The position numbers were made by a program, and so were the translations under genes. A DNA stretch of 64,000 nucleotides, from contig NZ_CP019332.1 in the NCBI RefSeq assembly GCF_002163855.1, positions 1,653,145 to 1,717,144 of the forward strand, read 5' to 3'. Shown here piece by piece: positions 1-64,000 of the stretch. The notes under the pieces are model-generated. The model ran no database searches. It worked only from the letters and a program-made list of their open reading frames with translations, and was not told the origin of the DNA. The first letter of the stretch is position 1. Each line of letters starts with the position of its first letter. This stretch comes from Winogradskyella sp. PC-19. Lineage in GTDB: Bacteria; Bacteroidota; Bacteroidia; Flavobacteriales; Flavobacteriaceae.

Positions 1-1778
1 TCTCTATTAAATTTGCTAGCAGAGATATACCAATGTAGATTACCATCAAATGAAAAGCCATTATTAGGAAAATACTTATTATCATAAGTATCTACTTTAA
101 GTCCTCCAAAAAGGCTTAAATAATCAGTGTTTTCGAAAGTGAAATCTTCATCGGCAATACTACTATTTAAGGTTTCAGTTGTAATTTTTAATCGCTTATG
201 CTCAAAACCGGCACTTATAGAAAACTCTTTTGCTAATAATGTCTGGAAATATAATTGGTTGGTCTGGTCTTGCAATTCTACATCTACTTTGTTGAGACCC
301 ACCAAAAGTGGATCACTAGGTTCTAATAATAAATTAGCGTTTACTAGCCTATCAAACTGGTTATACCTTGATTTTAATCCAATACTAACGTAAAATCCTT
401 TGTCTATAAAATAATCAAAATTATATCTAATATTATCTCCAAGAATAATATCTAAAGATGCAAAATCATTTTTAGAAATTAGTCGCTTCTTGGTAACATT
501 AAGCAAAGCCGCACTTTTATAAAGCCCATCATAATGAAGTCCTAACCTAAGTAGAGCACTATTTTTAGATTCAATAATCCTAGCGTCTAAATCATAAACA
601 TCTTCTACTTCTGTTGGCACTAATTTATATCTTAAAGCATCAAAATTGTTGGTTGCTATGAGATTACTAACACCTTTATCTAATTGGTTATAACTAATAC
701 TTTCGTAGCCTTTAAGTTTTAGTTTTCCCAAAACATACGAACGCGTGTAACGATTATTACCTGTTACCCTTACATAACCTAATTTTATACTATCCTTAAT
801 GGTGATATTTCTTTTTACCGAAAACTCTTTTTGTTGTTTTTTGAGTTTAACAAGCGCTTCTATTTGATTTCGTGCAGCAATCTCTCCGTTTCTTACAATG
901 TCTCTACCTTCATTAAAAGAAATAACTGAAAAATTAGTAATATCTGGTTTTATATAAATATCGGTAAGCTTACGCTTATCCTTCATGTCATTTATAGTTC
1001 TAAAATTATTAATCTGAAGCAAGATATCTGGTGCAGACGCTAAAGCTTCTCTATCTTTTAAATCGTCTTGCACATCTACTCCGATAATAATATCCATGCC
1101 TTTTGCCCTTAGTTCTTCGATAGGATAATTGTTAGTCACACCTCCGTCGATATAAATTTTATCATCAATTTTTACAGGTTGGAATAAAGAAGGAAAAGCA
1201 CCGCTAGCTGCAATAGCTTCAGGCAAACTTCCTTTATCCATAATTATAGGTCGGCCAGTTTCAATATTTGTGGCTATACAAAAGAAAGGTGTTGGCAAAT
1301 CATTAAAGTCATCAACATCATTGACATGTAACATTAATTTGTAAAGCAAATTATAGACATTTTGCCCTCTTGATAAACCCGAAGGTAGTGATACTTTGAA
1401 TTTATCAAAAGGCAGGCTTATAGCATAACGTTCCGAATTGTTTCGTTCTATTAGGGATTTAGAATTTCTGGAAAACTTATCATTAATAAGGTCGTCAAAA
1501 TTAATAGACTTAAATATAGAATCTAGTTGCTTCCCTGAATATCCTGAAGCATATAGAGAACCTATTATTGCACCCATACTTGTACCCGCAATATGGTCAA
1601 CTTTGATACCTAAACTATCAATTACTTTTAGAGTTCCAATATGAGCAAAACCTTTAGCACCACCACCACTTAATACTAAACCAACTTTAGGCTCATCAAC
1701 ATCTTGTGCAGATATCGAAAAGACAAAAAGCATCGTAAATACTAAGATGCATAATGATGTGGATTTATTATTTCTCAA
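1..1778 (-). CDS. Patatin-like phospholipase with POTRA and BamA-type barrel (3' end cut by window)
   Basis: Predicted exported lipid acyl hydrolase fused to an outer-membrane barrel; the reading frame runs off the left edge, so the C-terminus is missing. Visible: a signal peptide, the patatin glycine-rich motif GGGAKG (about residues 38-43), the nucleophile elbow GTSMG (65-69) and the DGG motif of the Ser-Asp dyad near residue 210. A POTRA-like stretch and a beta-rich C-terminal half follow. The only start giving a full signal peptide (basic n-region, then a hydrophobic core ending SISAQ) is TTG at 1778, which lies inside the last codons of uvrC and has an AAGGA-like sequence just upstream; the first in-frame ATG (1733) gives a very short signal. 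The 11-bp overlap with uvrC suggests co-transcription. Family from motifs is secure; the start is an inference. Confidence 0.85.
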   Translation of the reverse strand, partial: MRNNKSTSLCILVFTMLFVFSISAQDVDEPKVGLVLSGGGAKGFAHIGTLKVIDSLGIKVDHIAGTSMGAIIGSLYASGYSGKQLDSIFKSINFDDLINDKFSRNSKSLIERNNSERYAISLPFDKFKVSLPSGLSRGQNVYNLLYKLMLHVNDVDDFNDLPTPFFCIATNIETGRPIIMDKGSLPEAIAASGAFPSLFQPVKIDDKIYIDGGVTNNYPIEELRAKGMDIIIGVDVQDDLKDREALASAPDILLQINNFRTINDMKDKRKLTDIYIKPDITNFSVISFNEGRDIVRNGEIAARNQIEALVKLKKQQKEFSVKRNITIKDSIKLGYVRVTGNNRYTRSYVLGKLKLKGYESISYNQLDKGVSNLIATNNFDALRYKLVPTEVEDVYDLDARIIESKNSALLRLGLHYDGLYKSAALLNVTKKRLISKNDFASLDIILGDNIRYNFDYFIDKGFYVSIGLKSRYNQFDRLVNANLLLEPSDPLLVGLNKVDVELQDQTNQLYFQTLLAKEFSISAGFEHKRLKITTETLNSSIADEDFTFENTDYLSLFGGLKVDTYDNKYFPNNGFSFDGNLHWYISASKFNR

Positions 1779-3573
1779 TTTCTTCCTTATGATAATAATT
1801 ATATACTTTACTAGCTCTAGAAACACCAACTACAGCTTCGAGTTCATCTAGTTTAGCATTTGCAATTCTTTTTACAGTTTTAAACGTTTTCATCAAGTCT
1901 ACTATTGTTTGCTCTCCAACGCCAGATATATTTTCTAATTCAGTTTTTAATGCACCTTTACTTCTTCTGTTTCTGTGATGCTCAATTCCGAAACGGTGCG
2001 CTTCATTACGTAATTGCTGAATAATTTTTAGTGTTTCACTTTTTTTATCTAAATATAATGGAATTGGGTCATCTGGATAAAATAATTCTTCCAAACGTTT
2101 TGCAATACCTATAGTTACAATCTTTTTCTCCAAACCTAATAACTTCAAACTTTTTAAAGCAGATGATAATTGTCCTTTACCACCATCTATAATAATAAGT
2201 TGTGGCAGTGGTTTATCTTCTTCTAATAAACGTTTATAGCGTCTAAAAACAACTTCTTCCATCGACGCAAAATCATCTGGCCCAACTACTGTTTTTATAT
2301 TAAAATGACGGTAGTCTTTTTTACTAGGTTTACCATTTTTGAAAACTACACAAGCAGCAACTGGATTTGTCCCTTGAATATTACTGTTGTCAAAACACTC
2401 AATATGCCTTGGTTCTTCGGATAATCTTAAATCCGCTTTCATCTGCGCCATAATACGATTAGCATGGCGGTCTGGATCAACAATTTTTATTTGCTTCATT
2501 TTGTCCATGCGGTAATACTTCGCATTCCGAAGAGATAAATCTAAGATACTTTTTTTATCTCCAAGCTTTGGTATTGAAACCTTTACGTTATCTCCTAGAT
2601 CTACCTTAAAAGGCACATATATTTCTTTTGAGTTAGAATGAAATCGTTGTCGTATTTCAGTAATGGCTAACTCTAATAATTCTGTATCTGACTCTTCCAA
2701 TTTTTTCTTTATCTCTAAAGTATGGGAACGTATAATTGAACCGTAGGATAATTGTAAAAAATTGATATAAGCATAAGTTTCATCGCTAACAATCGAAAAC
2801 ACATCTACATTACTAATCTTGGGATTAACAACTGTTGACTTAGCTTGGTAATTTTCAAGAATATCTAATTTTTCCTTGACTTTCTGAGCATCTTCAAACT
2901 GCATATTTTCTGCAAATGTTTTCATTTGCTTTCTAAATTGCTGCAAGGAGTCTTTAAAATTTCCTTTTAAAATTTCACGAATAGCAGCCACATTACCGTG
3001 GTATTCTTCCTCAGTTTCTAAACCTTCACAAGCACCTTTACAATTTCCTAAATGGTATTCTAGACAGACTTTAAACTTGCCAGCTTCGACCTTTTCTTCT
3101 GTTAAGTGGTAATTACATGTTCGTAATTGGTATAAACCTTTAATTAAGCCCAATAAGGTTTTTACGGTTTTCATACTCGTATATGGCCCGAAATATTCAG
3201 AACCATCTTTGATAACACGTCTTGTAGGAAATACACGCGGAAAACGCTCTTTCTTAACACAAATCCAAGGATAGGATTTGTCATCTTTGAGTAATACATT
3301 ATAACGCGGCTTGTACTTTTTTATAAGATTATTTTCAAGCAACAATGCATCACTTTCCGTCTCAACGACAATATGCTTTACTAACTTTATTTTGCGAACT
3401 AAAACTCGGGTTTTACCATTATCATGTTGTTTGGTAAAGTAAGAACTGACACGTTTTTTGATGTCTTTTGCCTTTCCGACATAAATCAAATTTTCATCCG
3501 CATCAAAATACTGATACACGCCAGGCTGATGTGGCAACGTTTTTATCTGTATTTGTAATGAAGTTTCTGACAT
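1768..3573 (-). CDS. uvrC: Excinuclease ABC subunit C
   Basis: Nucleotide excision repair endonuclease that makes the dual incisions beside a lesion after UvrAB loading; cytoplasmic. 601 residues, full length for the family. An N-terminal GIY-YIG domain is visible (PGVYQYFD and IYVGKAKDIKKR, about residues 18-45), then a four-cysteine stretch near 153-182 matching the UvrC Fe-S ligands, a UVR helix pair around 220-235 (QFEDAQKVKEKL), the RNase H-like C-terminal nuclease domain (ECFDNSNIQG, IIIDGGKGQL) and terminal helix-hairpin-helix motifs (ISGVGEQT). A TACCTTTG box ends only 4 nt before the ATG, so the message may be leaderless. Divergent from the RimK cluster; the downstream patatin gene overlaps its end. 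Confidence 0.97.
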   Translation of the reverse strand: MSETSLQIQIKTLPHQPGVYQYFDADENLIYVGKAKDIKKRVSSYFTKQHDNGKTRVLVRKIKLVKHIVVETESDALLLENNLIKKYKPRYNVLLKDDKSYPWICVKKERFPRVFPTRRVIKDGSEYFGPYTSMKTVKTLLGLIKGLYQLRTCNYHLTEEKVEAGKFKVCLEYHLGNCKGACEGLETEEEYHGNVAAIREILKGNFKDSLQQFRKQMKTFAENMQFEDAQKVKEKLDILENYQAKSTVVNPKISNVDVFSIVSDETYAYINFLQLSYGSIIRSHTLEIKKKLEESDTELLELAITEIRQRFHSNSKEIYVPFKVDLGDNVKVSIPKLGDKKSILDLSLRNAKYYRMDKMKQIKIVDPDRHANRIMAQMKADLRLSEEPRHIECFDNSNIQGTNPVAACVVFKNGKPSKKDYRHFNIKTVVGPDDFASMEEVVFRRYKRLLEEDKPLPQLIIIDGGKGQLSSALKSLKLLGLEKKIVTIGIAKRLEELFYPDDPIPLYLDKKSETLKIIQQLRNEAHRFGIEHHRNRRSKGALKTELENISGVGEQTIVDLMKTFKTVKRIANAKLDELEAVVGVSRASKVYNYYHKEEIEK

Positions 3574-3577
3574 TTAT

Positions 3578-3585
3578 CAAAGGTA
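3578..3585 (-). promoter_or_regulatory. Candidate -7 element for uvrC
   Basis: On the minus strand this reads TACCTTTG, matching the Bacteroidota -7 consensus TAnnTTTG. It ends 4 nt before the uvrC ATG, which would place transcription start at or beside the start codon. No convincing -33 TTG was found at normal spacing. Confidence 0.45.
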
Positions 3586-3661
3586 ATAATTCGTATTTAT
3601 CTGATGTATTTTCAATTGGTTTTATTATTACATTCGCCGCACAAAATTTTAATTTCATTAA

Positions 3662-4084
3662 ATGCCAAAAAAACTTTTGGGCAGAGTTGATAAAATTGAC
3701 TTCCCAGAATTACAATTATTTAATATAGATGCCAAAATCGATACTGGTGCATATACATCTGCGATTCACTGTTCTGATATTATAGAGCAAAACAACACAC
3801 TTATCTGTACGTTTAATAGTGAAGGTCATAATAACTTTAAGAGTGAAAAAGTCACATTTACCGACTATAGTTATACAGATGTAAAAAGTAGTAACGGCCA
3901 CAAAGAAAACAGATACAAAATCAAAACAACAGTAATATTCTTTGGAAAGAAGTATCGAATTAACCTAACTTTAAGCACTAGAGACGATATGAAGTTTCCG
4001 GTCTTAATCGGTCGACAATTTTTAAAACGAAAGTTTATTGTCGATGTAGATTTAATAGATCAATCTTATAATTTAAAAAAGTAA
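3662..4084 (+). CDS. Retropepsin-like ATP-dependent zinc protease family protein (RimB-like)
   Basis: Small 140-residue protein of the family annotated as ATP-dependent zinc protease, a retropepsin-like aspartic fold. The key motif IDTGA is at about residues 26-30, followed by TSAIH; later [18 protein letters not shown] matches the second conserved block of the family. No signal peptide, so cytoplasmic. It is followed one base later by rimK. In Pseudomonas a protease RimB is encoded with RimK and affects its ribosome modification, and this neighbourhood fits that role; this is inference from context, as the homology between the two proteins cannot be tested here. Start chosen at the ATG 3662 because the family begins [14 protein letters not shown]. 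Confidence 0.8.
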
Positions 4085-4085
4085 A

Positions 4086-4961
4086 ATGAACATTGTAATC
4101 CTATCGCGTAATGCCAATCTTTATTCAACGAGTCGTTTAGTTGAAGAAGGCAAAAAACGAGGCCATACCATTGAAATTATTGACCCGTTAAAATGTGATA
4201 TTATCATTGAGCGCGAAAAACCAACCATATATTATAAAGACAGATATCTGGATTATGTCGATGCTATTATTCCTCGTATTGGAGCGTCGGTGACTTTTTA
4301 TGGTTGTGCAGTTGTAAGACAATTTGAAGAAATGGGCGTTTTTACCATAGCATCATCTGATTCTATTTTACGATCTCGAGACAAGCTAAAAAGCTTGCAA
4401 CGCTTAAGTAAGGCTGGTATTGGTATGCCTAAAACTGTATTTACAAACTACTCGCGGGATGTAGAAGAAGTAATTGAGCATGTCGGCGGCACACCTTGTA
4501 TTATAAAACTATTGGAAGGTACTCAAGGATTAGGTGTTGTTTTAGCTGAGTCAAAAAATGCAGCTGAATCAGTTTTAGAAGCTTTTAATGGTTTACAAGC
4601 ACGTGTGATTGTTCAAGAATTTATTGGCGAAGCAAAAGGCGCAGACTTAAGAGCTTTGGTTGTTGATGGACAAGTTGTTGGCGCAATGAAACGCCAAGGA
4701 AAAGAAGGCGAGTTTCGCTCTAATCTACATCGTGGTGGTTCTGCAGAAATTATAAAGCTCAATCATGACGAACTTAAACTTGCTATGAATGCTGCAAAGG
4801 TTTTGAAACTACCTGTTTGCGGTGTAGACATGCTACAATCTTCACGTGGTCCTTTATTACTTGAGGTAAATTCAACACCAGGATTAGAAGGTATTGAAGG
4901 TGCTACAGGAAGAAATATAGCCAGAGCTATTATAAAATTTATTGAAAAAAATAGAAAATAG
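4086..4961 (+). CDS. rimK: RimK-type ATP-grasp alpha-L-glutamate ligase
   Basis: ATP-grasp ligase that in E. coli adds glutamates to the C-terminus of ribosomal protein S6. 291 residues, normal for RimK. Seen: an N-terminal pre-ATP-grasp domain with [15 protein letters not shown], the grasp entry [17 protein letters not shown] (near 97-113), the ATP-lysine strand [30 protein letters not shown] and the metal-binding end [19 protein letters not shown]. It sits between a retropepsin-like protein (1 nt upstream) and an AstE/AspA-type hydrolase (14 nt downstream), so the three are probably one transcript. Whether the substrate is S6 here is not visible, since rpsF is not in the window. Confidence 0.93.
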
Positions 4962-4975
4962 AAACTATTTAATGC

Positions 4976-5944
4976 ATGAGTGAGAAAGACGTTTTAGAAA
5001 TTTTAGACAAAAAGGTAGGCTTAGGTCAAAGTGCAACCGTTAACTTTAATGTTGCCAAATTACACACACAAAATTCTATTGATGTTCCTGTAATTATAGA
5101 GCGTTCAAAAAAACCTGGCCCAACAGTTTTAATCACCGCAGGTATTCATGGCGATGAGGTCAATGGTGTAGAAATTGTACGTCAAATTATCGCTAAAGGT
5201 ATTAACAAACCTAAACGAGGCACTATAATATGTATCCCAGTAATTAATGTATTTGGTTTTATTCACATGGACCGATTATTTCCGGACGGACGTGATTTAA
5301 ACCGTGTTTTTCCAGGAAGCAAAAATGGCTCTTTAGCAAGTCGTGTTGCTCACCAATTAATGACTAAAGTTGTACCTCATGCCGATTTGATTTTAGATTT
5401 TCATACTGGTGGTGCAGACCGATTTAATGCTGCACAAGTAAGAATAGTAAAAAATGAAGTTGTCTTAGACGAACTTGCCGAAGCTTTTGGTGCACCATTT
5501 ATTTTCTATTCCAAAAATTTAAATAATTCTTTTAGAAATTCAGCTTACAAAAAAGGGATTCCTATTTTGCTTTTTGAAGGTGGAAAATCATTCAACATAC
5601 ACAATACAATTACTAATACTGGCGTAAATGGGGCAAAACGTGTTTTAAGTCATTTAGAAATGTTGCGGTCTCCTTTTAAAGTTAGTCAACCAAAAAAAGA
5701 GGCTGTAAAGATTTTAGATAGCAAATGGTTACGTGCTAGTTATTCGGGTATGTTTAAGCCTACAATATCTATCAACGCTCATGTCGAAAAAGGAGATGTT
5801 TTAGGTAACATAACTGATCCTTATGGGAGTTTTAATCATTTTGTGAAAGCGCCGAATAGCGGTTACATTTTTAACATTAACGAGTCTCCTTTAGTTTATC
5901 AAGGTGATGCTATTTTTCATATTTCAACAAAGCTAGAAGACTAA
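4976..5944 (+). CDS. Succinylglutamate desuccinylase/aspartoacylase family zinc hydrolase
   Basis: M14-superfamily zinc hydrolase of the AstE/AspA group, 322 residues, no signal peptide. Zinc ligands are readable as H58 and E61 in GIHGDEVNG and H143 in LDFHTGG; the substrate-binding DGRDLNR motif lies near 104-110, and a C-terminal beta-rich domain with GDVLGNITDPYG follows. Family members remove acyl groups from N-acyl amino acids. Its fixed place after rimK suggests a substrate related to glutamate conjugates, for example trimming added glutamates, but this is inference; the general family call is firm. The stop codon shares one base with the next start (TAATG). Confidence 0.88.
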   Translation: MSEKDVLEILDKKVGLGQSATVNFNVAKLHTQNSIDVPVIIERSKKPGPTVLITAGIHGDEVNGVEIVRQIIAKGINKPKRGTIICIPVINVFGFIHMDRLFPDGRDLNRVFPGSKNGSLASRVAHQLMTKVVPHADLILDFHTGGADRFNAAQVRIVKNEVVLDELAEAFGAPFIFYSKNLNNSFRNSAYKKGIPILLFEGGKSFNIHNTITNTGVNGAKRVLSHLEMLRSPFKVSQPKKEAVKILDSKWLRASYSGMFKPTISINAHVEKGDVLGNITDPYGSFNHFVKAPNSGYIFNINESPLVYQGDAIFHISTKLED

Positions 5945-6504
5945 TGACTAAGGCTGACATACGTAAAAAATATAAAGCACTTCGTGAACAATTAAGCGAG
6001 AATCAGATAGAAGATAATAGTCTTGCAATTGCTAACCAGTTATTACAATTAGACATCTGGAATCATTCTTTCTATCACATCTTCTTACCAATAGAAGAGC
6101 AAAAGGAAGTAAATACAGAATATATTTTAAACATATTAGCAGGAAAAGATAAGAACATAGTGATATCTAAAAGTAATTTTGAAGACTACTCGATGTCTCA
6201 CTTTTTACTCACTGACAGTACTACTTTAAAAAAAAATGAATATAATATTCCTGAACCTATTGATGGTATAGCAATTTCTTCGTCACAAATAGATATCGTT
6301 TTTGTACCGCTTTTAGCCTTTGACACTAAAGGAAGTCGCGTCGGTTACGGAAAAGGGTTTTATGACCGTTTTCTATCTGAATGCAAACCAGAAACTCTAA
6401 AAATTGGTTTGTCTTTTTTTGAATCTGAAGAAGACATTGAAGCTTCTGAAAATGATGTTAAATTGGATTATTGTGTGAGTCCGAATGAGGTTTACCTATT
6501 CTAA
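5944..6504 (+). CDS. 5-formyltetrahydrofolate cyclo-ligase
   Basis: Converts 5-formyl-THF to 5,10-methenyl-THF with ATP, recycling an inhibitory folate; cytoplasmic. 186 residues, normal length. The diagnostic C-terminal motif GSRVGYGKGFYDRFL is at about residues 132-146, preceded by DIVFVPLLAFD; the N-terminus has the family's KADIRKKYKALRE basic start. Translationally coupled to the upstream zinc hydrolase by a 1-base TAATG overlap and convergent with the NAD salvage operon 3 bp further on. The link with the RimK cluster is probably only co-transcription. Confidence 0.93.
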   Translation: MTKADIRKKYKALREQLSENQIEDNSLAIANQLLQLDIWNHSFYHIFLPIEEQKEVNTEYILNILAGKDKNIVISKSNFEDYSMSHFLLTDSTTLKKNEYNIPEPIDGIAISSSQIDIVFVPLLAFDTKGSRVGYGKGFYDRFLSECKPETLKIGLSFFESEEDIEASENDVKLDYCVSPNEVYLF

Positions 6505-6507
6505 TTC

Positions 6508-7266
6508 TTATATTACTTTAAACTGTGTTACAAATTCATCTTTTATATTCTTAAAACTATTGGTGCAATATATATGATTAATAGCCCCTTTTAACTCCTC
6601 AAATCCATAATTAAATTGACCATGTGTAACATATAGAAATATTTTTGATGCACCTCGACATTTTAAAGCTTCTGCTAAAAATTTAAATGTTCGACCGCCA
6701 TCAGCTAAATCGTCCACAATTAAGCATTCTTTATCTTTTACATCACCTTGAATACTTATTACTGGTGCCCCATCCACTCTAACTTTATTAGAGGGAACTA
6801 AATCTGCATTTAGCTTTTTAGCAATTTCATGAGTTGTCTTATAGGCACCAGCATCAGGGCTTACTAAAACTGGACTACCTATCTGATTAAATGCTTTTTT
6901 TACAAAATCTAAATGGGATATTTTTTCAGAGTTATCAATTAAAGCTAATGAGATTGAGCTATGTGGATGTAAAACAAAAATCTTGTCAAATCTCATATCA
7001 TTAATAAATTTACAAATCACTTTTAAATCAAAAGATTCTCCTTTATTAAATCGTCTATCAGAACGTTGACCAATTAAGCATAGTATAGTTAATGTAGCAA
7101 CTGTATTTTTATTGGTTGAATTTTCAGCATCCCAAGCTTCCTTTATCGAAGCTGCTTTAAATAAATCTTCATAGCTGTTTCCTCTTATTTTGATATCTAA
7201 ATCACCACTTTCTATAATTTTAGCAGTTACTTGTCCATCATTAAATCTATTTATTTCGTATTTCAT
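6508..7266 (-). CDS. Ribose-phosphate pyrophosphokinase-like protein (short Prs homologue)
   Basis: Homologue of PRPP synthetase, 252 residues against about 310-315 for housekeeping Prs. Conserved landmarks: IRGNSYEDLF (27-36), a modified ATP-flap region IGQRSDRRFNKGESFD (65-80), VSPDAGAYK (135-143) and the PRPP loop CLIVDDLADGGRTF (181-194). It is 11 bp behind nadV in the same direction, so almost certainly the second gene of the operon. The obvious role is to supply PRPP for nicotinamide phosphoribosylation. Short Prs homologues paired with NadV homologues in phages act instead as ADP-ribose pyrophosphate synthetase (Adps of NARP1), so the true substrate, ribose-5-phosphate or ADP-ribose, is open. 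Confidence 0.82.
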   Translation of the reverse strand: MKYEINRFNDGQVTAKIIESGDLDIKIRGNSYEDLFKAASIKEAWDAENSTNKNTVATLTILCLIGQRSDRRFNKGESFDLKVICKFINDMRFDKIFVLHPHSSISLALIDNSEKISHLDFVKKAFNQIGSPVLVSPDAGAYKTTHEIAKKLNADLVPSNKVRVDGAPVISIQGDVKDKECLIVDDLADGGRTFKFLAEALKCRGASKIFLYVTHGQFNYGFEELKGAINHIYCTNSFKNIKDEFVTQFKVI

Positions 7267-7277
7267 GACTACTATTT

Positions 7278-8732
7278 TTAAATACTTGCGTTAACTCTAT
7301 CTCTTATTTCTTGTAAAGTAACTTGATTAACAAATTTTCCATCTTCATAAATCACAAGTAATTCTCCAGTATTTTCTTGTTCTGGAGTTACTTGGTCAAC
7401 TAAAACATATTCATTATTTACCTTATCTACCTTTACTAATCCTTTTGCAGATTTTTTAATACCATCATCAGTAATTGGATCTTTAAAAATTTCTCTTCGT
7501 TCTCCGTTAACAACAACAGAAGTTGCTTTCATGGCAAATCCAAAAGTATCTCTAGTATTAAACTGGTATGTGAAAGATCCTATTCCTAAAACAACGTTTG
7601 TACTAGCAAAACCTTTATCACTCAAACGTTGACAAATATTTTCTGCTCTTTCAGTTGTAATACTGTCTCCGTAGATAGCTCCAATATGCGTATCAAGAAC
7701 TTTAAAACCTTGATTATTTACAGTTCCTCCAAAAATATCCCAAAGCAACTCAATAACACCTTTATCTTTAGGAAGCTTCCCACCTGGTTTTCTTGTCTCC
7801 CCACAAATAATATCAACTGGGTCTCCACTATCAGGTCTTATAACTAATTTTCCATCTCTAGATAATACTTCTTCTTTTAATTCTGGTAAATATTTAGTCA
7901 ATACCTTCCATAAATCCCAAGTATCGCTTACTACAGATAGTATTCCCGTTGGATAAGTATTCATTAAATGCCTAAATGTACCTATTTCGTCATCTTTAGT
8001 TCCTGCACACATTACTGAGTGTTCCGTTGCGTTAACAGAACCTACCACAAAACCTTCTGCATTATAATATTTACGTAAACTACTAATCACTGGTAGTGTA
8101 TCAGAACCTAAAAAAACAGCTCCATGTCCCATTCCAGAAGAAACCGCACTTTGTAAACCTCCCATTCCACGCATTGAAAAATCATGCCCTTGAAAATCAA
8201 TAAATGCTAAGTTTTCTTTATCTGTTTTTAAAATCCAATTCTTAAATATTCTTTTATAACATAATGCTATTGATGCAGATGTCATAGGTTGCCATAACAT
8301 GGTAGACAAAATAGTTTCTAAGAAATTAGTAATCCAATAGAATTTTTTATCTGTATTGACCACAGTTACCATTGGCACTCTTACTGGTATTTCTAATCCT
8401 TCTGGCAATGATTTAACTTTTATTGGCAAGTATTGTAAATCATGTAATTCTTCGTAGTGACTTACATCATATTCAGCACCTAAATACATGGATAACTCTT
8501 CTTTCAACTCATTACAAACTTGTGCCTTTGGTTTAGCGAAAAAATTATCTTGAAAATAATCATGTAACCATTGAAATACATATTGTTGTCCAAATGAAAC
8601 CACCTTATCACAACCTTTTGGAGCATATTTGTTACTTCTTGGTGTCCAATTAGAATATACTTCTTCTGTTCCTTTTGGATATTGTTGATGGTGTCCAGTT
8701 TTATATCCATCAGTTAATAGTAATCCGTTCAT
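7278..8732 (-). CDS. nadV: Nicotinamide phosphoribosyltransferase family protein (NadV/Nampt)
   Basis: Makes NMN from nicotinamide and PRPP, the first step of non-deamidating NAD salvage; the related phage Namat enzymes use ADP-ribose pyrophosphate instead. 484 residues, as in human NAMPT. Active-site counterparts are readable: TDGYKTGHHQQYP (Y10, like human Y18), HDFSMRG (F185, like F193), D211, H238 in ATEHSVM, and R299/D301 in VIRPDSGDP. The upstream region holds two NrtR-type palindromes over a canonical promoter. Followed 11 bp later by the Prs-like gene. The nicotinamide-transferase family call is firm; the phosphoribosyl donor is not proven. Confidence 0.92.
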   Translation of the reverse strand: MNGLLLTDGYKTGHHQQYPKGTEEVYSNWTPRSNKYAPKGCDKVVSFGQQYVFQWLHDYFQDNFFAKPKAQVCNELKEELSMYLGAEYDVSHYEELHDLQYLPIKVKSLPEGLEIPVRVPMVTVVNTDKKFYWITNFLETILSTMLWQPMTSASIALCYKRIFKNWILKTDKENLAFIDFQGHDFSMRGMGGLQSAVSSGMGHGAVFLGSDTLPVISSLRKYYNAEGFVVGSVNATEHSVMCAGTKDDEIGTFRHLMNTYPTGILSVVSDTWDLWKVLTKYLPELKEEVLSRDGKLVIRPDSGDPVDIICGETRKPGGKLPKDKGVIELLWDIFGGTVNNQGFKVLDTHIGAIYGDSITTERAENICQRLSDKGFASTNVVLGIGSFTYQFNTRDTFGFAMKATSVVVNGERREIFKDPITDDGIKKSAKGLVKVDKVNNEYVLVDQVTPEQENTGELLVIYEDGKFVNQVTLQEIRDRVNASI

Positions 8733-8741
8733 AATATTTTA

Positions 8742-8764
8742 ATTTGCGTAAATATTACACAAAT
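8742..8764. promoter_or_regulatory. Candidate NrtR operator 1
   Basis: A 23-bp interrupted palindrome, ATTTGCGT-N7-ACACAAAT, starting 9 bp upstream of the nadV ATG. Its right arm overlaps the minus-strand -7 element TATATTTG (8767-8760), so a bound repressor would block initiation. Arms match operator 2 at 15 of 16 positions. Confidence 0.7.
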
Positions 8765-8791
8765 ATATATTAACAACATCTGTTCTACAAA
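8760..8791 (-). promoter_or_regulatory. nadV promoter
   Basis: On the minus strand, TTTG at 8791-8788, a 20-bp spacer, then TATATTTG at 8767-8760, matching the Bacteroidota -33/-7 layout. The ATG at 8732 leaves a leader of roughly 20 nt. A further perfect palindrome, ACAAAT-TT-ATTTGT (8787-8800), covers the -33 box. Confidence 0.65.
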
Positions 8792-8794
8792 TTT

Positions 8795-8817
8795 ATTTGT
8801 GTTTTTTTTACACAAAT
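8795..8817. promoter_or_regulatory. Candidate NrtR operator 2
   Basis: A 23-bp palindrome, ATTTGTGT-N7-ACACAAAT with a spacer of seven T; perfect 8-bp arms. It lies just upstream of the nadV -33 box and starts 53 bp from operator 1, close to five helical turns, so both sites face the same side of the DNA. Confidence 0.7.
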
Positions 8818-8820
8818 TGA

Positions 8821-9495
8821 TTAAATATCGAAAATTATACCTTCCTTTTTTAGCTTAAAGTATCTTTTATTGTTGAATCTAAATAGGTTAGCAGGTCTTC
8901 CTGAGCCTTTAGATGCTTTTTCATCGAGTTCATCAAGAATGTTAAGGCTCAACATTTTTTTTCTAAAATTACGTCTATCAATTGCTCTATCTAAAAGTGT
9001 AGTATATAATTTTTCTAAATCAGAGAAAGGAAATTTGGTGTCTAGTAATTCAAAACCAATAGGCTCATATGTAATTTTCCCTCTTAATCGAGCTATTGCT
9101 AACTTGAGTATTTCGTCATGATCAAATGAAAGTAGCGGCAGTTCATTAATTTTAAACCACCTTACCTCTTCTGCATCTGTTGAGGCTAATATTTTAAACG
9201 CACTCGGTTTAATCAAACCAAAATAGGCTACAGAAACAACTCTACTCCTTGGATCCCTATTAGGGTTACCAAAAGTGTACAATTGTTCTAAATAATTTAT
9301 CTCAATTCCTGTTTCTTCTTTAAGTTCTCGTTCTACAGCCTCTTCTAATGATTCATCCTTCAAAACAAATCCTCCGGGAATAGCCCATTTACCTTTAAAA
9401 GGCTCGTATTTCCTTTTGATTAGCAAAACTGAAACTCCTTCAGATTCATAACCAAATACTACAGCATCAACTGTTAATTTTATTGATTTTTCCAT
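8821..9495 (-). CDS. nrtR: NrtR-type Nudix-domain transcriptional regulator of NAD metabolism
   Basis: 224 residues: an N-terminal Nudix domain followed by a winged-helix C-terminal half (about 150-224), the layout of NrtR repressors, which sense ADP-ribose or related NAD metabolites. The Nudix box is intact, G42-x5-E48-x7-REL-K-EE-T-G-I, unlike many NrtR proteins that have lost catalytic residues, so residual hydrolase activity is possible. The C-terminal region contains RAIDRRNFRKKML and GSGRPANLFRFN, typical of NrtR DNA-binding domains. It is the gene directly upstream of nadV (88-bp gap holding two palindromes), which supports control of the nadV-prs operon. A plain Nudix hydrolase is the alternative, but the C-terminal domain argues against it. 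Confidence 0.88.
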   Translation of the reverse strand: MEKSIKLTVDAVVFGYESEGVSVLLIKRKYEPFKGKWAIPGGFVLKDESLEEAVERELKEETGIEINYLEQLYTFGNPNRDPRSRVVSVAYFGLIKPSAFKILASTDAEEVRWFKINELPLLSFDHDEILKLAIARLRGKITYEPIGFELLDTKFPFSDLEKLYTTLLDRAIDRRNFRKKMLSLNILDELDEKASKGSGRPANLFRFNNKRYFKLKKEGIIFDI

Positions 9496-9522
9496 ATTGC
9501 CATAGTTTTAAATTATAATCAA

Positions 9523-10137
9523 TTATTTAAAAGCCTTCTTATTGAACACAATCAATATCCCAATACCAGTACTAATAGCAACATCGGCTATATTAAAAAC
9601 CGGATCAAAAAAAGAAAATTGCTTTCCTCCAAAAAACGGTAACCACTCAGGTAAAATATCATTATAAAGCGGAAAATGTAACATGTCTACAACCTTGCCG
9701 TGAAATACGCCTGCGTAGCCACCACTTTCTGGTAAAAACGCAGCAACTTGTCCGTAACTATCATCAAAAAAAACACCATAGAATACCGAGTCTAAAATAT
9801 TACCTAAAGCACCAGCAAAAATCAGTGAAATGGCAAAGATTAAAGTCTTTGTTTTTTGTTTTTTGATAACACTAAACAACCAGTAACCAATTCCCGAAAC
9901 AGCACCAATTCTAAATAGCGTTAAAATTAATTTTGCCGATTTATCGTCAATAAACGAAAAGATATCACTCAACTTTGTTCCCCAAGCCATACCATCGTTT
10001 TCGACAAACAAAATTTTGAACCACGAAAATACTGCTACGTCTTCTCCTAACTGAAAGTGCATTTTTATATATATTTTACTGATTTGGTCTATCAATAAAA
10101 TGATAATTATGATGAATATAGATTTCTTTAAAGACAT
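9523..10137 (-). CDS. lspA: Lipoprotein signal peptidase
   Basis: Inner-membrane aspartyl protease that removes signal peptides from prolipoproteins. With the start at 10137 (MSLKKSIF) it has 204 residues; an upstream ATG at 10203 would overlap the preceding gene by 52 bp and adds a non-conserved hydrophilic leader, so I reject it. Four membrane segments are visible, with the catalytic aspartates D116 in GNILDSVFYG and D185 in FNIADVAIS. It carries the extra loop between TM3 and TM4 (about 122-165) common in Bacteroidota LspA. It follows the exported-protein gene by 14 bp in a run reading ileS, dksA-like, exported protein, lspA, an arrangement similar to the ileS-lspA link seen in many bacteria. 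Confidence 0.95.
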   Translation of the reverse strand: MSLKKSIFIIIIILLIDQISKIYIKMHFQLGEDVAVFSWFKILFVENDGMAWGTKLSDIFSFIDDKSAKLILTLFRIGAVSGIGYWLFSVIKKQKTKTLIFAISLIFAGALGNILDSVFYGVFFDDSYGQVAAFLPESGGYAGVFHGKVVDMLHFPLYNDILPEWLPFFGGKQFSFFDPVFNIADVAISTGIGILIVFNKKAFK

Positions 10138-10151
10138 ATGAAATATACTTA

Positions 10152-10814
10152 CTATTCTTGTTTTTTTACTGTAATATTTCCGCCATTGGTACTTAATCTC
10201 CAAACATTAAACCCAAACATATCACTAGGAAAGTCAACCAGTCCATGATGCGAATCAGTCTGTATTACAGCGTTACTAGTTTTCACAAAAATATTACCAT
10301 CAATAGTTTTAATATTGGCAAACCTTGCTGTTCCATCAATATTACATCCGCCTTGAATTAGATTAAAACTAAGTTCTTGAAATTTCCCTTTGGCTTCGAC
10401 CGAACCGATATCGCTTTTAACGGAAAGATCTAAATTTTCAGGCATAGTAATCTCTAAAGTTGCAGCTATAACTTTATGAGCATTTCTTTTATCATCTGGA
10501 GTATCTACGATAGAAACACGTTTTAATTTTACAAAAACTTGATTCCCTTTAACTTCTGATACTACTTGGTAATCGTTACCATACTCTCCATCTGATAAAG
10601 ATTTTAAAGTAATTGCATCAGTTTGTGCTGTAGCCACTGAAATGGTAAAAATTTCGTCTCCATCTACGATTACTTCAGAAACCCCTTTTGAAGAAAATTT
10701 ATCTTCTCCTCTATTTTGTCCATCCACATAAAGTGAAGTCAAGAAAATAAGGCTTAATAAAAAAGTCTTGAAATTAGTATTCCAAGACTTTGATGTATAT
10801 GTATTATTTAGCAT
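10152..10814 (-). CDS. Exported beta-rich protein of unknown function
   Basis: 220 residues with an N-terminal signal-like segment (FLLSLIFLTSLYVDGQ, about residues 18-33). The rest is predicted beta-rich, with alternating short strands such as LDLSVKSDIGSVEAKGKFQEL and IKTIDGNIFVKTSNA, resembling DUF4097/GIN-type putative adhesin repeats in which each strand contributes one face of a beta-helix. No catalytic motif is seen. It lies 8 bp after the DksA-like gene and 14 bp before lspA, so it is probably in the ileS-lspA transcript. Function unknown; the adhesin-like fold is only a similarity in pattern. Confidence 0.7.
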   Translation of the reverse strand: MLNNTYTSKSWNTNFKTFLLSLIFLTSLYVDGQNRGEDKFSSKGVSEVIVDGDEIFTISVATAQTDAITLKSLSDGEYGNDYQVVSEVKGNQVFVKLKRVSIVDTPDDKRNAHKVIAATLEITMPENLDLSVKSDIGSVEAKGKFQELSFNLIQGGCNIDGTARFANIKTIDGNIFVKTSNAVIQTDSHHGLVDFPSDMFGFNVWRLSTNGGNITVKKQE

Positions 10815-10822
10815 GCTATAAT

Positions 10823-11206
10823 TTACTTCTGCATGTTCTTAGCTTCAATACTTAAAGTTGCATGAGGCACTAATTTTAAACGTTCTTTATTAATTAACTT
10901 ACCTGTAACTCTACAAACGCCATAGGTTTTATTTTCTACACGGATTAGTGCATTTTTTAAATCACGGATAAATTTTTCTTGACGTATTGCCAAAGCTGAG
11001 TTTGCTTCTTTACTCATAGTAGCACTTCCGTCTTCAAAAGATTTAAAAGTTGGTGATGTATCTTCAGTACCATTATTATGGTCATTCATATATGCACTTT
11101 TGATAAGCTCTAAGTCGTGCTCTGCTTTTTTTATTTTCTCTTGGATAAGAACTTTGAATTCCTCTAAATCCGTATCTGAATATCTGTTTTTTATTTCTGA
11201 GGCCAT
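10823..11206 (-). CDS. TraR/DksA family protein with degenerate zinc finger
   Basis: 127 residues: a long coiled-coil N-terminal region (about 10-100) and a short C-terminal finger-like segment, as in DksA/TraR regulators that enter the RNA polymerase secondary channel. The zinc site is reduced: only the first cysteine remains in YGVCRVTGKLI, while the three others of the CxxC-x17-CxxC pattern are gone. Highly conserved-looking blocks include NDHNNGTEDTSPTFKSFEDG and LKLVPHATLSIEAKNMQ. It sits 4 bp after ileS and leads into the exported-protein gene. Flavobacterial relatives share this cysteine-poor form, so it is probably functional without zinc. Confidence 0.88.
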   Translation of the reverse strand: MASEIKNRYSDTDLEEFKVLIQEKIKKAEHDLELIKSAYMNDHNNGTEDTSPTFKSFEDGSATMSKEANSALAIRQEKFIRDLKNALIRVENKTYGVCRVTGKLINKERLKLVPHATLSIEAKNMQK

Positions 11207-11210
11207 ATCC

Positions 11211-14200
11211 TTAGTGTTTTTTGATAAATAGTTTAGTATTTACTTCGTCAAAAGCAATATCTATACCATTTTCTAGGTTATCTACAATTTTTAAATCATC
11301 CGTTAAAGTTTCCATCTTTATGTAAGCTTCATTATCGTTTACTGCAGCTATTATATCTGTATGATTTTGTAAGTGCACATCAATTCTATCAGTGACTTCA
11401 AAACCTGAATCTTTTCGTAAGTTTTGGATACGATTTACAAGTTCTCTTGCAATCCCTTCTTTACGTAAATCTTCATTTATTGTAACATCTAACGCTACTG
11501 TTAACAAACCTTCATTTGCCACAAGCCATCCTTCGATATCTTGCGATGTAATCTCAACATCATCGAGTCCCAATGTAATATTTTTTCCATTAATGTCAAT
11601 ATCAAAACTACCGTTTTGCTCCATTTTGTTAATATCTTCTGCCGAAAATCCATTTATTGCATTGGCAATTAACTTCATATCCTTTCCAAAACGCGGTCCT
11701 AATGTTTTAAAATTAGGCTTTATTTGTTTGACCAGTATGTCTGAAGCGTCTTCTAGAAGTTCAATTTCTTTAATATTAACTTCGTGTTTTATTAAATCTG
11801 CAACTGCTTCAATTTCATTCTTTTGTTGCTGACTTGCAACCGGAATCATTATTTTTTGAAGTGGTTGACGTACCTTTATTTTCTCTTTAGCTCGTAATGA
11901 CAATACTAAAGATGAAATAGTTTGTGCATTCTCCATTTTACGTTCTAACGACTTATCAATAGCACTTTCATCAGCAATCGGAAATTCTGCAAGATGTACA
12001 CTTTCAAAACATTCTTTTTTAGTTACAGCATTTAGATCTAAATACAATCTGTCCATAAAAAACGGAGCTATTGGTGCACCTAATTTTGATAGTGTAACCA
12101 TACATGTATAAAGCGTTTGGTAGGCTGAAATTTTATCGGTCTGATAATCACCTTTCCAGAAACGTCTTCTACTTAAACGAACATACCAGTTACTTAAGTA
12201 TTCTTGTGTAAAATTAGATATGGCTCTTGCGGCTTTTGTTGGCTCGTACTCTTCGTAAAACTTGTCTACTTTTTGAATAAGGGTATTTAATTCTGAAAGA
12301 ATCCAACGGTCGATTTCTGGTCTTTCATCTAATGGAATATCTGCTTCGGAATAATCAAAGCCATCTAAGTTTGTGTATAATGAAAAGAATGAATAGATGT
12401 TATATAATGTCCCGAAGAACTTACGTCTTACTTCTTCAATACCATCCACATCAAACTTAAGATTATCCCAAGGATTGGCATTACTAATCATATACCAACG
12501 TGTGGCATCGGCACCGTATTTTGATAACGTTTCGAAAGGGTCTGTGGCATTACCTAAACGCTTGGACATTTTTTGCCCATTTTTATCAAGAACTAATCCA
12601 TTAGACACCACATTTTTATAAGCTACAGAATCGAAAACCATAGTTCCGATAGCATGAAGAGTATAGAACCAACCACGTGTTTGGTCTACACCTTCTGCAA
12701 TAAAGTCAGCAGGAAATGATTTGTTTTCGTCAATCAATTCTTTGTTTTCAAAAGGGTAATGCCATTGTGCATAAGGCATTGAACCAGAATCGAACCATAC
12801 GTCAATCAAATCACTTTCGCGTTTCATTGGCTGTCCTGATTCTGAAACTAAAACAATCTTATCTACTACGTTTTTATGAAGATCAATCTTCTCGTAGTTC
12901 TCTTCAGACATGTTACCAACTTCGAAATCTGCAAAAATATCTTCTGAAAGCACACCAGCATTAATAGATTTTTGCATTTCAACTTTAAGTTCCTTCATAG
13001 AACCGATGCAAATCTGCTCTTTTCCGTCTTCTGTACGCCAAATTGGTAATGGAATTCCCCAAAAACGTGAGCGAGATAAGTTCCAGTCGTTTGCGTTAGC
13101 TAACCAATTACCAAAACGACCTTCGCCAGTAGATTTTGGTTTCCAGTTAATACCCATGTTAAGCTCGTGCATACGCCCTTTGACATCAGTCACTTTTATA
13201 AACCATGAATCTAAAGGGTAGTATAAAATTGGTTTGTCTGTACGCCAGCAATTAGGATAACTGTGTTTGTATTTTTCAACCTTAAAGGCTTTGTTTTCTG
13301 TTTTTAATCTTATCGCAAGCTCAACATCTATCGACTTTTCTGGAGCTTCGCCATCATTGTAATATTCATTCTTTACATATTTGCCACCAAACTCACCCAA
13401 CTCTGACCTAAATTTCCCTTGCAAATCTACAAGCGGCACAAGGTTATCGTTTTTATCTTTAACTAAAAACGGTGGTATTTCTGGTGAGGCTTGTTTAGCC
13501 ACTAAGGCATCATCTGCACCAAAAGTCGGTGCAGTGTGTACTATTCCTGTTCCATCTTCTGTAGTTACAAAATCTCCTGAAATGACACGGAAAGCATTTT
13601 GCTTGTTTTCGAACTCAAGATTAAAATCTAATAGTTGCTCGTATGTAATGCCTACTAAGTCTTTTCCTTTAAACTCTTTTACAACGTAGTAAGGAATCTT
13701 CTTATCTCCAGAATTATAAGTTAACAATTCTGATTTTTCTTCAACTTGATTGAATTTTCCAGCAAATTGTTTTGATACTAAATTCTTAGCTAAAACAACA
13801 TTCATTGGTTTGAATGTATACTGATTATATGTTTCAACTAAAACATAATCAATCTTAGGACCAACAGTCAATGCTGTATTACTTGGAAGCGTCCAAGGTG
13901 TTGTTGTCCATGCTAAAAAATAGATATCACCTTCATTTTGAAGAAAATCTGGCAAACTTTCCTCGTATGCTTTAAATTGAGCTACAACTGTTGTGTCTGT
14001 AACATCTTGATAAGTACCAGGCTGATTAAGCTCATGTGAACTTAAACCTGTGCCTGCTTTAGGTGAATAAGGCTGGATTGTATAGCCTTTGTATAATAAA
14101 TCTTTGTCGTAAATCTGTTTTAATAACCACCAAACAGATTCCATATATTTAGATTTGTAGGTGATATATGGATCGTCCATATTTACCCAATACCCCATTT

Positions 14201-14624
14201 TTTGAGTCAGGTCGTTCCAGATATCTGTATAACGCATTACTGCTTTTTTACAGGCTGCGTTATACTCTTCTACTGTGATTTCTGTACCAATATCTTCTTT
14301 TGTAATACCAAGTTCTTTTTCTACACCAAGTTCGATTGGTAAACCATGCGTATCCCAACCCGCTTTTCGCTTTACTTGATAACCTTTCATGGTTTTATAG
14401 CGCGGAAAAATATCTTTTATAGCACGTGCTAAAACGTGATGAACACCAGGTAATCCATTTGCAGAAGGTGGCCCTTCAAAAAACACATAAGGCGGTTTTC
14501 CTTCTCTAGTGGTTACACTTTTATTGAATATATCGTTTGCTTCCCAATAATTACTGACTTCATCAGCAACATTTGACAAGTTAAGTCCTTTGTATTCAGG
14601 GAACTTTTGGCTCATTTTTCGCAT
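11211..14624 (-). CDS. ileS: Isoleucyl-tRNA synthetase, IleRS2 (eukaryotic-like) type with GVHH motif
   Basis: Charges tRNA-Ile; 1137 residues, the length of the eukaryotic-like IleRS2 class rather than the roughly 930-residue IleRS1. The class I signature that is normally HxGH reads G60-V-H-H63 within NGLPGVHHVLARAIKD, that is, its first and third residues are exchanged. KMSKRLGN is intact near residue 684, and the CP1 editing domain includes WTTTPWTLPSNTAL and GTGIVHTAPTFGADD with the editing aspartate. A long C-terminal extension replaces the zinc finger of IleRS1. The ATG at 14615 (MSQKFPEYK) is an equally good start. IleRS2 enzymes are mupirocin-resistant as a class, and the GxHH variant has been linked to hyper-resistance. 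Confidence 0.96.
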   Translation of the reverse strand: MRKMSQKFPEYKGLNLSNVADEVSNYWEANDIFNKSVTTREGKPPYVFFEGPPSANGLPGVHHVLARAIKDIFPRYKTMKGYQVKRKAGWDTHGLPIELGVEKELGITKEDIGTEITVEEYNAACKKAVMRYTDIWNDLTQKMGYWVNMDDPYITYKSKYMESVWWLLKQIYDKDLLYKGYTIQPYSPKAGTGLSSHELNQPGTYQDVTDTTVVAQFKAYEESLPDFLQNEGDIYFLAWTTTPWTLPSNTALTVGPKIDYVLVETYNQYTFKPMNVVLAKNLVSKQFAGKFNQVEEKSELLTYNSGDKKIPYYVVKEFKGKDLVGITYEQLLDFNLEFENKQNAFRVISGDFVTTEDGTGIVHTAPTFGADDALVAKQASPEIPPFLVKDKNDNLVPLVDLQGKFRSELGEFGGKYVKNEYYNDGEAPEKSIDVELAIRLKTENKAFKVEKYKHSYPNCWRTDKPILYYPLDSWFIKVTDVKGRMHELNMGINWKPKSTGEGRFGNWLANANDWNLSRSRFWGIPLPIWRTEDGKEQICIGSMKELKVEMQKSINAGVLSEDIFADFEVGNMSEENYEKIDLHKNVVDKIVLVSESGQPMKRESDLIDVWFDSGSMPYAQWHYPFENKELIDENKSFPADFIAEGVDQTRGWFYTLHAIGTMVFDSVAYKNVVSNGLVLDKNGQKMSKRLGNATDPFETLSKYGADATRWYMISNANPWDNLKFDVDGIEEVRRKFFGTLYNIYSFFSLYTNLDGFDYSEADIPLDERPEIDRWILSELNTLIQKVDKFYEEYEPTKAARAISNFTQEYLSNWYVRLSRRRFWKGDYQTDKISAYQTLYTCMVTLSKLGAPIAPFFMDRLYLDLNAVTKKECFESVHLAEFPIADESAIDKSLERKMENAQTISSLVLSLRAKEKIKVRQPLQKIMIPVASQQQKNEIEAVADLIKHEVNIKEIELLEDASDILVKQIKPNFKTLGPRFGKDMKLIANAINGFSAEDINKMEQNGSFDIDINGKNITLGLDDVEITSQDIEGWLVANEGLLTVALDVTINEDLRKEGIARELVNRIQNLRKDSGFEVTDRIDVHLQNHTDIIAAVNDNEAYIKMETLTDDLKIVDNLENGIDIAFDEVNTKLFIKKH

Positions 14625-14719
14625 TTCTTATAAGGTTGCGAAAATACTAATTTTTGAGAAATTGTTAAGGAAGAATAGCCGAAAAGTGTCTATCTAAAAA
14701 GATAAATGACATTTTGACC

Positions 14720-15400
14720 TTAAAGTGAGTCATTTTTATGATTTATAATCTTATTCGTTAAAGCATAAACGACTAATCCTGCAATATTTTTGGATTGTGT
14801 TTTAAGAAGTAAATGACTACGATGAGTCTCAACTGTTCTTTTACTTAAGCTAAGTTTATAAGCAATTTCTTTTGCAGTAAACTCTTTACATATAAGCTCT
14901 AAAATTTCTAATTCGCGTTCAGTAAAGTAGTCATCATCTAGACTTGATTTGACTTTGTTTGCTTTTGAATTGCTTTGGCCTTCTTTGATGTAATTAAATA
15001 CAATTTCATCATAATAAAATCCCTTTGAATGTACCTCTCGAATTGTATGAAGCATTAATTTTGGTGTGCTGTTTTTTGCCAAATATGCGACTGCACCAAT
15101 GGATATCATGTTAAGTATAAAGGGCTTACTGAAATAACTTGTTAAGGCTATTATTTTAATACCGTTAAACTCATCCCTAATAAGCTTTGTTGCTTCTACA
15201 CCGTTAAGATTTGGCATTTTTAAATCTGTAACAATAATATCTGGTTTCGTCTTTGAAGCTCTGAGTTTTACCAATAAATCATGACCATCTTCAGCATCAA
15301 AAAGGATTTTAATATCATCTTGACTTTGAATAATTGCCATCAATCCTTGACGGAAAAGCAACTGGTCATCTGCTATTGCAATTCTAATTTTACGCTTCAT
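14720..15400 (-). CDS. LuxR/NarL-type response regulator
   Basis: 226 residues: a receiver domain (1-125) with the acidic pair DD at 11-12, the phosphorylation aspartate in IVTDLKMPNLNG (about residue 60), the switch threonine in ALTSY and the conserved lysine in AKNSTP; then a GerE-type helix-turn-helix (about 155-220) with FTERELEILELICKEFTAKEIA and SKRTVETHRSHL. Its start overlaps the end of the HisKA_3 kinase gene by 11 bp, so the two form a cognate pair. Targets cannot be inferred from the window. The four genes 17228 to 14720 read as one transcript. Confidence 0.94.
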   Translation of the reverse strand: MKRKIRIAIADDQLLFRQGLMAIIQSQDDIKILFDAEDGHDLLVKLRASKTKPDIIVTDLKMPNLNGVEATKLIRDEFNGIKIIALTSYFSKPFILNMISIGAVAYLAKNSTPKLMLHTIREVHSKGFYYDEIVFNYIKEGQSNSKANKVKSSLDDDYFTERELEILELICKEFTAKEIAYKLSLSKRTVETHRSHLLLKTQSKNIAGLVVYALTNKIINHKNDSL

Positions 15401-16190
15401 TTATGGATTGTATTACAAAACGGCTTCCTTGATTAATTACACTATCAATATTTAAATCTGCGTCTAATATTTTTACTCTACTTTTTATATTTTGAAGTCC
15501 AATTCCAGCATTTTTATTGACTTTTGACACATTAAAACCTCCGCCATTATCTGAGTAATTAAATTTAAAGCCCTTATTTTTTGACAATAGATTAACTTCG
15601 ATTTTATTGGCCATACCGTGTCGGATAGAGTTATTAATTAGCTCTTGCGCTATTCGGAAAAGATGAAGCTGATTGGTTTCGGACAACTTTAATTCTTCAA
15701 TATTATGTGCTATCTCAATAGTCGTGTTTTTACTAAAATCTTCGAACAATTCTTCAAGAGCTGCTTTTAGTCCAAACTTATCTAAAATTGGTGGCAGTAA
15801 GTCGTGTGCTATTTGACGAGAACTTTCTAGAGTAGTTGACGTTATGTCTAAAATTTGCTCCAACGTGTTTTTTTGTTTCTCATTTATTTGATTATCTGAC
15901 AACAATACATTCGTTGTAAGACTTACTACATTTAGCTTTGAACTTATAGCATCGTGCAAATCTTGAGCTATACGTTTTCTTTCTGTTTCTTGAACTGCAA
16001 TTGAGGTTTGTAATATTTTTTCTTGATTTGCAATACGTAAATCTGCTTTTTCTTTTTCCTTTTGAATAATTTTTCTTCTTGACAAGAAGAAAAAAAATAT
16101 TACTCCAATAATTATAATTAGTAGAAAGATTACAGCAAATATTAGTACTAATACTAACTTACTTTCTTCTGTCTGAAACTCTTGAACCAT
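15390..16190 (-). CDS. HisKA_3-type sensor histidine kinase with one membrane anchor
   Basis: 266 residues. A single hydrophobic segment (about 12-36) is followed by a short coiled coil and the DHp helix with the phosphoacceptor in KRIAQDLHDAISSKL (near residue 80), then a GHKL ATPase with N box ELINNSIRHG, G1 DNGGGF and G2 GIGLQNI. There is no extracellular sensor domain. Its start lies 37 bp inside the upstream 7-TM gene, an unusually long overlap, which suggests tight coupling and that the 7-TM protein supplies signal input. Pairs with the LuxR-type regulator downstream. Confidence 0.92.
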   Translation of the reverse strand: MVQEFQTEESKLVLVLIFAVIFLLIIIIGVIFFFFLSRRKIIQKEKEKADLRIANQEKILQTSIAVQETERKRIAQDLHDAISSKLNVVSLTTNVLLSDNQINEKQKNTLEQILDITSTTLESSRQIAHDLLPPILDKFGLKAALEELFEDFSKNTTIEIAHNIEELKLSETNQLHLFRIAQELINNSIRHGMANKIEVNLLSKNKGFKFNYSDNGGGFNVSKVNKNAGIGLQNIKSRVKILDADLNIDSVINQGSRFVIQSINEA

Positions 16191-16801
16191 TCGAAAATTA
16201 TTAAACCATAATATATGTATAGAAAAACGGAATTTAATCCTAATAAGATATTAGAAAGATTATCAAAACTATCAATATTATTTGCAAAATTTTGCAATGT
16301 AAATACCAAAACACTCACTGTTTTGTACACAATAACTCCTATTGTTATATACACATATTTTAAACTCTTACTTAAAGAATTATATAAATGTACAATTGCT
16401 AAAGCTAAGATTGGTAATCCGCAAACTAAAACTTCTATTGGATGAAATGGACTTAACACAAAATATCCAGAAGCGCTTAAAATTATTAAGAAAACTAGTA
16501 TTGAAGCAAATATAATAATGAGTAAACTTGCTTTTGTTTTTTGAGATTTTTCAATCAATTGCCTAAAGAATAAGGATAAGAATAAAAATTCTCCATAAAA
16601 ATAAACATGTGAAAAAAACAAATTATATATACCGTTATAATTCATTATCCCTGATACTATTTCAATTAGAGCTATGAAAGTAATATATATACAGAAAATT
16701 TGATATGATTTATCACCTTTATGATATGAACTCTTACTTAAAAAAAGAATTGTGATTAAAAAAGGTAATATTGACAATCCATGACTTAAAACAAATTCCA
16801 T
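16154..16801 (-). CDS. Seven-transmembrane protein, probable sensory partner of the kinase
   Basis: 215 residues with seven hydrophobic segments at roughly 8-22, 33-54, 61-82, 92-114, 122-141, 150-172 and 182-206, short loops, and a basic C-terminal tail (SFRQKKVS) predicted to be cytoplasmic. I do not recognise a named family. The gene overlaps the start of a membrane-anchored histidine kinase by 37 bp and follows the 138-residue unknown gene by 10 bp. The combination resembles a 7TM-type sensor kinase split into two polypeptides; that role is inferred from gene order only. Confidence 0.78.
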   Translation of the reverse strand: MEFVLSHGLSILPFLITILFLSKSSYHKGDKSYQIFCIYITFIALIEIVSGIMNYNGIYNLFFSHVYFYGEFLFLSLFFRQLIEKSQKTKASLLIIIFASILVFLIILSASGYFVLSPFHPIEVLVCGLPILALAIVHLYNSLSKSLKYVYITIGVIVYKTVSVLVFTLQNFANNIDSFDNLSNILLGLNSVFLYIYYGLIIFEWFKSFRQKKVS

Positions 16802-16811
16802 TAAAAATTGT

Positions 16812-17228
16812 CTATCTGTGGTTTAATGGACTGTTTTCATCGCAACTCTTAGGGCATGGTGCACTAAAATCAAATGCTCCACTTCCGTTTAAATCCTCTT
16901 TTTTGAAGGGCGCATCTTTCTCACCTTCTACCATGTCTCTTGCAACACCACTTGCATCTTTTTTAGTACCAACTATTACCAATGTCTGTCCATTTGCATC
17001 TTTTTGCTTAGGATTAACAGCCATATATGCTCTGATACTGGAGTCGTCTACATTACTAAGTGAAATACCACCTTTACCATTATCTTGTAGAACTTTCATT
17101 TCTTTTAATATATCTACAATAGTTTCACAACTTATTAAAAATGCTTTAGCAGATCCTTCAGGCATGCTGCCCTGATACGTTTTTGTCCAAGCTTTTGCGT
17201 CTTCAATTGAGATTAATGTTTTACTCAT
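16812..17228 (-). CDS. Conserved-looking soluble protein of unknown function
   Basis: 138 residues, no signal peptide or membrane segment. The N-terminal half is helical (ISIEDAKAWTKTYQ, AFLISCETIVDILKEMKV), a central strand-rich part reads SSIRAYMAVNPKQ and GQTLVIVGTKKD, and the C-terminus ends with a cysteine pair in SAPCPKSCDENSPLNHR. I do not recognise the family. It is the first gene of the run leading into the 7-TM protein, kinase and response regulator, with 10 bp to the next gene, so a signalling link is possible but unsupported by any motif. Confidence 0.75.
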   Translation of the reverse strand: MSKTLISIEDAKAWTKTYQGSMPEGSAKAFLISCETIVDILKEMKVLQDNGKGGISLSNVDDSSIRAYMAVNPKQKDANGQTLVIVGTKKDASGVARDMVEGEKDAPFKKEDLNGSGAFDFSAPCPKSCDENSPLNHR

Positions 17229-17283
17229 AGTCTTTTATTTTTGGAATTAATTAATTGAATATTAAAAATACAGAATTTATTTA

Positions 17284-17291
17284 CAAATGTA
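17284..17291 (-). promoter_or_regulatory. Candidate -7 element for the two-component cluster
   Basis: Minus strand TACATTTG, matching TAnnTTTG, 55 bp upstream of the ATG at 17228 and just after the radA stop. No clear -33 box was seen. Confidence 0.4.
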
Positions 17292-17317
17292 GATTCAGTT
17301 TGTTTTTGTTTTTGTTT

Positions 17318-18679
17318 TTAAACTAGAAAATCTACTAAATCTTCAATTTTAGAAATTAGTTGAATTTTAATTTTGGTATTCTTCAATGCAATTTTATTGT
17401 ATTTAGACACAAATATGGTAGAAAAACCCAATTTTTCTGCTTCTAAAATACGTTGCTCTACACGTTGCACAGGTCTAATTTCACCTGACAAACCAACCTC
17501 AGCAGAAAAACAATAATCACTTTGCAAAGCCTCGTCTTCATTAGATGACAATATAGATGCAACAACTGCTAAATCAATTGCTGGGTCATCAACAGTTATT
17601 CCTCCTGTGATATTTAAAAAAACGTCTTTAGCGCCTAGTCTAAATCCAGCACGCTTTTCTAAAACAGCCAAAAGCATGTTTAGTCTTTTGGCATTAAAAC
17701 CGGTAGCTGAACGTTGTGGTGTTCCATAAACTGCAGTACTTACCAAAGCCTGAACTTCTATCATTAGAGGCCGCATACCTTCTAAAGTAGCAGCAATTGC
17801 ATTACCAGACAATTCTCCATCTTTTTCAGAAATAAGAATCTCTGATGGATTACTGACTTCTCTTAAACCTGAGCCTTGCATTTCGTAAATACCAAGTTCA
17901 TTAGTAGAGCCAAATCTATTTTTGTTAGCTCTCAGAATTCTAAATACATGGTTACGGTCACCTTCAAATTGCAAAACAGTATCGACCATGTGTTCTAAAA
18001 TTTTTGGTCCAGCTATATTACCATCTTTTGTAATATGGCCTATTAACAATACAGGTGTAGCTGTTTCTTTTGCAAATTTAATAAGCTCTGTTGTACATTC
18101 TTTTATTTGCGAGATACTTCCTGGTGAAGACTCGATATAATCACTATGTAGAGTCTGAATAGAATCTACAACCACTATGTCAGGCTCTAAAGCCTCGACT
18201 TGCTTGAAAATATTTTGGGTTTTTGTTTCAGTAAGAATATAGCAGTTTTCACTATTAGGCTGAATGCGCTCTGCTCTCATTTTTATTTGTTTCTGACTTT
18301 CCTCACCAGAAACATAAAGTGTTTTATAAGGTAATTTTAAAGCGATTTGAAGTAATAATGTACTTTTTCCAATACCTGGCTCACCACCCAAAAGCGTTAA
18401 TGAACCTGGCACCATTCCGCCTCCCAAAACACGATTAAATTCTGCATCTTGCATATTCATTCGTGTATCTTTTGAGCCATCTATTTCATTAATTTTTAAT
18501 GGTTTTGAAACACGTTTATTAGCTGAAGCTGCAGGAGTTTTCCAATCACTTTTTTCAGGTTTCTGTATAATCTCTTCTACAATAGTATTCCATTGTTTAC
18601 AAGCCGTACATTGACCTTGCCATTTACTATATTGACTGCCGCAATTTTGACAGAAAAAGGTCGTTTTCACTTTTGCCAT
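17318..18679 (-). CDS. radA: DNA repair protein RadA
   Basis: RecA-like ATPase acting in branch migration of recombination intermediates; cytoplasmic. 453 residues, full length. An N-terminal C4 zinc finger is visible (C10, C13, C24, C27), Walker A GGEPGIGKSTLL (near 93-104), the RadA-specific KNRFGSTNE motif (near 253-261) and a C-terminal Lon-like domain (GITVDDPAIDLAVVASILSS). Its ATG shares one base with the stop of the upstream esterase-fold gene (TAATG), so the two are translationally coupled. Confidence 0.96.
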   Translation of the reverse strand: MAKVKTTFFCQNCGSQYSKWQGQCTACKQWNTIVEEIIQKPEKSDWKTPAASANKRVSKPLKINEIDGSKDTRMNMQDAEFNRVLGGGMVPGSLTLLGGEPGIGKSTLLLQIALKLPYKTLYVSGEESQKQIKMRAERIQPNSENCYILTETKTQNIFKQVEALEPDIVVVDSIQTLHSDYIESSPGSISQIKECTTELIKFAKETATPVLLIGHITKDGNIAGPKILEHMVDTVLQFEGDRNHVFRILRANKNRFGSTNELGIYEMQGSGLREVSNPSEILISEKDGELSGNAIAATLEGMRPLMIEVQALVSTAVYGTPQRSATGFNAKRLNMLLAVLEKRAGFRLGAKDVFLNITGGITVDDPAIDLAVVASILSSNEDEALQSDYCFSAEVGLSGEIRPVQRVEQRILEAEKLGFSTIFVSKYNKIALKNTKIKIQLISKIEDLVDFLV

Positions 18680-19827
18680 TAGTAACCAAAATCTCTTTTT
18701 ATAGCTTCAGCTTTTTCTAGCATCAAATTTTTTGTTATACCACCAATCTCTTCGAGAATGTAGCCTGATTGGAATGTTTTCATAGCTTTTTTAGGTTCTC
18801 CAATGTTTTCGAGATACAAGCCTTTATAATATTTTGATAAAACAGTTTCAGGATAGTTATCTCTTGCTAATTTTGAAAGTTCTTCATAGTACTCCCATTT
18901 TTGTTTCTTTTTTATAGCTGCTGCTATGGCTTTAAAATCATTGACTAAAATTTGCTTTTCTATACCGAATAGGTTCTTAATTTCGGCATATTTGTCCTCT
19001 AGATATTTGACAGGAGAACCTTCCAGTTTTAAAATCGACTCTTTGTACTCTTTTCTACTTATGGGCTGAAAAATAAAGAAAATAGATTCTAATGCTTTTG
19101 GTATAGCATGTGCTGGCATAGCATAATGTGTTGGCCCATCAAACTCTTTAAACGTATATAATAAATTATTGTTTCCTAAATCTTTTAGCGTATTATCTAA
19201 AGATGCTGCACCTTCCATAATATGTTTTACGTCTGTATTTGATACTGCTAGATAATAAAATATTTTTTGCTCCACATTCTTTAACCTTTCGCTTAAATAT
19301 TTTTCCATGTCCAATGCCAAATCTGGACTGATAGTTACATAAGCATTAAAAATAGGATTTTGTCTTACCAAATAATAATTGATAAAATTTGCTGTTTCGC
19401 CATGACCTACTGCGACTCTAAAAGTTTCCGTTTTATATTTATCCTCAATGAAAGGAATGAGTTCTTTACCTACAAATTCAAAAAAATCCGCACCACTTTC
19501 AAGAGGAAGTGAGTTTTGTTCTGAATACATTAAATCGTCTTCTCGAGAGTCTACCTGATTAATACCGACTACTATAGATTCAGGAATATCTTCCCAATAT
19601 GCGTAATAGTCAACATTCCCAGCAACAGCTTCAAATAAATAATCGCCATCAAACACATAAATCACAGGATAAGCTTTGTCATCGTCGTCAGAATAACCTC
19701 TGGGCAACAATATTTTAAGCTCTCTATCCTCACCTAAAATACTCGAAGAAATTGTTTGATATTTGGCTTGAGAAAAAGAAATACATCCTACAAATAGGAA
19801 TAAAAAAACGGCCTTAAACTTAGTCAT
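18679..19827 (-). CDS. Exported esterase-fold (alpha/beta hydrolase) protein lacking the catalytic serine
   Basis: 382 residues. A signal peptide (FLFLFVGCISFSQ) is followed by an esterase D/IroE-type alpha/beta hydrolase domain (about 25-260) with LKILLPRGYSDDDDKAYPVIYVFDGDYLF and the family histidine region GPTHYAMPAHAIP. The nucleophile elbow, normally GHSxGG, reads VAVGHGETANF, so glycine stands where serine should be. The last 100 residues are helical with a TPR-like stretch (YYKGLYLENIGEPKKAMKTFQSGY). It may therefore bind rather than cleave esters, or use a different nucleophile. Coupled to radA by a 1-base overlap, which is probably not functional. Confidence 0.85.
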   Translation of the reverse strand: MTKFKAVFLFLFVGCISFSQAKYQTISSSILGEDRELKILLPRGYSDDDDKAYPVIYVFDGDYLFEAVAGNVDYYAYWEDIPESIVVGINQVDSREDDLMYSEQNSLPLESGADFFEFVGKELIPFIEDKYKTETFRVAVGHGETANFINYYLVRQNPIFNAYVTISPDLALDMEKYLSERLKNVEQKIFYYLAVSNTDVKHIMEGAASLDNTLKDLGNNNLLYTFKEFDGPTHYAMPAHAIPKALESIFFIFQPISRKEYKESILKLEGSPVKYLEDKYAEIKNLFGIEKQILVNDFKAIAAAIKKKQKWEYYEELSKLARDNYPETVLSKYYKGLYLENIGEPKKAMKTFQSGYILEEIGGITKNLMLEKAEAIKRDFGY

Positions 19828-19869
19828 TGATGATCTGATTTTGGTTGTTAAGGCAAGGTAAAAAAAAAT

Positions 19870-20829
19870 CTATACTTCTTTGTGCTTTCGGTTATAGATT
19901 GGTAGATAGATAAGTGAAATTCCGCCAAGGAAAATTATCATTATTGTCTGTGAAGCCCACATAATCCAACCAAATGCTCGACTTGGTGTCTCGGCAATTG
20001 CAAAGATTGAAAACGCAATAACAATAGCTTCTGGGAAAGAACCAATACCTCCATTAGTTGCAGCAATACTAAAACTTGCTAGAATAAACCCTATCAAAAT
20101 CGCCGCCAAGGATACGCCTTCTAATTGAGGTACCGCAAAACTAGTGATGTAAAACATAAGGACATACATCGCCCAAATAAAAATAGTATGAAAAATAAAT
20201 GCCCACTTCTTTTTCATTTTAAAAATACTAAGAGCTCCTTCTATCAATCCCGAGATAAAGTTTTTGACTTTTAACGCAAATTTAGATTGACTCTTTTTAA
20301 CAAAAATAAAAATGAATATCATTAATACTAGTCCTATAAAACCTACAATAACTAATGTTGAAGAATTAAATTTTTCAGTAAAAAAATCAACTATAAACTC
20401 AAACTCTAAAAACAAAGTGATTAGTATAATTATAAGTAACATAATAGTGTCTGCAACTCTTTCTGCAACAATCGTCCCAAAGGTTTTATCGAACGGAACA
20501 CCTTCATAATTTGTAATAATTGAAGCCCTAGCTACTTCGCCTGCTCTTGGTATTGTGAAATTAATAAGATATGCCGAATACACAGACATTAAACTATTTG
20601 TAAACCTAGGCTTAAACCCTAATGGTTCTACCATAAATAGCCAGCGGTAAGCTCTTGAGACATGACTTAAAATTCCAAAACTAACACCCAAGCAAATCCA
20701 TAAATAATTGGCGTCTTTGAAGTATTGTACTAATTCTGTAATAGAGATTTTGGATAACGAATACCATACCAAAGCCACGCCTATTAGTAAAGGTAGTGCT
20801 ACTTTGAGAATTGAACTCTTTTTTTTCAA
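19870..20829 (-). CDS. Lysylphosphatidylglycerol synthase TM-region family membrane protein (UPF0104/YbhN-like)
   Basis: 319 residues with about eight membrane segments. Family landmarks: HVSRAYRW near 57-64, YLINFTIPRAGEVARA (near 92-107), the central EGVPFDKTFGTIVAERVADTIMLL and, late, ATNGGIGSFPEAI. The family is the flippase-like membrane half of MprF; standalone forms are thought to move lipid or isoprenoid substrates, but the substrate here is unknown. It follows panD by 7 bp in the panC-panD transcript, a pairing that recurs in flavobacteria by my recollection and need not mean a role in pantothenate synthesis. Confidence 0.88.
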   Translation of the reverse strand: MKKKSSILKVALPLLIGVALVWYSLSKISITELVQYFKDANYLWICLGVSFGILSHVSRAYRWLFMVEPLGFKPRFTNSLMSVYSAYLINFTIPRAGEVARASIITNYEGVPFDKTFGTIVAERVADTIMLLIIILITLFLEFEFIVDFFTEKFNSSTLVIVGFIGLVLMIFIFIFVKKSQSKFALKVKNFISGLIEGALSIFKMKKKWAFIFHTIFIWAMYVLMFYITSFAVPQLEGVSLAAILIGFILASFSIAATNGGIGSFPEAIVIAFSIFAIAETPSRAFGWIMWASQTIMIIFLGGISLIYLPIYNRKHKEV

Positions 20830-20836
20830 AAGAAAT

Positions 20837-21187
20837 CTATTTTAAGAGATTATTTTCTTCATTAGGAAAAACCAAAGATGGTTTAAAAAGTTTGGCTTCT
20901 TCTATATCCATAAAAGCATATGTAATAAGTATTAAAATATCACCAGGTGCGACTAATCTTGCAGCTGCTCCATTTAATGTTATTTCACCACTATTTCTTG
21001 GTCCTGGAATAGCATAAGTATCTAAACGTGCTCCATTATTATTATTAACAATTTGCACTTTTTCGCCTTGTATAATGTTAGCAGCATCCATTAAATCTTC
21101 ATCAATGGTTATGCTTCCAATATAATTGAGGTCAGCACCTGTAACTTTTACACGGTGAATTTTAGATTTTACAACTTGAATTTGCAT
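20837..21187 (-). CDS. panD: Aspartate 1-decarboxylase (pyruvoyl proenzyme)
   Basis: Makes beta-alanine from aspartate for pantothenate and CoA. 116 residues, normal length. The self-cleavage site G24-S25 is present in [16 protein letters not shown], giving the pyruvoyl group on the alpha chain; the catalytic lysine (K9) and the substrate-site arginine region ([18 protein letters not shown]) are also visible. Preceded by panC with 13 bp between them. Confidence 0.96.
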
Positions 21188-21200
21188 TGGGCAAAGGTAA

Positions 21201-22064
21201 TTAATTTAGTGCGATATTATCTATAAGTCTAATATCATCAGCATACACGGCAATGAATGCTCGGTATTCTTTTTTTGTTGATTTTCTTTTAACTGGCTTT
21301 AAGGTTTTGATATCAGAAATTAAAAAATATTCGAGCTCTAATAGCTTGTGTTTTTTAAACTGACTCTCAACCCACTCCGTAACTTTTTTAGCACTTTTTG
21401 TGCCAAACTTTTCTTTGGCAGATTTTAGAATTTTATGAATAAATGGGGCTGCTTCACGATAATCTGGTTTTAGTCTTTCGTTCCGACTACTCATTGCTAG
21501 ACCATCTTCTGCTCTATAGATGGCACATCCTACAATTTTAGTTGGAATCTCATGAAGCTCTACCATTTTCTTAACTATCTGTAGCTGCTGAAAATCTTTT
21601 TCTCCAAAATAGGCTTGTTCAGGTTTTACGATTTCTAATAATCGTTTTACAATTGTACCTACACCATCAAAATGCCCAGGTCTAAAAGCACCTTCCATTT
21701 CGTGTTCTAACCCATCAAATGTAAAACGTTCGGAAACTGTTTTTCCCTCATAAATATCATCAACGCTAGGTGCGTAAACTATTATTCTCTCATCTGAAAC
21801 TGTTTGCAACAACTTTACATCTCGACCTAATGTTCTCGGATATTTTTCTAAATCTTCAGCATTGTTAAACTGAGTTGGATTTACAAAAATACTAACCACT
21901 ACAAAATCATTATCGACTAGTCCAAAATTGACTAGTGATAAGTGACCTTGGTGCAATGCTCCCATTGTTGGCACAAATCCAACAGTCGCATCATTAGCCT
22001 TGAGGCTAGATATGTATTCAATTAATTCAGTTTTGTTATCAAAAATTTTCAAAGGCTGTAACAT
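21201..22064 (-). CDS. panC: Pantoate-beta-alanine ligase
   Basis: Joins pantoate and beta-alanine with ATP to make pantothenate. 287 residues. HxGH-type nucleotide motif in [14 protein letters not shown] (near 33-46), [21 protein letters not shown] (near 128-139), FGEKDFQQL and the KMSKS-like MSSRNERL are all present. Upstream it is divergent from the GT5-like gene with 98 bp between starts, each side carrying a TAnnTTTG motif. Confidence 0.97.
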
Positions 22065-22078
22065 AAGTTTAACGCGTG

Positions 22079-22086
22079 CAAACTTA
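22079..22086 (-). promoter_or_regulatory. Candidate -7 element for panC
   Basis: Minus strand TAAGTTTG, matching TAnnTTTG, 14 bp before the panC ATG. Confidence 0.45.
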
Positions 22087-22117
22087 AGATTTTACTAGCA
22101 ATTGGCATAAATTTTTG

Positions 22118-22125
22118 TAATTTTG
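22118..22125 (+). promoter_or_regulatory. Candidate -7 element for the GT5-like/DUF4270/glmS transcript
   Basis: TAATTTTG matches TAnnTTTG and lies 37 bp before the ATG at 22163. A TTG at 22102 is too close (13 bp) for a standard -33 box. Confidence 0.45.
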
Positions 22126-22162
22126 CATGTTTTTTACTTTGAATTTCTAAATCAATCACTAT

Positions 22163-22972
22163 ATGAAAGATAAACGAATATTATATGTGTCCTCTGAGGT
22201 TGTTCCTTATTTACCGGAAAACGAAATCTCTTCGATGTCTTTTGAAGCACCAAGAATGGTTAACAAACAAGGTGGACAGATACGAATATTTATGCCGCGA
22301 TTTGGAAACATAAACGAGCGTAGACATCAATTACATGAAGTTATACGTCTATCGGGAATTAACTTAGTAATTAACGATATGGATATGCCATTAATTATCA
22401 AGGTAGCTTCAATACCAAAAGAGCGCATCCAAGTTTATTTTATTGATAATGAAGAGTATTTTAAGCGTAAAGCAACTTTATCTGATGAAAACGGAAAGTT
22501 ATTCCCTGACAATGATGAGCGCGCTATTTTCTTTGCAAAAGGTGTTATTGAAACAGTTAAAAAATTAAACTGGGCTCCAGATATAATACACGTTAATGGT
22601 TGGTTGGCATCATTATTGCCACTTTATTTAAAAGAATTTTATAAGACCGAACCTTTATTTACAGAAAGTAAAATTGTGACATCTATATACAATCAAAACT
22701 TCGATGGTACGTTAGATAAGGACATGAAAAAGAAAATAAGTTTTGATGGTTTAGATGAAGAAGCTATAAAATCATTAAGCGAGCCGAATTACATTAACCT
22801 AATGAAAATAGCAATAGACAATTCTGATGCAATAATCAAAGGATCACAAGATTTACCAGAAGAATTAGATAGCTATATTGATGGGTTAGATAAACCTACT
22901 TTAGGTTATCATTCTCCAGAAGAGTTTGCTGAGCCATACACGGAATTTTACACAAACACAGTACTTCAATAG
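22163..22972 (+). CDS. Orphan glycogen/starch synthase N-terminal-domain protein
   Basis: 269 residues matching only the GT5 N-terminal Rossmann domain of glycogen synthases (ILYVSSEVVPYLPENE at the start, APDIIHVNGWLASLLPLYLKEFY near 137-160). The C-terminal GT-B half that binds the sugar nucleotide is absent, and the KxGGL substrate loop expected just after the first strand is replaced by LPENEIS. Both changes argue against glycogen synthase activity. It is 11 bp before a DUF4270 lipoprotein gene and upstream of glmS, so an envelope-related role is a guess from context. The reading frame ends cleanly with no remnant of the second domain, so this is not a recent truncation. Confidence 0.82.
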   Translation: MKDKRILYVSSEVVPYLPENEISSMSFEAPRMVNKQGGQIRIFMPRFGNINERRHQLHEVIRLSGINLVINDMDMPLIIKVASIPKERIQVYFIDNEEYFKRKATLSDENGKLFPDNDERAIFFAKGVIETVKKLNWAPDIIHVNGWLASLLPLYLKEFYKTEPLFTESKIVTSIYNQNFDGTLDKDMKKKISFDGLDEEAIKSLSEPNYINLMKIAIDNSDAIIKGSQDLPEELDSYIDGLDKPTLGYHSPEEFAEPYTEFYTNTVLQ

Positions 22973-22983
22973 TATAAATTTTT

Positions 22984-24705
22984 ATGAAATTGAATAAAAT
23001 TGCCCTAAGAAATATCTCAATAGCTTTTATAATTGCTTTTGGATTTGTAGCATGTGATAAGGATTTTGCATCTGTTAATTCAGATATCATCAATGATGAT
23101 ACGGCTACTAACTTTAACACTACTTCTGAAAAGTTTGATGTTATAAGTTATAATAACCCTTTAAACCCAGTTCAAACAAACGATTTAGGTCTTAATATGC
23201 TGGGTGTATACGACGACCCTACATACGGAAGGACAATTGCTAGTGTTTTAACACAAGTAAATACCGGATTAATAGATCCAACATTTGGAGAAAACGTAGT
23301 ATTAGATTCTGTTGTACTTACTATACCTTTTTTTAGCAGAAATGTTGGAGTAATAGATGAAACATTTATCGATTATGAAATTGACTCAGTACTTCCAAGA
23401 GAAGAGAGTTACAGCCCAATTAAATTAAGTATTTTTGAAAATTCTTATTTCTTAAGAGATTTTAATCCAAATGATGATTTTGATAGTAACCAAGCTTATT
23501 TTTCTAATAAATCTGCTTCCAGTACTGAACAAATTGGATCTGCTGATTTAGAATCTATTTTAATTGATGAAATTGAATCTTTAACAATCTCTGATAAAGA
23601 AGTTATTTTAACAGATGGCGCTGAGCCTGATGCAACAATTACTGAAAGATTATCACCCAGGATCAGGCTTGTTTGGGATAAAGATGTTATAGAGGACAAT
23701 GATGTAATCACCTATTGGACAAATAAGATAATTGCACAAGAAGGTTTATCTACACTTAGCAACCCTAATAATTTTAACGACTATTTTAGAGGCTTATATT
23801 TTAAGGCAGAGCCAGAAGATATGAGTACTAGTGGATCGCTAATGCTTTTGAACTTATCTCAACAAGACGCTAACATTACTTTATTCTATTCTTTTGATTC
23901 ACCAACTATTGAAAATGAAAGAGATGAAGCCACATATGTCTTAACATTCAGTCCTACACGAGTGAACTTTTTTGAAAATAATTTCACAACAACTATACCT
24001 GTCGGTGATGAAATAAACGGTGATGATTTACTATATCTAAAAGGAGGTGAAGGGTCTATTGCTGGCATAAAACTATTTGATGGTTTAAATTCTGACGACG
24101 ACGACACTTCAGATAATACTTTTGAAGCCTGGAGAAAGCAATACGTTATACTTAATGATGAAGGAGAGTTTGAATCTTCAAGACGTTTAATTAACGAAGC
24201 CAATCTAATCTTCAATGTTGCAAAAGATGAAATTATGACAGACGACTCTGGTAATACGCAAGAGCCAGATCGCTTATACTTATACAACAAAACTAATGGC
24301 GGACCGCTTATAGATTACCTTCAGGATTCACAAAATAATTCGGCACCATTATTCTCTATACCCAATCACTTGGGAATTCTCGAAAGAGACGATACAAATG
24401 AAGGAGAAGGTATTCGTTATAAAATGAGAATAACTTCTCACATAAATAGTTTACTCCTTGACAATGCTGAAAATGTAGAACTAGGTATAGCAGTATCAGG
24501 TAACGTAAATTTAGAAGCTACTGTGCCTCAGTACACAGAACAAACAGGAACGGATGAAGAAAATACTGTCCCAGTAAGTAGTATTATTACTCCAAGAGGA
24601 ACTATACTTCACGGAAGTACTAGTGCTGTTAGTGAAGATAAACGTCTCTATCTTGAAATTTTTTATACATGTCTTGAGACAGACATAAATTGCCCAAATA
24701 ACTAA
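22984..24705 (+). CDS. DUF4270 family lipoprotein
   Basis: 573 residues. Lipoprotein signal with the lipobox FVAC (C24) followed by DKD. The body matches the DUF4270 pattern seen across flavobacteria: NPVQTNDLGLNMLGVYDDPTYGRT near 60-83, repeated acidic loops, and beta-rich segments typical of surface proteins. Function unknown. It is 11 bp after the GT5-like gene and 7 bp before glmS, so probably co-transcribed with both. Confidence 0.85.
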   Translation: MKLNKIALRNISIAFIIAFGFVACDKDFASVNSDIINDDTATNFNTTSEKFDVISYNNPLNPVQTNDLGLNMLGVYDDPTYGRTIASVLTQVNTGLIDPTFGENVVLDSVVLTIPFFSRNVGVIDETFIDYEIDSVLPREESYSPIKLSIFENSYFLRDFNPNDDFDSNQAYFSNKSASSTEQIGSADLESILIDEIESLTISDKEVILTDGAEPDATITERLSPRIRLVWDKDVIEDNDVITYWTNKIIAQEGLSTLSNPNNFNDYFRGLYFKAEPEDMSTSGSLMLLNLSQQDANITLFYSFDSPTIENERDEATYVLTFSPTRVNFFENNFTTTIPVGDEINGDDLLYLKGGEGSIAGIKLFDGLNSDDDDTSDNTFEAWRKQYVILNDEGEFESSRRLINEANLIFNVAKDEIMTDDSGNTQEPDRLYLYNKTNGGPLIDYLQDSQNNSAPLFSIPNHLGILERDDTNEGEGIRYKMRITSHINSLLLDNAENVELGIAVSGNVNLEATVPQYTEQTGTDEENTVPVSSIITPRGTILHGSTSAVSEDKRLYLEIFYTCLETDINCPNN

Positions 24706-24712
24706 GGAATAT

Positions 24713-26560
24713 ATGTGTGGAATTGTAGGATATATAGGTCATAGAGAAGCTTACCCAATTATTCTCAAAGGATTACAACGTCTTGAGTATAGAGGTTATG
24801 ACAGTGCTGGGATAGCACTTTATGATGGTAACAACATCAAGCTTTCAAAAACGAAAGGTAAAGTTGCTGACTTAAAAGAAAGACTTGAAAACGAAATTCC
24901 TACAACTGGAAACTTAGGTATTGGACACACACGTTGGGCAACTCATGGAGTACCAAATGATGTCAACTCTCACCCACACTATTCTAATTCTGGAGATTTA
25001 GTAATTATTCATAATGGAATCATTGAAAATTATGAAGCTATTAAAACTGAATTAAAGAAAAGAGGCTATACTTTTAAATCAGATACAGACACTGAAGTTT
25101 TAATAAATCTTATAGAAGAAGTAAAGAAGAAACAAGATGTAAAACTTGGTAAAGCAGTACAGATTGCTTTAAACGAAGTCGTTGGCGCATACGCTATCGC
25201 TGTATTTGATAAAAATAAGCCTAATGAAATTGTAGTTGCTAAACTTGGTAGTCCTTTAGCTATAGGCGTTGGTGATGAAGAATTTTTTATAGCCAGTGAT
25301 GCTTCACCTTTTATAGAGTTTACAAAAAACGCAATTTACCTCGAAGATGAAGAAATGGCCGTTGTTCGTCTTGGAAAAAAGATAAAAATTCGTAAAATAA
25401 AAGATGACTCTTTGGTCAATCCTTTAATGCAAGAACTAAAATTCAATTTAGAACAAATTGAAAAGGGAGGTTTTGAACACTTTATGCTAAAGGAAATTTA
25501 CGAACAACCTCACGCCATTAGAGATACATACCGTGGACGTTTATTAGCTAAAGAAGGTATTATTAGAATGTCTGGTGTCGAGAACCATAAAGAAAAATTT
25601 CTAAATGCCAACAGAATAATCATTGTAGCATGCGGTACCTCTTGGCATGCAGGGTTAGTTGCAGAATATATTTTTGAGGATTTAGCAAGAATCCCTGTTG
25701 AAGTTGAATATGCTTCGGAATTTAGATACAGAAACCCTGTAATAACTGACAAAGATGTTGTCATTGCAATTTCCCAATCTGGTGAAACAGCGGATACTCT
25801 CGCGGCAATAAAATTAGCAAAAAAACATGGAGCCTTCGTATTTGGGGTTTGCAATGTTGTTGGTTCTAGTATCGCTCGTGAAACGGACGCTGGCGCATAT
25901 ACACATGCGGGTCCAGAAATTGGAGTTGCTTCAACAAAAGCATTCACAACTCAAATAACAGTTCTCACTTTAATAGCTTTAAAATTAGCAAAAGAAAAAG
26001 GTGCCATCTCTAAATCAGATTTCCATTTTCACTTAGAGCAATTAGAATTAATACCTGATAAAGTTGCAAAAGCATTACAGTCTGATAAACATATCAAAAC
26101 CGTTGCAAAAACTTACAAAGACGCGCAAAACTGTCTTTATTTAGGAAGAGGATATAATTTCCCCGTAGCACTTGAAGGTGCCCTTAAACTAAAAGAAATT
26201 TCATATATCCATGCAGAAGGTTATCCTGCTGCAGAAATGAAACATGGACCAATAGCTTTAATTGACGAACAAATGCCGGTTTTTGTTATTGCAACCAAAA
26301 AGGGACACTACGAAAAAGTAGTTAGCAATATTCAAGAAATTAAATCTAGAAAAGGTAAAATTATAGCTATAGTTACAGAAGGAGATGTTGATGTTAAAAA
26401 ATTAGCTGACCATACAATTGAAGTTCCAGAAACCCTAGAATCTTTAAGTCCTTTACTTACTACGATACCACTACAACTTCTATCATACCACATTGCAGTT
26501 ATGCTAGAGAAAAATGTAGACCAACCAAGAAATTTGGCAAAATCGGTAACTGTAGAGTAA
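24713..26560 (+). CDS. glmS: Glutamine-fructose-6-phosphate aminotransferase (isomerizing)
   Basis: First committed step to UDP-GlcNAc: fructose-6-P plus glutamine gives glucosamine-6-P. 615 residues. The N-terminal nucleophile cysteine follows the Met (MCGIVGYIG), with the glutaminase motif GIGHTRWATHG near 74-84; two SIS sugar-isomerase domains follow (ACGTSWHAG near 307-315; SQSGETADTL near 353-362; ALEGALKLKEISYIHAEGYPAAEMKHGP) and the conserved C-terminus RNLAKSVTVE is intact. No glmS ribozyme-like leader is possible in the 7-bp gap upstream. Ended by a strong hairpin terminator. Confidence 0.97.
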   Translation: MCGIVGYIGHREAYPIILKGLQRLEYRGYDSAGIALYDGNNIKLSKTKGKVADLKERLENEIPTTGNLGIGHTRWATHGVPNDVNSHPHYSNSGDLVIIHNGIIENYEAIKTELKKRGYTFKSDTDTEVLINLIEEVKKKQDVKLGKAVQIALNEVVGAYAIAVFDKNKPNEIVVAKLGSPLAIGVGDEEFFIASDASPFIEFTKNAIYLEDEEMAVVRLGKKIKIRKIKDDSLVNPLMQELKFNLEQIEKGGFEHFMLKEIYEQPHAIRDTYRGRLLAKEGIIRMSGVENHKEKFLNANRIIIVACGTSWHAGLVAEYIFEDLARIPVEVEYASEFRYRNPVITDKDVVIAISQSGETADTLAAIKLAKKHGAFVFGVCNVVGSSIARETDAGAYTHAGPEIGVASTKAFTTQITVLTLIALKLAKEKGAISKSDFHFHLEQLELIPDKVAKALQSDKHIKTVAKTYKDAQNCLYLGRGYNFPVALEGALKLKEISYIHAEGYPAAEMKHGPIALIDEQMPVFVIATKKGHYEKVVSNIQEIKSRKGKIIAIVTEGDVDVKKLADHTIEVPETLESLSPLLTTIPLQLLSYHIAVMLEKNVDQPRNLAKSVTVE

Positions 26561-26583
26561 AAAACATACATGATTACGTATTA

Positions 26584-26622
26584 ACAAATCCATAAAAAAA
26601 CTTTGTTTTTTTATGGATTTGT
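26584..26622 (+). terminator. Rho-independent terminator after glmS
   Basis: Perfect 18-bp stem with arms 26584-26601 and 26605-26622 and a 3-nt loop (TTT), followed by a T-rich stretch. It closes the transcript ending with glmS. Confidence 0.8.
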
Positions 26623-26743
26623 TGTTTTTGCATCTGATTTGTTATCAAAAGATGCTATGCGTGCATAATTTTTTAAGATTTTGTTATCAAGTTTTCATAT
26701 ATTTATTTAAATTGGCAACCTATAAATAAACTAATTCTATAAC

Positions 26744-29575
26744 ATGAAGACAACCTTTAAGCTTTTTGTAATGCTTTTATCAGTGATTTCCTTTGCGCAA
26801 ACCACAGTAAAAGGGACTATTACAGATAACACAGGGCAACCCCTACCTGGCGCTAATATTATAATAGAAGGGACGACAACTGGAACAAGTTCAGATTTTG
26901 ATGGAAAATATATCATTGACACTGACCAAGCTCCACCTTTTAAACTTGTAATAACTTACACAGGTTTTGAAACTCAGACTATAGAAGTCACTTCTAACAA
27001 CCAAACCATTGATGTAAAAATGGTTGAGGGTAATGAACTTGATGAGATTGTTATTTCTGCTTCAAGAACACCTGAACGAATTTTTGAATCTCCTGTAACT
27101 GTTGAACGTTTTGGATTAAAAGAAGTCAAAAACACACCTTCAGTAGATTTTTATGATGGATTAGAAAACCTTAAAGGTGTCGATATTAACACAAATAGTT
27201 TAACTTTTAAATCCATTAACACTAGAGGTTTTGCAAGTTTTGCAAATACACGTTTTATGCAGTTAGTAGATGGTATGGATAACTCTGCGCCAGCACTTAA
27301 CTTTCCGTTAGGTAATCTATTAGGTATGGTAGAAACAGACGTTAATAGTATAGAGCTCTTACCTGGAGCTGCATCGGCATTATATGGTGCGAATGCATTT
27401 AACGGTATTCTTTTCATGAGAAGTAAAAGTCCTTTCGATAATCAAGGCATTAGTGGTTACATAAAAAGAGGTATTACTTCTCAAGAAGCTGCAGGTGATA
27501 ATGATTATACCGATTTTGGTATTAGAATGGCATATAAATTCAGTGAGAAGTTTGCTGCTAAAGTTAACTTTGGATACTTAAAAGGAACTGACTGGGCTGC
27601 TACTAGTGAAGAAGACAGATTTAATAGAGGTCTTACAAGAGCTGATACTGATTATGACGGAATAAATGTTTATGGTGATGAAGTTTCTACAAATATTAGA
27701 GATGCTTCAGGTTCAGGACTTATACCTGATGTAGTCGTAAGTAGAACAGGATACAATGAAAGAGATTTAACTGACTATAATGCTGAAAGTATTAAAGCAG
27801 ACTGGGGATTATATTTCCGACCTTGGGCAAATGATTTTGAAATCCAATATATTGGTAAACTTGGTTTGGGTAATACTATTTATCAGGGTGCAAACAGATA
27901 TAATATAAAAAACTTCTTTTTACAGCAACACAAATTAGAAATCAGAAACGATAACTTCTTTGTAAGAGGATATGTAACAGAGGATAAGGCTGGAGACTCT
28001 TACGATATGGTATTCACAGGAGTAAACATTAACAGAGCATGGAAAAGTGATGGCGATTGGTTTGGAGATTATATAGGAACATATGCTGGTGTTTTATTAT
28101 CAGGAAATCCGAGTGGTTTAACTGATGCTCAAATACATGCCTTATCTAGACAAGTTGCTGATGAAGTTATAGACTTACCTGGACAAGCAGACAATATTGA
28201 AAGATTTTTGCCAGGAACTCCAGAGTTTCAAAATGCATTTAACCAAAGTATAAATGACCCAGACTTAACAACAGGTTCTAAGTTTCAGGACAATTCTAAA
28301 ATCTGGCATGCAGACGCAAACTATAACTTTAGTCACCTTTGGGATGTCGCTGAAGTACAGGTTGGTGGTTCATTCAGAACTTATAGCTTAAACTCTTCTG
28401 GCACCATTTATACTGATGTAGATGGTCCAATTAACTACTCTGAAGTAGGTGTTTACACACAAATTCAAAAATCCTTAGAGCTTTCTGATAATGTTGAGCT
28501 AAAACTCACAGGATCTTTAAGATATGATAAATCAGAATTATTTGATGGTTTCTTTTCACCAAGATTATCTGCTGGTTTTACCGTTAATGAAAATCATAAC
28601 TTTAGAGCTTCTTTCCAAACAGGATTTAGAAACCCTACTACTCAAGATTTATATATTGGTTTAGATGTTGGTCGTGCAATCCTAATTGGTGGTGCTCCTG
28701 ATAACCCTGCAAGAGATATCAGAAACTACAATGTAGCTAACAATTCACTCAGTGCATTTGGAGCTTCAATTTTAGGTTCAAACTCTGTTAATATAAATGG
28801 GTCTGGCGCTTACAATAATTCGTTCTTTGCAAGCTCGGTAGTTGATGGTTTTGCAAATACAGGAAACCCTGCAGACTTACAAATTGCAAATTCTAATCTA
28901 GCACAACCAGAACAAGTAACTTCTTTCGAAGTTGGTTACCGTGGTAAAGTAGAAGGTTTTGTAATCGATGCATCGGCTTATTTCAATGCTTACAAAGATT
29001 TCTTAGCTAATGAAACTGTGATTGCTCCTTTTTACGGAGATGTTCAGTTAACACAAAATATACCTGGAACATCAACGCCTTTAGCAGTTGCAGCAATTGC
29101 TAACGGAGACTTCCAAGCTTACCAAACGTATACTAATTCTGATGCAGATATTAATTCTTACGGTGGTGCTATACAAGTTTCTAAAAAAATATTTAATGGA
29201 TTTGATTTAAGTGCTAACTACACGTATACAAAATTAGATTTTGACGTTAATGCCAATCCTGATTTTAGAACAAACTTTAACACACCAGAGCACAAAGTAA
29301 AGGTAAGCTTTGGTAAAACTGAAGTTATTAAAAACTTAGGTTTCAACGTGGCTTGGAGATGGAGTGATAATTACTTCTGGGAAGCATCTTTTGGAGACGG
29401 TGAAGTACCAGCATTTAATGTATTAGATGCTCAAATTAATTACAGAATACCAAGTTTCAAATCTACATTTAAGCTAGGTGCTACTAACTTATTACAAGAT
29501 GAATACTTTACTGCTTTTGGTACAGGATTTATTGGTTCGCAGTACTACCTTTCATGGACAATTAATAACTTATAA
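26744..29575 (+). CDS. TonB-dependent outer-membrane receptor with carboxypeptidase-like N-domain
   Basis: 943 residues. Signal peptide (LFVMLLSVISFAQ), a CarboxypepD_reg-like beta domain (about 20-105, TVKGTITDNTGQPLPGANIIIEGTTTG split over two strands), a plug domain (VEGNELDEIVISASRTPERIFESPVTVERF to about 250) and a 22-strand-type barrel ending in an aromatic-rich strand (YYLSWTINNL). The substrate is unknown; the gene is followed 18 bp later by a GDSL-type lipoprotein, suggesting a paired outer-membrane uptake and hydrolysis unit for an esterified substrate, which is inference. Confidence 0.9.
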   Translation: MKTTFKLFVMLLSVISFAQTTVKGTITDNTGQPLPGANIIIEGTTTGTSSDFDGKYIIDTDQAPPFKLVITYTGFETQTIEVTSNNQTIDVKMVEGNELDEIVISASRTPERIFESPVTVERFGLKEVKNTPSVDFYDGLENLKGVDINTNSLTFKSINTRGFASFANTRFMQLVDGMDNSAPALNFPLGNLLGMVETDVNSIELLPGAASALYGANAFNGILFMRSKSPFDNQGISGYIKRGITSQEAAGDNDYTDFGIRMAYKFSEKFAAKVNFGYLKGTDWAATSEEDRFNRGLTRADTDYDGINVYGDEVSTNIRDASGSGLIPDVVVSRTGYNERDLTDYNAESIKADWGLYFRPWANDFEIQYIGKLGLGNTIYQGANRYNIKNFFLQQHKLEIRNDNFFVRGYVTEDKAGDSYDMVFTGVNINRAWKSDGDWFGDYIGTYAGVLLSGNPSGLTDAQIHALSRQVADEVIDLPGQADNIERFLPGTPEFQNAFNQSINDPDLTTGSKFQDNSKIWHADANYNFSHLWDVAEVQVGGSFRTYSLNSSGTIYTDVDGPINYSEVGVYTQIQKSLELSDNVELKLTGSLRYDKSELFDGFFSPRLSAGFTVNENHNFRASFQTGFRNPTTQDLYIGLDVGRAILIGGAPDNPARDIRNYNVANNSLSAFGASILGSNSVNINGSGAYNNSFFASSVVDGFANTGNPADLQIANSNLAQPEQVTSFEVGYRGKVEGFVIDASAYFNAYKDFLANETVIAPFYGDVQLTQNIPGTSTPLAVAAIANGDFQAYQTYTNSDADINSYGGAIQVSKKIFNGFDLSANYTYTKLDFDVNANPDFRTNFNTPEHKVKVSFGKTEVIKNLGFNVAWRWSDNYFWEASFGDGEVPAFNVLDAQINYRIPSFKSTFKLGATNLLQDEYFTAFGTGFIGSQYYLSWTINNL

Positions 29576-29593
29576 TAATTATAAAGACAAATC

Positions 29594-31150
29594 ATGATGA
29601 AAAATATTAAACATATAGCGTTGTCTCTTCTTAGTATAGGTTTTATGGCCTGTGAGAACGAAACACTAGACGATTTAAGAAACAGAGGTCAAGAAGAGCC
29701 TGTTGTTTTAGAAGATTTTAATGCAGGTTCATTAAATGCTTCTAACTACGTATCTATGGGTAATTCACTTACTGCAGGTTTTGCAGATAGTGCTTTGTAC
29801 AAAGTATCTCAAGAGAATTCTACGCCTGCAATATTAGCGCAACAATTCCAGATGCTTGCTAACGGTGGTGCGTTTACTCAACCATTAACAAATGATAATA
29901 TTGGTGGTCTTTTAGCTGGTGGAACTCCGCTTCCTGGTTTTGGGCCAAGACTTGTATTTGACGGATCAGGTCCTGCACCTTTATCTAGTATCGTAGGTCC
30001 AATACAACCAACTACAGACATTATTCTTAACAATCCAACTGGACCTTTTAATAATCTTGGTGTACCTGGAGCAAAAAGCTTCCATTTATTAGCGCCAGGT
30101 TATGGTGATTTAAATGGTGTTTTTGCAATGCCAGCAACAGCTAATCCTTATTTTGTTAGAATGGCAAGTAGTCCAGGAACAAGTGTTATCGCTGATGCAG
30201 TAGCGCAACAACCATCATTTTTCTCTCTTTGGATTGGAAACAATGATGTTTTAGGATATGCGCTTTCTGGAGGTGATGGTTCAGACCCAATAACACCAAT
30301 GGCAGGTGTTCCTGGTGTTGGTTTCGAAGCATCTTATCAAGCTATTGTAGCTACTATGGCAGGTAATGTTCCTGGCGTTCAAGGTATTTTAGCTAATATT
30401 CCAAATGTAACAGCTATACCTAACTTTACAACAGTAACTCACGATATAATACCTCTTGATGCAGCAACTGCAACAGCAGTTAATGGTGCTTATGCACAAT
30501 ATAATGGAGGTTTACAAGCGGCAGCAGCAAACAATATAATTGACGCTGATGAATTAGCTGCTAGGACAATAAATTTTACAGCCTCTGCTAACAACGCAGT
30601 TGTAATTGAGGATGAAACATTAACTCCTATTACATTACCTACGGGACCAGGAACATTTGTAACATTACCAAATATAAGACAAGCAACATCTGCTGATTTA
30701 TTCGTCTTAGCTAGTGCTTCTTTTATTGGAACAGAAGCTCAACCTGGTAATCCTTTATCTGTTAATGGTGTCGCAATTCCTTTAGCAGACAGATGGGTAT
30801 TATTACCAAGTGAACAAGCAGAAATAGCTGCAGCAACTGCGCAATACAATCAAGTGATTTCTGCAGTAGCTAGTGCTAACGGATATGCATTATTAGATGC
30901 TAATACACTACTAGATCAATTAGCTTCTACTGGTATAGAAACTAGTGGACTTGTAATTACATCTGATTTAGTTACTGGTGGTGCATTCTCTTTAGATGGT
31001 GTTCACCCTAACTCTAGAGGATACGCATTTATAGCTAATGAAATGCTAAAAGCAATAGATGCTACATATGGTTCTAACTTTGAAGCATCTGGTAATCTAG
31101 TAGATGTTTCTACTTACAACACAAACTATTCACCTGGATTATTACAATAA
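29594..31150 (+). CDS. SGNH/GDSL-type lipolytic lipoprotein
   Basis: 518 residues. Lipobox at GFMAC (C20). SGNH blocks: block I reads SMGNSLTAG with the nucleophile S58 (the usual GDSL is GNSL here), block III is WIGNNDVLGY, and block V is LDGVHPNSRGY with the catalytic Asp and His. A long alanine- and proline-rich insertion separates blocks III and V, about twice the normal spacing. Probably surface- or periplasm-exposed lipase/esterase partner of the upstream TonB receptor. Ended by a hairpin terminator. Confidence 0.85.
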   Translation: MMKNIKHIALSLLSIGFMACENETLDDLRNRGQEEPVVLEDFNAGSLNASNYVSMGNSLTAGFADSALYKVSQENSTPAILAQQFQMLANGGAFTQPLTNDNIGGLLAGGTPLPGFGPRLVFDGSGPAPLSSIVGPIQPTTDIILNNPTGPFNNLGVPGAKSFHLLAPGYGDLNGVFAMPATANPYFVRMASSPGTSVIADAVAQQPSFFSLWIGNNDVLGYALSGGDGSDPITPMAGVPGVGFEASYQAIVATMAGNVPGVQGILANIPNVTAIPNFTTVTHDIIPLDAATATAVNGAYAQYNGGLQAAAANNIIDADELAARTINFTASANNAVVIEDETLTPITLPTGPGTFVTLPNIRQATSADLFVLASASFIGTEAQPGNPLSVNGVAIPLADRWVLLPSEQAEIAAATAQYNQVISAVASANGYALLDANTLLDQLASTGIETSGLVITSDLVTGGAFSLDGVHPNSRGYAFIANEMLKAIDATYGSNFEASGNLVDVSTYNTNYSPGLLQ

Positions 31151-31172
31151 AATAGTCTATTCTCATAAAATG

Positions 31173-31203
31173 AAAACGCGTTCAAATTGAACGCGTTTTT
31201 TTT
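31173..31203 (+). terminator. Rho-independent terminator after the GDSL lipoprotein gene
   Basis: Stem AAAACGCGTTC (31173-31183) and GAACGCGTTTT (31189-31199), five-base loop, continuous T-run to 31203. Confidence 0.85.
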
Positions 31204-31250
31204 ATATAAAAAAGCTTAATAAAAAAGTCTTTATTTTTTAAATAAAACTC

Positions 31251-31258
31251 TATCTTTG
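31251..31258 (+). promoter_or_regulatory. Candidate -7 element for atpDC
   Basis: TATCTTTG, an exact TAnnTTTG match, 83 bp before the atpD ATG; a long leader by the standards of this window. Confidence 0.55.
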
Positions 31259-31338
31259 CAGCGCGAAAAACAGAGGCGTTTCATATCGAAAAATCATTGT
31301 TTTTCATTTTTAAACTATTGCAAAACAAAAACATATAA

Positions 31339-32850
<1,512 letters not shown>

Positions 32851-32867
32851 TCAAAAACTCTAAAACT

Positions 32868-33143
32868 ATGTATTTAGAAATTGTATCACCAGAAGCCACT
32901 TTATTTAGCGGAGATGTAACTAGCGTTGCAGTTCCTGGCGTAAACGGAGAGTTTGAAATGCTTAACAGCCACGCTCCTATCGTATCAATACTTAAAGCTG
33001 GTCTAGTAAAAATCAGTGGTAATATTTCTTTAGAAGAAGAGGTTGCTGATAAATTTACAATAGAAAATGGAAAAACTATGTTAGCCATTAACTCTGGGAC
33101 TTTAGAAATAAATGACAATAAAATAATTATCCTTGCAGATTAA
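32868..33143 (+). CDS. atpC: F1Fo ATP synthase subunit epsilon, short form
   Basis: 91 residues against about 135 in E. coli. It contains just the N-terminal beta-sandwich (LEIVSPEATLFSGDVTSVAVPGVNGEFEMLNSHAPIVS); the C-terminal helical hairpin that inhibits ATP hydrolysis is missing. Such short epsilon subunits are usual in flavobacteria, so this is a lineage trait and not a truncation. 17 bp after atpD, followed by a terminator. Confidence 0.95.
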   Translation: MYLEIVSPEATLFSGDVTSVAVPGVNGEFEMLNSHAPIVSILKAGLVKISGNISLEEEVADKFTIENGKTMLAINSGTLEINDNKIIILAD

Positions 33144-33166
33144 TTTTGTAGGAATTATTAATCCAT

Positions 33167-33200
33167 AAAAAAACGCGAAGCAAATGCTTCGCGTTTTTTT
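33167..33200. terminator. Bidirectional terminator between atpC and umuD
   Basis: Perfect 15-bp stem, arms 33167-33181 and 33186-33200 with loop AAAT; the arms begin and end in seven A/T, giving a T-run on either strand. It serves atpDC on the plus strand and umuCD on the minus strand. Confidence 0.85.
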
Positions 33201-33220
33201 ATTTTATAGGTATTATCTAA

Positions 33221-33667
33221 TTACACTTTTTTAATAACATTTGTTACAATTCCCCAAATAACGAAGGTATTAGCTTCTGTGATTTTTATAATTGGATAAT
33301 TAGGGTTCTCAGGCTGAAGCCAGACTTCATCATTTGAAACTCTAAGACGTTTTACTGTAAATTCTCCATCCAAGAAACAAACGGCTATCTTATTATTTTC
33401 TGGCTCCAGACTTCGGTCTATAACTAATAAATCGTTGTCATCTAAACCTGCTCCAATCATGGATTGCCCACTAACTCTTGCATAAAAAGTCGCTTCCTTA
33501 TTTTTCACCAACTCATCGTCAAGAGATAAACGTTGCTCTTTAAAATCTTCCGCTGGTGAAGGAAATCCCGCCGAAATTCCGGTATCGAAAAAATGCGCAC
33601 CATTATCATCAGTACGCTCTGGTATAAAAAATATAAGACTTTCAGATTTTGGAGCTATCATATGCAT
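33221..33667 (-). CDS. umuD: UmuD-like S24 peptidase (translesion polymerase accessory protein)
   Basis: 148 residues, the UmuD size, with no N-terminal helix-turn-helix, so not LexA. Self-cleavage site A-G in GISAGFPSPAED (near 31-32), catalytic serine in VSGQSMIGAGLDD (near residue 65) and lysine in FTVKRLRV (near 101) are present. In SOS-inducible systems UmuD is cleaved on RecA filaments and joins UmuC as polymerase V. Here it is downstream of umuC by 33 bp, the reverse of the usual order. A 12-bp palindrome AAGTTATAACTT (33687-33698) lies between them. Confidence 0.9.
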   Translation of the reverse strand: MHMIAPKSESLIFFIPERTDDNGAHFFDTGISAGFPSPAEDFKEQRLSLDDELVKNKEATFYARVSGQSMIGAGLDDNDLLVIDRSLEPENNKIAVCFLDGEFTVKRLRVSNDEVWLQPENPNYPIIKITEANTFVIWGIVTNVIKKV

Positions 33668-33700
33668 TCTACTAAATTTATTTTCTAAGTTATAACTTTC

Positions 33701-34957
33701 TTATTTAACTATCAATATATCTTTAATATTCGTGGTATATCTTGGCGATAAACGTTCTTGGCGCATTTTCCATGTACGTTTTAAATCCTGGTTCCCAAGC
33801 CTTATTTTATGATTTTTGTACTTTTTATTTAGTGCATCAATGGCAGACATTAAAGGCTTATGCTTTGGGTCTTCAGAACTAAACAAATCCAATTGATAAT
33901 TATCTGTTGGTACTAATCCTGTAACCATAACACCAGCTTTTTTGTATCTGATTCCTTTTTTATAAAGTCGCTCTACAGCTTTTACTGCTTGTTGACTAAT
34001 TAATAAAGAAGAATCTGTTGGGTACGGAAAACTCACCATTATACTTCCGCGATGTTGCTCTGCACCTTCTTTGTGTTTATCACTTCGTAGCATTACAACA
34101 ATACTATGGCAACTCGATTTTTGTACACGTAATTTTTCGGAACAGATGGTAGCAAAGGTAGAAATTCGTTCTTTTATATAATTAATGTCGTCGTAGGTGT
34201 AGTCGAAGCTTCGGGTTGTAGCAATGGCTTTTTTGCGTGCTGGCTCTTCCATTTCAATTTTAGAAATACCTTCTAAATCTTTTTTTAAGCGCCATACGAC
34301 AATGGATAATGTTTTTCGTACCCAATTATCATCGAGTTGTGTAAAATCATAAGCTGTTTTACATCCTTTGGCTTCAAGTCGTTTTTTTAGTCCACGACCG
34401 ATACCCCAAACATCACCAATGTCCATCCATTTTAGGGCTTTAATTCGGCTTTTATCAGAATCTATAACGTAGCTGCCTTTGGTTTCATCTGGAAACTTTC
34501 TAGCTATTTTATTAGCAACTTTACTCAAAGCCTTTGTTGGCGCAATACCTACGCATGTTGGAATGCCAGTCCACTTCAAAATTCGTTTTCTAATCTTAAG
34601 CCCATAGTCTTTTAAATCGTAATTTTCAAAGCCTTCAAACTTTAAAAATGCTTCGTCGATACTATAGACTTCGACTTCTGGCGAAAACTGCTCTAGGATT
34701 CTCATAACTCGATGACTCATGTCGCCGTATAATGGATAGTTAGATGATAATACCGAAATATCATTCGTTTTACAGAAGCTCTCCCACTTAAAAATAGGCG
34801 CGCCAAACGGCAACTTTATTGCTTTAGCTTCATCACTCATAGAAATAACACAACCGTCGTTATTACTAAGAATAGCAACGGGTCTTCCTTCTAAATTAGG
34901 GTTAAAAACGCGCTCACAAGAGGCGTAAAAATTATTACAATCGACTAAAGCATACAT
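33701..34957 (-). CDS. umuC: Y-family DNA polymerase V catalytic subunit
   Basis: Error-prone translesion polymerase. 418 residues, full length. The palm motif MYALVDCNNFYASCERVFNP supplies the first metal aspartate, VYSIDEAFLKF the second acidic pair, NNDGCVISMSDEAK is a UmuC hallmark, and thumb HhH motifs (DIGDVWGIGRGLKKRL) follow; the C-terminal little-finger region ends with LSPRYTTNIKDILIVK. First gene of the umuC-umuD pair; only 45 bp separate it from the stop of the T9SS lectin gene and no clear terminator lies in that gap. Confidence 0.95.
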   Translation of the reverse strand: MYALVDCNNFYASCERVFNPNLEGRPVAILSNNDGCVISMSDEAKAIKLPFGAPIFKWESFCKTNDISVLSSNYPLYGDMSHRVMRILEQFSPEVEVYSIDEAFLKFEGFENYDLKDYGLKIRKRILKWTGIPTCVGIAPTKALSKVANKIARKFPDETKGSYVIDSDKSRIKALKWMDIGDVWGIGRGLKKRLEAKGCKTAYDFTQLDDNWVRKTLSIVVWRLKKDLEGISKIEMEEPARKKAIATTRSFDYTYDDINYIKERISTFATICSEKLRVQKSSCHSIVVMLRSDKHKEGAEQHRGSIMVSFPYPTDSSLLISQQAVKAVERLYKKGIRYKKAGVMVTGLVPTDNYQLDLFSSEDPKHKPLMSAIDALNKKYKNHKIRLGNQDLKRTWKMRQERLSPRYTTNIKDILIVK

Positions 34958-35002
34958 AGATTGTAAAGATAAAAGAAAGTGTAAAAAGTTGACCTAATTA
35001 TT

Positions 35003-37885
35003 TTAGCGTTTTAATGAAAAATGTGATGAAAATGTTGTTGCATTTCCGTCGTCATTAAAATAATCTGCTCTAAACCAATAGTCACTTGTAGGCATAGGGT
35101 TTCCGTTAAATGTACCATCCCAACCTGGACTGTTTGGGCTCATTTGTTTTAATAATTTGCCATATCTATTAAAAATAGTAATGAGGGCTCCTGGTCTATC
35201 ACGTAGGCAATTGATATTCCAAGTTGGATTATCACTATCGCCATTTGGAGTGAAAAATTTGGGATAATCCAATACAGTAAATGTTTCTGTTGCAATATTA
35301 CTACAACCATCGATTTGTCTCACTTTCATGATATGGTCGTTACAACCTGTAATATTCATAAATGTATTATTATTCACCCACAGTCCATTATCTAATTGAT
35401 ACTCATATATACCGTTTCCACCAGTCACATTAACCTCAACAATTTGATTACTACTAAATGCTTCCGAAATTAATTCAATAGTAAATTCCAATTGACTAAA
35501 CGGAATAACATCTATTGTTGCTTCAATACTAGATGCACATTGATTTGGGTCTGGTATAAATGTATAGGTCGTCGTCATTTGGTTATTTATCGGCTCTGAC
35601 CAAGCACCTGTGACACCTTCCAAGGAAATTGTTGGCAATGGACTTGTGATTTCGTCTTCGCAAATGGATTCTGGTAAATCAAACGTTGGTACTACTGGTG
35701 GTGTCACCACAATTTCTAATGTGGTATTTACTACACAACCTTGACCTGTGTCTGGCGTAAATGTATAGATTGTTGTTATTGTATTGTCCAAAGCTGGCGA
35801 CCATGTCCCTGTTATTCCGTTGTTAGACGTTAGTGGTAATTCTGCCAAAAACTCACCAGGACAAATCGGGTTTACAACATCAAAAGTTGGTGTTGTATTC
35901 GGTGTTACATCTATAGTTAATAGTGCTGTATTAGCACACTCATCTATATTTGGCGTAAATGTATAGGTTGTTGTAGCACTATTATTTAGGACTGGCGACC
36001 ATGTACCAGAAATACCGTTATTGGATGTCGTTGGTAAATCAGTTAAAATATCGCCTTCGCAGATGGTTGCTACAGCATCAAAGATTGGGTCAATCCTCGA
36101 TGATACTACAATTTGTAAAGTTGTAGTATTAGCACATTCTGCTGCATTTGGTGTAAATGTATATGTTGTAGTTGTGGAATTATCTAAGGCTGGCGACCAT
36201 GTTCCAGTAACTCCATTGTTAGATGTTGTTGGTAATGGCATCATAGTATCTCCTTCGCATATTGTATCAACGGCATCAAAAGTTGGATCAATTGGTGTAT
36301 TTACTACAATTTGTAAGGTTGTACTTTCTGCACATTGCATAGCATCTGGCGTAAATGTGTATGTCGTTGTCGTTGTATTATCTAACGCTGGTGACCATGT
36401 ACCTGTAAAGCCATTGAGTGATGTCGTTGGTAATGGTGTCATTGTATCTCCTTCACAAACAGGATTGACCGCATCAAAACTAGGAGTTGTTGGAGGCGTA
36501 ACATCAATTTGCAATGTCGTAGTATCTACACAACCTTGACCAGTATCTGGCGTAAATGTATAAATTGTAGTCACCGTATTGTCTAAAGCTGGAGACCATG
36601 TCCCAGTAATTCCGTTATTTGACGTTGTTGGTAAAGCAGTGATTGTATCACCTTCACATATTGGAGCTACAGCGTCAAATGTAGGCACGGTTAGTGGTAT
36701 GACAACAATATCTAGAGTTGTCTGATTTGCACAACTATTAGCGTTTGGAGTAAAGGTGTAAGTTGTCGTCACTGTATTATTTAATGTAGGTGACCATGTG
36801 CCTGTAATGCCTTCTAAAGATGTTGTTGGTAGAGATGTTAATGATCCACCTTCACAAATAGGTCCTACAGAATTAAACGTGGGTGTTTCAACTGGTAAAA
36901 CCACTAATAGAAAATCATCTACAGTAGTATCTCCACAAATATCACTAATAGTCACTGTGTAAATAGTTGTACTGTTTGGAGAAAATGATGGATTAGCAAT
37001 ATTAGGATTACTTACTCCTATGGTTGGTGACCAAGCATAAGTTACACCGCTAGGAATGCTTGCATCTACTTGAATGTCATCATTAAGACATATAGTTTCG
37101 TTTTGCAATTGCAAATTATCTATAAATGAAATACTATTAAAACAGACTTGGTGTAAATTAGATTGACCACCTGTTGATCCTACAAAACCAAAAAAGACAG
37201 AATCATCTCCAGAAAAAATATTATTCTTTACGTCTTGAATTAAACTCAGCCTTAATTCACAATCAAAATATACATTAAGTCTGTTTATTGCAGCAATCCA
37301 TTCAATTTTTATCTCATGCGTATTTCCATCTTCAATATTTTGAGATGTAAGACTTGCCTGTATAGGTCCAGCTAAATTTGCACTTGGATTGTTATGAAAA
37401 GGATTTCCATCACGTTGGATAGCAATATGGTCAAATATTGGATCCGCTAAAAGACCTTCAGAGGGAATATTATTCTGATAGGTGTCAAATTCTATAATTA
37501 AAGACTCCGTTATACCTTCATATCCCATACCGCCACCAGCACTTCCTAACTGAGGCGTTGGATTTCTTTTAAAAACAAGTGCCATACCATCGGCACCATT
37601 ATTGTCCTTGTTACCAAAGTTATTTTGGTAATTAATAGTGAAATCATTGTCAAAATCTATGGCATTATCATACCAAACGCCTCCAGATTGAAAACCTAAA
37701 TCTTGGGTAATGATAAAACAATTATTTCCTTGATCTACAGCATCTCCTATTGTTGTTGCATTGAGTTGCGCATGCAGTATAGAACCAGAAAAAAGTAAGA
37801 ATATGAGGATTATTTGATTTTTTACACTCAACTTTTTTAGTTTAGTGTATGAAGATATTAAACTATGTATTGACGCACAATACAA
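35003..37885 (-). CDS. T9SS type B surface protein: legume-lectin-like domain, seven Ig-like repeats, CHU_C sorting domain
   Basis: 960 residues. A hydrophobic signal segment (ILIFLLFSGSILHAQ) is followed by a bacterial L-type lectin-like domain (about 45-270; NNFGNKDNNGADGMALVFKRNP, ESLIIEFDTYQNN), one Ig-like unit with SFSPNSTTIYTVTISDICGD, then seven near-identical repeats of 66-67 residues with the theme PTFDAV-xx-ICEGD, TGTWSPALDN and TTTYTFTP. The end (FFTPNGDSDNPTWNI ... FNRYGKLLKQM ... GWDGTFNG) is the gliding-motility-associated type B sorting domain for type IX secretion. The ATG at 37885 leaves a long n-region; TTG at 37831 (MSVKNQIIL) gives a more typical signal peptide. Likely a glycan-binding adhesin, by inference. 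Confidence 0.88.
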   Translation of the reverse strand: MYCASIHSLISSYTKLKKLSVKNQIILIFLLFSGSILHAQLNATTIGDAVDQGNNCFIITQDLGFQSGGVWYDNAIDFDNDFTINYQNNFGNKDNNGADGMALVFKRNPTPQLGSAGGGMGYEGITESLIIEFDTYQNNIPSEGLLADPIFDHIAIQRDGNPFHNNPSANLAGPIQASLTSQNIEDGNTHEIKIEWIAAINRLNVYFDCELRLSLIQDVKNNIFSGDDSVFFGFVGSTGGQSNLHQVCFNSISFIDNLQLQNETICLNDDIQVDASIPSGVTYAWSPTIGVSNPNIANPSFSPNSTTIYTVTISDICGDTTVDDFLLVVLPVETPTFNSVGPICEGGSLTSLPTTSLEGITGTWSPTLNNTVTTTYTFTPNANSCANQTTLDIVVIPLTVPTFDAVAPICEGDTITALPTTSNNGITGTWSPALDNTVTTIYTFTPDTGQGCVDTTTLQIDVTPPTTPSFDAVNPVCEGDTMTPLPTTSLNGFTGTWSPALDNTTTTTYTFTPDAMQCAESTTLQIVVNTPIDPTFDAVDTICEGDTMMPLPTTSNNGVTGTWSPALDNSTTTTYTFTPNAAECANTTTLQIVVSSRIDPIFDAVATICEGDILTDLPTTSNNGISGTWSPVLNNSATTTYTFTPNIDECANTALLTIDVTPNTTPTFDVVNPICPGEFLAELPLTSNNGITGTWSPALDNTITTIYTFTPDTGQGCVVNTTLEIVVTPPVVPTFDLPESICEDEITSPLPTISLEGVTGAWSEPINNQMTTTYTFIPDPNQCASSIEATIDVIPFSQLEFTIELISEAFSSNQIVEVNVTGGNGIYEYQLDNGLWVNNNTFMNITGCNDHIMKVRQIDGCSNIATETFTVLDYPKFFTPNGDSDNPTWNINCLRDRPGALITIFNRYGKLLKQMSPNSPGWDGTFNGNPMPTSDYWFRADYFNDDGNATTFSSHFSLKR
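35500..36890 (-). repeat. Seven tandem ~198-bp repeats encoding Ig-like units
   Basis: The codons for the GTWSP-type core recur at 35600, 35801, 35999, 36197, 36395, 36596 and 36794, spaced 198 or 201 bp, always in frame. The five inner copies keep near-identical DNA, and the last copy (35600) and the PTFNSV copy nearest the lectin domain are the most diverged. Such an array can change copy number by slippage or recombination. Confidence 0.85.
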
Positions 37886-37895
37886 TTAACGTGTT

Positions 37896-37928
37896 GTATA
37901 GTTTATGTATAGTTTATGTATAGTTAAT
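37896..37928. repeat. Three tandem 11-bp repeats upstream of the T9SS lectin gene
   Basis: GTATAGTTTAT at 37896-37906 and 37907-37917, then GTATAGTTAAT at 37918-37928 (one mismatch). The unit is about one helical turn, so a protein bound at each copy would face the same side. It lies just upstream of the lectin ATG (37885) and directly after the HTH gene's stop (37938). Confidence 0.7.
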
Positions 37929-37937
37929 ACGCGACAA

Positions 37938-38144
37938 TTAATCTTCAACGTACTCTAAAATGTCGCTTGGCTGGCAATCCAAAGCTTTACATATAGCTTC
38001 TAAAGTTGAGAATCGAACTGCTTTTGCTTTTCCAGATTTTAGTATAGACATGTTAGCAGTAGTAATACCAATAATTTCAGCAAGCTCCTTACTTTTCATA
38101 TTACGCTTAACCAACATGATGTCTAAGTTTACTTTTATGGACAT
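37938..38144 (-). CDS. Small XRE/Cro-type helix-turn-helix regulator
   Basis: 68 residues, almost wholly one HTH_3-like domain: KSKELAEIIGITTANMSILKSGKAKAVRFSTLEAICKALDCQPSDILEYVED. It follows the second DUF2975 gene by 3 bp and closes a three-gene operon (39185 to 37938). Small HTH proteins of this type are regularly paired with DUF2975 membrane proteins. The long inverted repeat over the operon promoter (39212-39244) is the obvious candidate for its own binding site. Confidence 0.88.
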   Translation of the reverse strand: MSIKVNLDIMLVKRNMKSKELAEIIGITTANMSILKSGKAKAVRFSTLEAICKALDCQPSDILEYVED

Positions 38145-38147
38145 AAG

Positions 38148-38672
38148 TTATATGGTTAGTTCGTTTTCTTCTTCTACTTGTTTTCCTCGTTTAAAAATCT
38201 CTGCTAAAACGTAAAAAGCCAAACCTGCAGGAATTAAAAATGTAAACTCTGCTTTGAGTTCATTGAAAAAATTAAATGTAGACTCTCCAATCGTAGCTAA
38301 AAGGAATCTAAGTATTAATATGCCTATGGTGTAGCTTATAAAAATATCTCCAATCTTCTTAAAGTATTTGATGTTCTTATCACTAAAATAATTTCCAGCT
38401 TCAACTTCTTTTAGAATAGACAAGAAGTAACTAAAGCCATAAATCAAATAACCTCGCCAAAAGAAAATACCGGCGCTAATAGTATAGTAACTCCATTCAA
38501 TAGCATTCTTTGAAGTAAACCAAGACGCATTCTTATCTGCAGTTTTTGCCCAATTAGTAAATTTCTCAAACTGATTAAAATCAAACTCCCGAATATCATT
38601 TAAAAGTACTGAAACCGCTCCTAGCAAAATAGCCCAAGTAATTATCGTAAGCGTTGTTGTATTATCTTTCAT
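38148..38672 (-). CDS. DUF2975 membrane protein (second copy)
   Basis: 174 residues with four hydrophobic segments, near 8-24, 55-80, 112-135 and 140-160, ending in a charged tail EEENELTI. The layout is that of DUF2975 proteins, whose function is unknown; the partner HTH suggests a membrane sensor or a regulated membrane component. It shares its C-terminal tail (EEN-LTI) and TM spacing with the upstream gene at 38676-39185, so the two are tandem paralogues. Intergenic gaps in this operon are only 3 bp. Confidence 0.82.
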   Translation of the reverse strand: MKDNTTTLTIITWAILLGAVSVLLNDIREFDFNQFEKFTNWAKTADKNASWFTSKNAIEWSYYTISAGIFFWRGYLIYGFSYFLSILKEVEAGNYFSDKNIKYFKKIGDIFISYTIGILILRFLLATIGESTFNFFNELKAEFTFLIPAGLAFYVLAEIFKRGKQVEEENELTI

Positions 38673-38675
38673 AAC

Positions 38676-39185
38676 CTATATTGTTAAGTCGTTTTCTTCT
38701 TTTATAGCTTTAGTATCTCTTAGTACTGTACTTATTAACATTAAAAATAATCCCACAGCTATTATAAATAAATAGGCCAATGTTGTTTCACTTATTCCAA
38801 TTGTAAATCTGAATTTAAAAAACACATCACTCATTGCATCAATACACCATCCAGAAACTCCAGTTATTACCATAAGTTTTCCAGAAGTCAATAGCAATGT
38901 TATGAGTTGACTATTATAAAAATCTTTGTTCAAAAATAATTTTATAACCTTTCTCAAATTCCAAAGTGCCTTGATAAAAATAGCGTAAACGCCAAGTCTT
39001 AAGATGGTGTAAAAAATATGCTTTACTTCAGTTTTAAAATTGGCCTTATCCATATCTATACCGATAAAATCCTGTTCTACACCAAAGAGCATCATGATAT
39101 AAATGAAAACCCCTAAACCAATACCTACGAGAAGAAGTATAATAATAGTATTTAAAATCAAATAAAGTGTTCTTGCAGAGTTCAT
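38676..39185 (-). CDS. DUF2975 membrane protein (first copy)
   Basis: 169 residues, four membrane segments at about 10-32, 56-75, 100-118 and 134-156, and a terminal EENDLTI that mirrors the downstream paralogue. Family of unknown function. First gene of the DUF2975-DUF2975-HTH operon; its promoter reads TTG-N17-TATATTTG on the minus strand (39233-39206) and is covered by a 14-bp-arm inverted repeat. Divergent from the 39282 gene. Confidence 0.82.
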   Translation of the reverse strand: MNSARTLYLILNTIIILLLVGIGLGVFIYIMMLFGVEQDFIGIDMDKANFKTEVKHIFYTILRLGVYAIFIKALWNLRKVIKLFLNKDFYNSQLITLLLTSGKLMVITGVSGWCIDAMSDVFFKFRFTIGISETTLAYLFIIAVGLFLMLISTVLRDTKAIKEENDLTI

Positions 39186-39205
39186 AAATTATTGTTTTAC
39201 GATAA

Positions 39206-39233
39206 CAAATATATAAAAATTATTGAAAAACAA
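39206..39233 (-). promoter_or_regulatory. Promoter of the DUF2975-HTH operon
   Basis: Minus strand TTG (39233-39231), a 17-bp spacer and TATATTTG (39213-39206). The ATG is at 39185, leaving a leader of about 15 nt. Confidence 0.6.
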
Positions 39234-39244
39234 TAATTTTTATA
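39212..39244. promoter_or_regulatory. Long inverted repeat, candidate operator
   Basis: Perfect 14-bp arms (39212-39225 and 39231-39244) with a five-A loop, spanning -33 to -7 of the DUF2975 promoter. The half-site AATTATTG occurs here in both orientations and once more at 39187-39194, beside the first gene's start. Confidence 0.6.
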
Positions 39245-39268
39245 CAACTAAACTTTAAATACAATAGG

Positions 39269-39276
39269 TATCTTTG
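39269..39276 (+). promoter_or_regulatory. Candidate -7 element for the gene at 39282
   Basis: TATCTTTG, an exact TAnnTTTG match, ends 5 nt before the ATG, so a leaderless transcript is predicted, as at uvrC. Confidence 0.5.
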
Positions 39277-39281
39277 TTATA

Positions 39282-39812
39282 ATGATTGAAAAAGAATTCA
39301 CTATAATAGAACCCAAAAAATCAATTTTTATAAAAATAGTATTAGCTTTGATTTTGGCTACTTACACAACTATAGTGTACTACTTTTTAAATAAAGAAGA
39401 TTTTACAAATTACATTATCAAACTATTACTTTTAACTCTTGTGGTATTTAATTGGATGGTTATTCCTTATTTATCTAGGAAATCAATTCATCTTAATTTT
39501 AGCCATAAAAAAATAAAATACGAACAACGCATTGGCCCAATTTCTATTAAAAAGAAGTGGAAAACTTTAAAAAACTTAAAATATATTTCTGTATTCTCTA
39601 CTGAAAATGGTTATGAAGTTAATTTGTGGCATAGTAAAAACAAAATTATAAATCTATTCGTTGATGAAGATATTGAAGCTGTGGTCGAAAAGGCTTTTTT
39701 CTTTGCTGAAAAATTAGAGATTGACTTACTAGATGCTAGAGAACGTGGTTATCATAGATGGATTAATAAAACGATATATCGCCAAACTAACAAAATTGAA
39801 TACATAGATTAA
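39282..39812 (+). CDS. Two-TM membrane protein of unknown function
   Basis: 176 residues. A short basic-acidic N-terminus, two membrane segments (about 17-33 and 45-60), then a soluble cytoplasmic domain with strands KYEQRIGPISIKKKWKTLKNLKYISVFST and a helix IEAVVEKAFFFAEKLEIDLLDARERG. I do not recognise a named family, but the layout (short TM pair, then strand block ending in YLSVF/YISVF, then a helix ending in LDxxDxT/R) is shared with the frameshifted gene at 46113-46585. Followed after 5 bp by the DUF2007 gene, probably co-transcribed. Confidence 0.78.
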   Translation: MIEKEFTIIEPKKSIFIKIVLALILATYTTIVYYFLNKEDFTNYIIKLLLLTLVVFNWMVIPYLSRKSIHLNFSHKKIKYEQRIGPISIKKKWKTLKNLKYISVFSTENGYEVNLWHSKNKIINLFVDEDIEAVVEKAFFFAEKLEIDLLDARERGYHRWINKTIYRQTNKIEYID

Positions 39813-39817
39813 AATAA

Positions 39818-40234
39818 ATGGAACAAACCTTTGTTACTATTGCCAAATTTCAATACACATCAGAAGCTCAAATCATAAAAGGACGTTTGGAGGCAGATGG
39901 CATCGAAGTATTTTTAAGAGATAACTTTACTATTGACACTGACCCATTGGTAAGTCAGGCTATTGGTGGTGTAAAGCTTAAAGTTTTGGCAAAAGACAAA
40001 ACTGCTGCAATGGATATTTTACAATCTATAAAAGCCTATTCTTTGGATAATGATGGTAATCCTATTATTTGCCCCAGTTGTGGTCAGAACCGCGTAGAGT
40101 TATTTAGCACTATTTCGGATTTTAAATCTTTCTTTGCCTTTATTACTGGTTTTCTATTCGGCACATTGCCTTTTAGTACACGTTATCAATACCAATGTGA
40201 AAATTGTAAGACGACATTTCCTATTAAGAATTAA
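39818..40234 (+). CDS. DUF2007 domain protein with C-terminal zinc ribbon
   Basis: 138 residues. The N-terminal DUF2007 part (about 1-70; TSEAQIIKGRLEADGIEVFLRDN) is often labelled a putative signal-transducing domain. The C-terminal part has two CxxC pairs, CPSCGQNR and CENCKTTF, forming a probable zinc ribbon, around a hydrophobic hairpin SFFAFITGFLFGTLPF. Function unknown. Convergent with the MocR-type gene, with an 11-bp overlap of their ends. Confidence 0.82.
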   Translation: MEQTFVTIAKFQYTSEAQIIKGRLEADGIEVFLRDNFTIDTDPLVSQAIGGVKLKVLAKDKTAAMDILQSIKAYSLDNDGNPIICPSCGQNRVELFSTISDFKSFFAFITGFLFGTLPFSTRYQYQCENCKTTFPIKN

Positions 40235-41720
40235 GGAGATTGTTATAAACTTGTTTTAGTTTTTTAATTACAACTTCAATCTCAGTTTCATTTAAATGTC
40301 CAAAACCAAAACGTATGGCACAAGTGCTTTTGTCTTGATATAAGATGGTTTTTGGCAAGAATACGTCTAATTTTTTAGCTTCCTCAGAGAGTTTAATTAG
40401 TGACATATTATCTTCAAATTGAAGCCATATCGCCAAACCTCCAGAAGGTACTTTAAATCTTATGATACCTCTAAAATAGTGTTCCAAAAAATGACATATA
40501 CAATCACGTCGTCTCTTATAAGTGATACTATTCTTCTTTTTAAGTCGGTATATTTCACCTTCAGAAATCAACTCGGACAGTATTTGCTCTTGTATTAAAT
40601 CACCCTGCTTATCTAGTAACTGAAGATAGTTTTTAGCCTCTGAAACAAGATTATCTGGAGCAACTATAAATCCTGTATGAAAACTTGGAAATAAAGATTG
40701 ACCCAACTTCCCCAGATAAATAACCATACCGCTTGTGTCTGCAGTTGCCATAGGTAACATAGCTGAACCATCAAACTGAAAATCATTATCAAAATCATCT
40801 TCTATAATGGCAAAGCCGTAATCTTTAGCTAATTGTAATAACTGTAATCTTCGCTTTGCGCTCAGCGTTACTGTAGTTGGATAGTTTCTATTTGCATTGA
40901 CGTAGACACATCTTATACTTTTTTTATGGAAGTGCTTTTTTATATAATCAACATCCAAACCATCATCATCGATTGGTACGGTTTTTATCGTCGCACCTGC
41001 CTGCTGAAATATCATATTAGACGCATAGTTACTTAACTGACCTACCAAAACTACATCTTGTGGTTGAATTAAGAGTTGTGATACGATATACAAACTCATT
41101 TCAGCGCTTCTCGTATTGACGATATTCTTAGATGAAATTCTAAAACCACGCGTGGCATTTAAATAATTACAAAGCTGTGTTTTGAATACCGAAACCAATT
41201 CGATATGCGTTGTATTCCATTTATTAATAAGAGATTTTCGTTTCATCGCGGCAGCATACCAACGTGAAAATTGGTGGGTTGGATGTAAACGTAAATCGGG
41301 CTTACCATCATTAATTATGTACTTCGAGTTTGTTTTATCTTCGGTCGAAGCCAAATTAAGAGACTGCTGAAACGGAAACCCTGAGTTTTCAGGGTAATCG
41401 TAAGCTTCATTTATCTTTTGACCTGAAGCTTTAATCTTTGTAGAATTTTCATCTGGTATTAAAACAAAAGTGCCTTTGTTTGCAATAATATTTACCCAAC
41501 CTTGTGATGCTAATTCTTCATAAATAGCCACAGCTGTATTCCGATGAATATGTAATGTGTTACTCAAAATACGTGTTCCTGGTAACTTACTACCTTCAAC
41601 CAAATAGCCACGCTGTATTGCATTTATGATTTGTTGAGCTACCTGAATGTATAAAGGCTGAATGTTACTTTTATCATAAGAAACAAGTTGTTTTATGATT
41701 TGTTTAACCGGACTATTCAT
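40224..41720 (-). CDS. MocR/PdxR-type regulator (GntR HTH fused to aminotransferase domain)
   Basis: 498 residues: a GntR-type winged helix (about 20-90; QPLYIQVAQQIINAIQRGYLVEGSKLPGTRILSNTL) joined by a linker to a fold-type I aminotransferase domain (about 130-490) that binds PLP as an effector sensor. The lysine that should form the internal aldimine sits in VIYLGKLGQSLFPSF; IIEDDFDNDFQFDG is also typical. Divergent from a TonB receptor; the region between carries GGACTA/GTCC direct and inverted repeats of the kind MocR proteins bind. Control of vitamin B6, amino-acid or related genes is the usual role; here the likely target is the receptor itself. Confidence 0.92.
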   Translation of the reverse strand: MNSPVKQIIKQLVSYDKSNIQPLYIQVAQQIINAIQRGYLVEGSKLPGTRILSNTLHIHRNTAVAIYEELASQGWVNIIANKGTFVLIPDENSTKIKASGQKINEAYDYPENSGFPFQQSLNLASTEDKTNSKYIINDGKPDLRLHPTHQFSRWYAAAMKRKSLINKWNTTHIELVSVFKTQLCNYLNATRGFRISSKNIVNTRSAEMSLYIVSQLLIQPQDVVLVGQLSNYASNMIFQQAGATIKTVPIDDDGLDVDYIKKHFHKKSIRCVYVNANRNYPTTVTLSAKRRLQLLQLAKDYGFAIIEDDFDNDFQFDGSAMLPMATADTSGMVIYLGKLGQSLFPSFHTGFIVAPDNLVSEAKNYLQLLDKQGDLIQEQILSELISEGEIYRLKKKNSITYKRRRDCICHFLEHYFRGIIRFKVPSGGLAIWLQFEDNMSLIKLSEEAKKLDVFLPKTILYQDKSTCAIRFGFGHLNETEIEVVIKKLKQVYNNLLNS

Positions 41721-41775
41721 TATTTTAAAACTGGACTAGTTTAATCGTCCGGAAAGTTACGACTTTTGCAAAAGT
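41708..41775. promoter_or_regulatory. Candidate MocR operators between the regulator and the TonB receptor
   Basis: CCGGACTA (41708-41715) and CTGGACTA (41731-41738) form a direct repeat 23 bp apart, and GTCCGG (41747-41752) is the inverted half-site. A perfect 14-bp palindrome ACTTTTGCAAAAGT follows at 41762-41775. The first site lies inside the regulator's first codons. Confidence 0.55.
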
Positions 41776-41802
41776 TATATTTACCTATTCATAAAAAATA
41801 AA

Positions 41803-43635
41803 ATGATGAAAAATACTATCTATTGTATTGCTATAATGTTAGTTTCCGCGCTGCAAATAAATGCACAAGAAAAATCTGAAATAGAAACAGACACATTAAA
41901 AGAAGTTATTGTGACTTCTGCTCGTATAGATTTACCATTCAAAAAAAATTCGAGAACCATAAACATTATTACCAAAGCAGATATTAAAAATAGTGCTGCC
42001 GTAAATGTTGCGGACCTATTACAGCAAGTAGCTGGTGTAGATATTAGACGTCGCGGTACTGGCGGAAGTCAAGCCGATTTGTTTATTCGCGGTGGCGGAT
42101 TTGACCAAACTTTATTGCTTATTGATGGTATTAAAATGGACGATGCACAAACAGGTCATCATACCATGAATGCAGCATTACCAATTGAGGTTATTGAGCG
42201 CATTGAAATCGTAAAAGGACCAGCTGCCAGAGTTTTTGGACAAAACGCATTTACTGGTGCAATAAATATTGTAACCAAAAAAAATATAGAGAATACTGTT
42301 TCTGCTAATATTGAAACAGGATCTTTTGGTCAGTTAAACGGAAACATTACAGCTGGTATAGATTTAGAAAACTCCTCGCATATTGTTCATATTGGTCGTG
42401 TGACTTCTGAAGGATACAGAAATAACTCAGATTACGATAATGCCAACTATTTTATAAAAAGCACCTTCAATGAAGACAAACAGCCTATTCAAATGATTGC
42501 TACGTTTATGGAGCGTAAGTTTGGTGCAGAAAACTTTTATACTACCAATCCTACTTTCAATGAATATGAAGAAACACAAAATAGTTTACTAGCGTTTACA
42601 ACAACTTTTAAAAACGATAAGTTTAAAGTATCTCCTCGCATCTATTGGAGACGTAATCAAGATATGTTTTTATTAAGACGTTTTGAACCTGCTTTTTTTA
42701 GAAACTTTCACGTTTCAAACAAAGTTGGTGCTGAAGCTAACGCTTCATACGTTTCGGATTTAGGTATTACTGGTTTTGGTTTAGACTTAGCTAAAGTAGA
42801 CTTAAGAAGTAATAACTTAGGTAACAGAAATCGTTTTATGGCGACAGCGTTTTTAGAACACCGTTTTAAATTAGCAGATGGCAAATTAGATATCACACCT
42901 GGTGTAGCTGCAACATATTTTACAGATTTTAAGTTTAATGCTTTCCCTGGTATCGATATCGGTTACTCTATTACAGATAATTTAAGAGCTTACGGAAATG
43001 TTGGTTATACATACAGAATTCCAACTTACACAGATTTATTTTATAGTGACCCAGCAACACAAGGAAATCCAGATTTAGAACCCGAAGAAGCTTTTTCTCA
43101 AGAAGTTGGTTTAAAATATTTTTCGCCTAAATTTAACGCATCGGTAGCTGTATTTAATAGAGATGCAGAAAATCTTATCGATTATATTAGACCAAATACG
43201 ACTAATGGCATTTTTACTGCGACAAATATAAGAGATGTTAATACCCAAGGTGTCGAGTTCGATGCATCGTATAATTTCAAAATTAAAGACTTTAATCAAA
43301 CTTTAGCTTTCGGATATTCTTATTTAGATGACAATATTATGGATCAAAATCCAGATTTATCACGTTACTCTTTAAATACGCTGAGGCATCAATATATCAC
43401 GAGATTAAGTACACAACTATTTAAAAATGTACGTCAAAATATCGTTTATAAATATGCAGAACGTACTACAGGACAAACCTACAATGTTTGGGATGCTTCA
43501 TTAGCTATTCAATTAAAGCAAATGGAACTTACTGTAACAGCAAGTAATATTTTCGATGCAGATTATATTGAAGCTGGATTTGTACCAATGCCTCCGAGTA
43601 ATATATTATTCGGATTACGATACACGTTTAAATAA
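41803..43635 (+). CDS. TonB-dependent receptor, BtuB-like size class
   Basis: 610 residues, a compact receptor without an N-terminal extension. Signal peptide (IAIMLVSALQINAQ), plug domain with KEVIVTSARIDLPFKKNSRTINIITKADI and the plug hallmark DLFIRGGGFDQTLLLIDGIKMDD, EIVKGPAARVFGQNAFTGAINIVTKK, then a barrel ending with ILFGLRYTFK. BtuB-like receptors carry cobalamin, but similar ones carry other small molecules. The divergent MocR-type regulator suggests a vitamin B6 or amino-acid-related substrate; no cobalamin riboswitch is visible in the 82-bp leader, which counts against B12. Ended by a hairpin terminator. Confidence 0.9.
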   Translation: MMKNTIYCIAIMLVSALQINAQEKSEIETDTLKEVIVTSARIDLPFKKNSRTINIITKADIKNSAAVNVADLLQQVAGVDIRRRGTGGSQADLFIRGGGFDQTLLLIDGIKMDDAQTGHHTMNAALPIEVIERIEIVKGPAARVFGQNAFTGAINIVTKKNIENTVSANIETGSFGQLNGNITAGIDLENSSHIVHIGRVTSEGYRNNSDYDNANYFIKSTFNEDKQPIQMIATFMERKFGAENFYTTNPTFNEYEETQNSLLAFTTTFKNDKFKVSPRIYWRRNQDMFLLRRFEPAFFRNFHVSNKVGAEANASYVSDLGITGFGLDLAKVDLRSNNLGNRNRFMATAFLEHRFKLADGKLDITPGVAATYFTDFKFNAFPGIDIGYSITDNLRAYGNVGYTYRIPTYTDLFYSDPATQGNPDLEPEEAFSQEVGLKYFSPKFNASVAVFNRDAENLIDYIRPNTTNGIFTATNIRDVNTQGVEFDASYNFKIKDFNQTLAFGYSYLDDNIMDQNPDLSRYSLNTLRHQYITRLSTQLFKNVRQNIVYKYAERTTGQTYNVWDASLAIQLKQMELTVTASNIFDADYIEAGFVPMPPSNILFGLRYTFK

Positions 43636-43654
43636 TACTTTATAATAAAAGATT

Positions 43655-43688
43655 AAGCCTGAAAGAACATCATCTTTCAGGCTTTTTT
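43655..43688 (+). terminator. Rho-independent terminator after the BtuB-like receptor
   Basis: Perfect 12-bp stem, AAGCCTGAAAGA (43655-43666) and TCTTTCAGGCTT (43673-43684), loop ACATCA, T-run to 43688. Confidence 0.85.
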
Positions 43689-43976
43689 ATTTAAGCAATC
43701 CATAAATAATTATTCAGTTATCTGTAACAAAACTCAGATTTTAGCTACATATATCTTGAAAGCAAATTGAGCTATTTATTTCTTAAGCTCAATTTAGTAT
43801 TGATTAACCATCAAAAACTTCAAAACCTTTTCTGTCTAACAGAAAAAAACGTGCACCTATAACTAAGACTGCATGACTTTTTTGACGGCATAACTCATGC
43901 ATAATAACTTTCATTTCTACAATCAAAAACTAATTTTCGGTTGTATATTTATTAACTCATCTAAAGCCTTGTAATT
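43689..43976. other. Non-coding gap with a 10-bp stem hairpin
   Basis: No open frame with family-like features. The notable element is AAATTGAGCT (43764-43773) pairing perfectly with AGCTCAATTT (43786-43795) over a 12-nt loop, and a weaker stem TTTTCTG/CAGAAAA near 43829-43848. Neither is followed by a T-run on the plus strand. Could be a regulatory leader for the NfeD-flotillin pair or nothing; I see no promoter of the usual kind. Confidence 0.35.
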
Positions 43977-44597
43977 ATGATAGACTGGTTTTCTAATTTA
44001 GAACTTTTTGCAAAAGTATATTGGAGTATTGCACTTGTTGGCTCAGTAATATTCACTATCGTTATGATAATGGCATTTGCCGGTGGTGACGCTGATGATA
44101 TTGGAGATGTAGATGCAGATTTTGATGGTGATGTAGGTGCAGGTTTTCAGTTCATAAGCTTTAAAAATCTTGTCGGCTTTTTTACCATTTTTGGTTGGAG
44201 CGGTATTGCTTGCCTAGATGCAGGTGTATCAAAACCTATAACTATTATTGTTTCTATTATTTGTGGATTAGTGATGATGCTTATTATGGCGACGCTCTTC
44301 TACTTCATAAGTAGGCTATCGGACAGTGGTACATTAAATTACAAAAATGCTATTGACGCAATTGGTGAAGTATATTTGACCATTGGAGGTGACAGATCTA
44401 GCATGGGTAAAGTAAGTGTTAACGTACAAGGTACAGTTCGCGAACTTGATGCACTCACAGATGCGTTAACCGATTTAAAATCAGGTACAATTATAAAAGT
44501 TGTAGACGTGACTTCAAACGGAATCCTTATCGTAGACCAAACCCGTAAACCCATTGAGCCGTCTCAAATTGATGACGGTAATCTAATAGAACAATAA
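43977..44597 (+). CDS. NfeD-like membrane protein with OB-fold tail (YqiJ-like)
   Basis: 206 residues. Three hydrophobic segments (about 12-34, 66-82, 86-110), an acidic loop DADDIGDVDADFDGDVGAG between the first two, and a soluble C-terminal OB-like domain (about 118-200; IDAIGEVYLTIGGDRSSMGKVSVNVQGTVRELDALTD, GTIIKVVDVTSNGILIVDQT) as in NfeD/YqiJ proteins. Directly upstream (31 bp) of a flotillin gene, the usual NfeD-SPFH pairing for membrane microdomains. Confidence 0.83.
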   Translation: MIDWFSNLELFAKVYWSIALVGSVIFTIVMIMAFAGGDADDIGDVDADFDGDVGAGFQFISFKNLVGFFTIFGWSGIACLDAGVSKPITIIVSIICGLVMMLIMATLFYFISRLSDSGTLNYKNAIDAIGEVYLTIGGDRSSMGKVSVNVQGTVRELDALTDALTDLKSGTIIKVVDVTSNGILIVDQTRKPIEPSQIDDGNLIEQ

Positions 44598-44628
44598 AAA
44601 TTAATAACCATCTTAAAAATATAACTAT

Positions 44629-46059
44629 ATGAAATTACTCAACATTCTACTTCAAGAAAATATTATGGAAGGGCTCGGCGGACCAATGCTACTCATTTTT
44701 GTAGTCCTATTTGTCTTATTGACTATTATAATCCTTATAAAACGTTACAAACGTTGTCCATCTGACCGTATTCTAGTTGTATATGGTAAAGTTGGTGGTG
44801 GACAATCAGCCAAGTGTATTCATGGTGGTGCTGCTTTTATTCTTCCGGTAATTCAAGATTATGAATTCCTAGATTTAACACCAATTTCTATCGAGGTTAA
44901 TCTGGTTAATGCACTCTCTAAACAAAATATTCGTGTTAATGTACCATCTCGCTTTACCATTGGTATTTCAACTGAGCCTGGCGTTATGCAAAATGCAGCA
45001 GAACGTTTATTAGGATTGGGACAAAACGAAATCCAAGATTTAGCACAAGAAATCATATTTGGTCAATTACGTTTAGTGGTTGCATCAATGGATATAGAAG
45101 AAATTAATAACGACCGTGATAAGTTTTTAGCTAATATTTCACAATCTGTTGAAACCGAGCTAAAAAAGGTTGGATTGAAATTAATTAACGTAAACATTAC
45201 AGATATTGTTGACGAATCTGGCTATATCGAAGCTCTTGGTAAAGAAGCTGCAGCGCATGCTATAAACGCAGCTCGTAAATCAGTAGCAGAGAAAACTAGA
45301 GATGGTTCTATTGGTGAAGCAAACGCTGTACAAGATGAAAGAACACAGGTTGCTGCAGCAAATGCTCAAGCTGTTGAAGGTGAAAATGCGGCGAAAATTT
45401 CGGTTGCAAATTCAGATTCTTTACGTCGTCAACGCGAAGCTGAAGCTGAGCGTGTAGCTATAGCTGCAGAAAAAGTTCAATCTGCAAAAGCACTAGAAGA
45501 ATCTTATGCAGCTGAGCAACAAGCAGAACTTGCCAGAGCTGAACGAGAGCGTTCTTCTCAAATGGCTGATATTATTGTACCTGCTGAAATTGATAAAAAG
45601 AAAGTGGAAATTGATGCTGAAGCTGAAGCTGAACGTATTAGAAGAAAAGCAAAAGGTGAAGCTGATGCAATATTATTTAAAGCACAAGCCGAAGCAAAAG
45701 GACTTTACGAAGTCTTAACCAAACAAGCTGCTGGACTTGATGAAATTGTCAAAGCTGCTGGCAACAACTCTAAAGATGCTGTACTTTTATTAATTGCTGA
45801 TAAATTACCAGAATTGGTTAAAACACAAGCCGAAGCTATTAAGAATATTAAGATAGATAAGGTAACTGTTTGGGAAAACGGTGGCGGAAAAGATGGCAAG
45901 TCTTCAACGTCTAACTTTATATCAGGAATGTACAAATCGGTACCACCATTACAAGAAATGTTTAACATGGCTGGTATGGATTTACCAGAGTATCTTAAAG
46001 GAAAAGACAAAAAGGAGATTGAAGCTGATGATGCTACAATTGAAAAGTCTGAAGATTAA
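44629..46059 (+). CDS. Flotillin-like SPFH-domain protein
   Basis: 476 residues. One N-terminal membrane anchor (MLLIFVVLFVLLTIIILI, near 20-37), an SPFH domain (about 45-230; CPSDRILVVYGKVGGGQSAKCIHGGAAFILPVIQDYEFLDL split) and a long alanine/glutamate-rich coiled-coil region (about 200-380, repeated AEAE and QAEA motifs). The end (YKSVPPLQEMFNMAGMDLPEYL) is typical of bacterial flotillins, which scaffold membrane microdomains. The upstream NfeD-like partner supports the call. A terminator follows. Confidence 0.93.
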   Translation: MKLLNILLQENIMEGLGGPMLLIFVVLFVLLTIIILIKRYKRCPSDRILVVYGKVGGGQSAKCIHGGAAFILPVIQDYEFLDLTPISIEVNLVNALSKQNIRVNVPSRFTIGISTEPGVMQNAAERLLGLGQNEIQDLAQEIIFGQLRLVVASMDIEEINNDRDKFLANISQSVETELKKVGLKLINVNITDIVDESGYIEALGKEAAAHAINAARKSVAEKTRDGSIGEANAVQDERTQVAAANAQAVEGENAAKISVANSDSLRRQREAEAERVAIAAEKVQSAKALEESYAAEQQAELARAERERSSQMADIIVPAEIDKKKVEIDAEAEAERIRRKAKGEADAILFKAQAEAKGLYEVLTKQAAGLDEIVKAAGNNSKDAVLLLIADKLPELVKTQAEAIKNIKIDKVTVWENGGGKDGKSSTSNFISGMYKSVPPLQEMFNMAGMDLPEYLKGKDKKEIEADDATIEKSED

Positions 46060-46070
46060 ATCATAACCTT

Positions 46071-46100
46071 AAAACGCTACCCGATTGGGTGGCGTTTTTT
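46071..46100 (+). terminator. Rho-independent terminator after the flotillin gene
   Basis: AAAACGCTACCC (46071-46082) pairs with GGGTGGCGTTTT (46087-46098) with one G-T wobble and a GATT loop, followed by two more T. Confidence 0.8.
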
Positions 46101-46112
46101 CAATAAATATAA

Positions 46113-46585
46113 ATGAATAATTTTATTTTTAAAAGAAAACTTCCTCTGTGGAAGTCTATTTTAGGATCACTCCTTTTGGCTGTGGGTATATACTCATTTT
46201 TTTCAACTTATAGAGCTTTTATAATTATTGGTTTTGGTATTTTTATGCTTTTAATTGAAGGCTCCGAATTCGATTTTACAGATAGAAAATACCGAAAGAC
46301 AAAGTCTATTTTAGGGTTACCATAGGCAAGTGGCAACCGTTACCAGAAATAGAATACTTATCCGTTTTTAGAACAACCGAGACTACAACATTAAGACAGA
46401 CATCTGCAGAAGCAAATGTAAAAACGGAAGTGATTAAGCTAAATTTATTTTATGAGAATAATAAGCGGATTGAGGCTTACAGAACTTATGATATCGAAGA
46501 CGCATTTAAAAAAGCAAAGGATATAGGAAATTTGCTTGATGTAGATATTCTTGATGCTACAGAAAAAGAATCTAAATGGTTATAA
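46113..46585 (+). pseudogene. Frameshifted two-TM membrane protein
   Basis: The frame opens at 46113 (two hydrophobic segments, then GSEFDFTDRKYRKTKSILGL) and stops at TAG 46323-46325. A shift in frame immediately there restores a long continuation, GKWQPLPEIEYLSVFRTTE ... AYRTYDIEDAFKKAKDIGNLLDVDILDAT, ending at TAA 46585. Reading GGGTTAACCATAGGC instead of GGGTTACCATAGGC would join them as GLTIGKWQ, so a one-base deletion is the simplest explanation. The rebuilt protein (about 157 residues) has the same layout as the intact gene at 39282-39812. Sequencing error remains possible. Confidence 0.8.
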
Positions 46586-46658
46586 CTAATTCGATTGGGT
46601 ATTTTGTTACAATTATTTAAATTTAAAGTCGTTTTACTAAATTTGAAGTTTAAACTAT

Positions 46659-47525
46659 TTGAAGTTGAAGTTGAATCTACAAGACATATCTAGAGTACAA
46701 ACTATAACCAAAGAAGATTTTATAAAACACTACTTTAAGCCACAAAAGCCAGTGGTTATTGAGCGTTATATAGAAGACTGGCCTGCTTACTCTAAATGGA
46801 GTCTAGATTACATGAAGGAAGTTGCTGGAGATATTACAGTGCCGCTTTATGATGACAGACCAGTAGATTACAAAGATGGTTTTAATGAAGCTCATGCCAC
46901 TATGAAGATGAGCGATTATGTAGATTTACTAAAACGTGAACCTACTAAATACCGTATTTTTCTATGGAATATCTTAAAAGAGGTACCTCAACTTCAAAAA
47001 GATTTTAGCTTTCCAGACTTTGGAATTAGACTTATGAAAAGCCTACCCATGTTATTTTTTGGCGGTAGAGATTCGCATACTTTTATGCATTACGATATTG
47101 ACTTAGCTAACATTTTTCATTTTCATTTTGAAGGTGAAAAACAATGCATCTTGTTTGACCAAAAACAGAACAAACATCTATATAAAATTCCGCATTCTCT
47201 AATTACTCGAGAAGATATTGATTTTGATAATCCTGATTTTGATAAATGGCCTGGTCTTAAAAATGCTAAAGGTTGGATTTGTAATCTTAATCATGGTGAA
47301 GTTTTATACATGCCTGAGGGCTTTTGGCATCACATGAAATATATAACTCCTGGATTTTCTATGAGTTTACGAGCTATCGCTCGTAATCCTAAAAATTTAG
47401 GCAAAGCAATCTACAATGTGTTCATAATGCGAAGTTTTGATAATGTTATGCGAAGAATAAAGGGTCAAAAATGGATTGATTGGAAGAATGAACAGGCTAT
47501 TGTAAGGACTAATAAATCTAACTAA
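46659..47525 (+). CDS. Cupin-like (JmjC/Cupin_8) Fe(II)/2-oxoglutarate oxygenase family protein
   Basis: 288 residues. Cupin_8 features: PVVIERYIEDWPAYSKWSLDYM (near 31-52), the metal triad H144-x-D146 in FMHYDIDLANIF and H224 in MPEGFWHHMKYI. Family members hydroxylate proteins or small molecules using Fe(II) and 2-oxoglutarate; the substrate is unknown. There is no ATG before residue 52, so translation must begin at one of three TTG codons (46659, 46665, 46671); the first is given. The TTGAAG triplet pairs around it form a small direct repeat. Ends overlap the next, convergent, gene by 4 bp. Confidence 0.85.
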   Translation: MKLKLNLQDISRVQTITKEDFIKHYFKPQKPVVIERYIEDWPAYSKWSLDYMKEVAGDITVPLYDDRPVDYKDGFNEAHATMKMSDYVDLLKREPTKYRIFLWNILKEVPQLQKDFSFPDFGIRLMKSLPMLFFGGRDSHTFMHYDIDLANIFHFHFEGEKQCILFDQKQNKHLYKIPHSLITREDIDFDNPDFDKWPGLKNAKGWICNLNHGEVLYMPEGFWHHMKYITPGFSMSLRAIARNPKNLGKAIYNVFIMRSFDNVMRRIKGQKWIDWKNEQAIVRTNKSN

Positions 47526-48136
47526 TCTTTCCAACCCCAGGGTGCATCTGGGTTTTCTATAATAGTATTCAAATCAAAACTAACGGTAAATAGACGGTCA
47601 GTACCCAATCTTCTTAGATTGTAAGTAAATGCATTATCATCTAGTGTTATCCACCATAAGTTGGTTGATGCGGCAGGAATCATTTTTTTAATCTCTTCGT
47701 CAGCAGAAAACGCTTGTATATTTACTTGTCCACTATTAGTTGTAATACCACCATACATTGTTATTTCATCATCTGTTCCGTCTTTATGCCTATGGTCATG
47801 TTTTAGTGAAATTCTATTATTTTTTAAAGTCAATATCCACGTTCGTGATTTATCATCTCCAACAAAAAATGGTATTTTAACGGTCTCTTCATCACAAATC
47901 CTAACATGCATTACTAAACGTTTGCTTCCAAATTGTTCGTCATTTTTTGGAGTAATTAATCTACCTTCAAACGATTTTCCACAAAGTTTTTTTAAATTAT
48001 TAAAAAACGCTAATGCCTCGCTTGATTGAATTATTTCAGTGTCCGCTACGTTATTTATGTCTTTTTTTTGAGATTGTTTCTCTTTAGGATTACATGAAAG
48101 CAAAAGGCAAATTAGTATCAGATTTAGATATTTCAC
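47522..48136 (-). CDS. Small exported lipoprotein of unknown function
   Basis: 204 residues with a lipoprotein signal: hydrophobic LILICLLLSC, lipobox cysteine at residue 15. The mature part is beta-rich, with RTWILTLKNNRISLKHDHRHKDGTDDEITMYGGIT (about 98-132) and NLWWITLDDNAFTYNLRRLGTDRLFTVSFDL. I do not recognise a named family, though it looks like a conserved flavobacterial lipoprotein. Convergent with the cupin gene (4-bp overlap) and 7 bp after recX. Confidence 0.8.
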   Translation of the reverse strand: MKYLNLILICLLLSCNPKEKQSQKKDINNVADTEIIQSSEALAFFNNLKKLCGKSFEGRLITPKNDEQFGSKRLVMHVRICDEETVKIPFFVGDDKSRTWILTLKNNRISLKHDHRHKDGTDDEITMYGGITTNSGQVNIQAFSADEEIKKMIPAASTNLWWITLDDNAFTYNLRRLGTDRLFTVSFDLNTIIENPDAPWGWKD

Positions 48137-48143
48137 AGTGTTA

Positions 48144-48617
48144 TTAATTGATTAATTCATTTATTTTCTCATAAACCAAGTTAGATTCCCATCCTCGATA
48201 CAATAAATAATCTGCAACTTTCTTTCTTTTTTTATAAACGTTTTTTTCTTTGACTTGACTTATTCGTTTTTCAGTTAATTCTTGTAGTGTTTTATAATAG
48301 TCATCTAAGTCAATTTCTTTCAAGCCACTTTTAATAGCATAGTCCGAAATTTGTCTGAATTTTAATTCTCTAATTATTCTATTTTTTCCCCATTTTTTTA
48401 TTCTAAATTTTCCACGAGTAAAGGCTTTAGAAAAGCGTTCTTCATTGAGATAATTATGTTGAATTAGATGAACGACAATTTGATCAATCGCCTCAGGTAT
48501 CATTCTCATCTTTCGAAGTTTATCTGTAACATCTTTATGACAACGTTCTTGATAAGCACAGTAATTTTCAAGCAGTTTCTGCGCTTCATCGAGAGAATAG
48601 GTTTTTTGAGGGTTCAT
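48144..48617 (-). CDS. recX: Regulatory protein RecX
   Basis: Modulates RecA filament extension. 157 residues, normal for RecX, nearly all helical in three-helix repeats: LDEAQKLLENYCAYQERCHKDV, LIQHNYLNEERFSKAFTRGKFRIKKWGKNRI and the tail KKVADYLLYRGWESNLVYEKI are family signatures. Divergent from the T9SS type A gene with 63 bp between starts; 7 bp before the lipoprotein gene. Confidence 0.92.
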   Translation of the reverse strand: MNPQKTYSLDEAQKLLENYCAYQERCHKDVTDKLRKMRMIPEAIDQIVVHLIQHNYLNEERFSKAFTRGKFRIKKWGKNRIIRELKFRQISDYAIKSGLKEIDLDDYYKTLQELTEKRISQVKEKNVYKKRKKVADYLLYRGWESNLVYEKINELIN

Positions 48618-48680
48618 AGTGTAAAAATAGAATGTAAATTCCTTACTTTGTTTATAATGTGATTAAAATACCAAATCGCT

Positions 48681-51674
48681 ATGATTAAAAAAATACTTAA
48701 ATTATTTATCCTACTGTTAATATTTTCTTCTTTCAGCTATGGACAAATACTCACTTTTGATTTTCAAGGAAACGTTGGCGACGAAGTTACAGCAAACTCA
48801 GATTTTAATGATATTGCCCTAGGTCTATCTACTATTTCGAGAGGTATTGGCCTAACAGCTGCAGCAAATAATAATAGTTTTAATTCAATAAACTGGTCGA
48901 CAATTGATATTGCAGATGCAATAGCAAATGATGATTATGTAGAATTTACTATACCTGCTCCTACTGGTGGATTTTCTTATAATGTCACTACAATTAATTT
49001 TGATTTACAAAGGTCTAACAATGGTTTAACAGCTATAGCCTTAAGAAGTAGTTTAGACGCTTATGCAACTAATATAGATGCAGAAATCACTTTAGCTGAT
49101 GTTAATTCAGTTCAGGATATTACTTTTAATGTTAATCAATTACAAAATACTGATGCCATTACTTATAGATTATATGGGTATTCAGAAAATACAAATGGTA
49201 ACGGACGATTTGATGGCCCTAGTAACAATATTGAAATTAATGGCTCTATAAATACTTTCCCAGCTCCTACTTGTAATGTATCAGACGATTTTAGTTCGGG
49301 GACGTTAGGCGCAGAATGGACCGATGTCGGCGGCAACTCATCTATAATCAATAGTAGATTAAGTATCGCTACTGGTGGAGCAACGGCATTAGATTACGTT
49401 CATCAAGATGTATCTGGAAGTTACAATACGACTCTAAACACATTAACGAATTCTATAAACTGGGAATTTAACATGAGACAAAGTCGAGGAAATCCTTCTG
49501 GTTTTAATTCAAGTAATTATGGTGTTGCTTTTGTGTTGGGGGCATCAGACAGTGATTTAACTCAAGGCGATGGTTATGCTGTAGTACTAGGTCAGTCAGG
49601 TGCTACAGACAATGTTAGACTAGTTAGTTATTCAAACGGTCTTGATTTAAATGGAAACTTGACAGATATTATCACAGGAGCAGTTGACTTTGGCAATAAT
49701 TATTTAAGTATTAAAGTAACTTACGACCCAGCAACTGATACTTGGGAATTATTTGTCAGAGATGATTCAGGAAATTTTAGTAGTCCAAGCTCTCTAGATA
49801 ATACTAACTCTATTGGTAACATTGTAAATACAACTCATACAGGTACTGCTCTAAATCATATTGCTGCAGTGTGGAATCATGCTACTCAAGCAAATGCAAC
49901 AGCAATATTTGATAACATTTGCATCTCTGTTGATAAATGTTCTAGCTCAACCACATGGGATGGTACTAACTGGAGTGCTGGTATTCCTAACAGCTCTACA
50001 GAAGCCATTCTAAACGGTGATTACACAACTAGTGCTACTACTCCAAGTTTTACTGCATGTAGCTTAGTTATTAACGATGGATTTACTCTCATTGTTAGTA
50101 ATGGTGACTTTATTGAGATAGAAAATGATGTAGCTGTAAATAATAATGCTAGTATTACAACAGAAACTGAAGGAAGTTTTGTTCAAAACGGAGATGGTGC
50201 GACAGCAGGTGTATTCGCTTTAGCATCTTTAGGAAGTTCTAATGTTAGCAAAACGACATCTCCTCTAGCTTATTGGTATAGTCTAACCTATTGGAGTTCT
50301 CCTGTTCAAGGCGAAAGTACTGACGGAGCTTTATTTGACAGTAGTCGTGTATTTTGGTTTAATGCCAATAATTATTTAGATGCAAATGGTGATAGTTTAG
50401 ACGATGATGCGAACGCATGGACCAGAGAACAAGGCGATTTCCCTATGACTCCTGGTCAAGGTTTTGCTGGTAGCCATAACGAGCCAGGTTTTATTTTCCC
50501 TGGAGTTGGCTATGGTTATATTTTTAGTGGCCCATATAATACTGGTGATATTACATACCCAGTTGTTAATAATACTGCAAATGGTCTACACTGGAATCTT
50601 ATTGGTAATCCTTATCCATCAGCAATAGATGTTGATGCTTTCTTTACTGAAAATGGAACTGTTGCACCAGGAAATAACACTGTTTATGAAGTGTTATATA
50701 TGTGGTCGCAAGTAAATCCTGTAGACGCAGGCAATGCAGGTAATGAAGTCCTTAATTATAATCAAAATGATTATATCACTATAAATGCGATTAGCGAATC
50801 AGGTAACGGAACTACTGCTGCACCATCAAGGCAAATACCATCGGGACAAGCATTCTTTATACCTTCAGCTTCTAGCGGAGATGTTGTATTCACCAACAGT
50901 ATGCGTGTAAGTGGAAATGGTGTGAATACTGAATTTTATAGAACATCTAACGCTCAAAATACTAATAACGCAATAGAAAAATTAAATATTAACTTAAGTT
51001 CTGATGTTGGTATTTACAGTCAAATATCAGTAGCATATGCAGATTTTGCAACTGATGATTACGACGGAAATGCTATTGATACATTCAGAAATTATGCTGG
51101 TAATGCAGGTGTTTTATACTCTTTAGATACTGAAGGTAATGGCTTTTATGTTATTCAAGGTAAAGCCAAAAGTAGCTTAACTGAAGACGAAGTTATTAAA
51201 ATTGGTTTTGGAGCATATATCTCAACTAACGAAACTTATACTCTTGAAATCGTAAAAAAAGAAGGTGATTTTCTTTCTACTAATCCAATTTACTTAAAAG
51301 ATAATGATTTGAATATGGTTCACAACTTGGGTGAATCTAGTTATACTTTTAATTCTGATGGCGGTAGTTTTGATGAGCGTTTTGAAATCATATTCAATAA
51401 TGCAGCCCTTTCTATTGATGATGAAATAATAGCTAAAAATCGATTATCTATAGTAGAATTCGATAAAGACAATGTCGAATTTAGTGTAAAGAATAACATA
51501 CATACTATCGAATCTATTCTGATATATGATTTACAGGGACGTTTAGTTTATAATCTAGAGGGTAATACTTCAACAGAAGTATTTAACCTTTCTAACTTAA
51601 CTACTCAAGTATATATCGCTAAAGTTACTTTATCTAATGGGCAAGTAATTTCAAAAAAAGCAATTAAGAAATAA
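48681..51674 (+). CDS. T9SS type A secreted surface protein with beta-sandwich domains
   Basis: 997 residues. Signal peptide (LFILLLIFSSFSYGQ), a first beta-rich domain (about 22-200), a second region with CNVSDDFSSGTLGAEWTDVGGNSS and a long lectin/LamG-like stretch to about 420, a CSSSTTWDGTNWSAGIPNSSTEAILNGDYT segment typical of G8/adhesin-like modules, and a C-terminal type A sorting domain (LLIYDLQGRLVYNLEG ... YIAKVTLSNGQVISKKAIKK) for type IX secretion. Function is not fixed by motif; probably a carbohydrate-binding or adhesive surface protein. A terminator follows directly. Confidence 0.85.
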   Translation: MIKKILKLFILLLIFSSFSYGQILTFDFQGNVGDEVTANSDFNDIALGLSTISRGIGLTAAANNNSFNSINWSTIDIADAIANDDYVEFTIPAPTGGFSYNVTTINFDLQRSNNGLTAIALRSSLDAYATNIDAEITLADVNSVQDITFNVNQLQNTDAITYRLYGYSENTNGNGRFDGPSNNIEINGSINTFPAPTCNVSDDFSSGTLGAEWTDVGGNSSIINSRLSIATGGATALDYVHQDVSGSYNTTLNTLTNSINWEFNMRQSRGNPSGFNSSNYGVAFVLGASDSDLTQGDGYAVVLGQSGATDNVRLVSYSNGLDLNGNLTDIITGAVDFGNNYLSIKVTYDPATDTWELFVRDDSGNFSSPSSLDNTNSIGNIVNTTHTGTALNHIAAVWNHATQANATAIFDNICISVDKCSSSTTWDGTNWSAGIPNSSTEAILNGDYTTSATTPSFTACSLVINDGFTLIVSNGDFIEIENDVAVNNNASITTETEGSFVQNGDGATAGVFALASLGSSNVSKTTSPLAYWYSLTYWSSPVQGESTDGALFDSSRVFWFNANNYLDANGDSLDDDANAWTREQGDFPMTPGQGFAGSHNEPGFIFPGVGYGYIFSGPYNTGDITYPVVNNTANGLHWNLIGNPYPSAIDVDAFFTENGTVAPGNNTVYEVLYMWSQVNPVDAGNAGNEVLNYNQNDYITINAISESGNGTTAAPSRQIPSGQAFFIPSASSGDVVFTNSMRVSGNGVNTEFYRTSNAQNTNNAIEKLNINLSSDVGIYSQISVAYADFATDDYDGNAIDTFRNYAGNAGVLYSLDTEGNGFYVIQGKAKSSLTEDEVIKIGFGAYISTNETYTLEIVKKEGDFLSTNPIYLKDNDLNMVHNLGESSYTFNSDGGSFDERFEIIFNNAALSIDDEIIAKNRLSIVEFDKDNVEFSVKNNIHTIESILIYDLQGRLVYNLEGNTSTEVFNLSNLTTQVYIAKVTLSNGQVISKKAIKK

Positions 51675-51693
51675 AAAAAACTTATTTAATATT

Positions 51694-51727
51694 AAAAAGC
51701 CTTTTCAGATACGAAAGGGCTTTTTTT
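51694..51727. terminator. Terminator between the convergent T9SS and TonB genes
   Basis: AAAAAGCCTTTTC (51694-51706) pairs with GAAAGGGCTTTTT (51713-51725), one T-G wobble, six-nt loop. The T-run to 51727 serves the plus-strand gene; its A-rich left arm serves the minus-strand TonB gene ending at 51726. Confidence 0.75.
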
Positions 51728-54149
51728 ATAAGCTATATTTAGCTGATATTATAAGGTTTCTTCCTGCACCTGACATACCAGAAGAATAAGGTCTATAGCG
51801 TTGATCAGTTATATTCTCTAGACTTCCAGTAATATCAAAACTATCATTAACTTTATATTGAGCTCTTAAATTTAGTGTATACCACGATGGTGAGAATGGA
51901 TTTCCATTTTCGTCCTTAGCATAAAGAAAATCTTTACTAATTTCTGATGGAGCTAAATCTTCAAAGGATAATTCTCCATTATAACTGGCATAAAAATCAA
52001 ACTTGAATTTTCTATATTTCCAAGCAATATTTGTAAGCCCAAAATCTGGTGCTATATGTCTTATAGGATTTTCTGTGTTATTATCTTCTTCGATACCTCC
52101 TATAATATTATACTTAGATGTAACTCTTAAATTTTCAGAAAAGTTAATTTCTACTCCAACTTCAAAACCATAAATATTTTCTTTTGATGCATTTTGTATA
52201 GATTGTACTGTACTTAACTCACCATCATAAACAATCTCGTTTTGACCATCTAGTGTTGAATTTCTTCGTATAAGTGCATTATCTAAAAAAGTGTAATATG
52301 TTGCCATATCTAACTTTACCCAATCATCAAAATTAAGTTTCAGACCCAACTCAGCACCATAAGCATATTCAGATTTCAACCCGTTATTAGGAACAACAAC
52401 TGATCCGGGTTCTGAATCAAAAACCTTACCTATATCATCAATATTTGGTGCTCTGAATGCAGTAGATGCATTAAAACTCCACTCTATCATCTTGCTAGGA
52501 ATCCATCTAATCCCTGCAGTTCCAGTTAGTGCTCCCGAATTTATTTCTGTAGTATTAAAAGGAAGATTTAAAAAAGTGTTATTGTCTGTAAAATCTGCAT
52601 TGGCAATAATATGATTATATCTAATACCAGACTGAAATACAAATTTATCATTTGGTCTATACTTATAACTTGTATAAGCTGCTATAGATTGCCAAGTAGA
52701 CCCATCTGGATAACGAGATAATGAAGCTGAATTCTGATTTGTTATAATATTTGTTTCAAAACCTTCTGAACCTACCATATTATACAAATATTCCAATCCA
52801 TAAAATAGGCTTGACTTGTTATCTAATTGCTTCTCTAAATCAAGATTGAATGATAATGCATCAACTGTTTCACTTCGTGTTCTTCTAATTTCGGATTGAA
52901 AATTTCTATCTATTCTACTTTCTTGAAAATTTTGATAAGCTGTAGTCGCTTTTATTTTGTCATAAAAATTAGAGTTACTGCTCAATTTAGTCACTGTAAA
53001 ATTACCCATAAACCATTTTTGTGGTCCATAATTCCATTCAGCTGATCGCAAACCGTTGCCTCCTGGTCTTATTAATCTATCATATCTACCATATTCAGAA
53101 GTAGCTGAATAATGCAAGCCTAAATCAAATTTTAAATTATCTTCAGGTTCGTAGTGCACTTTTTGCATTAAGTTTATCTGATTATATCCTGTTGGGTTTT
53201 GAACTAAAGGTTCTGGATTATCTACCAATATGTCTGTTCCATTAAATGATTGAACAAACTGAGTTCTTAAATAATCTTGTGGCCCGTTACTACCCATTCT
53301 TAAATCTCCAAAATCGGAATAGCTTATACTAGTTAAAAAACCCCATTTTTGATAACCTAAGTTTACGTCGGCATGAATTGTTTTTTCGTTATTTGCTGAT
53401 GAATAACGTGTTATTGCATTTGCTTTTAAAAACAGCTCATCCTTATATGATAACTGTGGCTTTTGAGTGTAGAAACTCATAACACCACCAATAGCATCAC
53501 TACCGTAAACGACAGAGCCAGCACCAAGTGTTACTTCTGTATTATTAATTGTAAATGGATCTATGGATATAACATTCTGAACATTTCCGCCTCTAAAAAT
53601 TGCATTATTCATCCTAACACCATCAACAGCAATTAATAATCTATTTGTCGAAAAACCTCTTATTATGGGGCTTCCTCCTCCCAATTGACTTTTTTGAACA
53701 AATATATTTCCAGACAAGGCTAATGCATCTGCGCTTGTTTGCGGATTTGCCTGAAGTATATCTTTTGCACTAAGACTAACAATACGTTGAGGTATATCTC
53801 TTTTACTTTGCTCGAACTTTGTTGCTGAAATTATAACTTGGTTTAAGCCTTCGACGTCTGAAACCATTAAGATTTCATAGTTTTTATTAGCTATCTCGGT
53901 TTTTGAAAATTGAACTTTTTTAAATGAAAAACTCTGAAAAATAATAATCTCGTTTTCATCAAAAATCTTTAATTCAGCTATTCCATCAATGTCTGTGACT
54001 ACAGATTTTGTTTTTTTTAAATTATAAAGTACAACTCCAGGAATAGGTTCTGATGAGCCGGCATCTTTTACAATAACCGTTTGTGCGTAGGTAAAAAACG
54101 TACACAGAGTAAGCATTAGAGCTATGATTTTAAATTTCATAAAATTCAA
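51726..54149 (-). CDS. TonB-dependent receptor with carboxypeptidase-like N-domain
   Basis: 807 residues. Signal peptide (IALMLTLCTFFTYAQ), a carboxypeptidase-regulatory-like domain (about 22-100; GSSEPIPGVVLYNLKKTKSVVTDIDGIAEL), a plug domain (FEQSKRDIPQRIVSLSAKDILQANPQTSADALALSGNIFVQKSQLGGGSPIIRGFSTNRLLIAVDGVRMNNA in part) and a barrel ending with a terminal aromatic strand (NLIISAKYSL). The plug and barrel match the hemoglobin/transferrin/colicin-type receptor group in pattern, so haem- or siderophore-type uptake is possible; the substrate is not shown. Downstream of recO in transcription, 16 bp away. Confidence 0.88.
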   Translation of the reverse strand: MNFMKFKIIALMLTLCTFFTYAQTVIVKDAGSSEPIPGVVLYNLKKTKSVVTDIDGIAELKIFDENEIIIFQSFSFKKVQFSKTEIANKNYEILMVSDVEGLNQVIISATKFEQSKRDIPQRIVSLSAKDILQANPQTSADALALSGNIFVQKSQLGGGSPIIRGFSTNRLLIAVDGVRMNNAIFRGGNVQNVISIDPFTINNTEVTLGAGSVVYGSDAIGGVMSFYTQKPQLSYKDELFLKANAITRYSSANNEKTIHADVNLGYQKWGFLTSISYSDFGDLRMGSNGPQDYLRTQFVQSFNGTDILVDNPEPLVQNPTGYNQINLMQKVHYEPEDNLKFDLGLHYSATSEYGRYDRLIRPGGNGLRSAEWNYGPQKWFMGNFTVTKLSSNSNFYDKIKATTAYQNFQESRIDRNFQSEIRRTRSETVDALSFNLDLEKQLDNKSSLFYGLEYLYNMVGSEGFETNIITNQNSASLSRYPDGSTWQSIAAYTSYKYRPNDKFVFQSGIRYNHIIANADFTDNNTFLNLPFNTTEINSGALTGTAGIRWIPSKMIEWSFNASTAFRAPNIDDIGKVFDSEPGSVVVPNNGLKSEYAYGAELGLKLNFDDWVKLDMATYYTFLDNALIRRNSTLDGQNEIVYDGELSTVQSIQNASKENIYGFEVGVEINFSENLRVTSKYNIIGGIEEDNNTENPIRHIAPDFGLTNIAWKYRKFKFDFYASYNGELSFEDLAPSEISKDFLYAKDENGNPFSPSWYTLNLRAQYKVNDSFDITGSLENITDQRYRPYSSGMSGAGRNLIISAKYSL

Positions 54150-54165
54150 TACGGTAGTAAATTTA

Positions 54166-54888
54166 CTAGCGAAAAACTTCGCTTAAAACAGTTAATGATT
54201 TTGGTCTTTTAAAACCCTCCAAATGTAACTCAAAATATAACAATAGCATACTTAAAAAGTCTTGACGTTCTTTGGCATTCATCATTACAGAAGATAAGGC
54301 ATCAAAATTTATGCCTTGCATTTGTTTTAGTAGTGTTAAATTTTTTCCTGAAACAGAATAACTCCCTGTTGAAAATGCTTCAAAAGAACCAGACTGTAGG
54401 TTAAAAAAGTTAGATTGACCTTGAGAATCATCAGGCTGAAACCCTAAGTATCTTGATAACTTCAATAAAAAAAGAATATGAAAATTAGCATAATGTTCAT
54501 CATTGTCTAAATACTGAAATGCGATTTCAATGAAATGAAATAAGTCTTCATTTTGCTCCTCTTCTTTTAGAATATTAGATAGTAATTCTGACAAAAACAA
54601 TACTATTGCACTTTTATAAACATTAGTATGAAGTGTTTTATAAATATAACTCAACTTGATATCCTTTAGATATTGTAAAGACTGATTAGGCTTGTAATTT
54701 TCTTCAACAGATAGTTGCATTAATGGCTGAAAATAAACACTCTTACTCCGACTTGCTTTTGTAGATTTTAAGCCGCCTTTGACAAGATAACTCACTGCGC
54801 CTCGATGTTTTGTATACGCACGAACTATAAGGTCATAGTCTTTATACTTGATCTTACTTAAAATAATAATGTGTGATTTTATAATCAT
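54166..54888 (-). CDS. recO: DNA repair protein RecO
   Basis: Loads RecA onto SSB-coated DNA with RecR. 240 residues. The N-terminal OB fold is readable (KSHIIILSKIKYKDYDLIVRAYTKHRGAVSYLVKGGLKS, 3-41), followed by a helical C-terminal domain; the CxxC zinc finger of some RecO proteins is not present, which is usual in Bacteroidota. Lies 11 bp after porZ and 16 bp before the TonB receptor; porZ-recO adjacency is a common flavobacterial arrangement by my recollection. Confidence 0.92.
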   Translation of the reverse strand: MIIKSHIIILSKIKYKDYDLIVRAYTKHRGAVSYLVKGGLKSTKASRSKSVYFQPLMQLSVEENYKPNQSLQYLKDIKLSYIYKTLHTNVYKSAIVLFLSELLSNILKEEEQNEDLFHFIEIAFQYLDNDEHYANFHILFLLKLSRYLGFQPDDSQGQSNFFNLQSGSFEAFSTGSYSVSGKNLTLLKQMQGINFDALSSVMMNAKERQDFLSMLLLYFELHLEGFKRPKSLTVLSEVFR

Positions 54889-54899
54889 AATTATTATGA

Positions 54900-57284
54900 T
54901 TACCTAATTATAAGAAGTTTCAGTATTTTACTTTCAAAAGTATCCAAATCATTAATAATTATAAGATATACTCCTGATGCGACTATGTTGTTTGCTAAAT
55001 TTTTTCCGTTCCAAATTCCAGTTCCTCCATCAATAGCAAAGTTTGTTCTTAAATTAGAATTTCGTCTATTGACTCTTGATTGTGCTTCGGCAACAAGATT
55101 GCCTGTAACATCAGTAATTTTTACGTTTACATTTTCGGTAAGTCCTACAATCTTTACACCTTTATTAATATCATTTAAATCATTAGCCCCAAGAATATTA
55201 TACTCTGGTCTTACCGGATTTGGATACGCGTAAGCGTCTGAAAGCTCTTCAACAGTAGCTGAACCACCAGCTCTGAAAGATAATAATCCGTTTGGTGTTG
55301 AAAAATATACGGTACCGTTACTATCGTCAATAGAAATATCGTTAATTGCATTTGTAGGTAATGGCGAATTATCTTTTGTGAAATGATAAATAGTAGATTG
55401 CCCGTTAGGAGTGACGTAAAAAACTCCTGAGTCAAATGTCCCTATCCACTTATTATTAGAGCCATCTACTTCAATATCCGTAATAGTTTGACTCTCTAAT
55501 AACTCTCTAGCTAGGCCATCCTCAAGAAATATAATTGGCTCTACAACAACATCTTCATCTTCAAAAAAGCCTGATGTATTAAATAAAACTCTCAGACCAA
55601 AAGTAGTACCTATCCATAACTGTCCTGAGTTATCTAACGCTAGAGTTCGTACCCTTGTTGTTGGCAGACCTTCTGTTTCATCTTTTATTTGCTTTATAGT
55701 TGGACTCTCATTCTCGTTAAACGCAATAAGTCCATTGGATAATGAGGCTATCCATTTAGTATCTGTATTATTATCAACAGCCAAATCATAAAAACCTAAT
55801 TCGTCAAAAACTGGGTCTACGATAAAATTCTCAAAACTAAAAGTTCGCCATTGTTGACTTGATGGGTTATATGACTTTAAAGCTAAGTCAACTCTACTAG
55901 TCATATTCCATAAATTACCTTCATCATCAAAAGCTGATGCCCCAGTTCTAATATCTACTAAATCGGGAAGTGACGGAATTATTAAAGATTGTAGCGGACT
56001 ATTCGTTTCATCAAAAAAGTTTGTCGCCTCAAAATTATTAAATTCAAGCATTCCATCTATAAAAGAACTTACAAACACCTGATTTGGATTTTCTGGATTA
56101 ATAGTGATTTTATTCAATTCACGCATACCTAAAAGACTTTCAAAAGGCTTATTATTCCATTGTTCGTCTCTTAAAATACTAATACCTCTACTATTTAAAG
56201 GATAAGGGTTTAAAAGATTAGTATGTTCGCCAAAAGTCACCCAAAGGCCATTTCTGAAAGCCTGAATTCTAAAACCATTATTCAACAACGGGCCATCTGG
56301 TCTTATTTCGTTAAAAGTTACTAAATCATTAATATTAGTTTGTAATACACCGAAATTACTTGTCGCTATAAAAATATCTGAATCTAAACTTACCGCCGAA
56401 GCAAAATTAGTATCGTATTCTGCTGTTTGATTTATCTGAGCTGTTAAACTAGCTGCTGAATTGAATATAAATACTGAGTCTGGTGTTGTGTATAATAGTT
56501 GCCCATCTACTGCTTCAGAATCTAAGGGCAGAACGCTAAAATTAAAAACAGGTGTCAATGCGTCGTTTACAAACTCTATAAGATTTCTATCTGTACGTAA
56601 ACCATAAAGACGATTCTCGACAGTTTCAATAGACACATAACTTCCTCCTGTAATAGTTTGCCATTGATTCGAATCTATTAAATTTGGATTTGTCAGTGCT
56701 CCTTTTCTTATACCATTTCCGCTATTACAAGCAGCGTAAATGAAGTCATTGAATACAGTTGTTTTCTCTACGGGGATTTGGGTGTTATTATTTCCTATAA
56801 AATAGGTGTCTCCAAACTCTAAACGCTCTAAATCGTATACTGAAATACCGAAGTCTGTAGAGATATATGCAAATCCATTATCTTCATTAAAATCATTAAT
56901 TGCTTTGGTACTTGGGTCTATACTTTCTTTTTCTAATATATCTACAATGGTGAGTACACTTTTGTCAGACTCGAAATAAACCTCGATAAGACCATTCTTA
57001 TAACCAATTAAAAGAAGTTGATTCTCTTCGCTAAATTCTATTGTAGAAATTAATTCGCCAGAAAGTCCCTGAATAGTGGTTATTTTTTCAACTTCATTTG
57101 AATTGACATCATAACTAAAAATTACATTTTCTGATGCAGCATATATTTTAAAATCACTTCTTGTAACGTCGACTATATCAAAAAACGAAAAATAATCTTG
57201 CCACAAAGCCGAAAAGTCTTGTGCGTTAGTTTTAGCTACAAAACATATAGTAAGAATACAAACGAGAAAGTACCGTTTTAGCAT
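54900..57284 (-). CDS. porZ: PorZ-like type IX secretion system protein
   Basis: 794 residues, near the 776 of P. gingivalis PorZ. Signal peptide (FLVCILTICFVAKTNAQ), two beta-propeller-like halves built of two-component-regulator-type repeats (blades such as LPTTRVRTLALDNSGQLWIGTTFGLRVL and SQTITDIEVDGSNNKWIGTFDSGVFYV) and a C-terminal beta-sandwich resembling a sorting domain (YPNPVRPEYNILG, VKITDVTGNLVAEAQ, GTGIWNGKNLANN). PorZ works in T9SS cargo maturation by presenting the anionic LPS anchor to the sortase PorU. The match is by architecture and genome context (next to recO). Confidence 0.85.
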   Translation of the reverse strand: MLKRYFLVCILTICFVAKTNAQDFSALWQDYFSFFDIVDVTRSDFKIYAASENVIFSYDVNSNEVEKITTIQGLSGELISTIEFSEENQLLLIGYKNGLIEVYFESDKSVLTIVDILEKESIDPSTKAINDFNEDNGFAYISTDFGISVYDLERLEFGDTYFIGNNNTQIPVEKTTVFNDFIYAACNSGNGIRKGALTNPNLIDSNQWQTITGGSYVSIETVENRLYGLRTDRNLIEFVNDALTPVFNFSVLPLDSEAVDGQLLYTTPDSVFIFNSAASLTAQINQTAEYDTNFASAVSLDSDIFIATSNFGVLQTNINDLVTFNEIRPDGPLLNNGFRIQAFRNGLWVTFGEHTNLLNPYPLNSRGISILRDEQWNNKPFESLLGMRELNKITINPENPNQVFVSSFIDGMLEFNNFEATNFFDETNSPLQSLIIPSLPDLVDIRTGASAFDDEGNLWNMTSRVDLALKSYNPSSQQWRTFSFENFIVDPVFDELGFYDLAVDNNTDTKWIASLSNGLIAFNENESPTIKQIKDETEGLPTTRVRTLALDNSGQLWIGTTFGLRVLFNTSGFFEDEDVVVEPIIFLEDGLARELLESQTITDIEVDGSNNKWIGTFDSGVFYVTPNGQSTIYHFTKDNSPLPTNAINDISIDDSNGTVYFSTPNGLLSFRAGGSATVEELSDAYAYPNPVRPEYNILGANDLNDINKGVKIVGLTENVNVKITDVTGNLVAEAQSRVNRRNSNLRTNFAIDGGTGIWNGKNLANNIVASGVYLIIINDLDTFESKILKLLIIR

Positions 57285-57348
57285 TTGTGATTAAATTTGT
57301 TCAAATATATTTATTAGTAACGTTATTTTTCGTGTTATCATATATAAA

Positions 57349-57380
57349 AAAAGCTCCTACTTTATTTAGTAGGAGCTTTT
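57349..57380 (-). terminator. Terminator of gdhA
   Basis: Perfect 13-bp stem, arms 57349-57361 and 57368-57380, loop TTATTT. On the minus strand the stem is followed by a T-run (A-run at 57345-57352 on the plus strand). Confidence 0.85.
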
Positions 57381-57398
57381 ATTGATTTATAATATATA

Positions 57399-58748
<1,350 letters not shown>

Positions 58749-58779
58749 TTATTATTAGTGTATTGTTAATTTCGAGGTA

Positions 58780-58787
58780 CAAAGATA
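58780..58787 (-). promoter_or_regulatory. Candidate -7 element for gdhA
   Basis: Minus strand TATCTTTG, an exact TAnnTTTG match, 37 bp before the gdhA ATG. Confidence 0.5.
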
Positions 58788-58904
58788 CATTATCTGTAAA
58801 AAAATTGATTTATTTTTTCAATATTATCAATATATTTTTAACATTTAATTTCTAGCTTAGATTTTTAGAAATCGTAACAATAAAATGCATTTCGTCCGTT
58901 TTAT

Positions 58905-58934
58905 TTTGTATTTCGTCGATATTTTTTATATTTG
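58905..58934 (+). promoter_or_regulatory. Promoter of the THC0290_0291-like gene
   Basis: TTTG (58905-58908), 18-bp spacer, TATATTTG (58927-58934): the best complete Bacteroidota promoter in this window. The ATG is 30 bp downstream, at 58965. Confidence 0.65.
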
Positions 58935-58964
58935 CTCATAATATATTTTTAAAAGACCTAACCT

Positions 58965-59786
58965 ATGTCCATAAATTTGAGGCAATTACTTATTATTTGC
59001 GTTGTTGTATTTACTACCTACACGTCGCATTCTCAATTTGGTTTTTCCCACGAAGTTGGAGTTATAGCTGGTCCAGTACAATTTAGATCTGACTTTGGGC
59101 AACGTTTTAATGAAGAAAATAATATAGGTAATACTGGTTACGGTATTGGTCTAATACACTACATAAACTTTTCTTATCGAGCAGATTGTAATTGCTACAC
59201 TGCAGACAATTATTTTAATGACCACTTTAAATTAAGAAGTGAAATTTCATTTAATAAAACTCAATTAAATCACTTTGGTCGTTGGGTAGATTCAAGTCAA
59301 TTTGGTATTGATGGACAACGATTAAGAGCACATTCAGGTGAAGCAAACAATTTTGATATTGGTATGCAATTAGAATATTTTCCGTTGAGTATTAGAGCTT
59401 TCTCATCTCATACGGGCGGCTGGGCGCCTTTTGTAAGTTTAGGTGCACACTATACAATGTCATCTCCAAAGCAGTTTACCACTTTTGGTCGTAATGGAGG
59501 ACCTTCAGACAATAATATTTTCAATCCGGATAACGTTTATGGCCCATGGATTCAAGCTAGTGATGGTGAATATCCTATTAATACAGATACGATTAATGCT
59601 TTTTCTATGGTTGCTAGCATCGGAACACGTTATAAATTAACCATCTTATCTGATTTAATGATAGACTTAAGATATCAATATTACTTTAGTGATTGGATTG
59701 ATGGCCTTAATCACAAGCTGCCATCCAACAAATATAATGATGTTCTTTTGTGGTTAAATGTAGGGTACATTTATTATCTAGATTAA
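58965..59786 (+). CDS. THC0290_0291-family outer-membrane-type protein
   Basis: 273 residues. Signal peptide (LLIICVVVFTTYTSHSQ), then FGFSHEVGVIAGPVQFRSDFGQRFNEENNIGNTGYGIGLIHY, the pattern I associate with the flavobacterial THC0290_0291 family. Alternating polar and hydrophobic strands, paired glycines and the aromatic end (LLWLNVGYIYYL) point to a small outer-membrane barrel. Function unknown. It has a clear promoter and overlaps the convergent PLP enzyme by 4 bp. Confidence 0.8.
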   Translation: MSINLRQLLIICVVVFTTYTSHSQFGFSHEVGVIAGPVQFRSDFGQRFNEENNIGNTGYGIGLIHYINFSYRADCNCYTADNYFNDHFKLRSEISFNKTQLNHFGRWVDSSQFGIDGQRLRAHSGEANNFDIGMQLEYFPLSIRAFSSHTGGWAPFVSLGAHYTMSSPKQFTTFGRNGGPSDNNIFNPDNVYGPWIQASDGEYPINTDTINAFSMVASIGTRYKLTILSDLMIDLRYQYYFSDWIDGLNHKLPSNKYNDVLLWLNVGYIYYLD

Positions 59787-60922
59787 CCAATAGCTTGGTC
59801 TAAATCAGCAATCAAATCGCTTTTATCTTCTATACCTACACTTAGTCTAATAAGAGCATCTACAACACCAACTTTTTCGCGTTCTTCTTTTGGGATACTT
59901 GCATGGGTCATACTTGCAGGATGACCAGCCAAAGATTCAACACCACCAAGAGATTCTGCTAGTGTAAATACTTTTAAGTTTTCAACAATTTTAATAGCTT
60001 CATTATAATCGTTTCCTTTCGCTACAAATGATACCATACCACCAAAATCATCCATTTGAGATTTTGCAATACTGTGATTAGGATGATTTTCAAAACCTGG
60101 CCAATAGACTTTTTCAATTTTTGGATGATTGTCTAAATATTCTGCAATTGCTTTTCCATTTTCACAATGACGTTGCATACGTACATGAAGGGTTTTAATT
60201 CCTCTTAAAGCTAAAAAACTGTCTTGAGGACCACAAATGGCACCACTTGCATTCTGAATAAAATATAATCTATCAGCTATTTTCTTATCCTTAACAACTA
60301 AAGCTCCCATAACTAAGTCACTATGCCCACCAATATATTTAGTGGCGGAATGCATGACAACATCGGCACCCAAATCTAATGGGCGTTGTAAATAAGGTGT
60401 CGCAAAAGTATTATCAACCGCTAAGAGTACATTTCTACGTTTTGATACCTCGGCAATAGCCTTGATATCTATAATATTCATCATCGGATTGGTTGGTGTT
60501 TCAACCCAAATAAGCTTGGTGTTTTCATTTATATAACCCTCAATATTTTTGGCATTTTCCATACCAATAAAATGAAATTTGATTCCAAAGTCTTTATAAA
60601 TCTTAGTAAACAAACGATAACTACCACCATATAAATCATTAGTAGAAATCACCTCATCTCCGGGTTTTAATAATTTTAAAATGGCATCGATAGCGGCCAA
60701 CCCAGACGCAAAAGCTAGACCATAATTTCCGTTTTCTATACTGGCAAATGCATTTTCCAATGCATTACGCGTTGGGTTATGCGTTCTAGAATATTCGTAG
60801 CCTTTATGGCATCCAGGTGTCGTTTGAGCATACGTCGAAGTTTGATAAATTGGAGGCATTACTGCACGATAAGCTGGGTCAAGTTTTTGACCACCATGAA
60901 TTGTCTTAGTATTAAATTTCAT
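59783..60922 (-). CDS. Cys/Met metabolism PLP enzyme (cystathionine gamma-synthase or gamma-lyase)
   Basis: 379 residues, full length. The PLP lysine sits in MHSATKYIGGHSDLVMG (near 189-205), with TSTYAQTTPG, YSRTHNPTRNALE (near 45-57), ASGLAAIDAILKLL and VETPTNPMMNIIDI. The family covers transsulfuration in both directions; sequence alone does not separate cystathionine gamma-synthase (MetB) from gamma-lyase, and no neighbouring methionine genes help. Convergent with the THC0290-like gene. Confidence 0.9.
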   Translation of the reverse strand: MKFNTKTIHGGQKLDPAYRAVMPPIYQTSTYAQTTPGCHKGYEYSRTHNPTRNALENAFASIENGNYGLAFASGLAAIDAILKLLKPGDEVISTNDLYGGSYRLFTKIYKDFGIKFHFIGMENAKNIEGYINENTKLIWVETPTNPMMNIIDIKAIAEVSKRRNVLLAVDNTFATPYLQRPLDLGADVVMHSATKYIGGHSDLVMGALVVKDKKIADRLYFIQNASGAICGPQDSFLALRGIKTLHVRMQRHCENGKAIAEYLDNHPKIEKVYWPGFENHPNHSIAKSQMDDFGGMVSFVAKGNDYNEAIKIVENLKVFTLAESLGGVESLAGHPASMTHASIPKEEREKVGVVDALIRLSVGIEDKSDLIADLDQAIG

Positions 60923-61087
60923 CAGTTAATATTTATCGTTTTTTTTTTGTCAGATGGAATTCGCCAATTATAATTTTAGTAGATATTTATCTTGCTATAA
61001 TGACTCATTTCATAGAAATTGGTTTGAGAACATAACAAAGCTAATCTTAAATTCGTTGTATTCAAACGTAAGCTATACCTTTATTGA

Positions 61088-61822
61088 ATGTTTAACAAAA
61101 GTCATTTTAGTTTGAAAAAAATAGCATTATTACTAATTTTTATACTCTTTTTAGTATCGTGTAAAGAAGAAATAAAACCACTTACTTTCGATATCTCTTC
61201 TGTAGACAGAAAATTTGAAGCTGATATAGAAGTCTCATATGATGTAGCGAAAGCGAATTCTGATATTGCTAAAACTTTAAATAAAAATATCACTTCGGCA
61301 ATTTTAAAATCTATACCAAATTCAAAAAACAACACTTCAATTGAAGAAGCACTTACCGCCTTTGATGAAGACTATAAAACCTTTAAAAAAGAATTCTCTG
61401 ACAGCGAACAAACATGGTCCTTAGCTGTAGAAACAGAATTGCTCTATAAAACTGAAACTATAATTACAATGGGGTTGAGTGTCTATGCTGACACAGGTGG
61501 TGCTCATGGCAGTGATACTATTCAGCTTTTGAATTTTAATCCTGAAACTGGAAATTTATACTCTAATGAAGATTTGTTTAGTGATATTGAAGGTTTTAAA
61601 AAAATTGCCAAGACTTATTTTTTAGACCATATGAAAAATGAAGGTTCTGATATTTCAGAATTTTTCTTTGGAAAAGATTTTCAACTGCCAGAAAATATTG
61701 GATTTAACGACGAAGGTATTATTCTACTCTACAACGTTTATGAAATCGCTTCTTATAATCAAGGCTATACTGAGTTTGTGATTCCAATTGAAAAAGTAAT
61801 AAAATACCTAAAAATTAGTTAG
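61088..61822 (+). CDS. DUF3298/RsiV-like lipoprotein
   Basis: 244 residues. Lipobox cysteine in ILFLVSCKEE (C25). A DUF4163-like segment (about 35-110) is followed by the DUF3298 core MGLSVYADTGGAHGSDTIQLLNFNPETGNLYSNEDLF (about 131-167). RsiV in Bacillus has this architecture and binds lysozyme, but the bacterial relatives are mostly unknown, so no ligand is assigned. Overlaps the convergent antiporter gene by 8 bp. Confidence 0.85.
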   Translation: MFNKSHFSLKKIALLLIFILFLVSCKEEIKPLTFDISSVDRKFEADIEVSYDVAKANSDIAKTLNKNITSAILKSIPNSKNNTSIEEALTAFDEDYKTFKKEFSDSEQTWSLAVETELLYKTETIITMGLSVYADTGGAHGSDTIQLLNFNPETGNLYSNEDLFSDIEGFKKIAKTYFLDHMKNEGSDISEFFFGKDFQLPENIGFNDEGIILLYNVYEIASYNQGYTEFVIPIEKVIKYLKIS

Positions 61823-63065
61823 AATATTTTTTTGTAATTCCTTTAATAATAGGACCTACTGTTAAGCCTTGTCCAATAATAGATACGATAACTACGATAT
61901 AGGTAATTACTAAAAATAAATCTTTACTCATATCTGCTGTTAAACTTAATGCTAGAGCGATAGAAATACCTCCTCGCAAGCCACCCCATGTCATAATCAA
62001 TGTTGTTTTTGGCACAAAATCTAATCGTTTAGCAAAAAACTTTATTGGCAGAAATAAAGACATATATCTACACATTAATAATATTGGAATAGCTAAAAGA
62101 CCTGCATAAACATAACCCACATCCAAAGGTAAAACTAACATTTCCATTCCAATCATTACAAATAAAATAGTGTTAAATAACACGTCAATCAATTCCCAAA
62201 ATTTATCTACATAAACTTCTGTTATATCGGACATTGATGTTTCTCTAACTGTGTCATTTCCTACTATTAAACCTGCTGTGACCATAGATAGAGGTGCTGA
62301 CAGATGCCATTTATCAGCTAAAAGTGTTCCGCCCATTACAACTGCAAGTGTAATAATAACCTCTACTTCATAATTGTTTATGGATTTCATTAATCTATAG
62401 GCTAACCAACCTAATAAACCTCCAAGTAATATGCCACCTCCAACTTCTTGAATAAAAAGTGTTGCTATTTCAGAAAACTCAATAGCAGCATCAGGTTTCT
62501 TTGCAATAGCATAAATAGTCAAAAAAATGACGACACCAACACCATCATTAAATAAAGATTCTCCAACTATTTTTGTTTCTAATTTTTTAGGCGCACCTAC
62601 CTTTTTAAGAATACCCAAAACAGCAATTGGATCTGTTGGAGAAATCAATGCCCCAAAAAGGAGACAATGAATAAAGTTCACATTAAAACCCATAGCTGTT
62701 AAAAGCGGATACATTATTACACCTACTAACAATGTAGATACTAGAACACCAATAGTAGAAAAAGCTAAAATTGGCCATCGCTGTATTTTCAATTGGTCAA
62801 AATTAGTATGTAATGCTCCTGCAAAAAGAAGAAAGCTTAACATCACATCTAGCAATAAAGTTCCAAAATTTATATTGGAAATAAAGTCGCGTTCGGTTTG
62901 TAAAATGGTGTCATCAAATTGTCCAATAATTACAGCTACTAAAGTAAAAACTATTGTGATTAGCACTAAACCAATAGTGATTGGTAATTTTAAAAATCTC
63001 ACATTTATATAACCAAAAAGTGCCGATATAACTATTAGTGTTGATGCAATACCAAAATAATCCAT
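61815..63065 (-). CDS. CPA1-type sodium/proton antiporter
   Basis: 416 residues with about 12 membrane segments. The CPA1 signatures SPTDPIAVLGILKKVG (near 147-162) and VGESLFNDGVGVVIF (near 168-182) carry the acidic residues of the ion-binding core, and MTWGGLRGGISIALALS (near 362-378) is the late conserved motif. Likely Na+/H+ (or K+/H+) exchange at the inner membrane for pH or salt homeostasis, in keeping with a marine-type flavobacterium. 4 bp after the DinB-family gene. Confidence 0.92.
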   Translation of the reverse strand: MDYFGIASTLIVISALFGYINVRFLKLPITIGLVLITIVFTLVAVIIGQFDDTILQTERDFISNINFGTLLLDVMLSFLLFAGALHTNFDQLKIQRWPILAFSTIGVLVSTLLVGVIMYPLLTAMGFNVNFIHCLLFGALISPTDPIAVLGILKKVGAPKKLETKIVGESLFNDGVGVVIFLTIYAIAKKPDAAIEFSEIATLFIQEVGGGILLGGLLGWLAYRLMKSINNYEVEVIITLAVVMGGTLLADKWHLSAPLSMVTAGLIVGNDTVRETSMSDITEVYVDKFWELIDVLFNTILFVMIGMEMLVLPLDVGYVYAGLLAIPILLMCRYMSLFLPIKFFAKRLDFVPKTTLIMTWGGLRGGISIALALSLTADMSKDLFLVITYIVVIVSIIGQGLTVGPIIKGITKKYSN

Positions 63066-63069
63066 AGTC

Positions 63070-63525
63070 TTAAAGTGATTTAATTAAAGCTAAAATATAA
63101 CCCAAGTGAATGCCTTCATGAAAATTATTAAATACCAATGCTTCATCTACACTTGTTAATGTACTTCCGGTAGAAACAGTGTATTCTTTATAGTTTTTAA
63201 AAGCTCTAGCATTGTAGTCCACTTCTGTTTGGTCTAACGGTGTAAATAATAAATTACGGATTTCATCAACTTCTGATTGATATAAATTACGCTCAGTTTT
63301 TGTACCTTTTCTATATTCTGAAATCATTTTATCAGATAAAACGCCTTCTAATCCAGATAATTTATATATTAACAACTGTTGTGTAACAATACAATGTGCA
63401 ATATTCCAAATAATATTATTTCTGAAACCTTTAGGGACTTTATTCAATTCTTCCAGACTGAACTTGTCTAAAAACCCTTGAAATAAAACTCTATTTTTTC
63501 TCGTAATATCTATACCGTAATGCAT
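63070..63525 (-). CDS. DinB-superfamily protein
   Basis: 151 residues forming the four-helix DinB/YfiT-like bundle. The metal histidines are visible as H44 in WNIAHCIVTQQ and H136/H140 at the end (NNFHEGIHLGYILALI). The family includes thiol-dependent transferases and enzymes of unknown substrate; no partner enzyme is present in the window, so no substrate is assigned. Probably co-transcribed with the antiporter gene, 4 bp away. Confidence 0.85.
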   Translation of the reverse strand: MHYGIDITRKNRVLFQGFLDKFSLEELNKVPKGFRNNIIWNIAHCIVTQQLLIYKLSGLEGVLSDKMISEYRKGTKTERNLYQSEVDEIRNLLFTPLDQTEVDYNARAFKNYKEYTVSTGSTLTSVDEALVFNNFHEGIHLGYILALIKSL

Positions 63526-63606
63526 TCTTATATTTTTATTAAAAGCACAGTTTATTCTTTTTAAAAGAATTTACTTTGCACCTACAAATTACGTCATTAT
63601 TTAAAG

Positions 63607-63966
63607 ATGAAAAAAATATATCACCTAAGTACTTGCGATACTTGTAAACGAATTATTAAAGAACTTGATTTACCATCAGACTTTATACTTCAGGACATAA
63701 AGACTGAAACTATAACTAATGCTCAAATTGAAGAGATGAGGTCGATGACTGATAGCTATGAGAGTTTATTTAGTAAAAGAGCGAGGCTTTATAAAGAGTT
63801 AGGTCTTAAAGAGAAAACACTTTCAGAACACGACTATAAAAACTATATTTTAGAACATTACACGTTTTTAAAACGTCCTGTGATTTTATGTAACGGACAA
63901 ATTTTTATTGGCAACTCCAAAAAAGTAGTCGAAGCTGCTAAAAATAGTATTCATGCAGAGTCGTAA
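63607..63966 (+). CDS. ArsC/Spx-family thioredoxin-fold protein
   Basis: 119 residues. The N-terminal CxxC motif C10-D-T-C13 in YHLSTCDTCKRI is the redox or arsenate-reducing site of the ArsC/Spx/YffB fold, and RPVILCNGQIFIGNSKKVV gives the conserved strand and third position. True arsenate reductases usually keep one active cysteine and an Arg triad that I cannot confirm, so a general ArsC-like reductase is the safer call. Divergent from DinB. Its end overlaps the next start by 14 bp. Confidence 0.85.
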   Translation: MKKIYHLSTCDTCKRIIKELDLPSDFILQDIKTETITNAQIEEMRSMTDSYESLFSKRARLYKELGLKEKTLSEHDYKNYILEHYTFLKRPVILCNGQIFIGNSKKVVEAAKNSIHAES

Positions 63967-64000
63967 TTTTGCAATTGTCGCACTTTTTATGGTGCAATTG
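63953..64000 (+). CDS. Start of a possible membrane transporter (cut by window end)
   Basis: An in-frame run of 16 codons, MQSRNFAIVALFMVQL, begins at 63953 and is open to the edge of the window. The hydrophobic opening resembles the first helix of an EamA/DMT-type permease, which often follows ArsC-like genes in flavobacteria by my recollection. The gene is too short here to identify; overlap with the ArsC-like gene is 14 bp. Confidence 0.4.
   Translation, partial: MQSRNFAIVALFMVQL

Follow-up and report, generated by a model that had tools for sequence, protein, structure and literature searches.

The locus

On the minus strand of the window (the whole 64-kb stretch of DNA that was analysed) the genes follow each other in the order lspA (10203-9523), nrtR (9495-8821) and, after a gap of 88 bp, a nadV-like gene (8732-7278) and a short prs-like gene (7266-6508). 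Upstream of lspA, at 10152-10814, lies a 220-aa open frame without a Pfam match at 1e-5. The features discussed below are the following.

8821..9495, minus strand: nrtR, with a Nudix domain and an NrtR winged helix; Nudix box intact, recognition helix DRRNFRKK.
8795..8817, minus strand: predicted upstream NrtR operator, a perfect 8-7-8 palindrome with an A-tract centre, spanning about -40 to -62, immediately upstream of the -33 box.
8788..8791, minus strand: -33 element TTTG, placed from the sequence; of 57 aligned promoters, 50 have a TTG at most 11 nt from the upstream operator.
8760..8767, minus strand: -7 element TATATTTG, placed from the sequence and the consensus in the available part of PMC6847099; the ATTTG within it doubles as the downstream operator's first arm.
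8755, minus strand: predicted transcription start, inferred by counting from the G in the -7 box, set to -5 (rule of PMC6847099, same part).
8742..8764, minus strand: predicted downstream NrtR operator, overlapping the promoter; ATTTGTGTAATATTTACGCAAAT on the minus strand, covering about -9 to +14 relative to the predicted start.
7278..8732, minus strand: probable gene for a Namat-type nicotinamide transferase, earlier read as nadV; GSFTYQFNTRD at residue 385, loop SNKY after TPR.
6508..7266, minus strand: prs-like gene (252 aa), probable Adps (ADP-ribose to ADPR-PP).

Between nrtR and the next gene two 23-bp palindromes are found, ATTTGCGT-N7-ACACAAAT at 8742-8764 and ATTTGTGT-N7-ACACAAAT at 8795-8817, which start 53 bp apart and are identical in 15 of 16 arm bases. 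An earlier note on this DNA had already pointed to this near-identical pair, which was confirmed on re-reading the sequence and goes beyond chance. Single 8-7-8 palindromes are common in the window (6 perfect, 46 with seven of eight pairs), and among 20,000 Markov versions of the 88-bp gap 669 contained two palindromes of at least 7/8 pairs, but none of these 20,000 versions held a pair with arms at least 15/16 alike. The pattern ATTTGYGTN7ACRCAAAT is present twice in the window, compared to zero times in 200 Markov windows. With a looser pattern (at most three mismatches) the two palindromes are the sole matches in the 64 kb, a count which is by itself uninformative because shuffled sequences yield 4.05 such matches on average.

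The minus-strand promoter, TTTG (8791-8788) - N20 - TATATTTG (8767-8760), is of the Bacteroidota type (consensus taken from the available parts of PMC6847099 and PMC7366714), and transcription should, by prediction, start near 8755, within the downstream operator. While the complete promoter that had been described thus stands, it is not simply bracketed by the two palindromes: the upstream operator lies behind the -33 box, whereas the downstream operator extends over the final 5 bases of the -7 box and over the predicted start. A third palindrome (8787-8800) that had been noted over the -33 box does exist, but the window contains 28 perfect 6-2-6 palindromes and the stretch shows no conservation in aligned relatives, so that it was dropped as an element; it probably reflects one operator arm overlapping the -33 box by chance.

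Conservation and spacing of the operators

A scan of the contigs of NrtR-bearing genomes gave 64 loci. In the 29 Flavobacteriaceae loci (L001-L027, L035 and L054) the downstream operator was always present (29/29) and the pair in 28 of 29, allowing at most two mismatches to the core. L028 and L030-L032 have one or two operator sites each, and in the remaining 31 loci the 300 bp that follow the nrtR frame contained no match to the 23-mer with at most 4 mismatches. Upon alignment of 57 pairs, the arms TTTG.GT and AC.CAAA are almost invariant, with one clearly free position (T/C, its mirror A/G), and between the operators conservation is found mainly at the promoter boxes.

Palindromes in this position could also act as RNA, i.e. 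as hairpins forming an nrtR terminator or a leader element, and both indeed fold (-5.5 and -6.9 kcal/mol, z -3.6 and -5.9), as does the stretch containing the two (-19.4 kcal/mol, z -3.4). However, no covariation links the two variable mirrored positions (Fisher p 1.0 and 0.18), and in 24 of 114 sites C stands opposite A, which in RNA is a mismatch. The downstream palindrome, moreover, contains the predicted start, and in 8 of 57 promoters the first ATG reaches into it. Hairpins and terminators, to which we give next to no credence, were dropped given these uncoupled positions and a search for a terminator-like site that found none.

The operator spacing is 51-54 bp in 54 of the 57 distinct pairs tabulated, in a table that admits spacings of 50-56 bp only, pairs at 27 (two), 39 and 63 bp falling outside it. 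Judged from sequence, two dimers could bind cooperatively and in phase, 51-54 bp being about five helical turns. The spacing correlates moderately with the -33/-7 spacer (0.42) and with the operator-to-TTG offset (0.48), although misplacing a weak -33 box could mimic such a trade-off, and it could be set by repressor contact or by promoter geometry, the latter of which could suffice alone. In the sister group, the sites of L028 (5699-5749) and L032 (5692-5742) are 27 bp apart, about two and a half turns, and the upstream site is degenerate; they precede NadM, with a canonical NadV further on, i.e. a different NAD pathway with the same regulator clade. This 27-bp spacing and the promoter geometry weigh against taking the constant spacing as proof of cooperativity.

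Since the TA of the -7 box is at a constant place before the downstream operator in 54-55 of the 57 promoters, that operator, which would lie over the start, fits repression. The same constancy speaks against activation by NrtR from the upstream site, which we regard as very improbable: with its centre near -51 this site would be positioned like activator sites, and NdnR of Corynebacterium binds better with NAD+ according to PMC6800001, but MsNrtR is described in the same source as a repressor.

The NrtR protein and its predicted DNA recognition

The protein encoded beside the operators matches PF00293 with 83.3 bits (cut-off 21.1) and the NrtR_WHD domain PF21906 with 83.1 bits (cut-off 27), and box alignment gives an intact Nudix box, both in agreement with the NrtR-type protein that had been proposed. 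Of 75 orthologs 69 have an intact box, the other six carrying N in place of its last G, whereas it is broken in all 16 paralogs. The nearest solved two-domain relatives are BtAraR (5bs6, E 5e-50) and the Nudix protein 3gz5/3gz6 (E 4e-33), the latter of which we take to be Shewanella NrtR. As the NCBIfam NtrR equivalog NF050029 is matched with only 154.1 of the 400 bits of its cut-off, our claim is membership of the NrtR family and not of that equivalog. The protein also passes Pfam AraR_C (64.3 bits, cut-off 23.8), and because of this match and the low NF050029 score ADP-ribose is taken as the effector from gene context. The studied member of the AraR_C branch senses arabinose (PMC4666351); here the traits of that branch (arabinose gene targets, a broken Nudix box) are absent, the targets being mostly NAD/ADPR genes and the Nudix box being intact.

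In the crystal of BtAraR the operator core is GTGT-N7-ACAC (as given in PMC4666351), of which both the letters and the spacing are identical in the window operators. The DNA-contacting residues D178, R180, N181, R183, K184 and R205 are kept in the window NrtR, while K179 is replaced by R and K204 by G. Arg180 intercalates at the TpG step of GTGT according to the same source, and the two-way arm base (Y of GYGT) preserves a YpG step, either TpG or CpG. The site of the mycobacterial MsNrtR reads GTTTTCGA-N7-TCGAAAAC and is thus built as 8-N7-8 like those of the window (PMC6800001, available part). With regard to catalysis, the Nudix box of NrtR regulators of NAD metabolism is called impaired in PMC4666351, whereas PMC6800001 describes an NrtR prototype with both functions, hydrolase included, and a loss of activity in MsNrtR. 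Because the box is intact in nearly the whole clade, the NrtR proteins considered here may still hydrolyse ADP-ribose.

Co-occurrence of motif and regulator

In the family of Cellulophaga baltica (199 genomes) an NrtR ortholog is found in 17 genomes, and TTTGYGT-N7-ACRCAAA occurs in all 17 of these versus 6 of the 182 others (Fisher p 6e-20); the reversed pattern, used as a control, occurs in 1/17 and 23/182, respectively. For the class (345 genomes) the motif is present in 23 of 27 NrtR-bearing genomes versus 30 of 318 others (p 2e-17; reversed control 2/27 and 42/318), with the restriction for both samples that they contain related genomes, through which the p-values exaggerate independence, and that they overlap in some genomes (G002 and G137 among those with NrtR). 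The identity thresholds for orthologs were chosen after viewing the gaps, which lie between 55% over full length and at most 45% in the family (shorter Nudix-domain matches reach 54%) and between 53 and 48% in the class; the threshold of the protein alignment was 52%. In ten whole genomes the stricter ATTTGYGTN7ACRCAAAW was found at 12 places in nine genomes, every one of them in the nrtR locus. Three of the four NrtR-bearing class genomes without an exact site have degenerate pairs 52-54 bp apart. One genome (G209, locus L140) has no site within 2 mismatches despite its NrtR, and another (G412), counted as positive, has its sole exact site at a gene without an evident NAD link.

It might be argued that the sites belong to a different regulator with a similar motif, such as Rex or an AraR/XylR-like paralog. 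The Rex motif is TTGTG-N8-CACAA, which the arms superficially resemble, and the paralogs share part of the recognition helix. However, the N-terminal domain of Rex exceeded its cut-off in none of the 17 NrtR-bearing genomes (one weak match below cut-off, in G067), compared to 7 of 14 known genomes used as a control, for which reason Rex was dropped. Family genomes free of an NrtR ortholog have the motif in 3 of 59 cases with a weaker relative of the protein and in 3 of 123 without, which argues against such regulators in general, and a different owner of the sites is to us hardly credible. None of these six sites lies at an evident NAD gene, as read from the translations.

Probable products of the operon

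Family models name the first protein a nicotinate/nicotinamide phosphoribosyltransferase and the second a ribose-phosphate diphosphokinase. Among solved structures, 9w5x and 9w5w (533 bits) and 9ke8 (469 bits) match the first protein best, the other Nampt-type entries listed scoring at most 223 bits, and 9w5x is named in PMC12774641, a work on the Namat of phage SPbetaL1. According to that source, Namat is marked by GSX-phi-X-phi-X-phi-TRD with aromatic residues 3 and 7, and by a selectivity loop in which the third residue is Arg, or Lys/Tyr combined with a stacking fourth residue. The window protein carries the signature (GSFTYQFNTRD) and, as judged from its sequence, the loop (SNKY after TPR, third residue Lys), and is 52% identical to the tested SPbetaL1 Namat versus ~30-35% to the canonical NadV of relatives. 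These findings speak against the earlier reading of the first gene as nadV, and the gene under operator control is probably Namat.

Within the family, Namat is present in 16 of the 17 genomes with NrtR and in 0 of the 182 without (p 1e-22), with GS(F/Y)TYQ(F/Y)NTRD in all 16, and no other NadV-like protein was found in the 199 genomes at E 1e-30. G166 has NrtR and operator sites and no Namat. In L013 (5777-7229) and G061:C99:7221-8657 the Namat sequence falls into two or three separate frames and may be broken or misassembled, intact copies being common.

The prs-like protein just misses the Prs cut-off of TIGR01251 in the window (99 of 113) and passes it in 3 of 6 relatives, while each of the six genomes examined also has another, strong Prs (342-355 bits). 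In a tree it is split from housekeeping Prs with 100/99 support and falls with SPbetaL1 Adps and a Vibrio phage protein with only 87/78 and on long branches; its identity to SPbetaL1 Adps is 34% over 170 aa. The gene is a probable Adps, an assignment less firm than that of Namat. Together, Namat and Adps make up NARP1, which forms NAD+ from ADP-ribose and nicotinamide (PMC12774641). The same source reports that a bacterial NARP1, of Paenibacillus, makes NAD+ in vitro, calls its role open, and places Adps upstream in most bacteria; in the window the order is Namat, then Adps.

The operators could alternatively govern an ordinary nicotinamide salvage, in which a true NadV uses PRPP supplied by the prs-like gene and the Nudix protein may feed in ribose 5-phosphate from ADP-ribose. 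This would agree with the names given by the family models, with the passing of the Prs cut-off in half of the six relatives, with the L028-type loci, where NrtR sites precede NadM and canonical NadV, and with the fact that SPbetaL1 Namat also yields NMN from PRPP in vitro (PMC12774641). Against it stand the signature and loop residues, the much higher identity to Namat than to canonical NadV, the separate Prs in every genome examined and the position of the prs-like protein outside the housekeeping Prs clade, and all in all we consider it unlikely.

The regulon in relatives

The regulon was read from the genomes of relatives and not from the window's own genome. In G043, G087, G089 and G132 nrtR is not adjacent (it is on another contig, or 460 kb off in G087), and a site still precedes Namat or Adps. 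Taking both samples together, 18 operator clusters in NrtR-bearing genomes are located more than 2 kb from nrtR, of which 12 precede genes for enzymes of NAD or ADP-ribose metabolism (Namat, Adps, NadM, PncB, ADP-ribosylglycohydrolase and a nucleoside deoxyribosyltransferase-like protein). One other precedes a recurring SPFH gene, one lies in an NAD/ADPR island, and four have no evident link (two being inside reading frames). It had been expected that the motif in related genomes would co-occur with nrtR and stand upstream of NAD genes only; the co-occurrence and the position before NAD genes were borne out, the exclusiveness was not, considering these four of 18. Some NrtR-bearing genomes outside the family have NadM or canonical NadV as targets instead. 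Taken together, the co-occurrence with nrtR, the sites at NAD/ADP-ribose genes, the operator layout and the recognition helix strongly support the identification of the palindromes as NrtR operators, which at the level of sequence is how the earlier note had read them.

For 77 chosen clusters the next gene is Namat (26), Adps-like (19), deoxyribosyltransferase-like (10), NadM (6), nrtR (5), SPFH (3), PncB (2), ADP-ribosylglycohydrolase (1), canonical NadV (1) or unassigned (4), in which the loci were hand-picked (many beside nrtR), the far sites L195, L197, L200, L202 and L205, some near sites and the six sites of NrtR-free family genomes are omitted, and neighbours without a Pfam call are named by likeness.

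Proposed mechanism

Following these results, it seems quite probable that NrtR represses the Namat-Adps operon from both operators and that ADP-ribose induces it, upon which the operon recycles ADP-ribose to NAD+. Just behind the -33 box the DNA is commonly gripped by the alpha subunit of RNA polymerase, and it is this stretch that an NrtR dimer on the upstream operator would cover, while a second dimer, on the downstream operator, would mask the -7 box and the start site, so that jointly the two bound dimers would shut the promoter. Upon NAD+ breakdown the level of ADP-ribose would rise, and its binding to the Nudix domain would release the repressor; the Namat and Adps produced by the derepressed operon would convert ADP-ribose and nicotinamide back to NAD+, and with the inducer thereby consumed the repressor would return. 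Binding, repression, the role of ADP-ribose as inducer, the enzyme activities and a possible hydrolysis of ADP-ribose by the Nudix domain are what we infer here. Because the operon reads as Namat plus Adps (NARP1), a sensor of ADP-ribose appears to control the recycling of ADP-ribose to NAD+.

Relation to known systems

NrtR regulators of NAD metabolism are reportedly the subject of Rodionov 2008 and Huang 2009, and a 2008 study is said to have predicted NrtR control of nadV-type genes. The present system shares with such regulators (MsNrtR, PMC6800001, available part) the combination of Nudix domain and winged helix, the 8-N7-8 operator, the NAD targets and, in some genomes, self-control, and differs from them by its paired operators at a Bacteroidota promoter and by having NARP1 as its target; moreover, the Nudix box of MsNrtR is altered and inactive, whereas it is intact in nearly the whole window clade. 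BtAraR of Bacteroides, the NrtR-family arabinose regulator, is similar in its core GTGT-N7-ACAC, its helix D(K/R)RNFRK and its tandem sites, but has a sugar effector, sugar genes as targets, a broken Nudix box and 21-bp tandem sites separated by 3 or 42 bp (PMC4666351, available part).

With the NARP1 of phages and Paenibacillus foliorum (PMC12774641, available part) the locus has in common the Namat signature and clamp residues, the adjoining Adps-like gene and the chromosomal copy. Unlike published NARP1 there are NrtR operators at the promoter, the order in the window is Namat then Adps, and some relatives have NADAR, macro, ADP-ribosylglycohydrolase or KptA neighbours. The predicted ARG-centred systems with Nudix-HTH or WYL regulators resemble it in a Nudix-type regulator thought to sense ADP-ribose and in genes for ADP-ribosylglycohydrolase, macro and NADAR proteins, but occur in actinobacteria, planctomycetes and proteobacteria, among others, and combine the glycohydrolase with phosphatases, Namat and Adps not being mentioned in the available part of PMC9503650. 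The operators are a fresh case of a known type, while the pairing of NrtR with a chromosomal NARP1 was not encountered in the literature searched, in which no paper names both.

Should NrtR indeed respond to ADP-ribose and govern Namat and Adps, the two genes would serve times of NAD+ breakdown, and the paired operators would in this way suggest a purpose for the poorly understood NARP1 genes of bacteria. Tentatively, and with more doubt than conviction, one might go further and regard the NARP1 of Bacteroidota not as a pair of captured phage genes but as a stress circuit of the bacteria themselves, in which a sensor of ADP-ribose (perhaps also destroying it) turns on the rebuilding of NAD+ as a brake that aids recovery from the cell's own NAD+-depleting immune or ADP-ribosylating enzymes, in some genomes together with enzymes for removing ADP-ribose from proteins and nucleic acids. 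In practical terms, the conserved regulator provides a direct handle and its specific operator helps to find the regulon in other Bacteroidota, while genes beside nrtR that are annotated as nadV or prs in the family of Cellulophaga baltica may be misnamed.

Further genes near the operators

A single operator precedes nrtR in five genomes (L081, L087, L093, L096 and L211), ~700 bp from the main pair, which suggests self-control of nrtR there; coordinates hint at the same in G229, G477 and G499, and the window has no operator before nrtR itself.

An SPFH/Band 7 protein is encoded directly behind operators in G166, G205 and G319 (L194 6182-7192 and 5256-6176, L186 3312-4319, L209 854-1864; called by Pfam for L194 and by BLAST for L186 and L209). 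In L194 the gene after SPFH is without a Pfam match, and a similar gene follows in L209.

The island L187 (233-7327) has operators both before Namat and before Adps and contains a macro domain, a PurA-like gene and a small RyR-domain protein (below cut-off), as well as, by likeness, ADP-ribosylglycohydrolase and KptA frames. A phage RyR protein beside NARP1 is described in PMC13232231 (available part) as converting cyclic ADP-ribose to ADP-ribose. Finally, in L001, L002, L005, L012 and L015-L019 a nucleoside 2-deoxyribosyltransferase-like gene is situated between the operators and Namat, a call made with PF15891 for the copies in L092 and L204 and by BLAST for the others.
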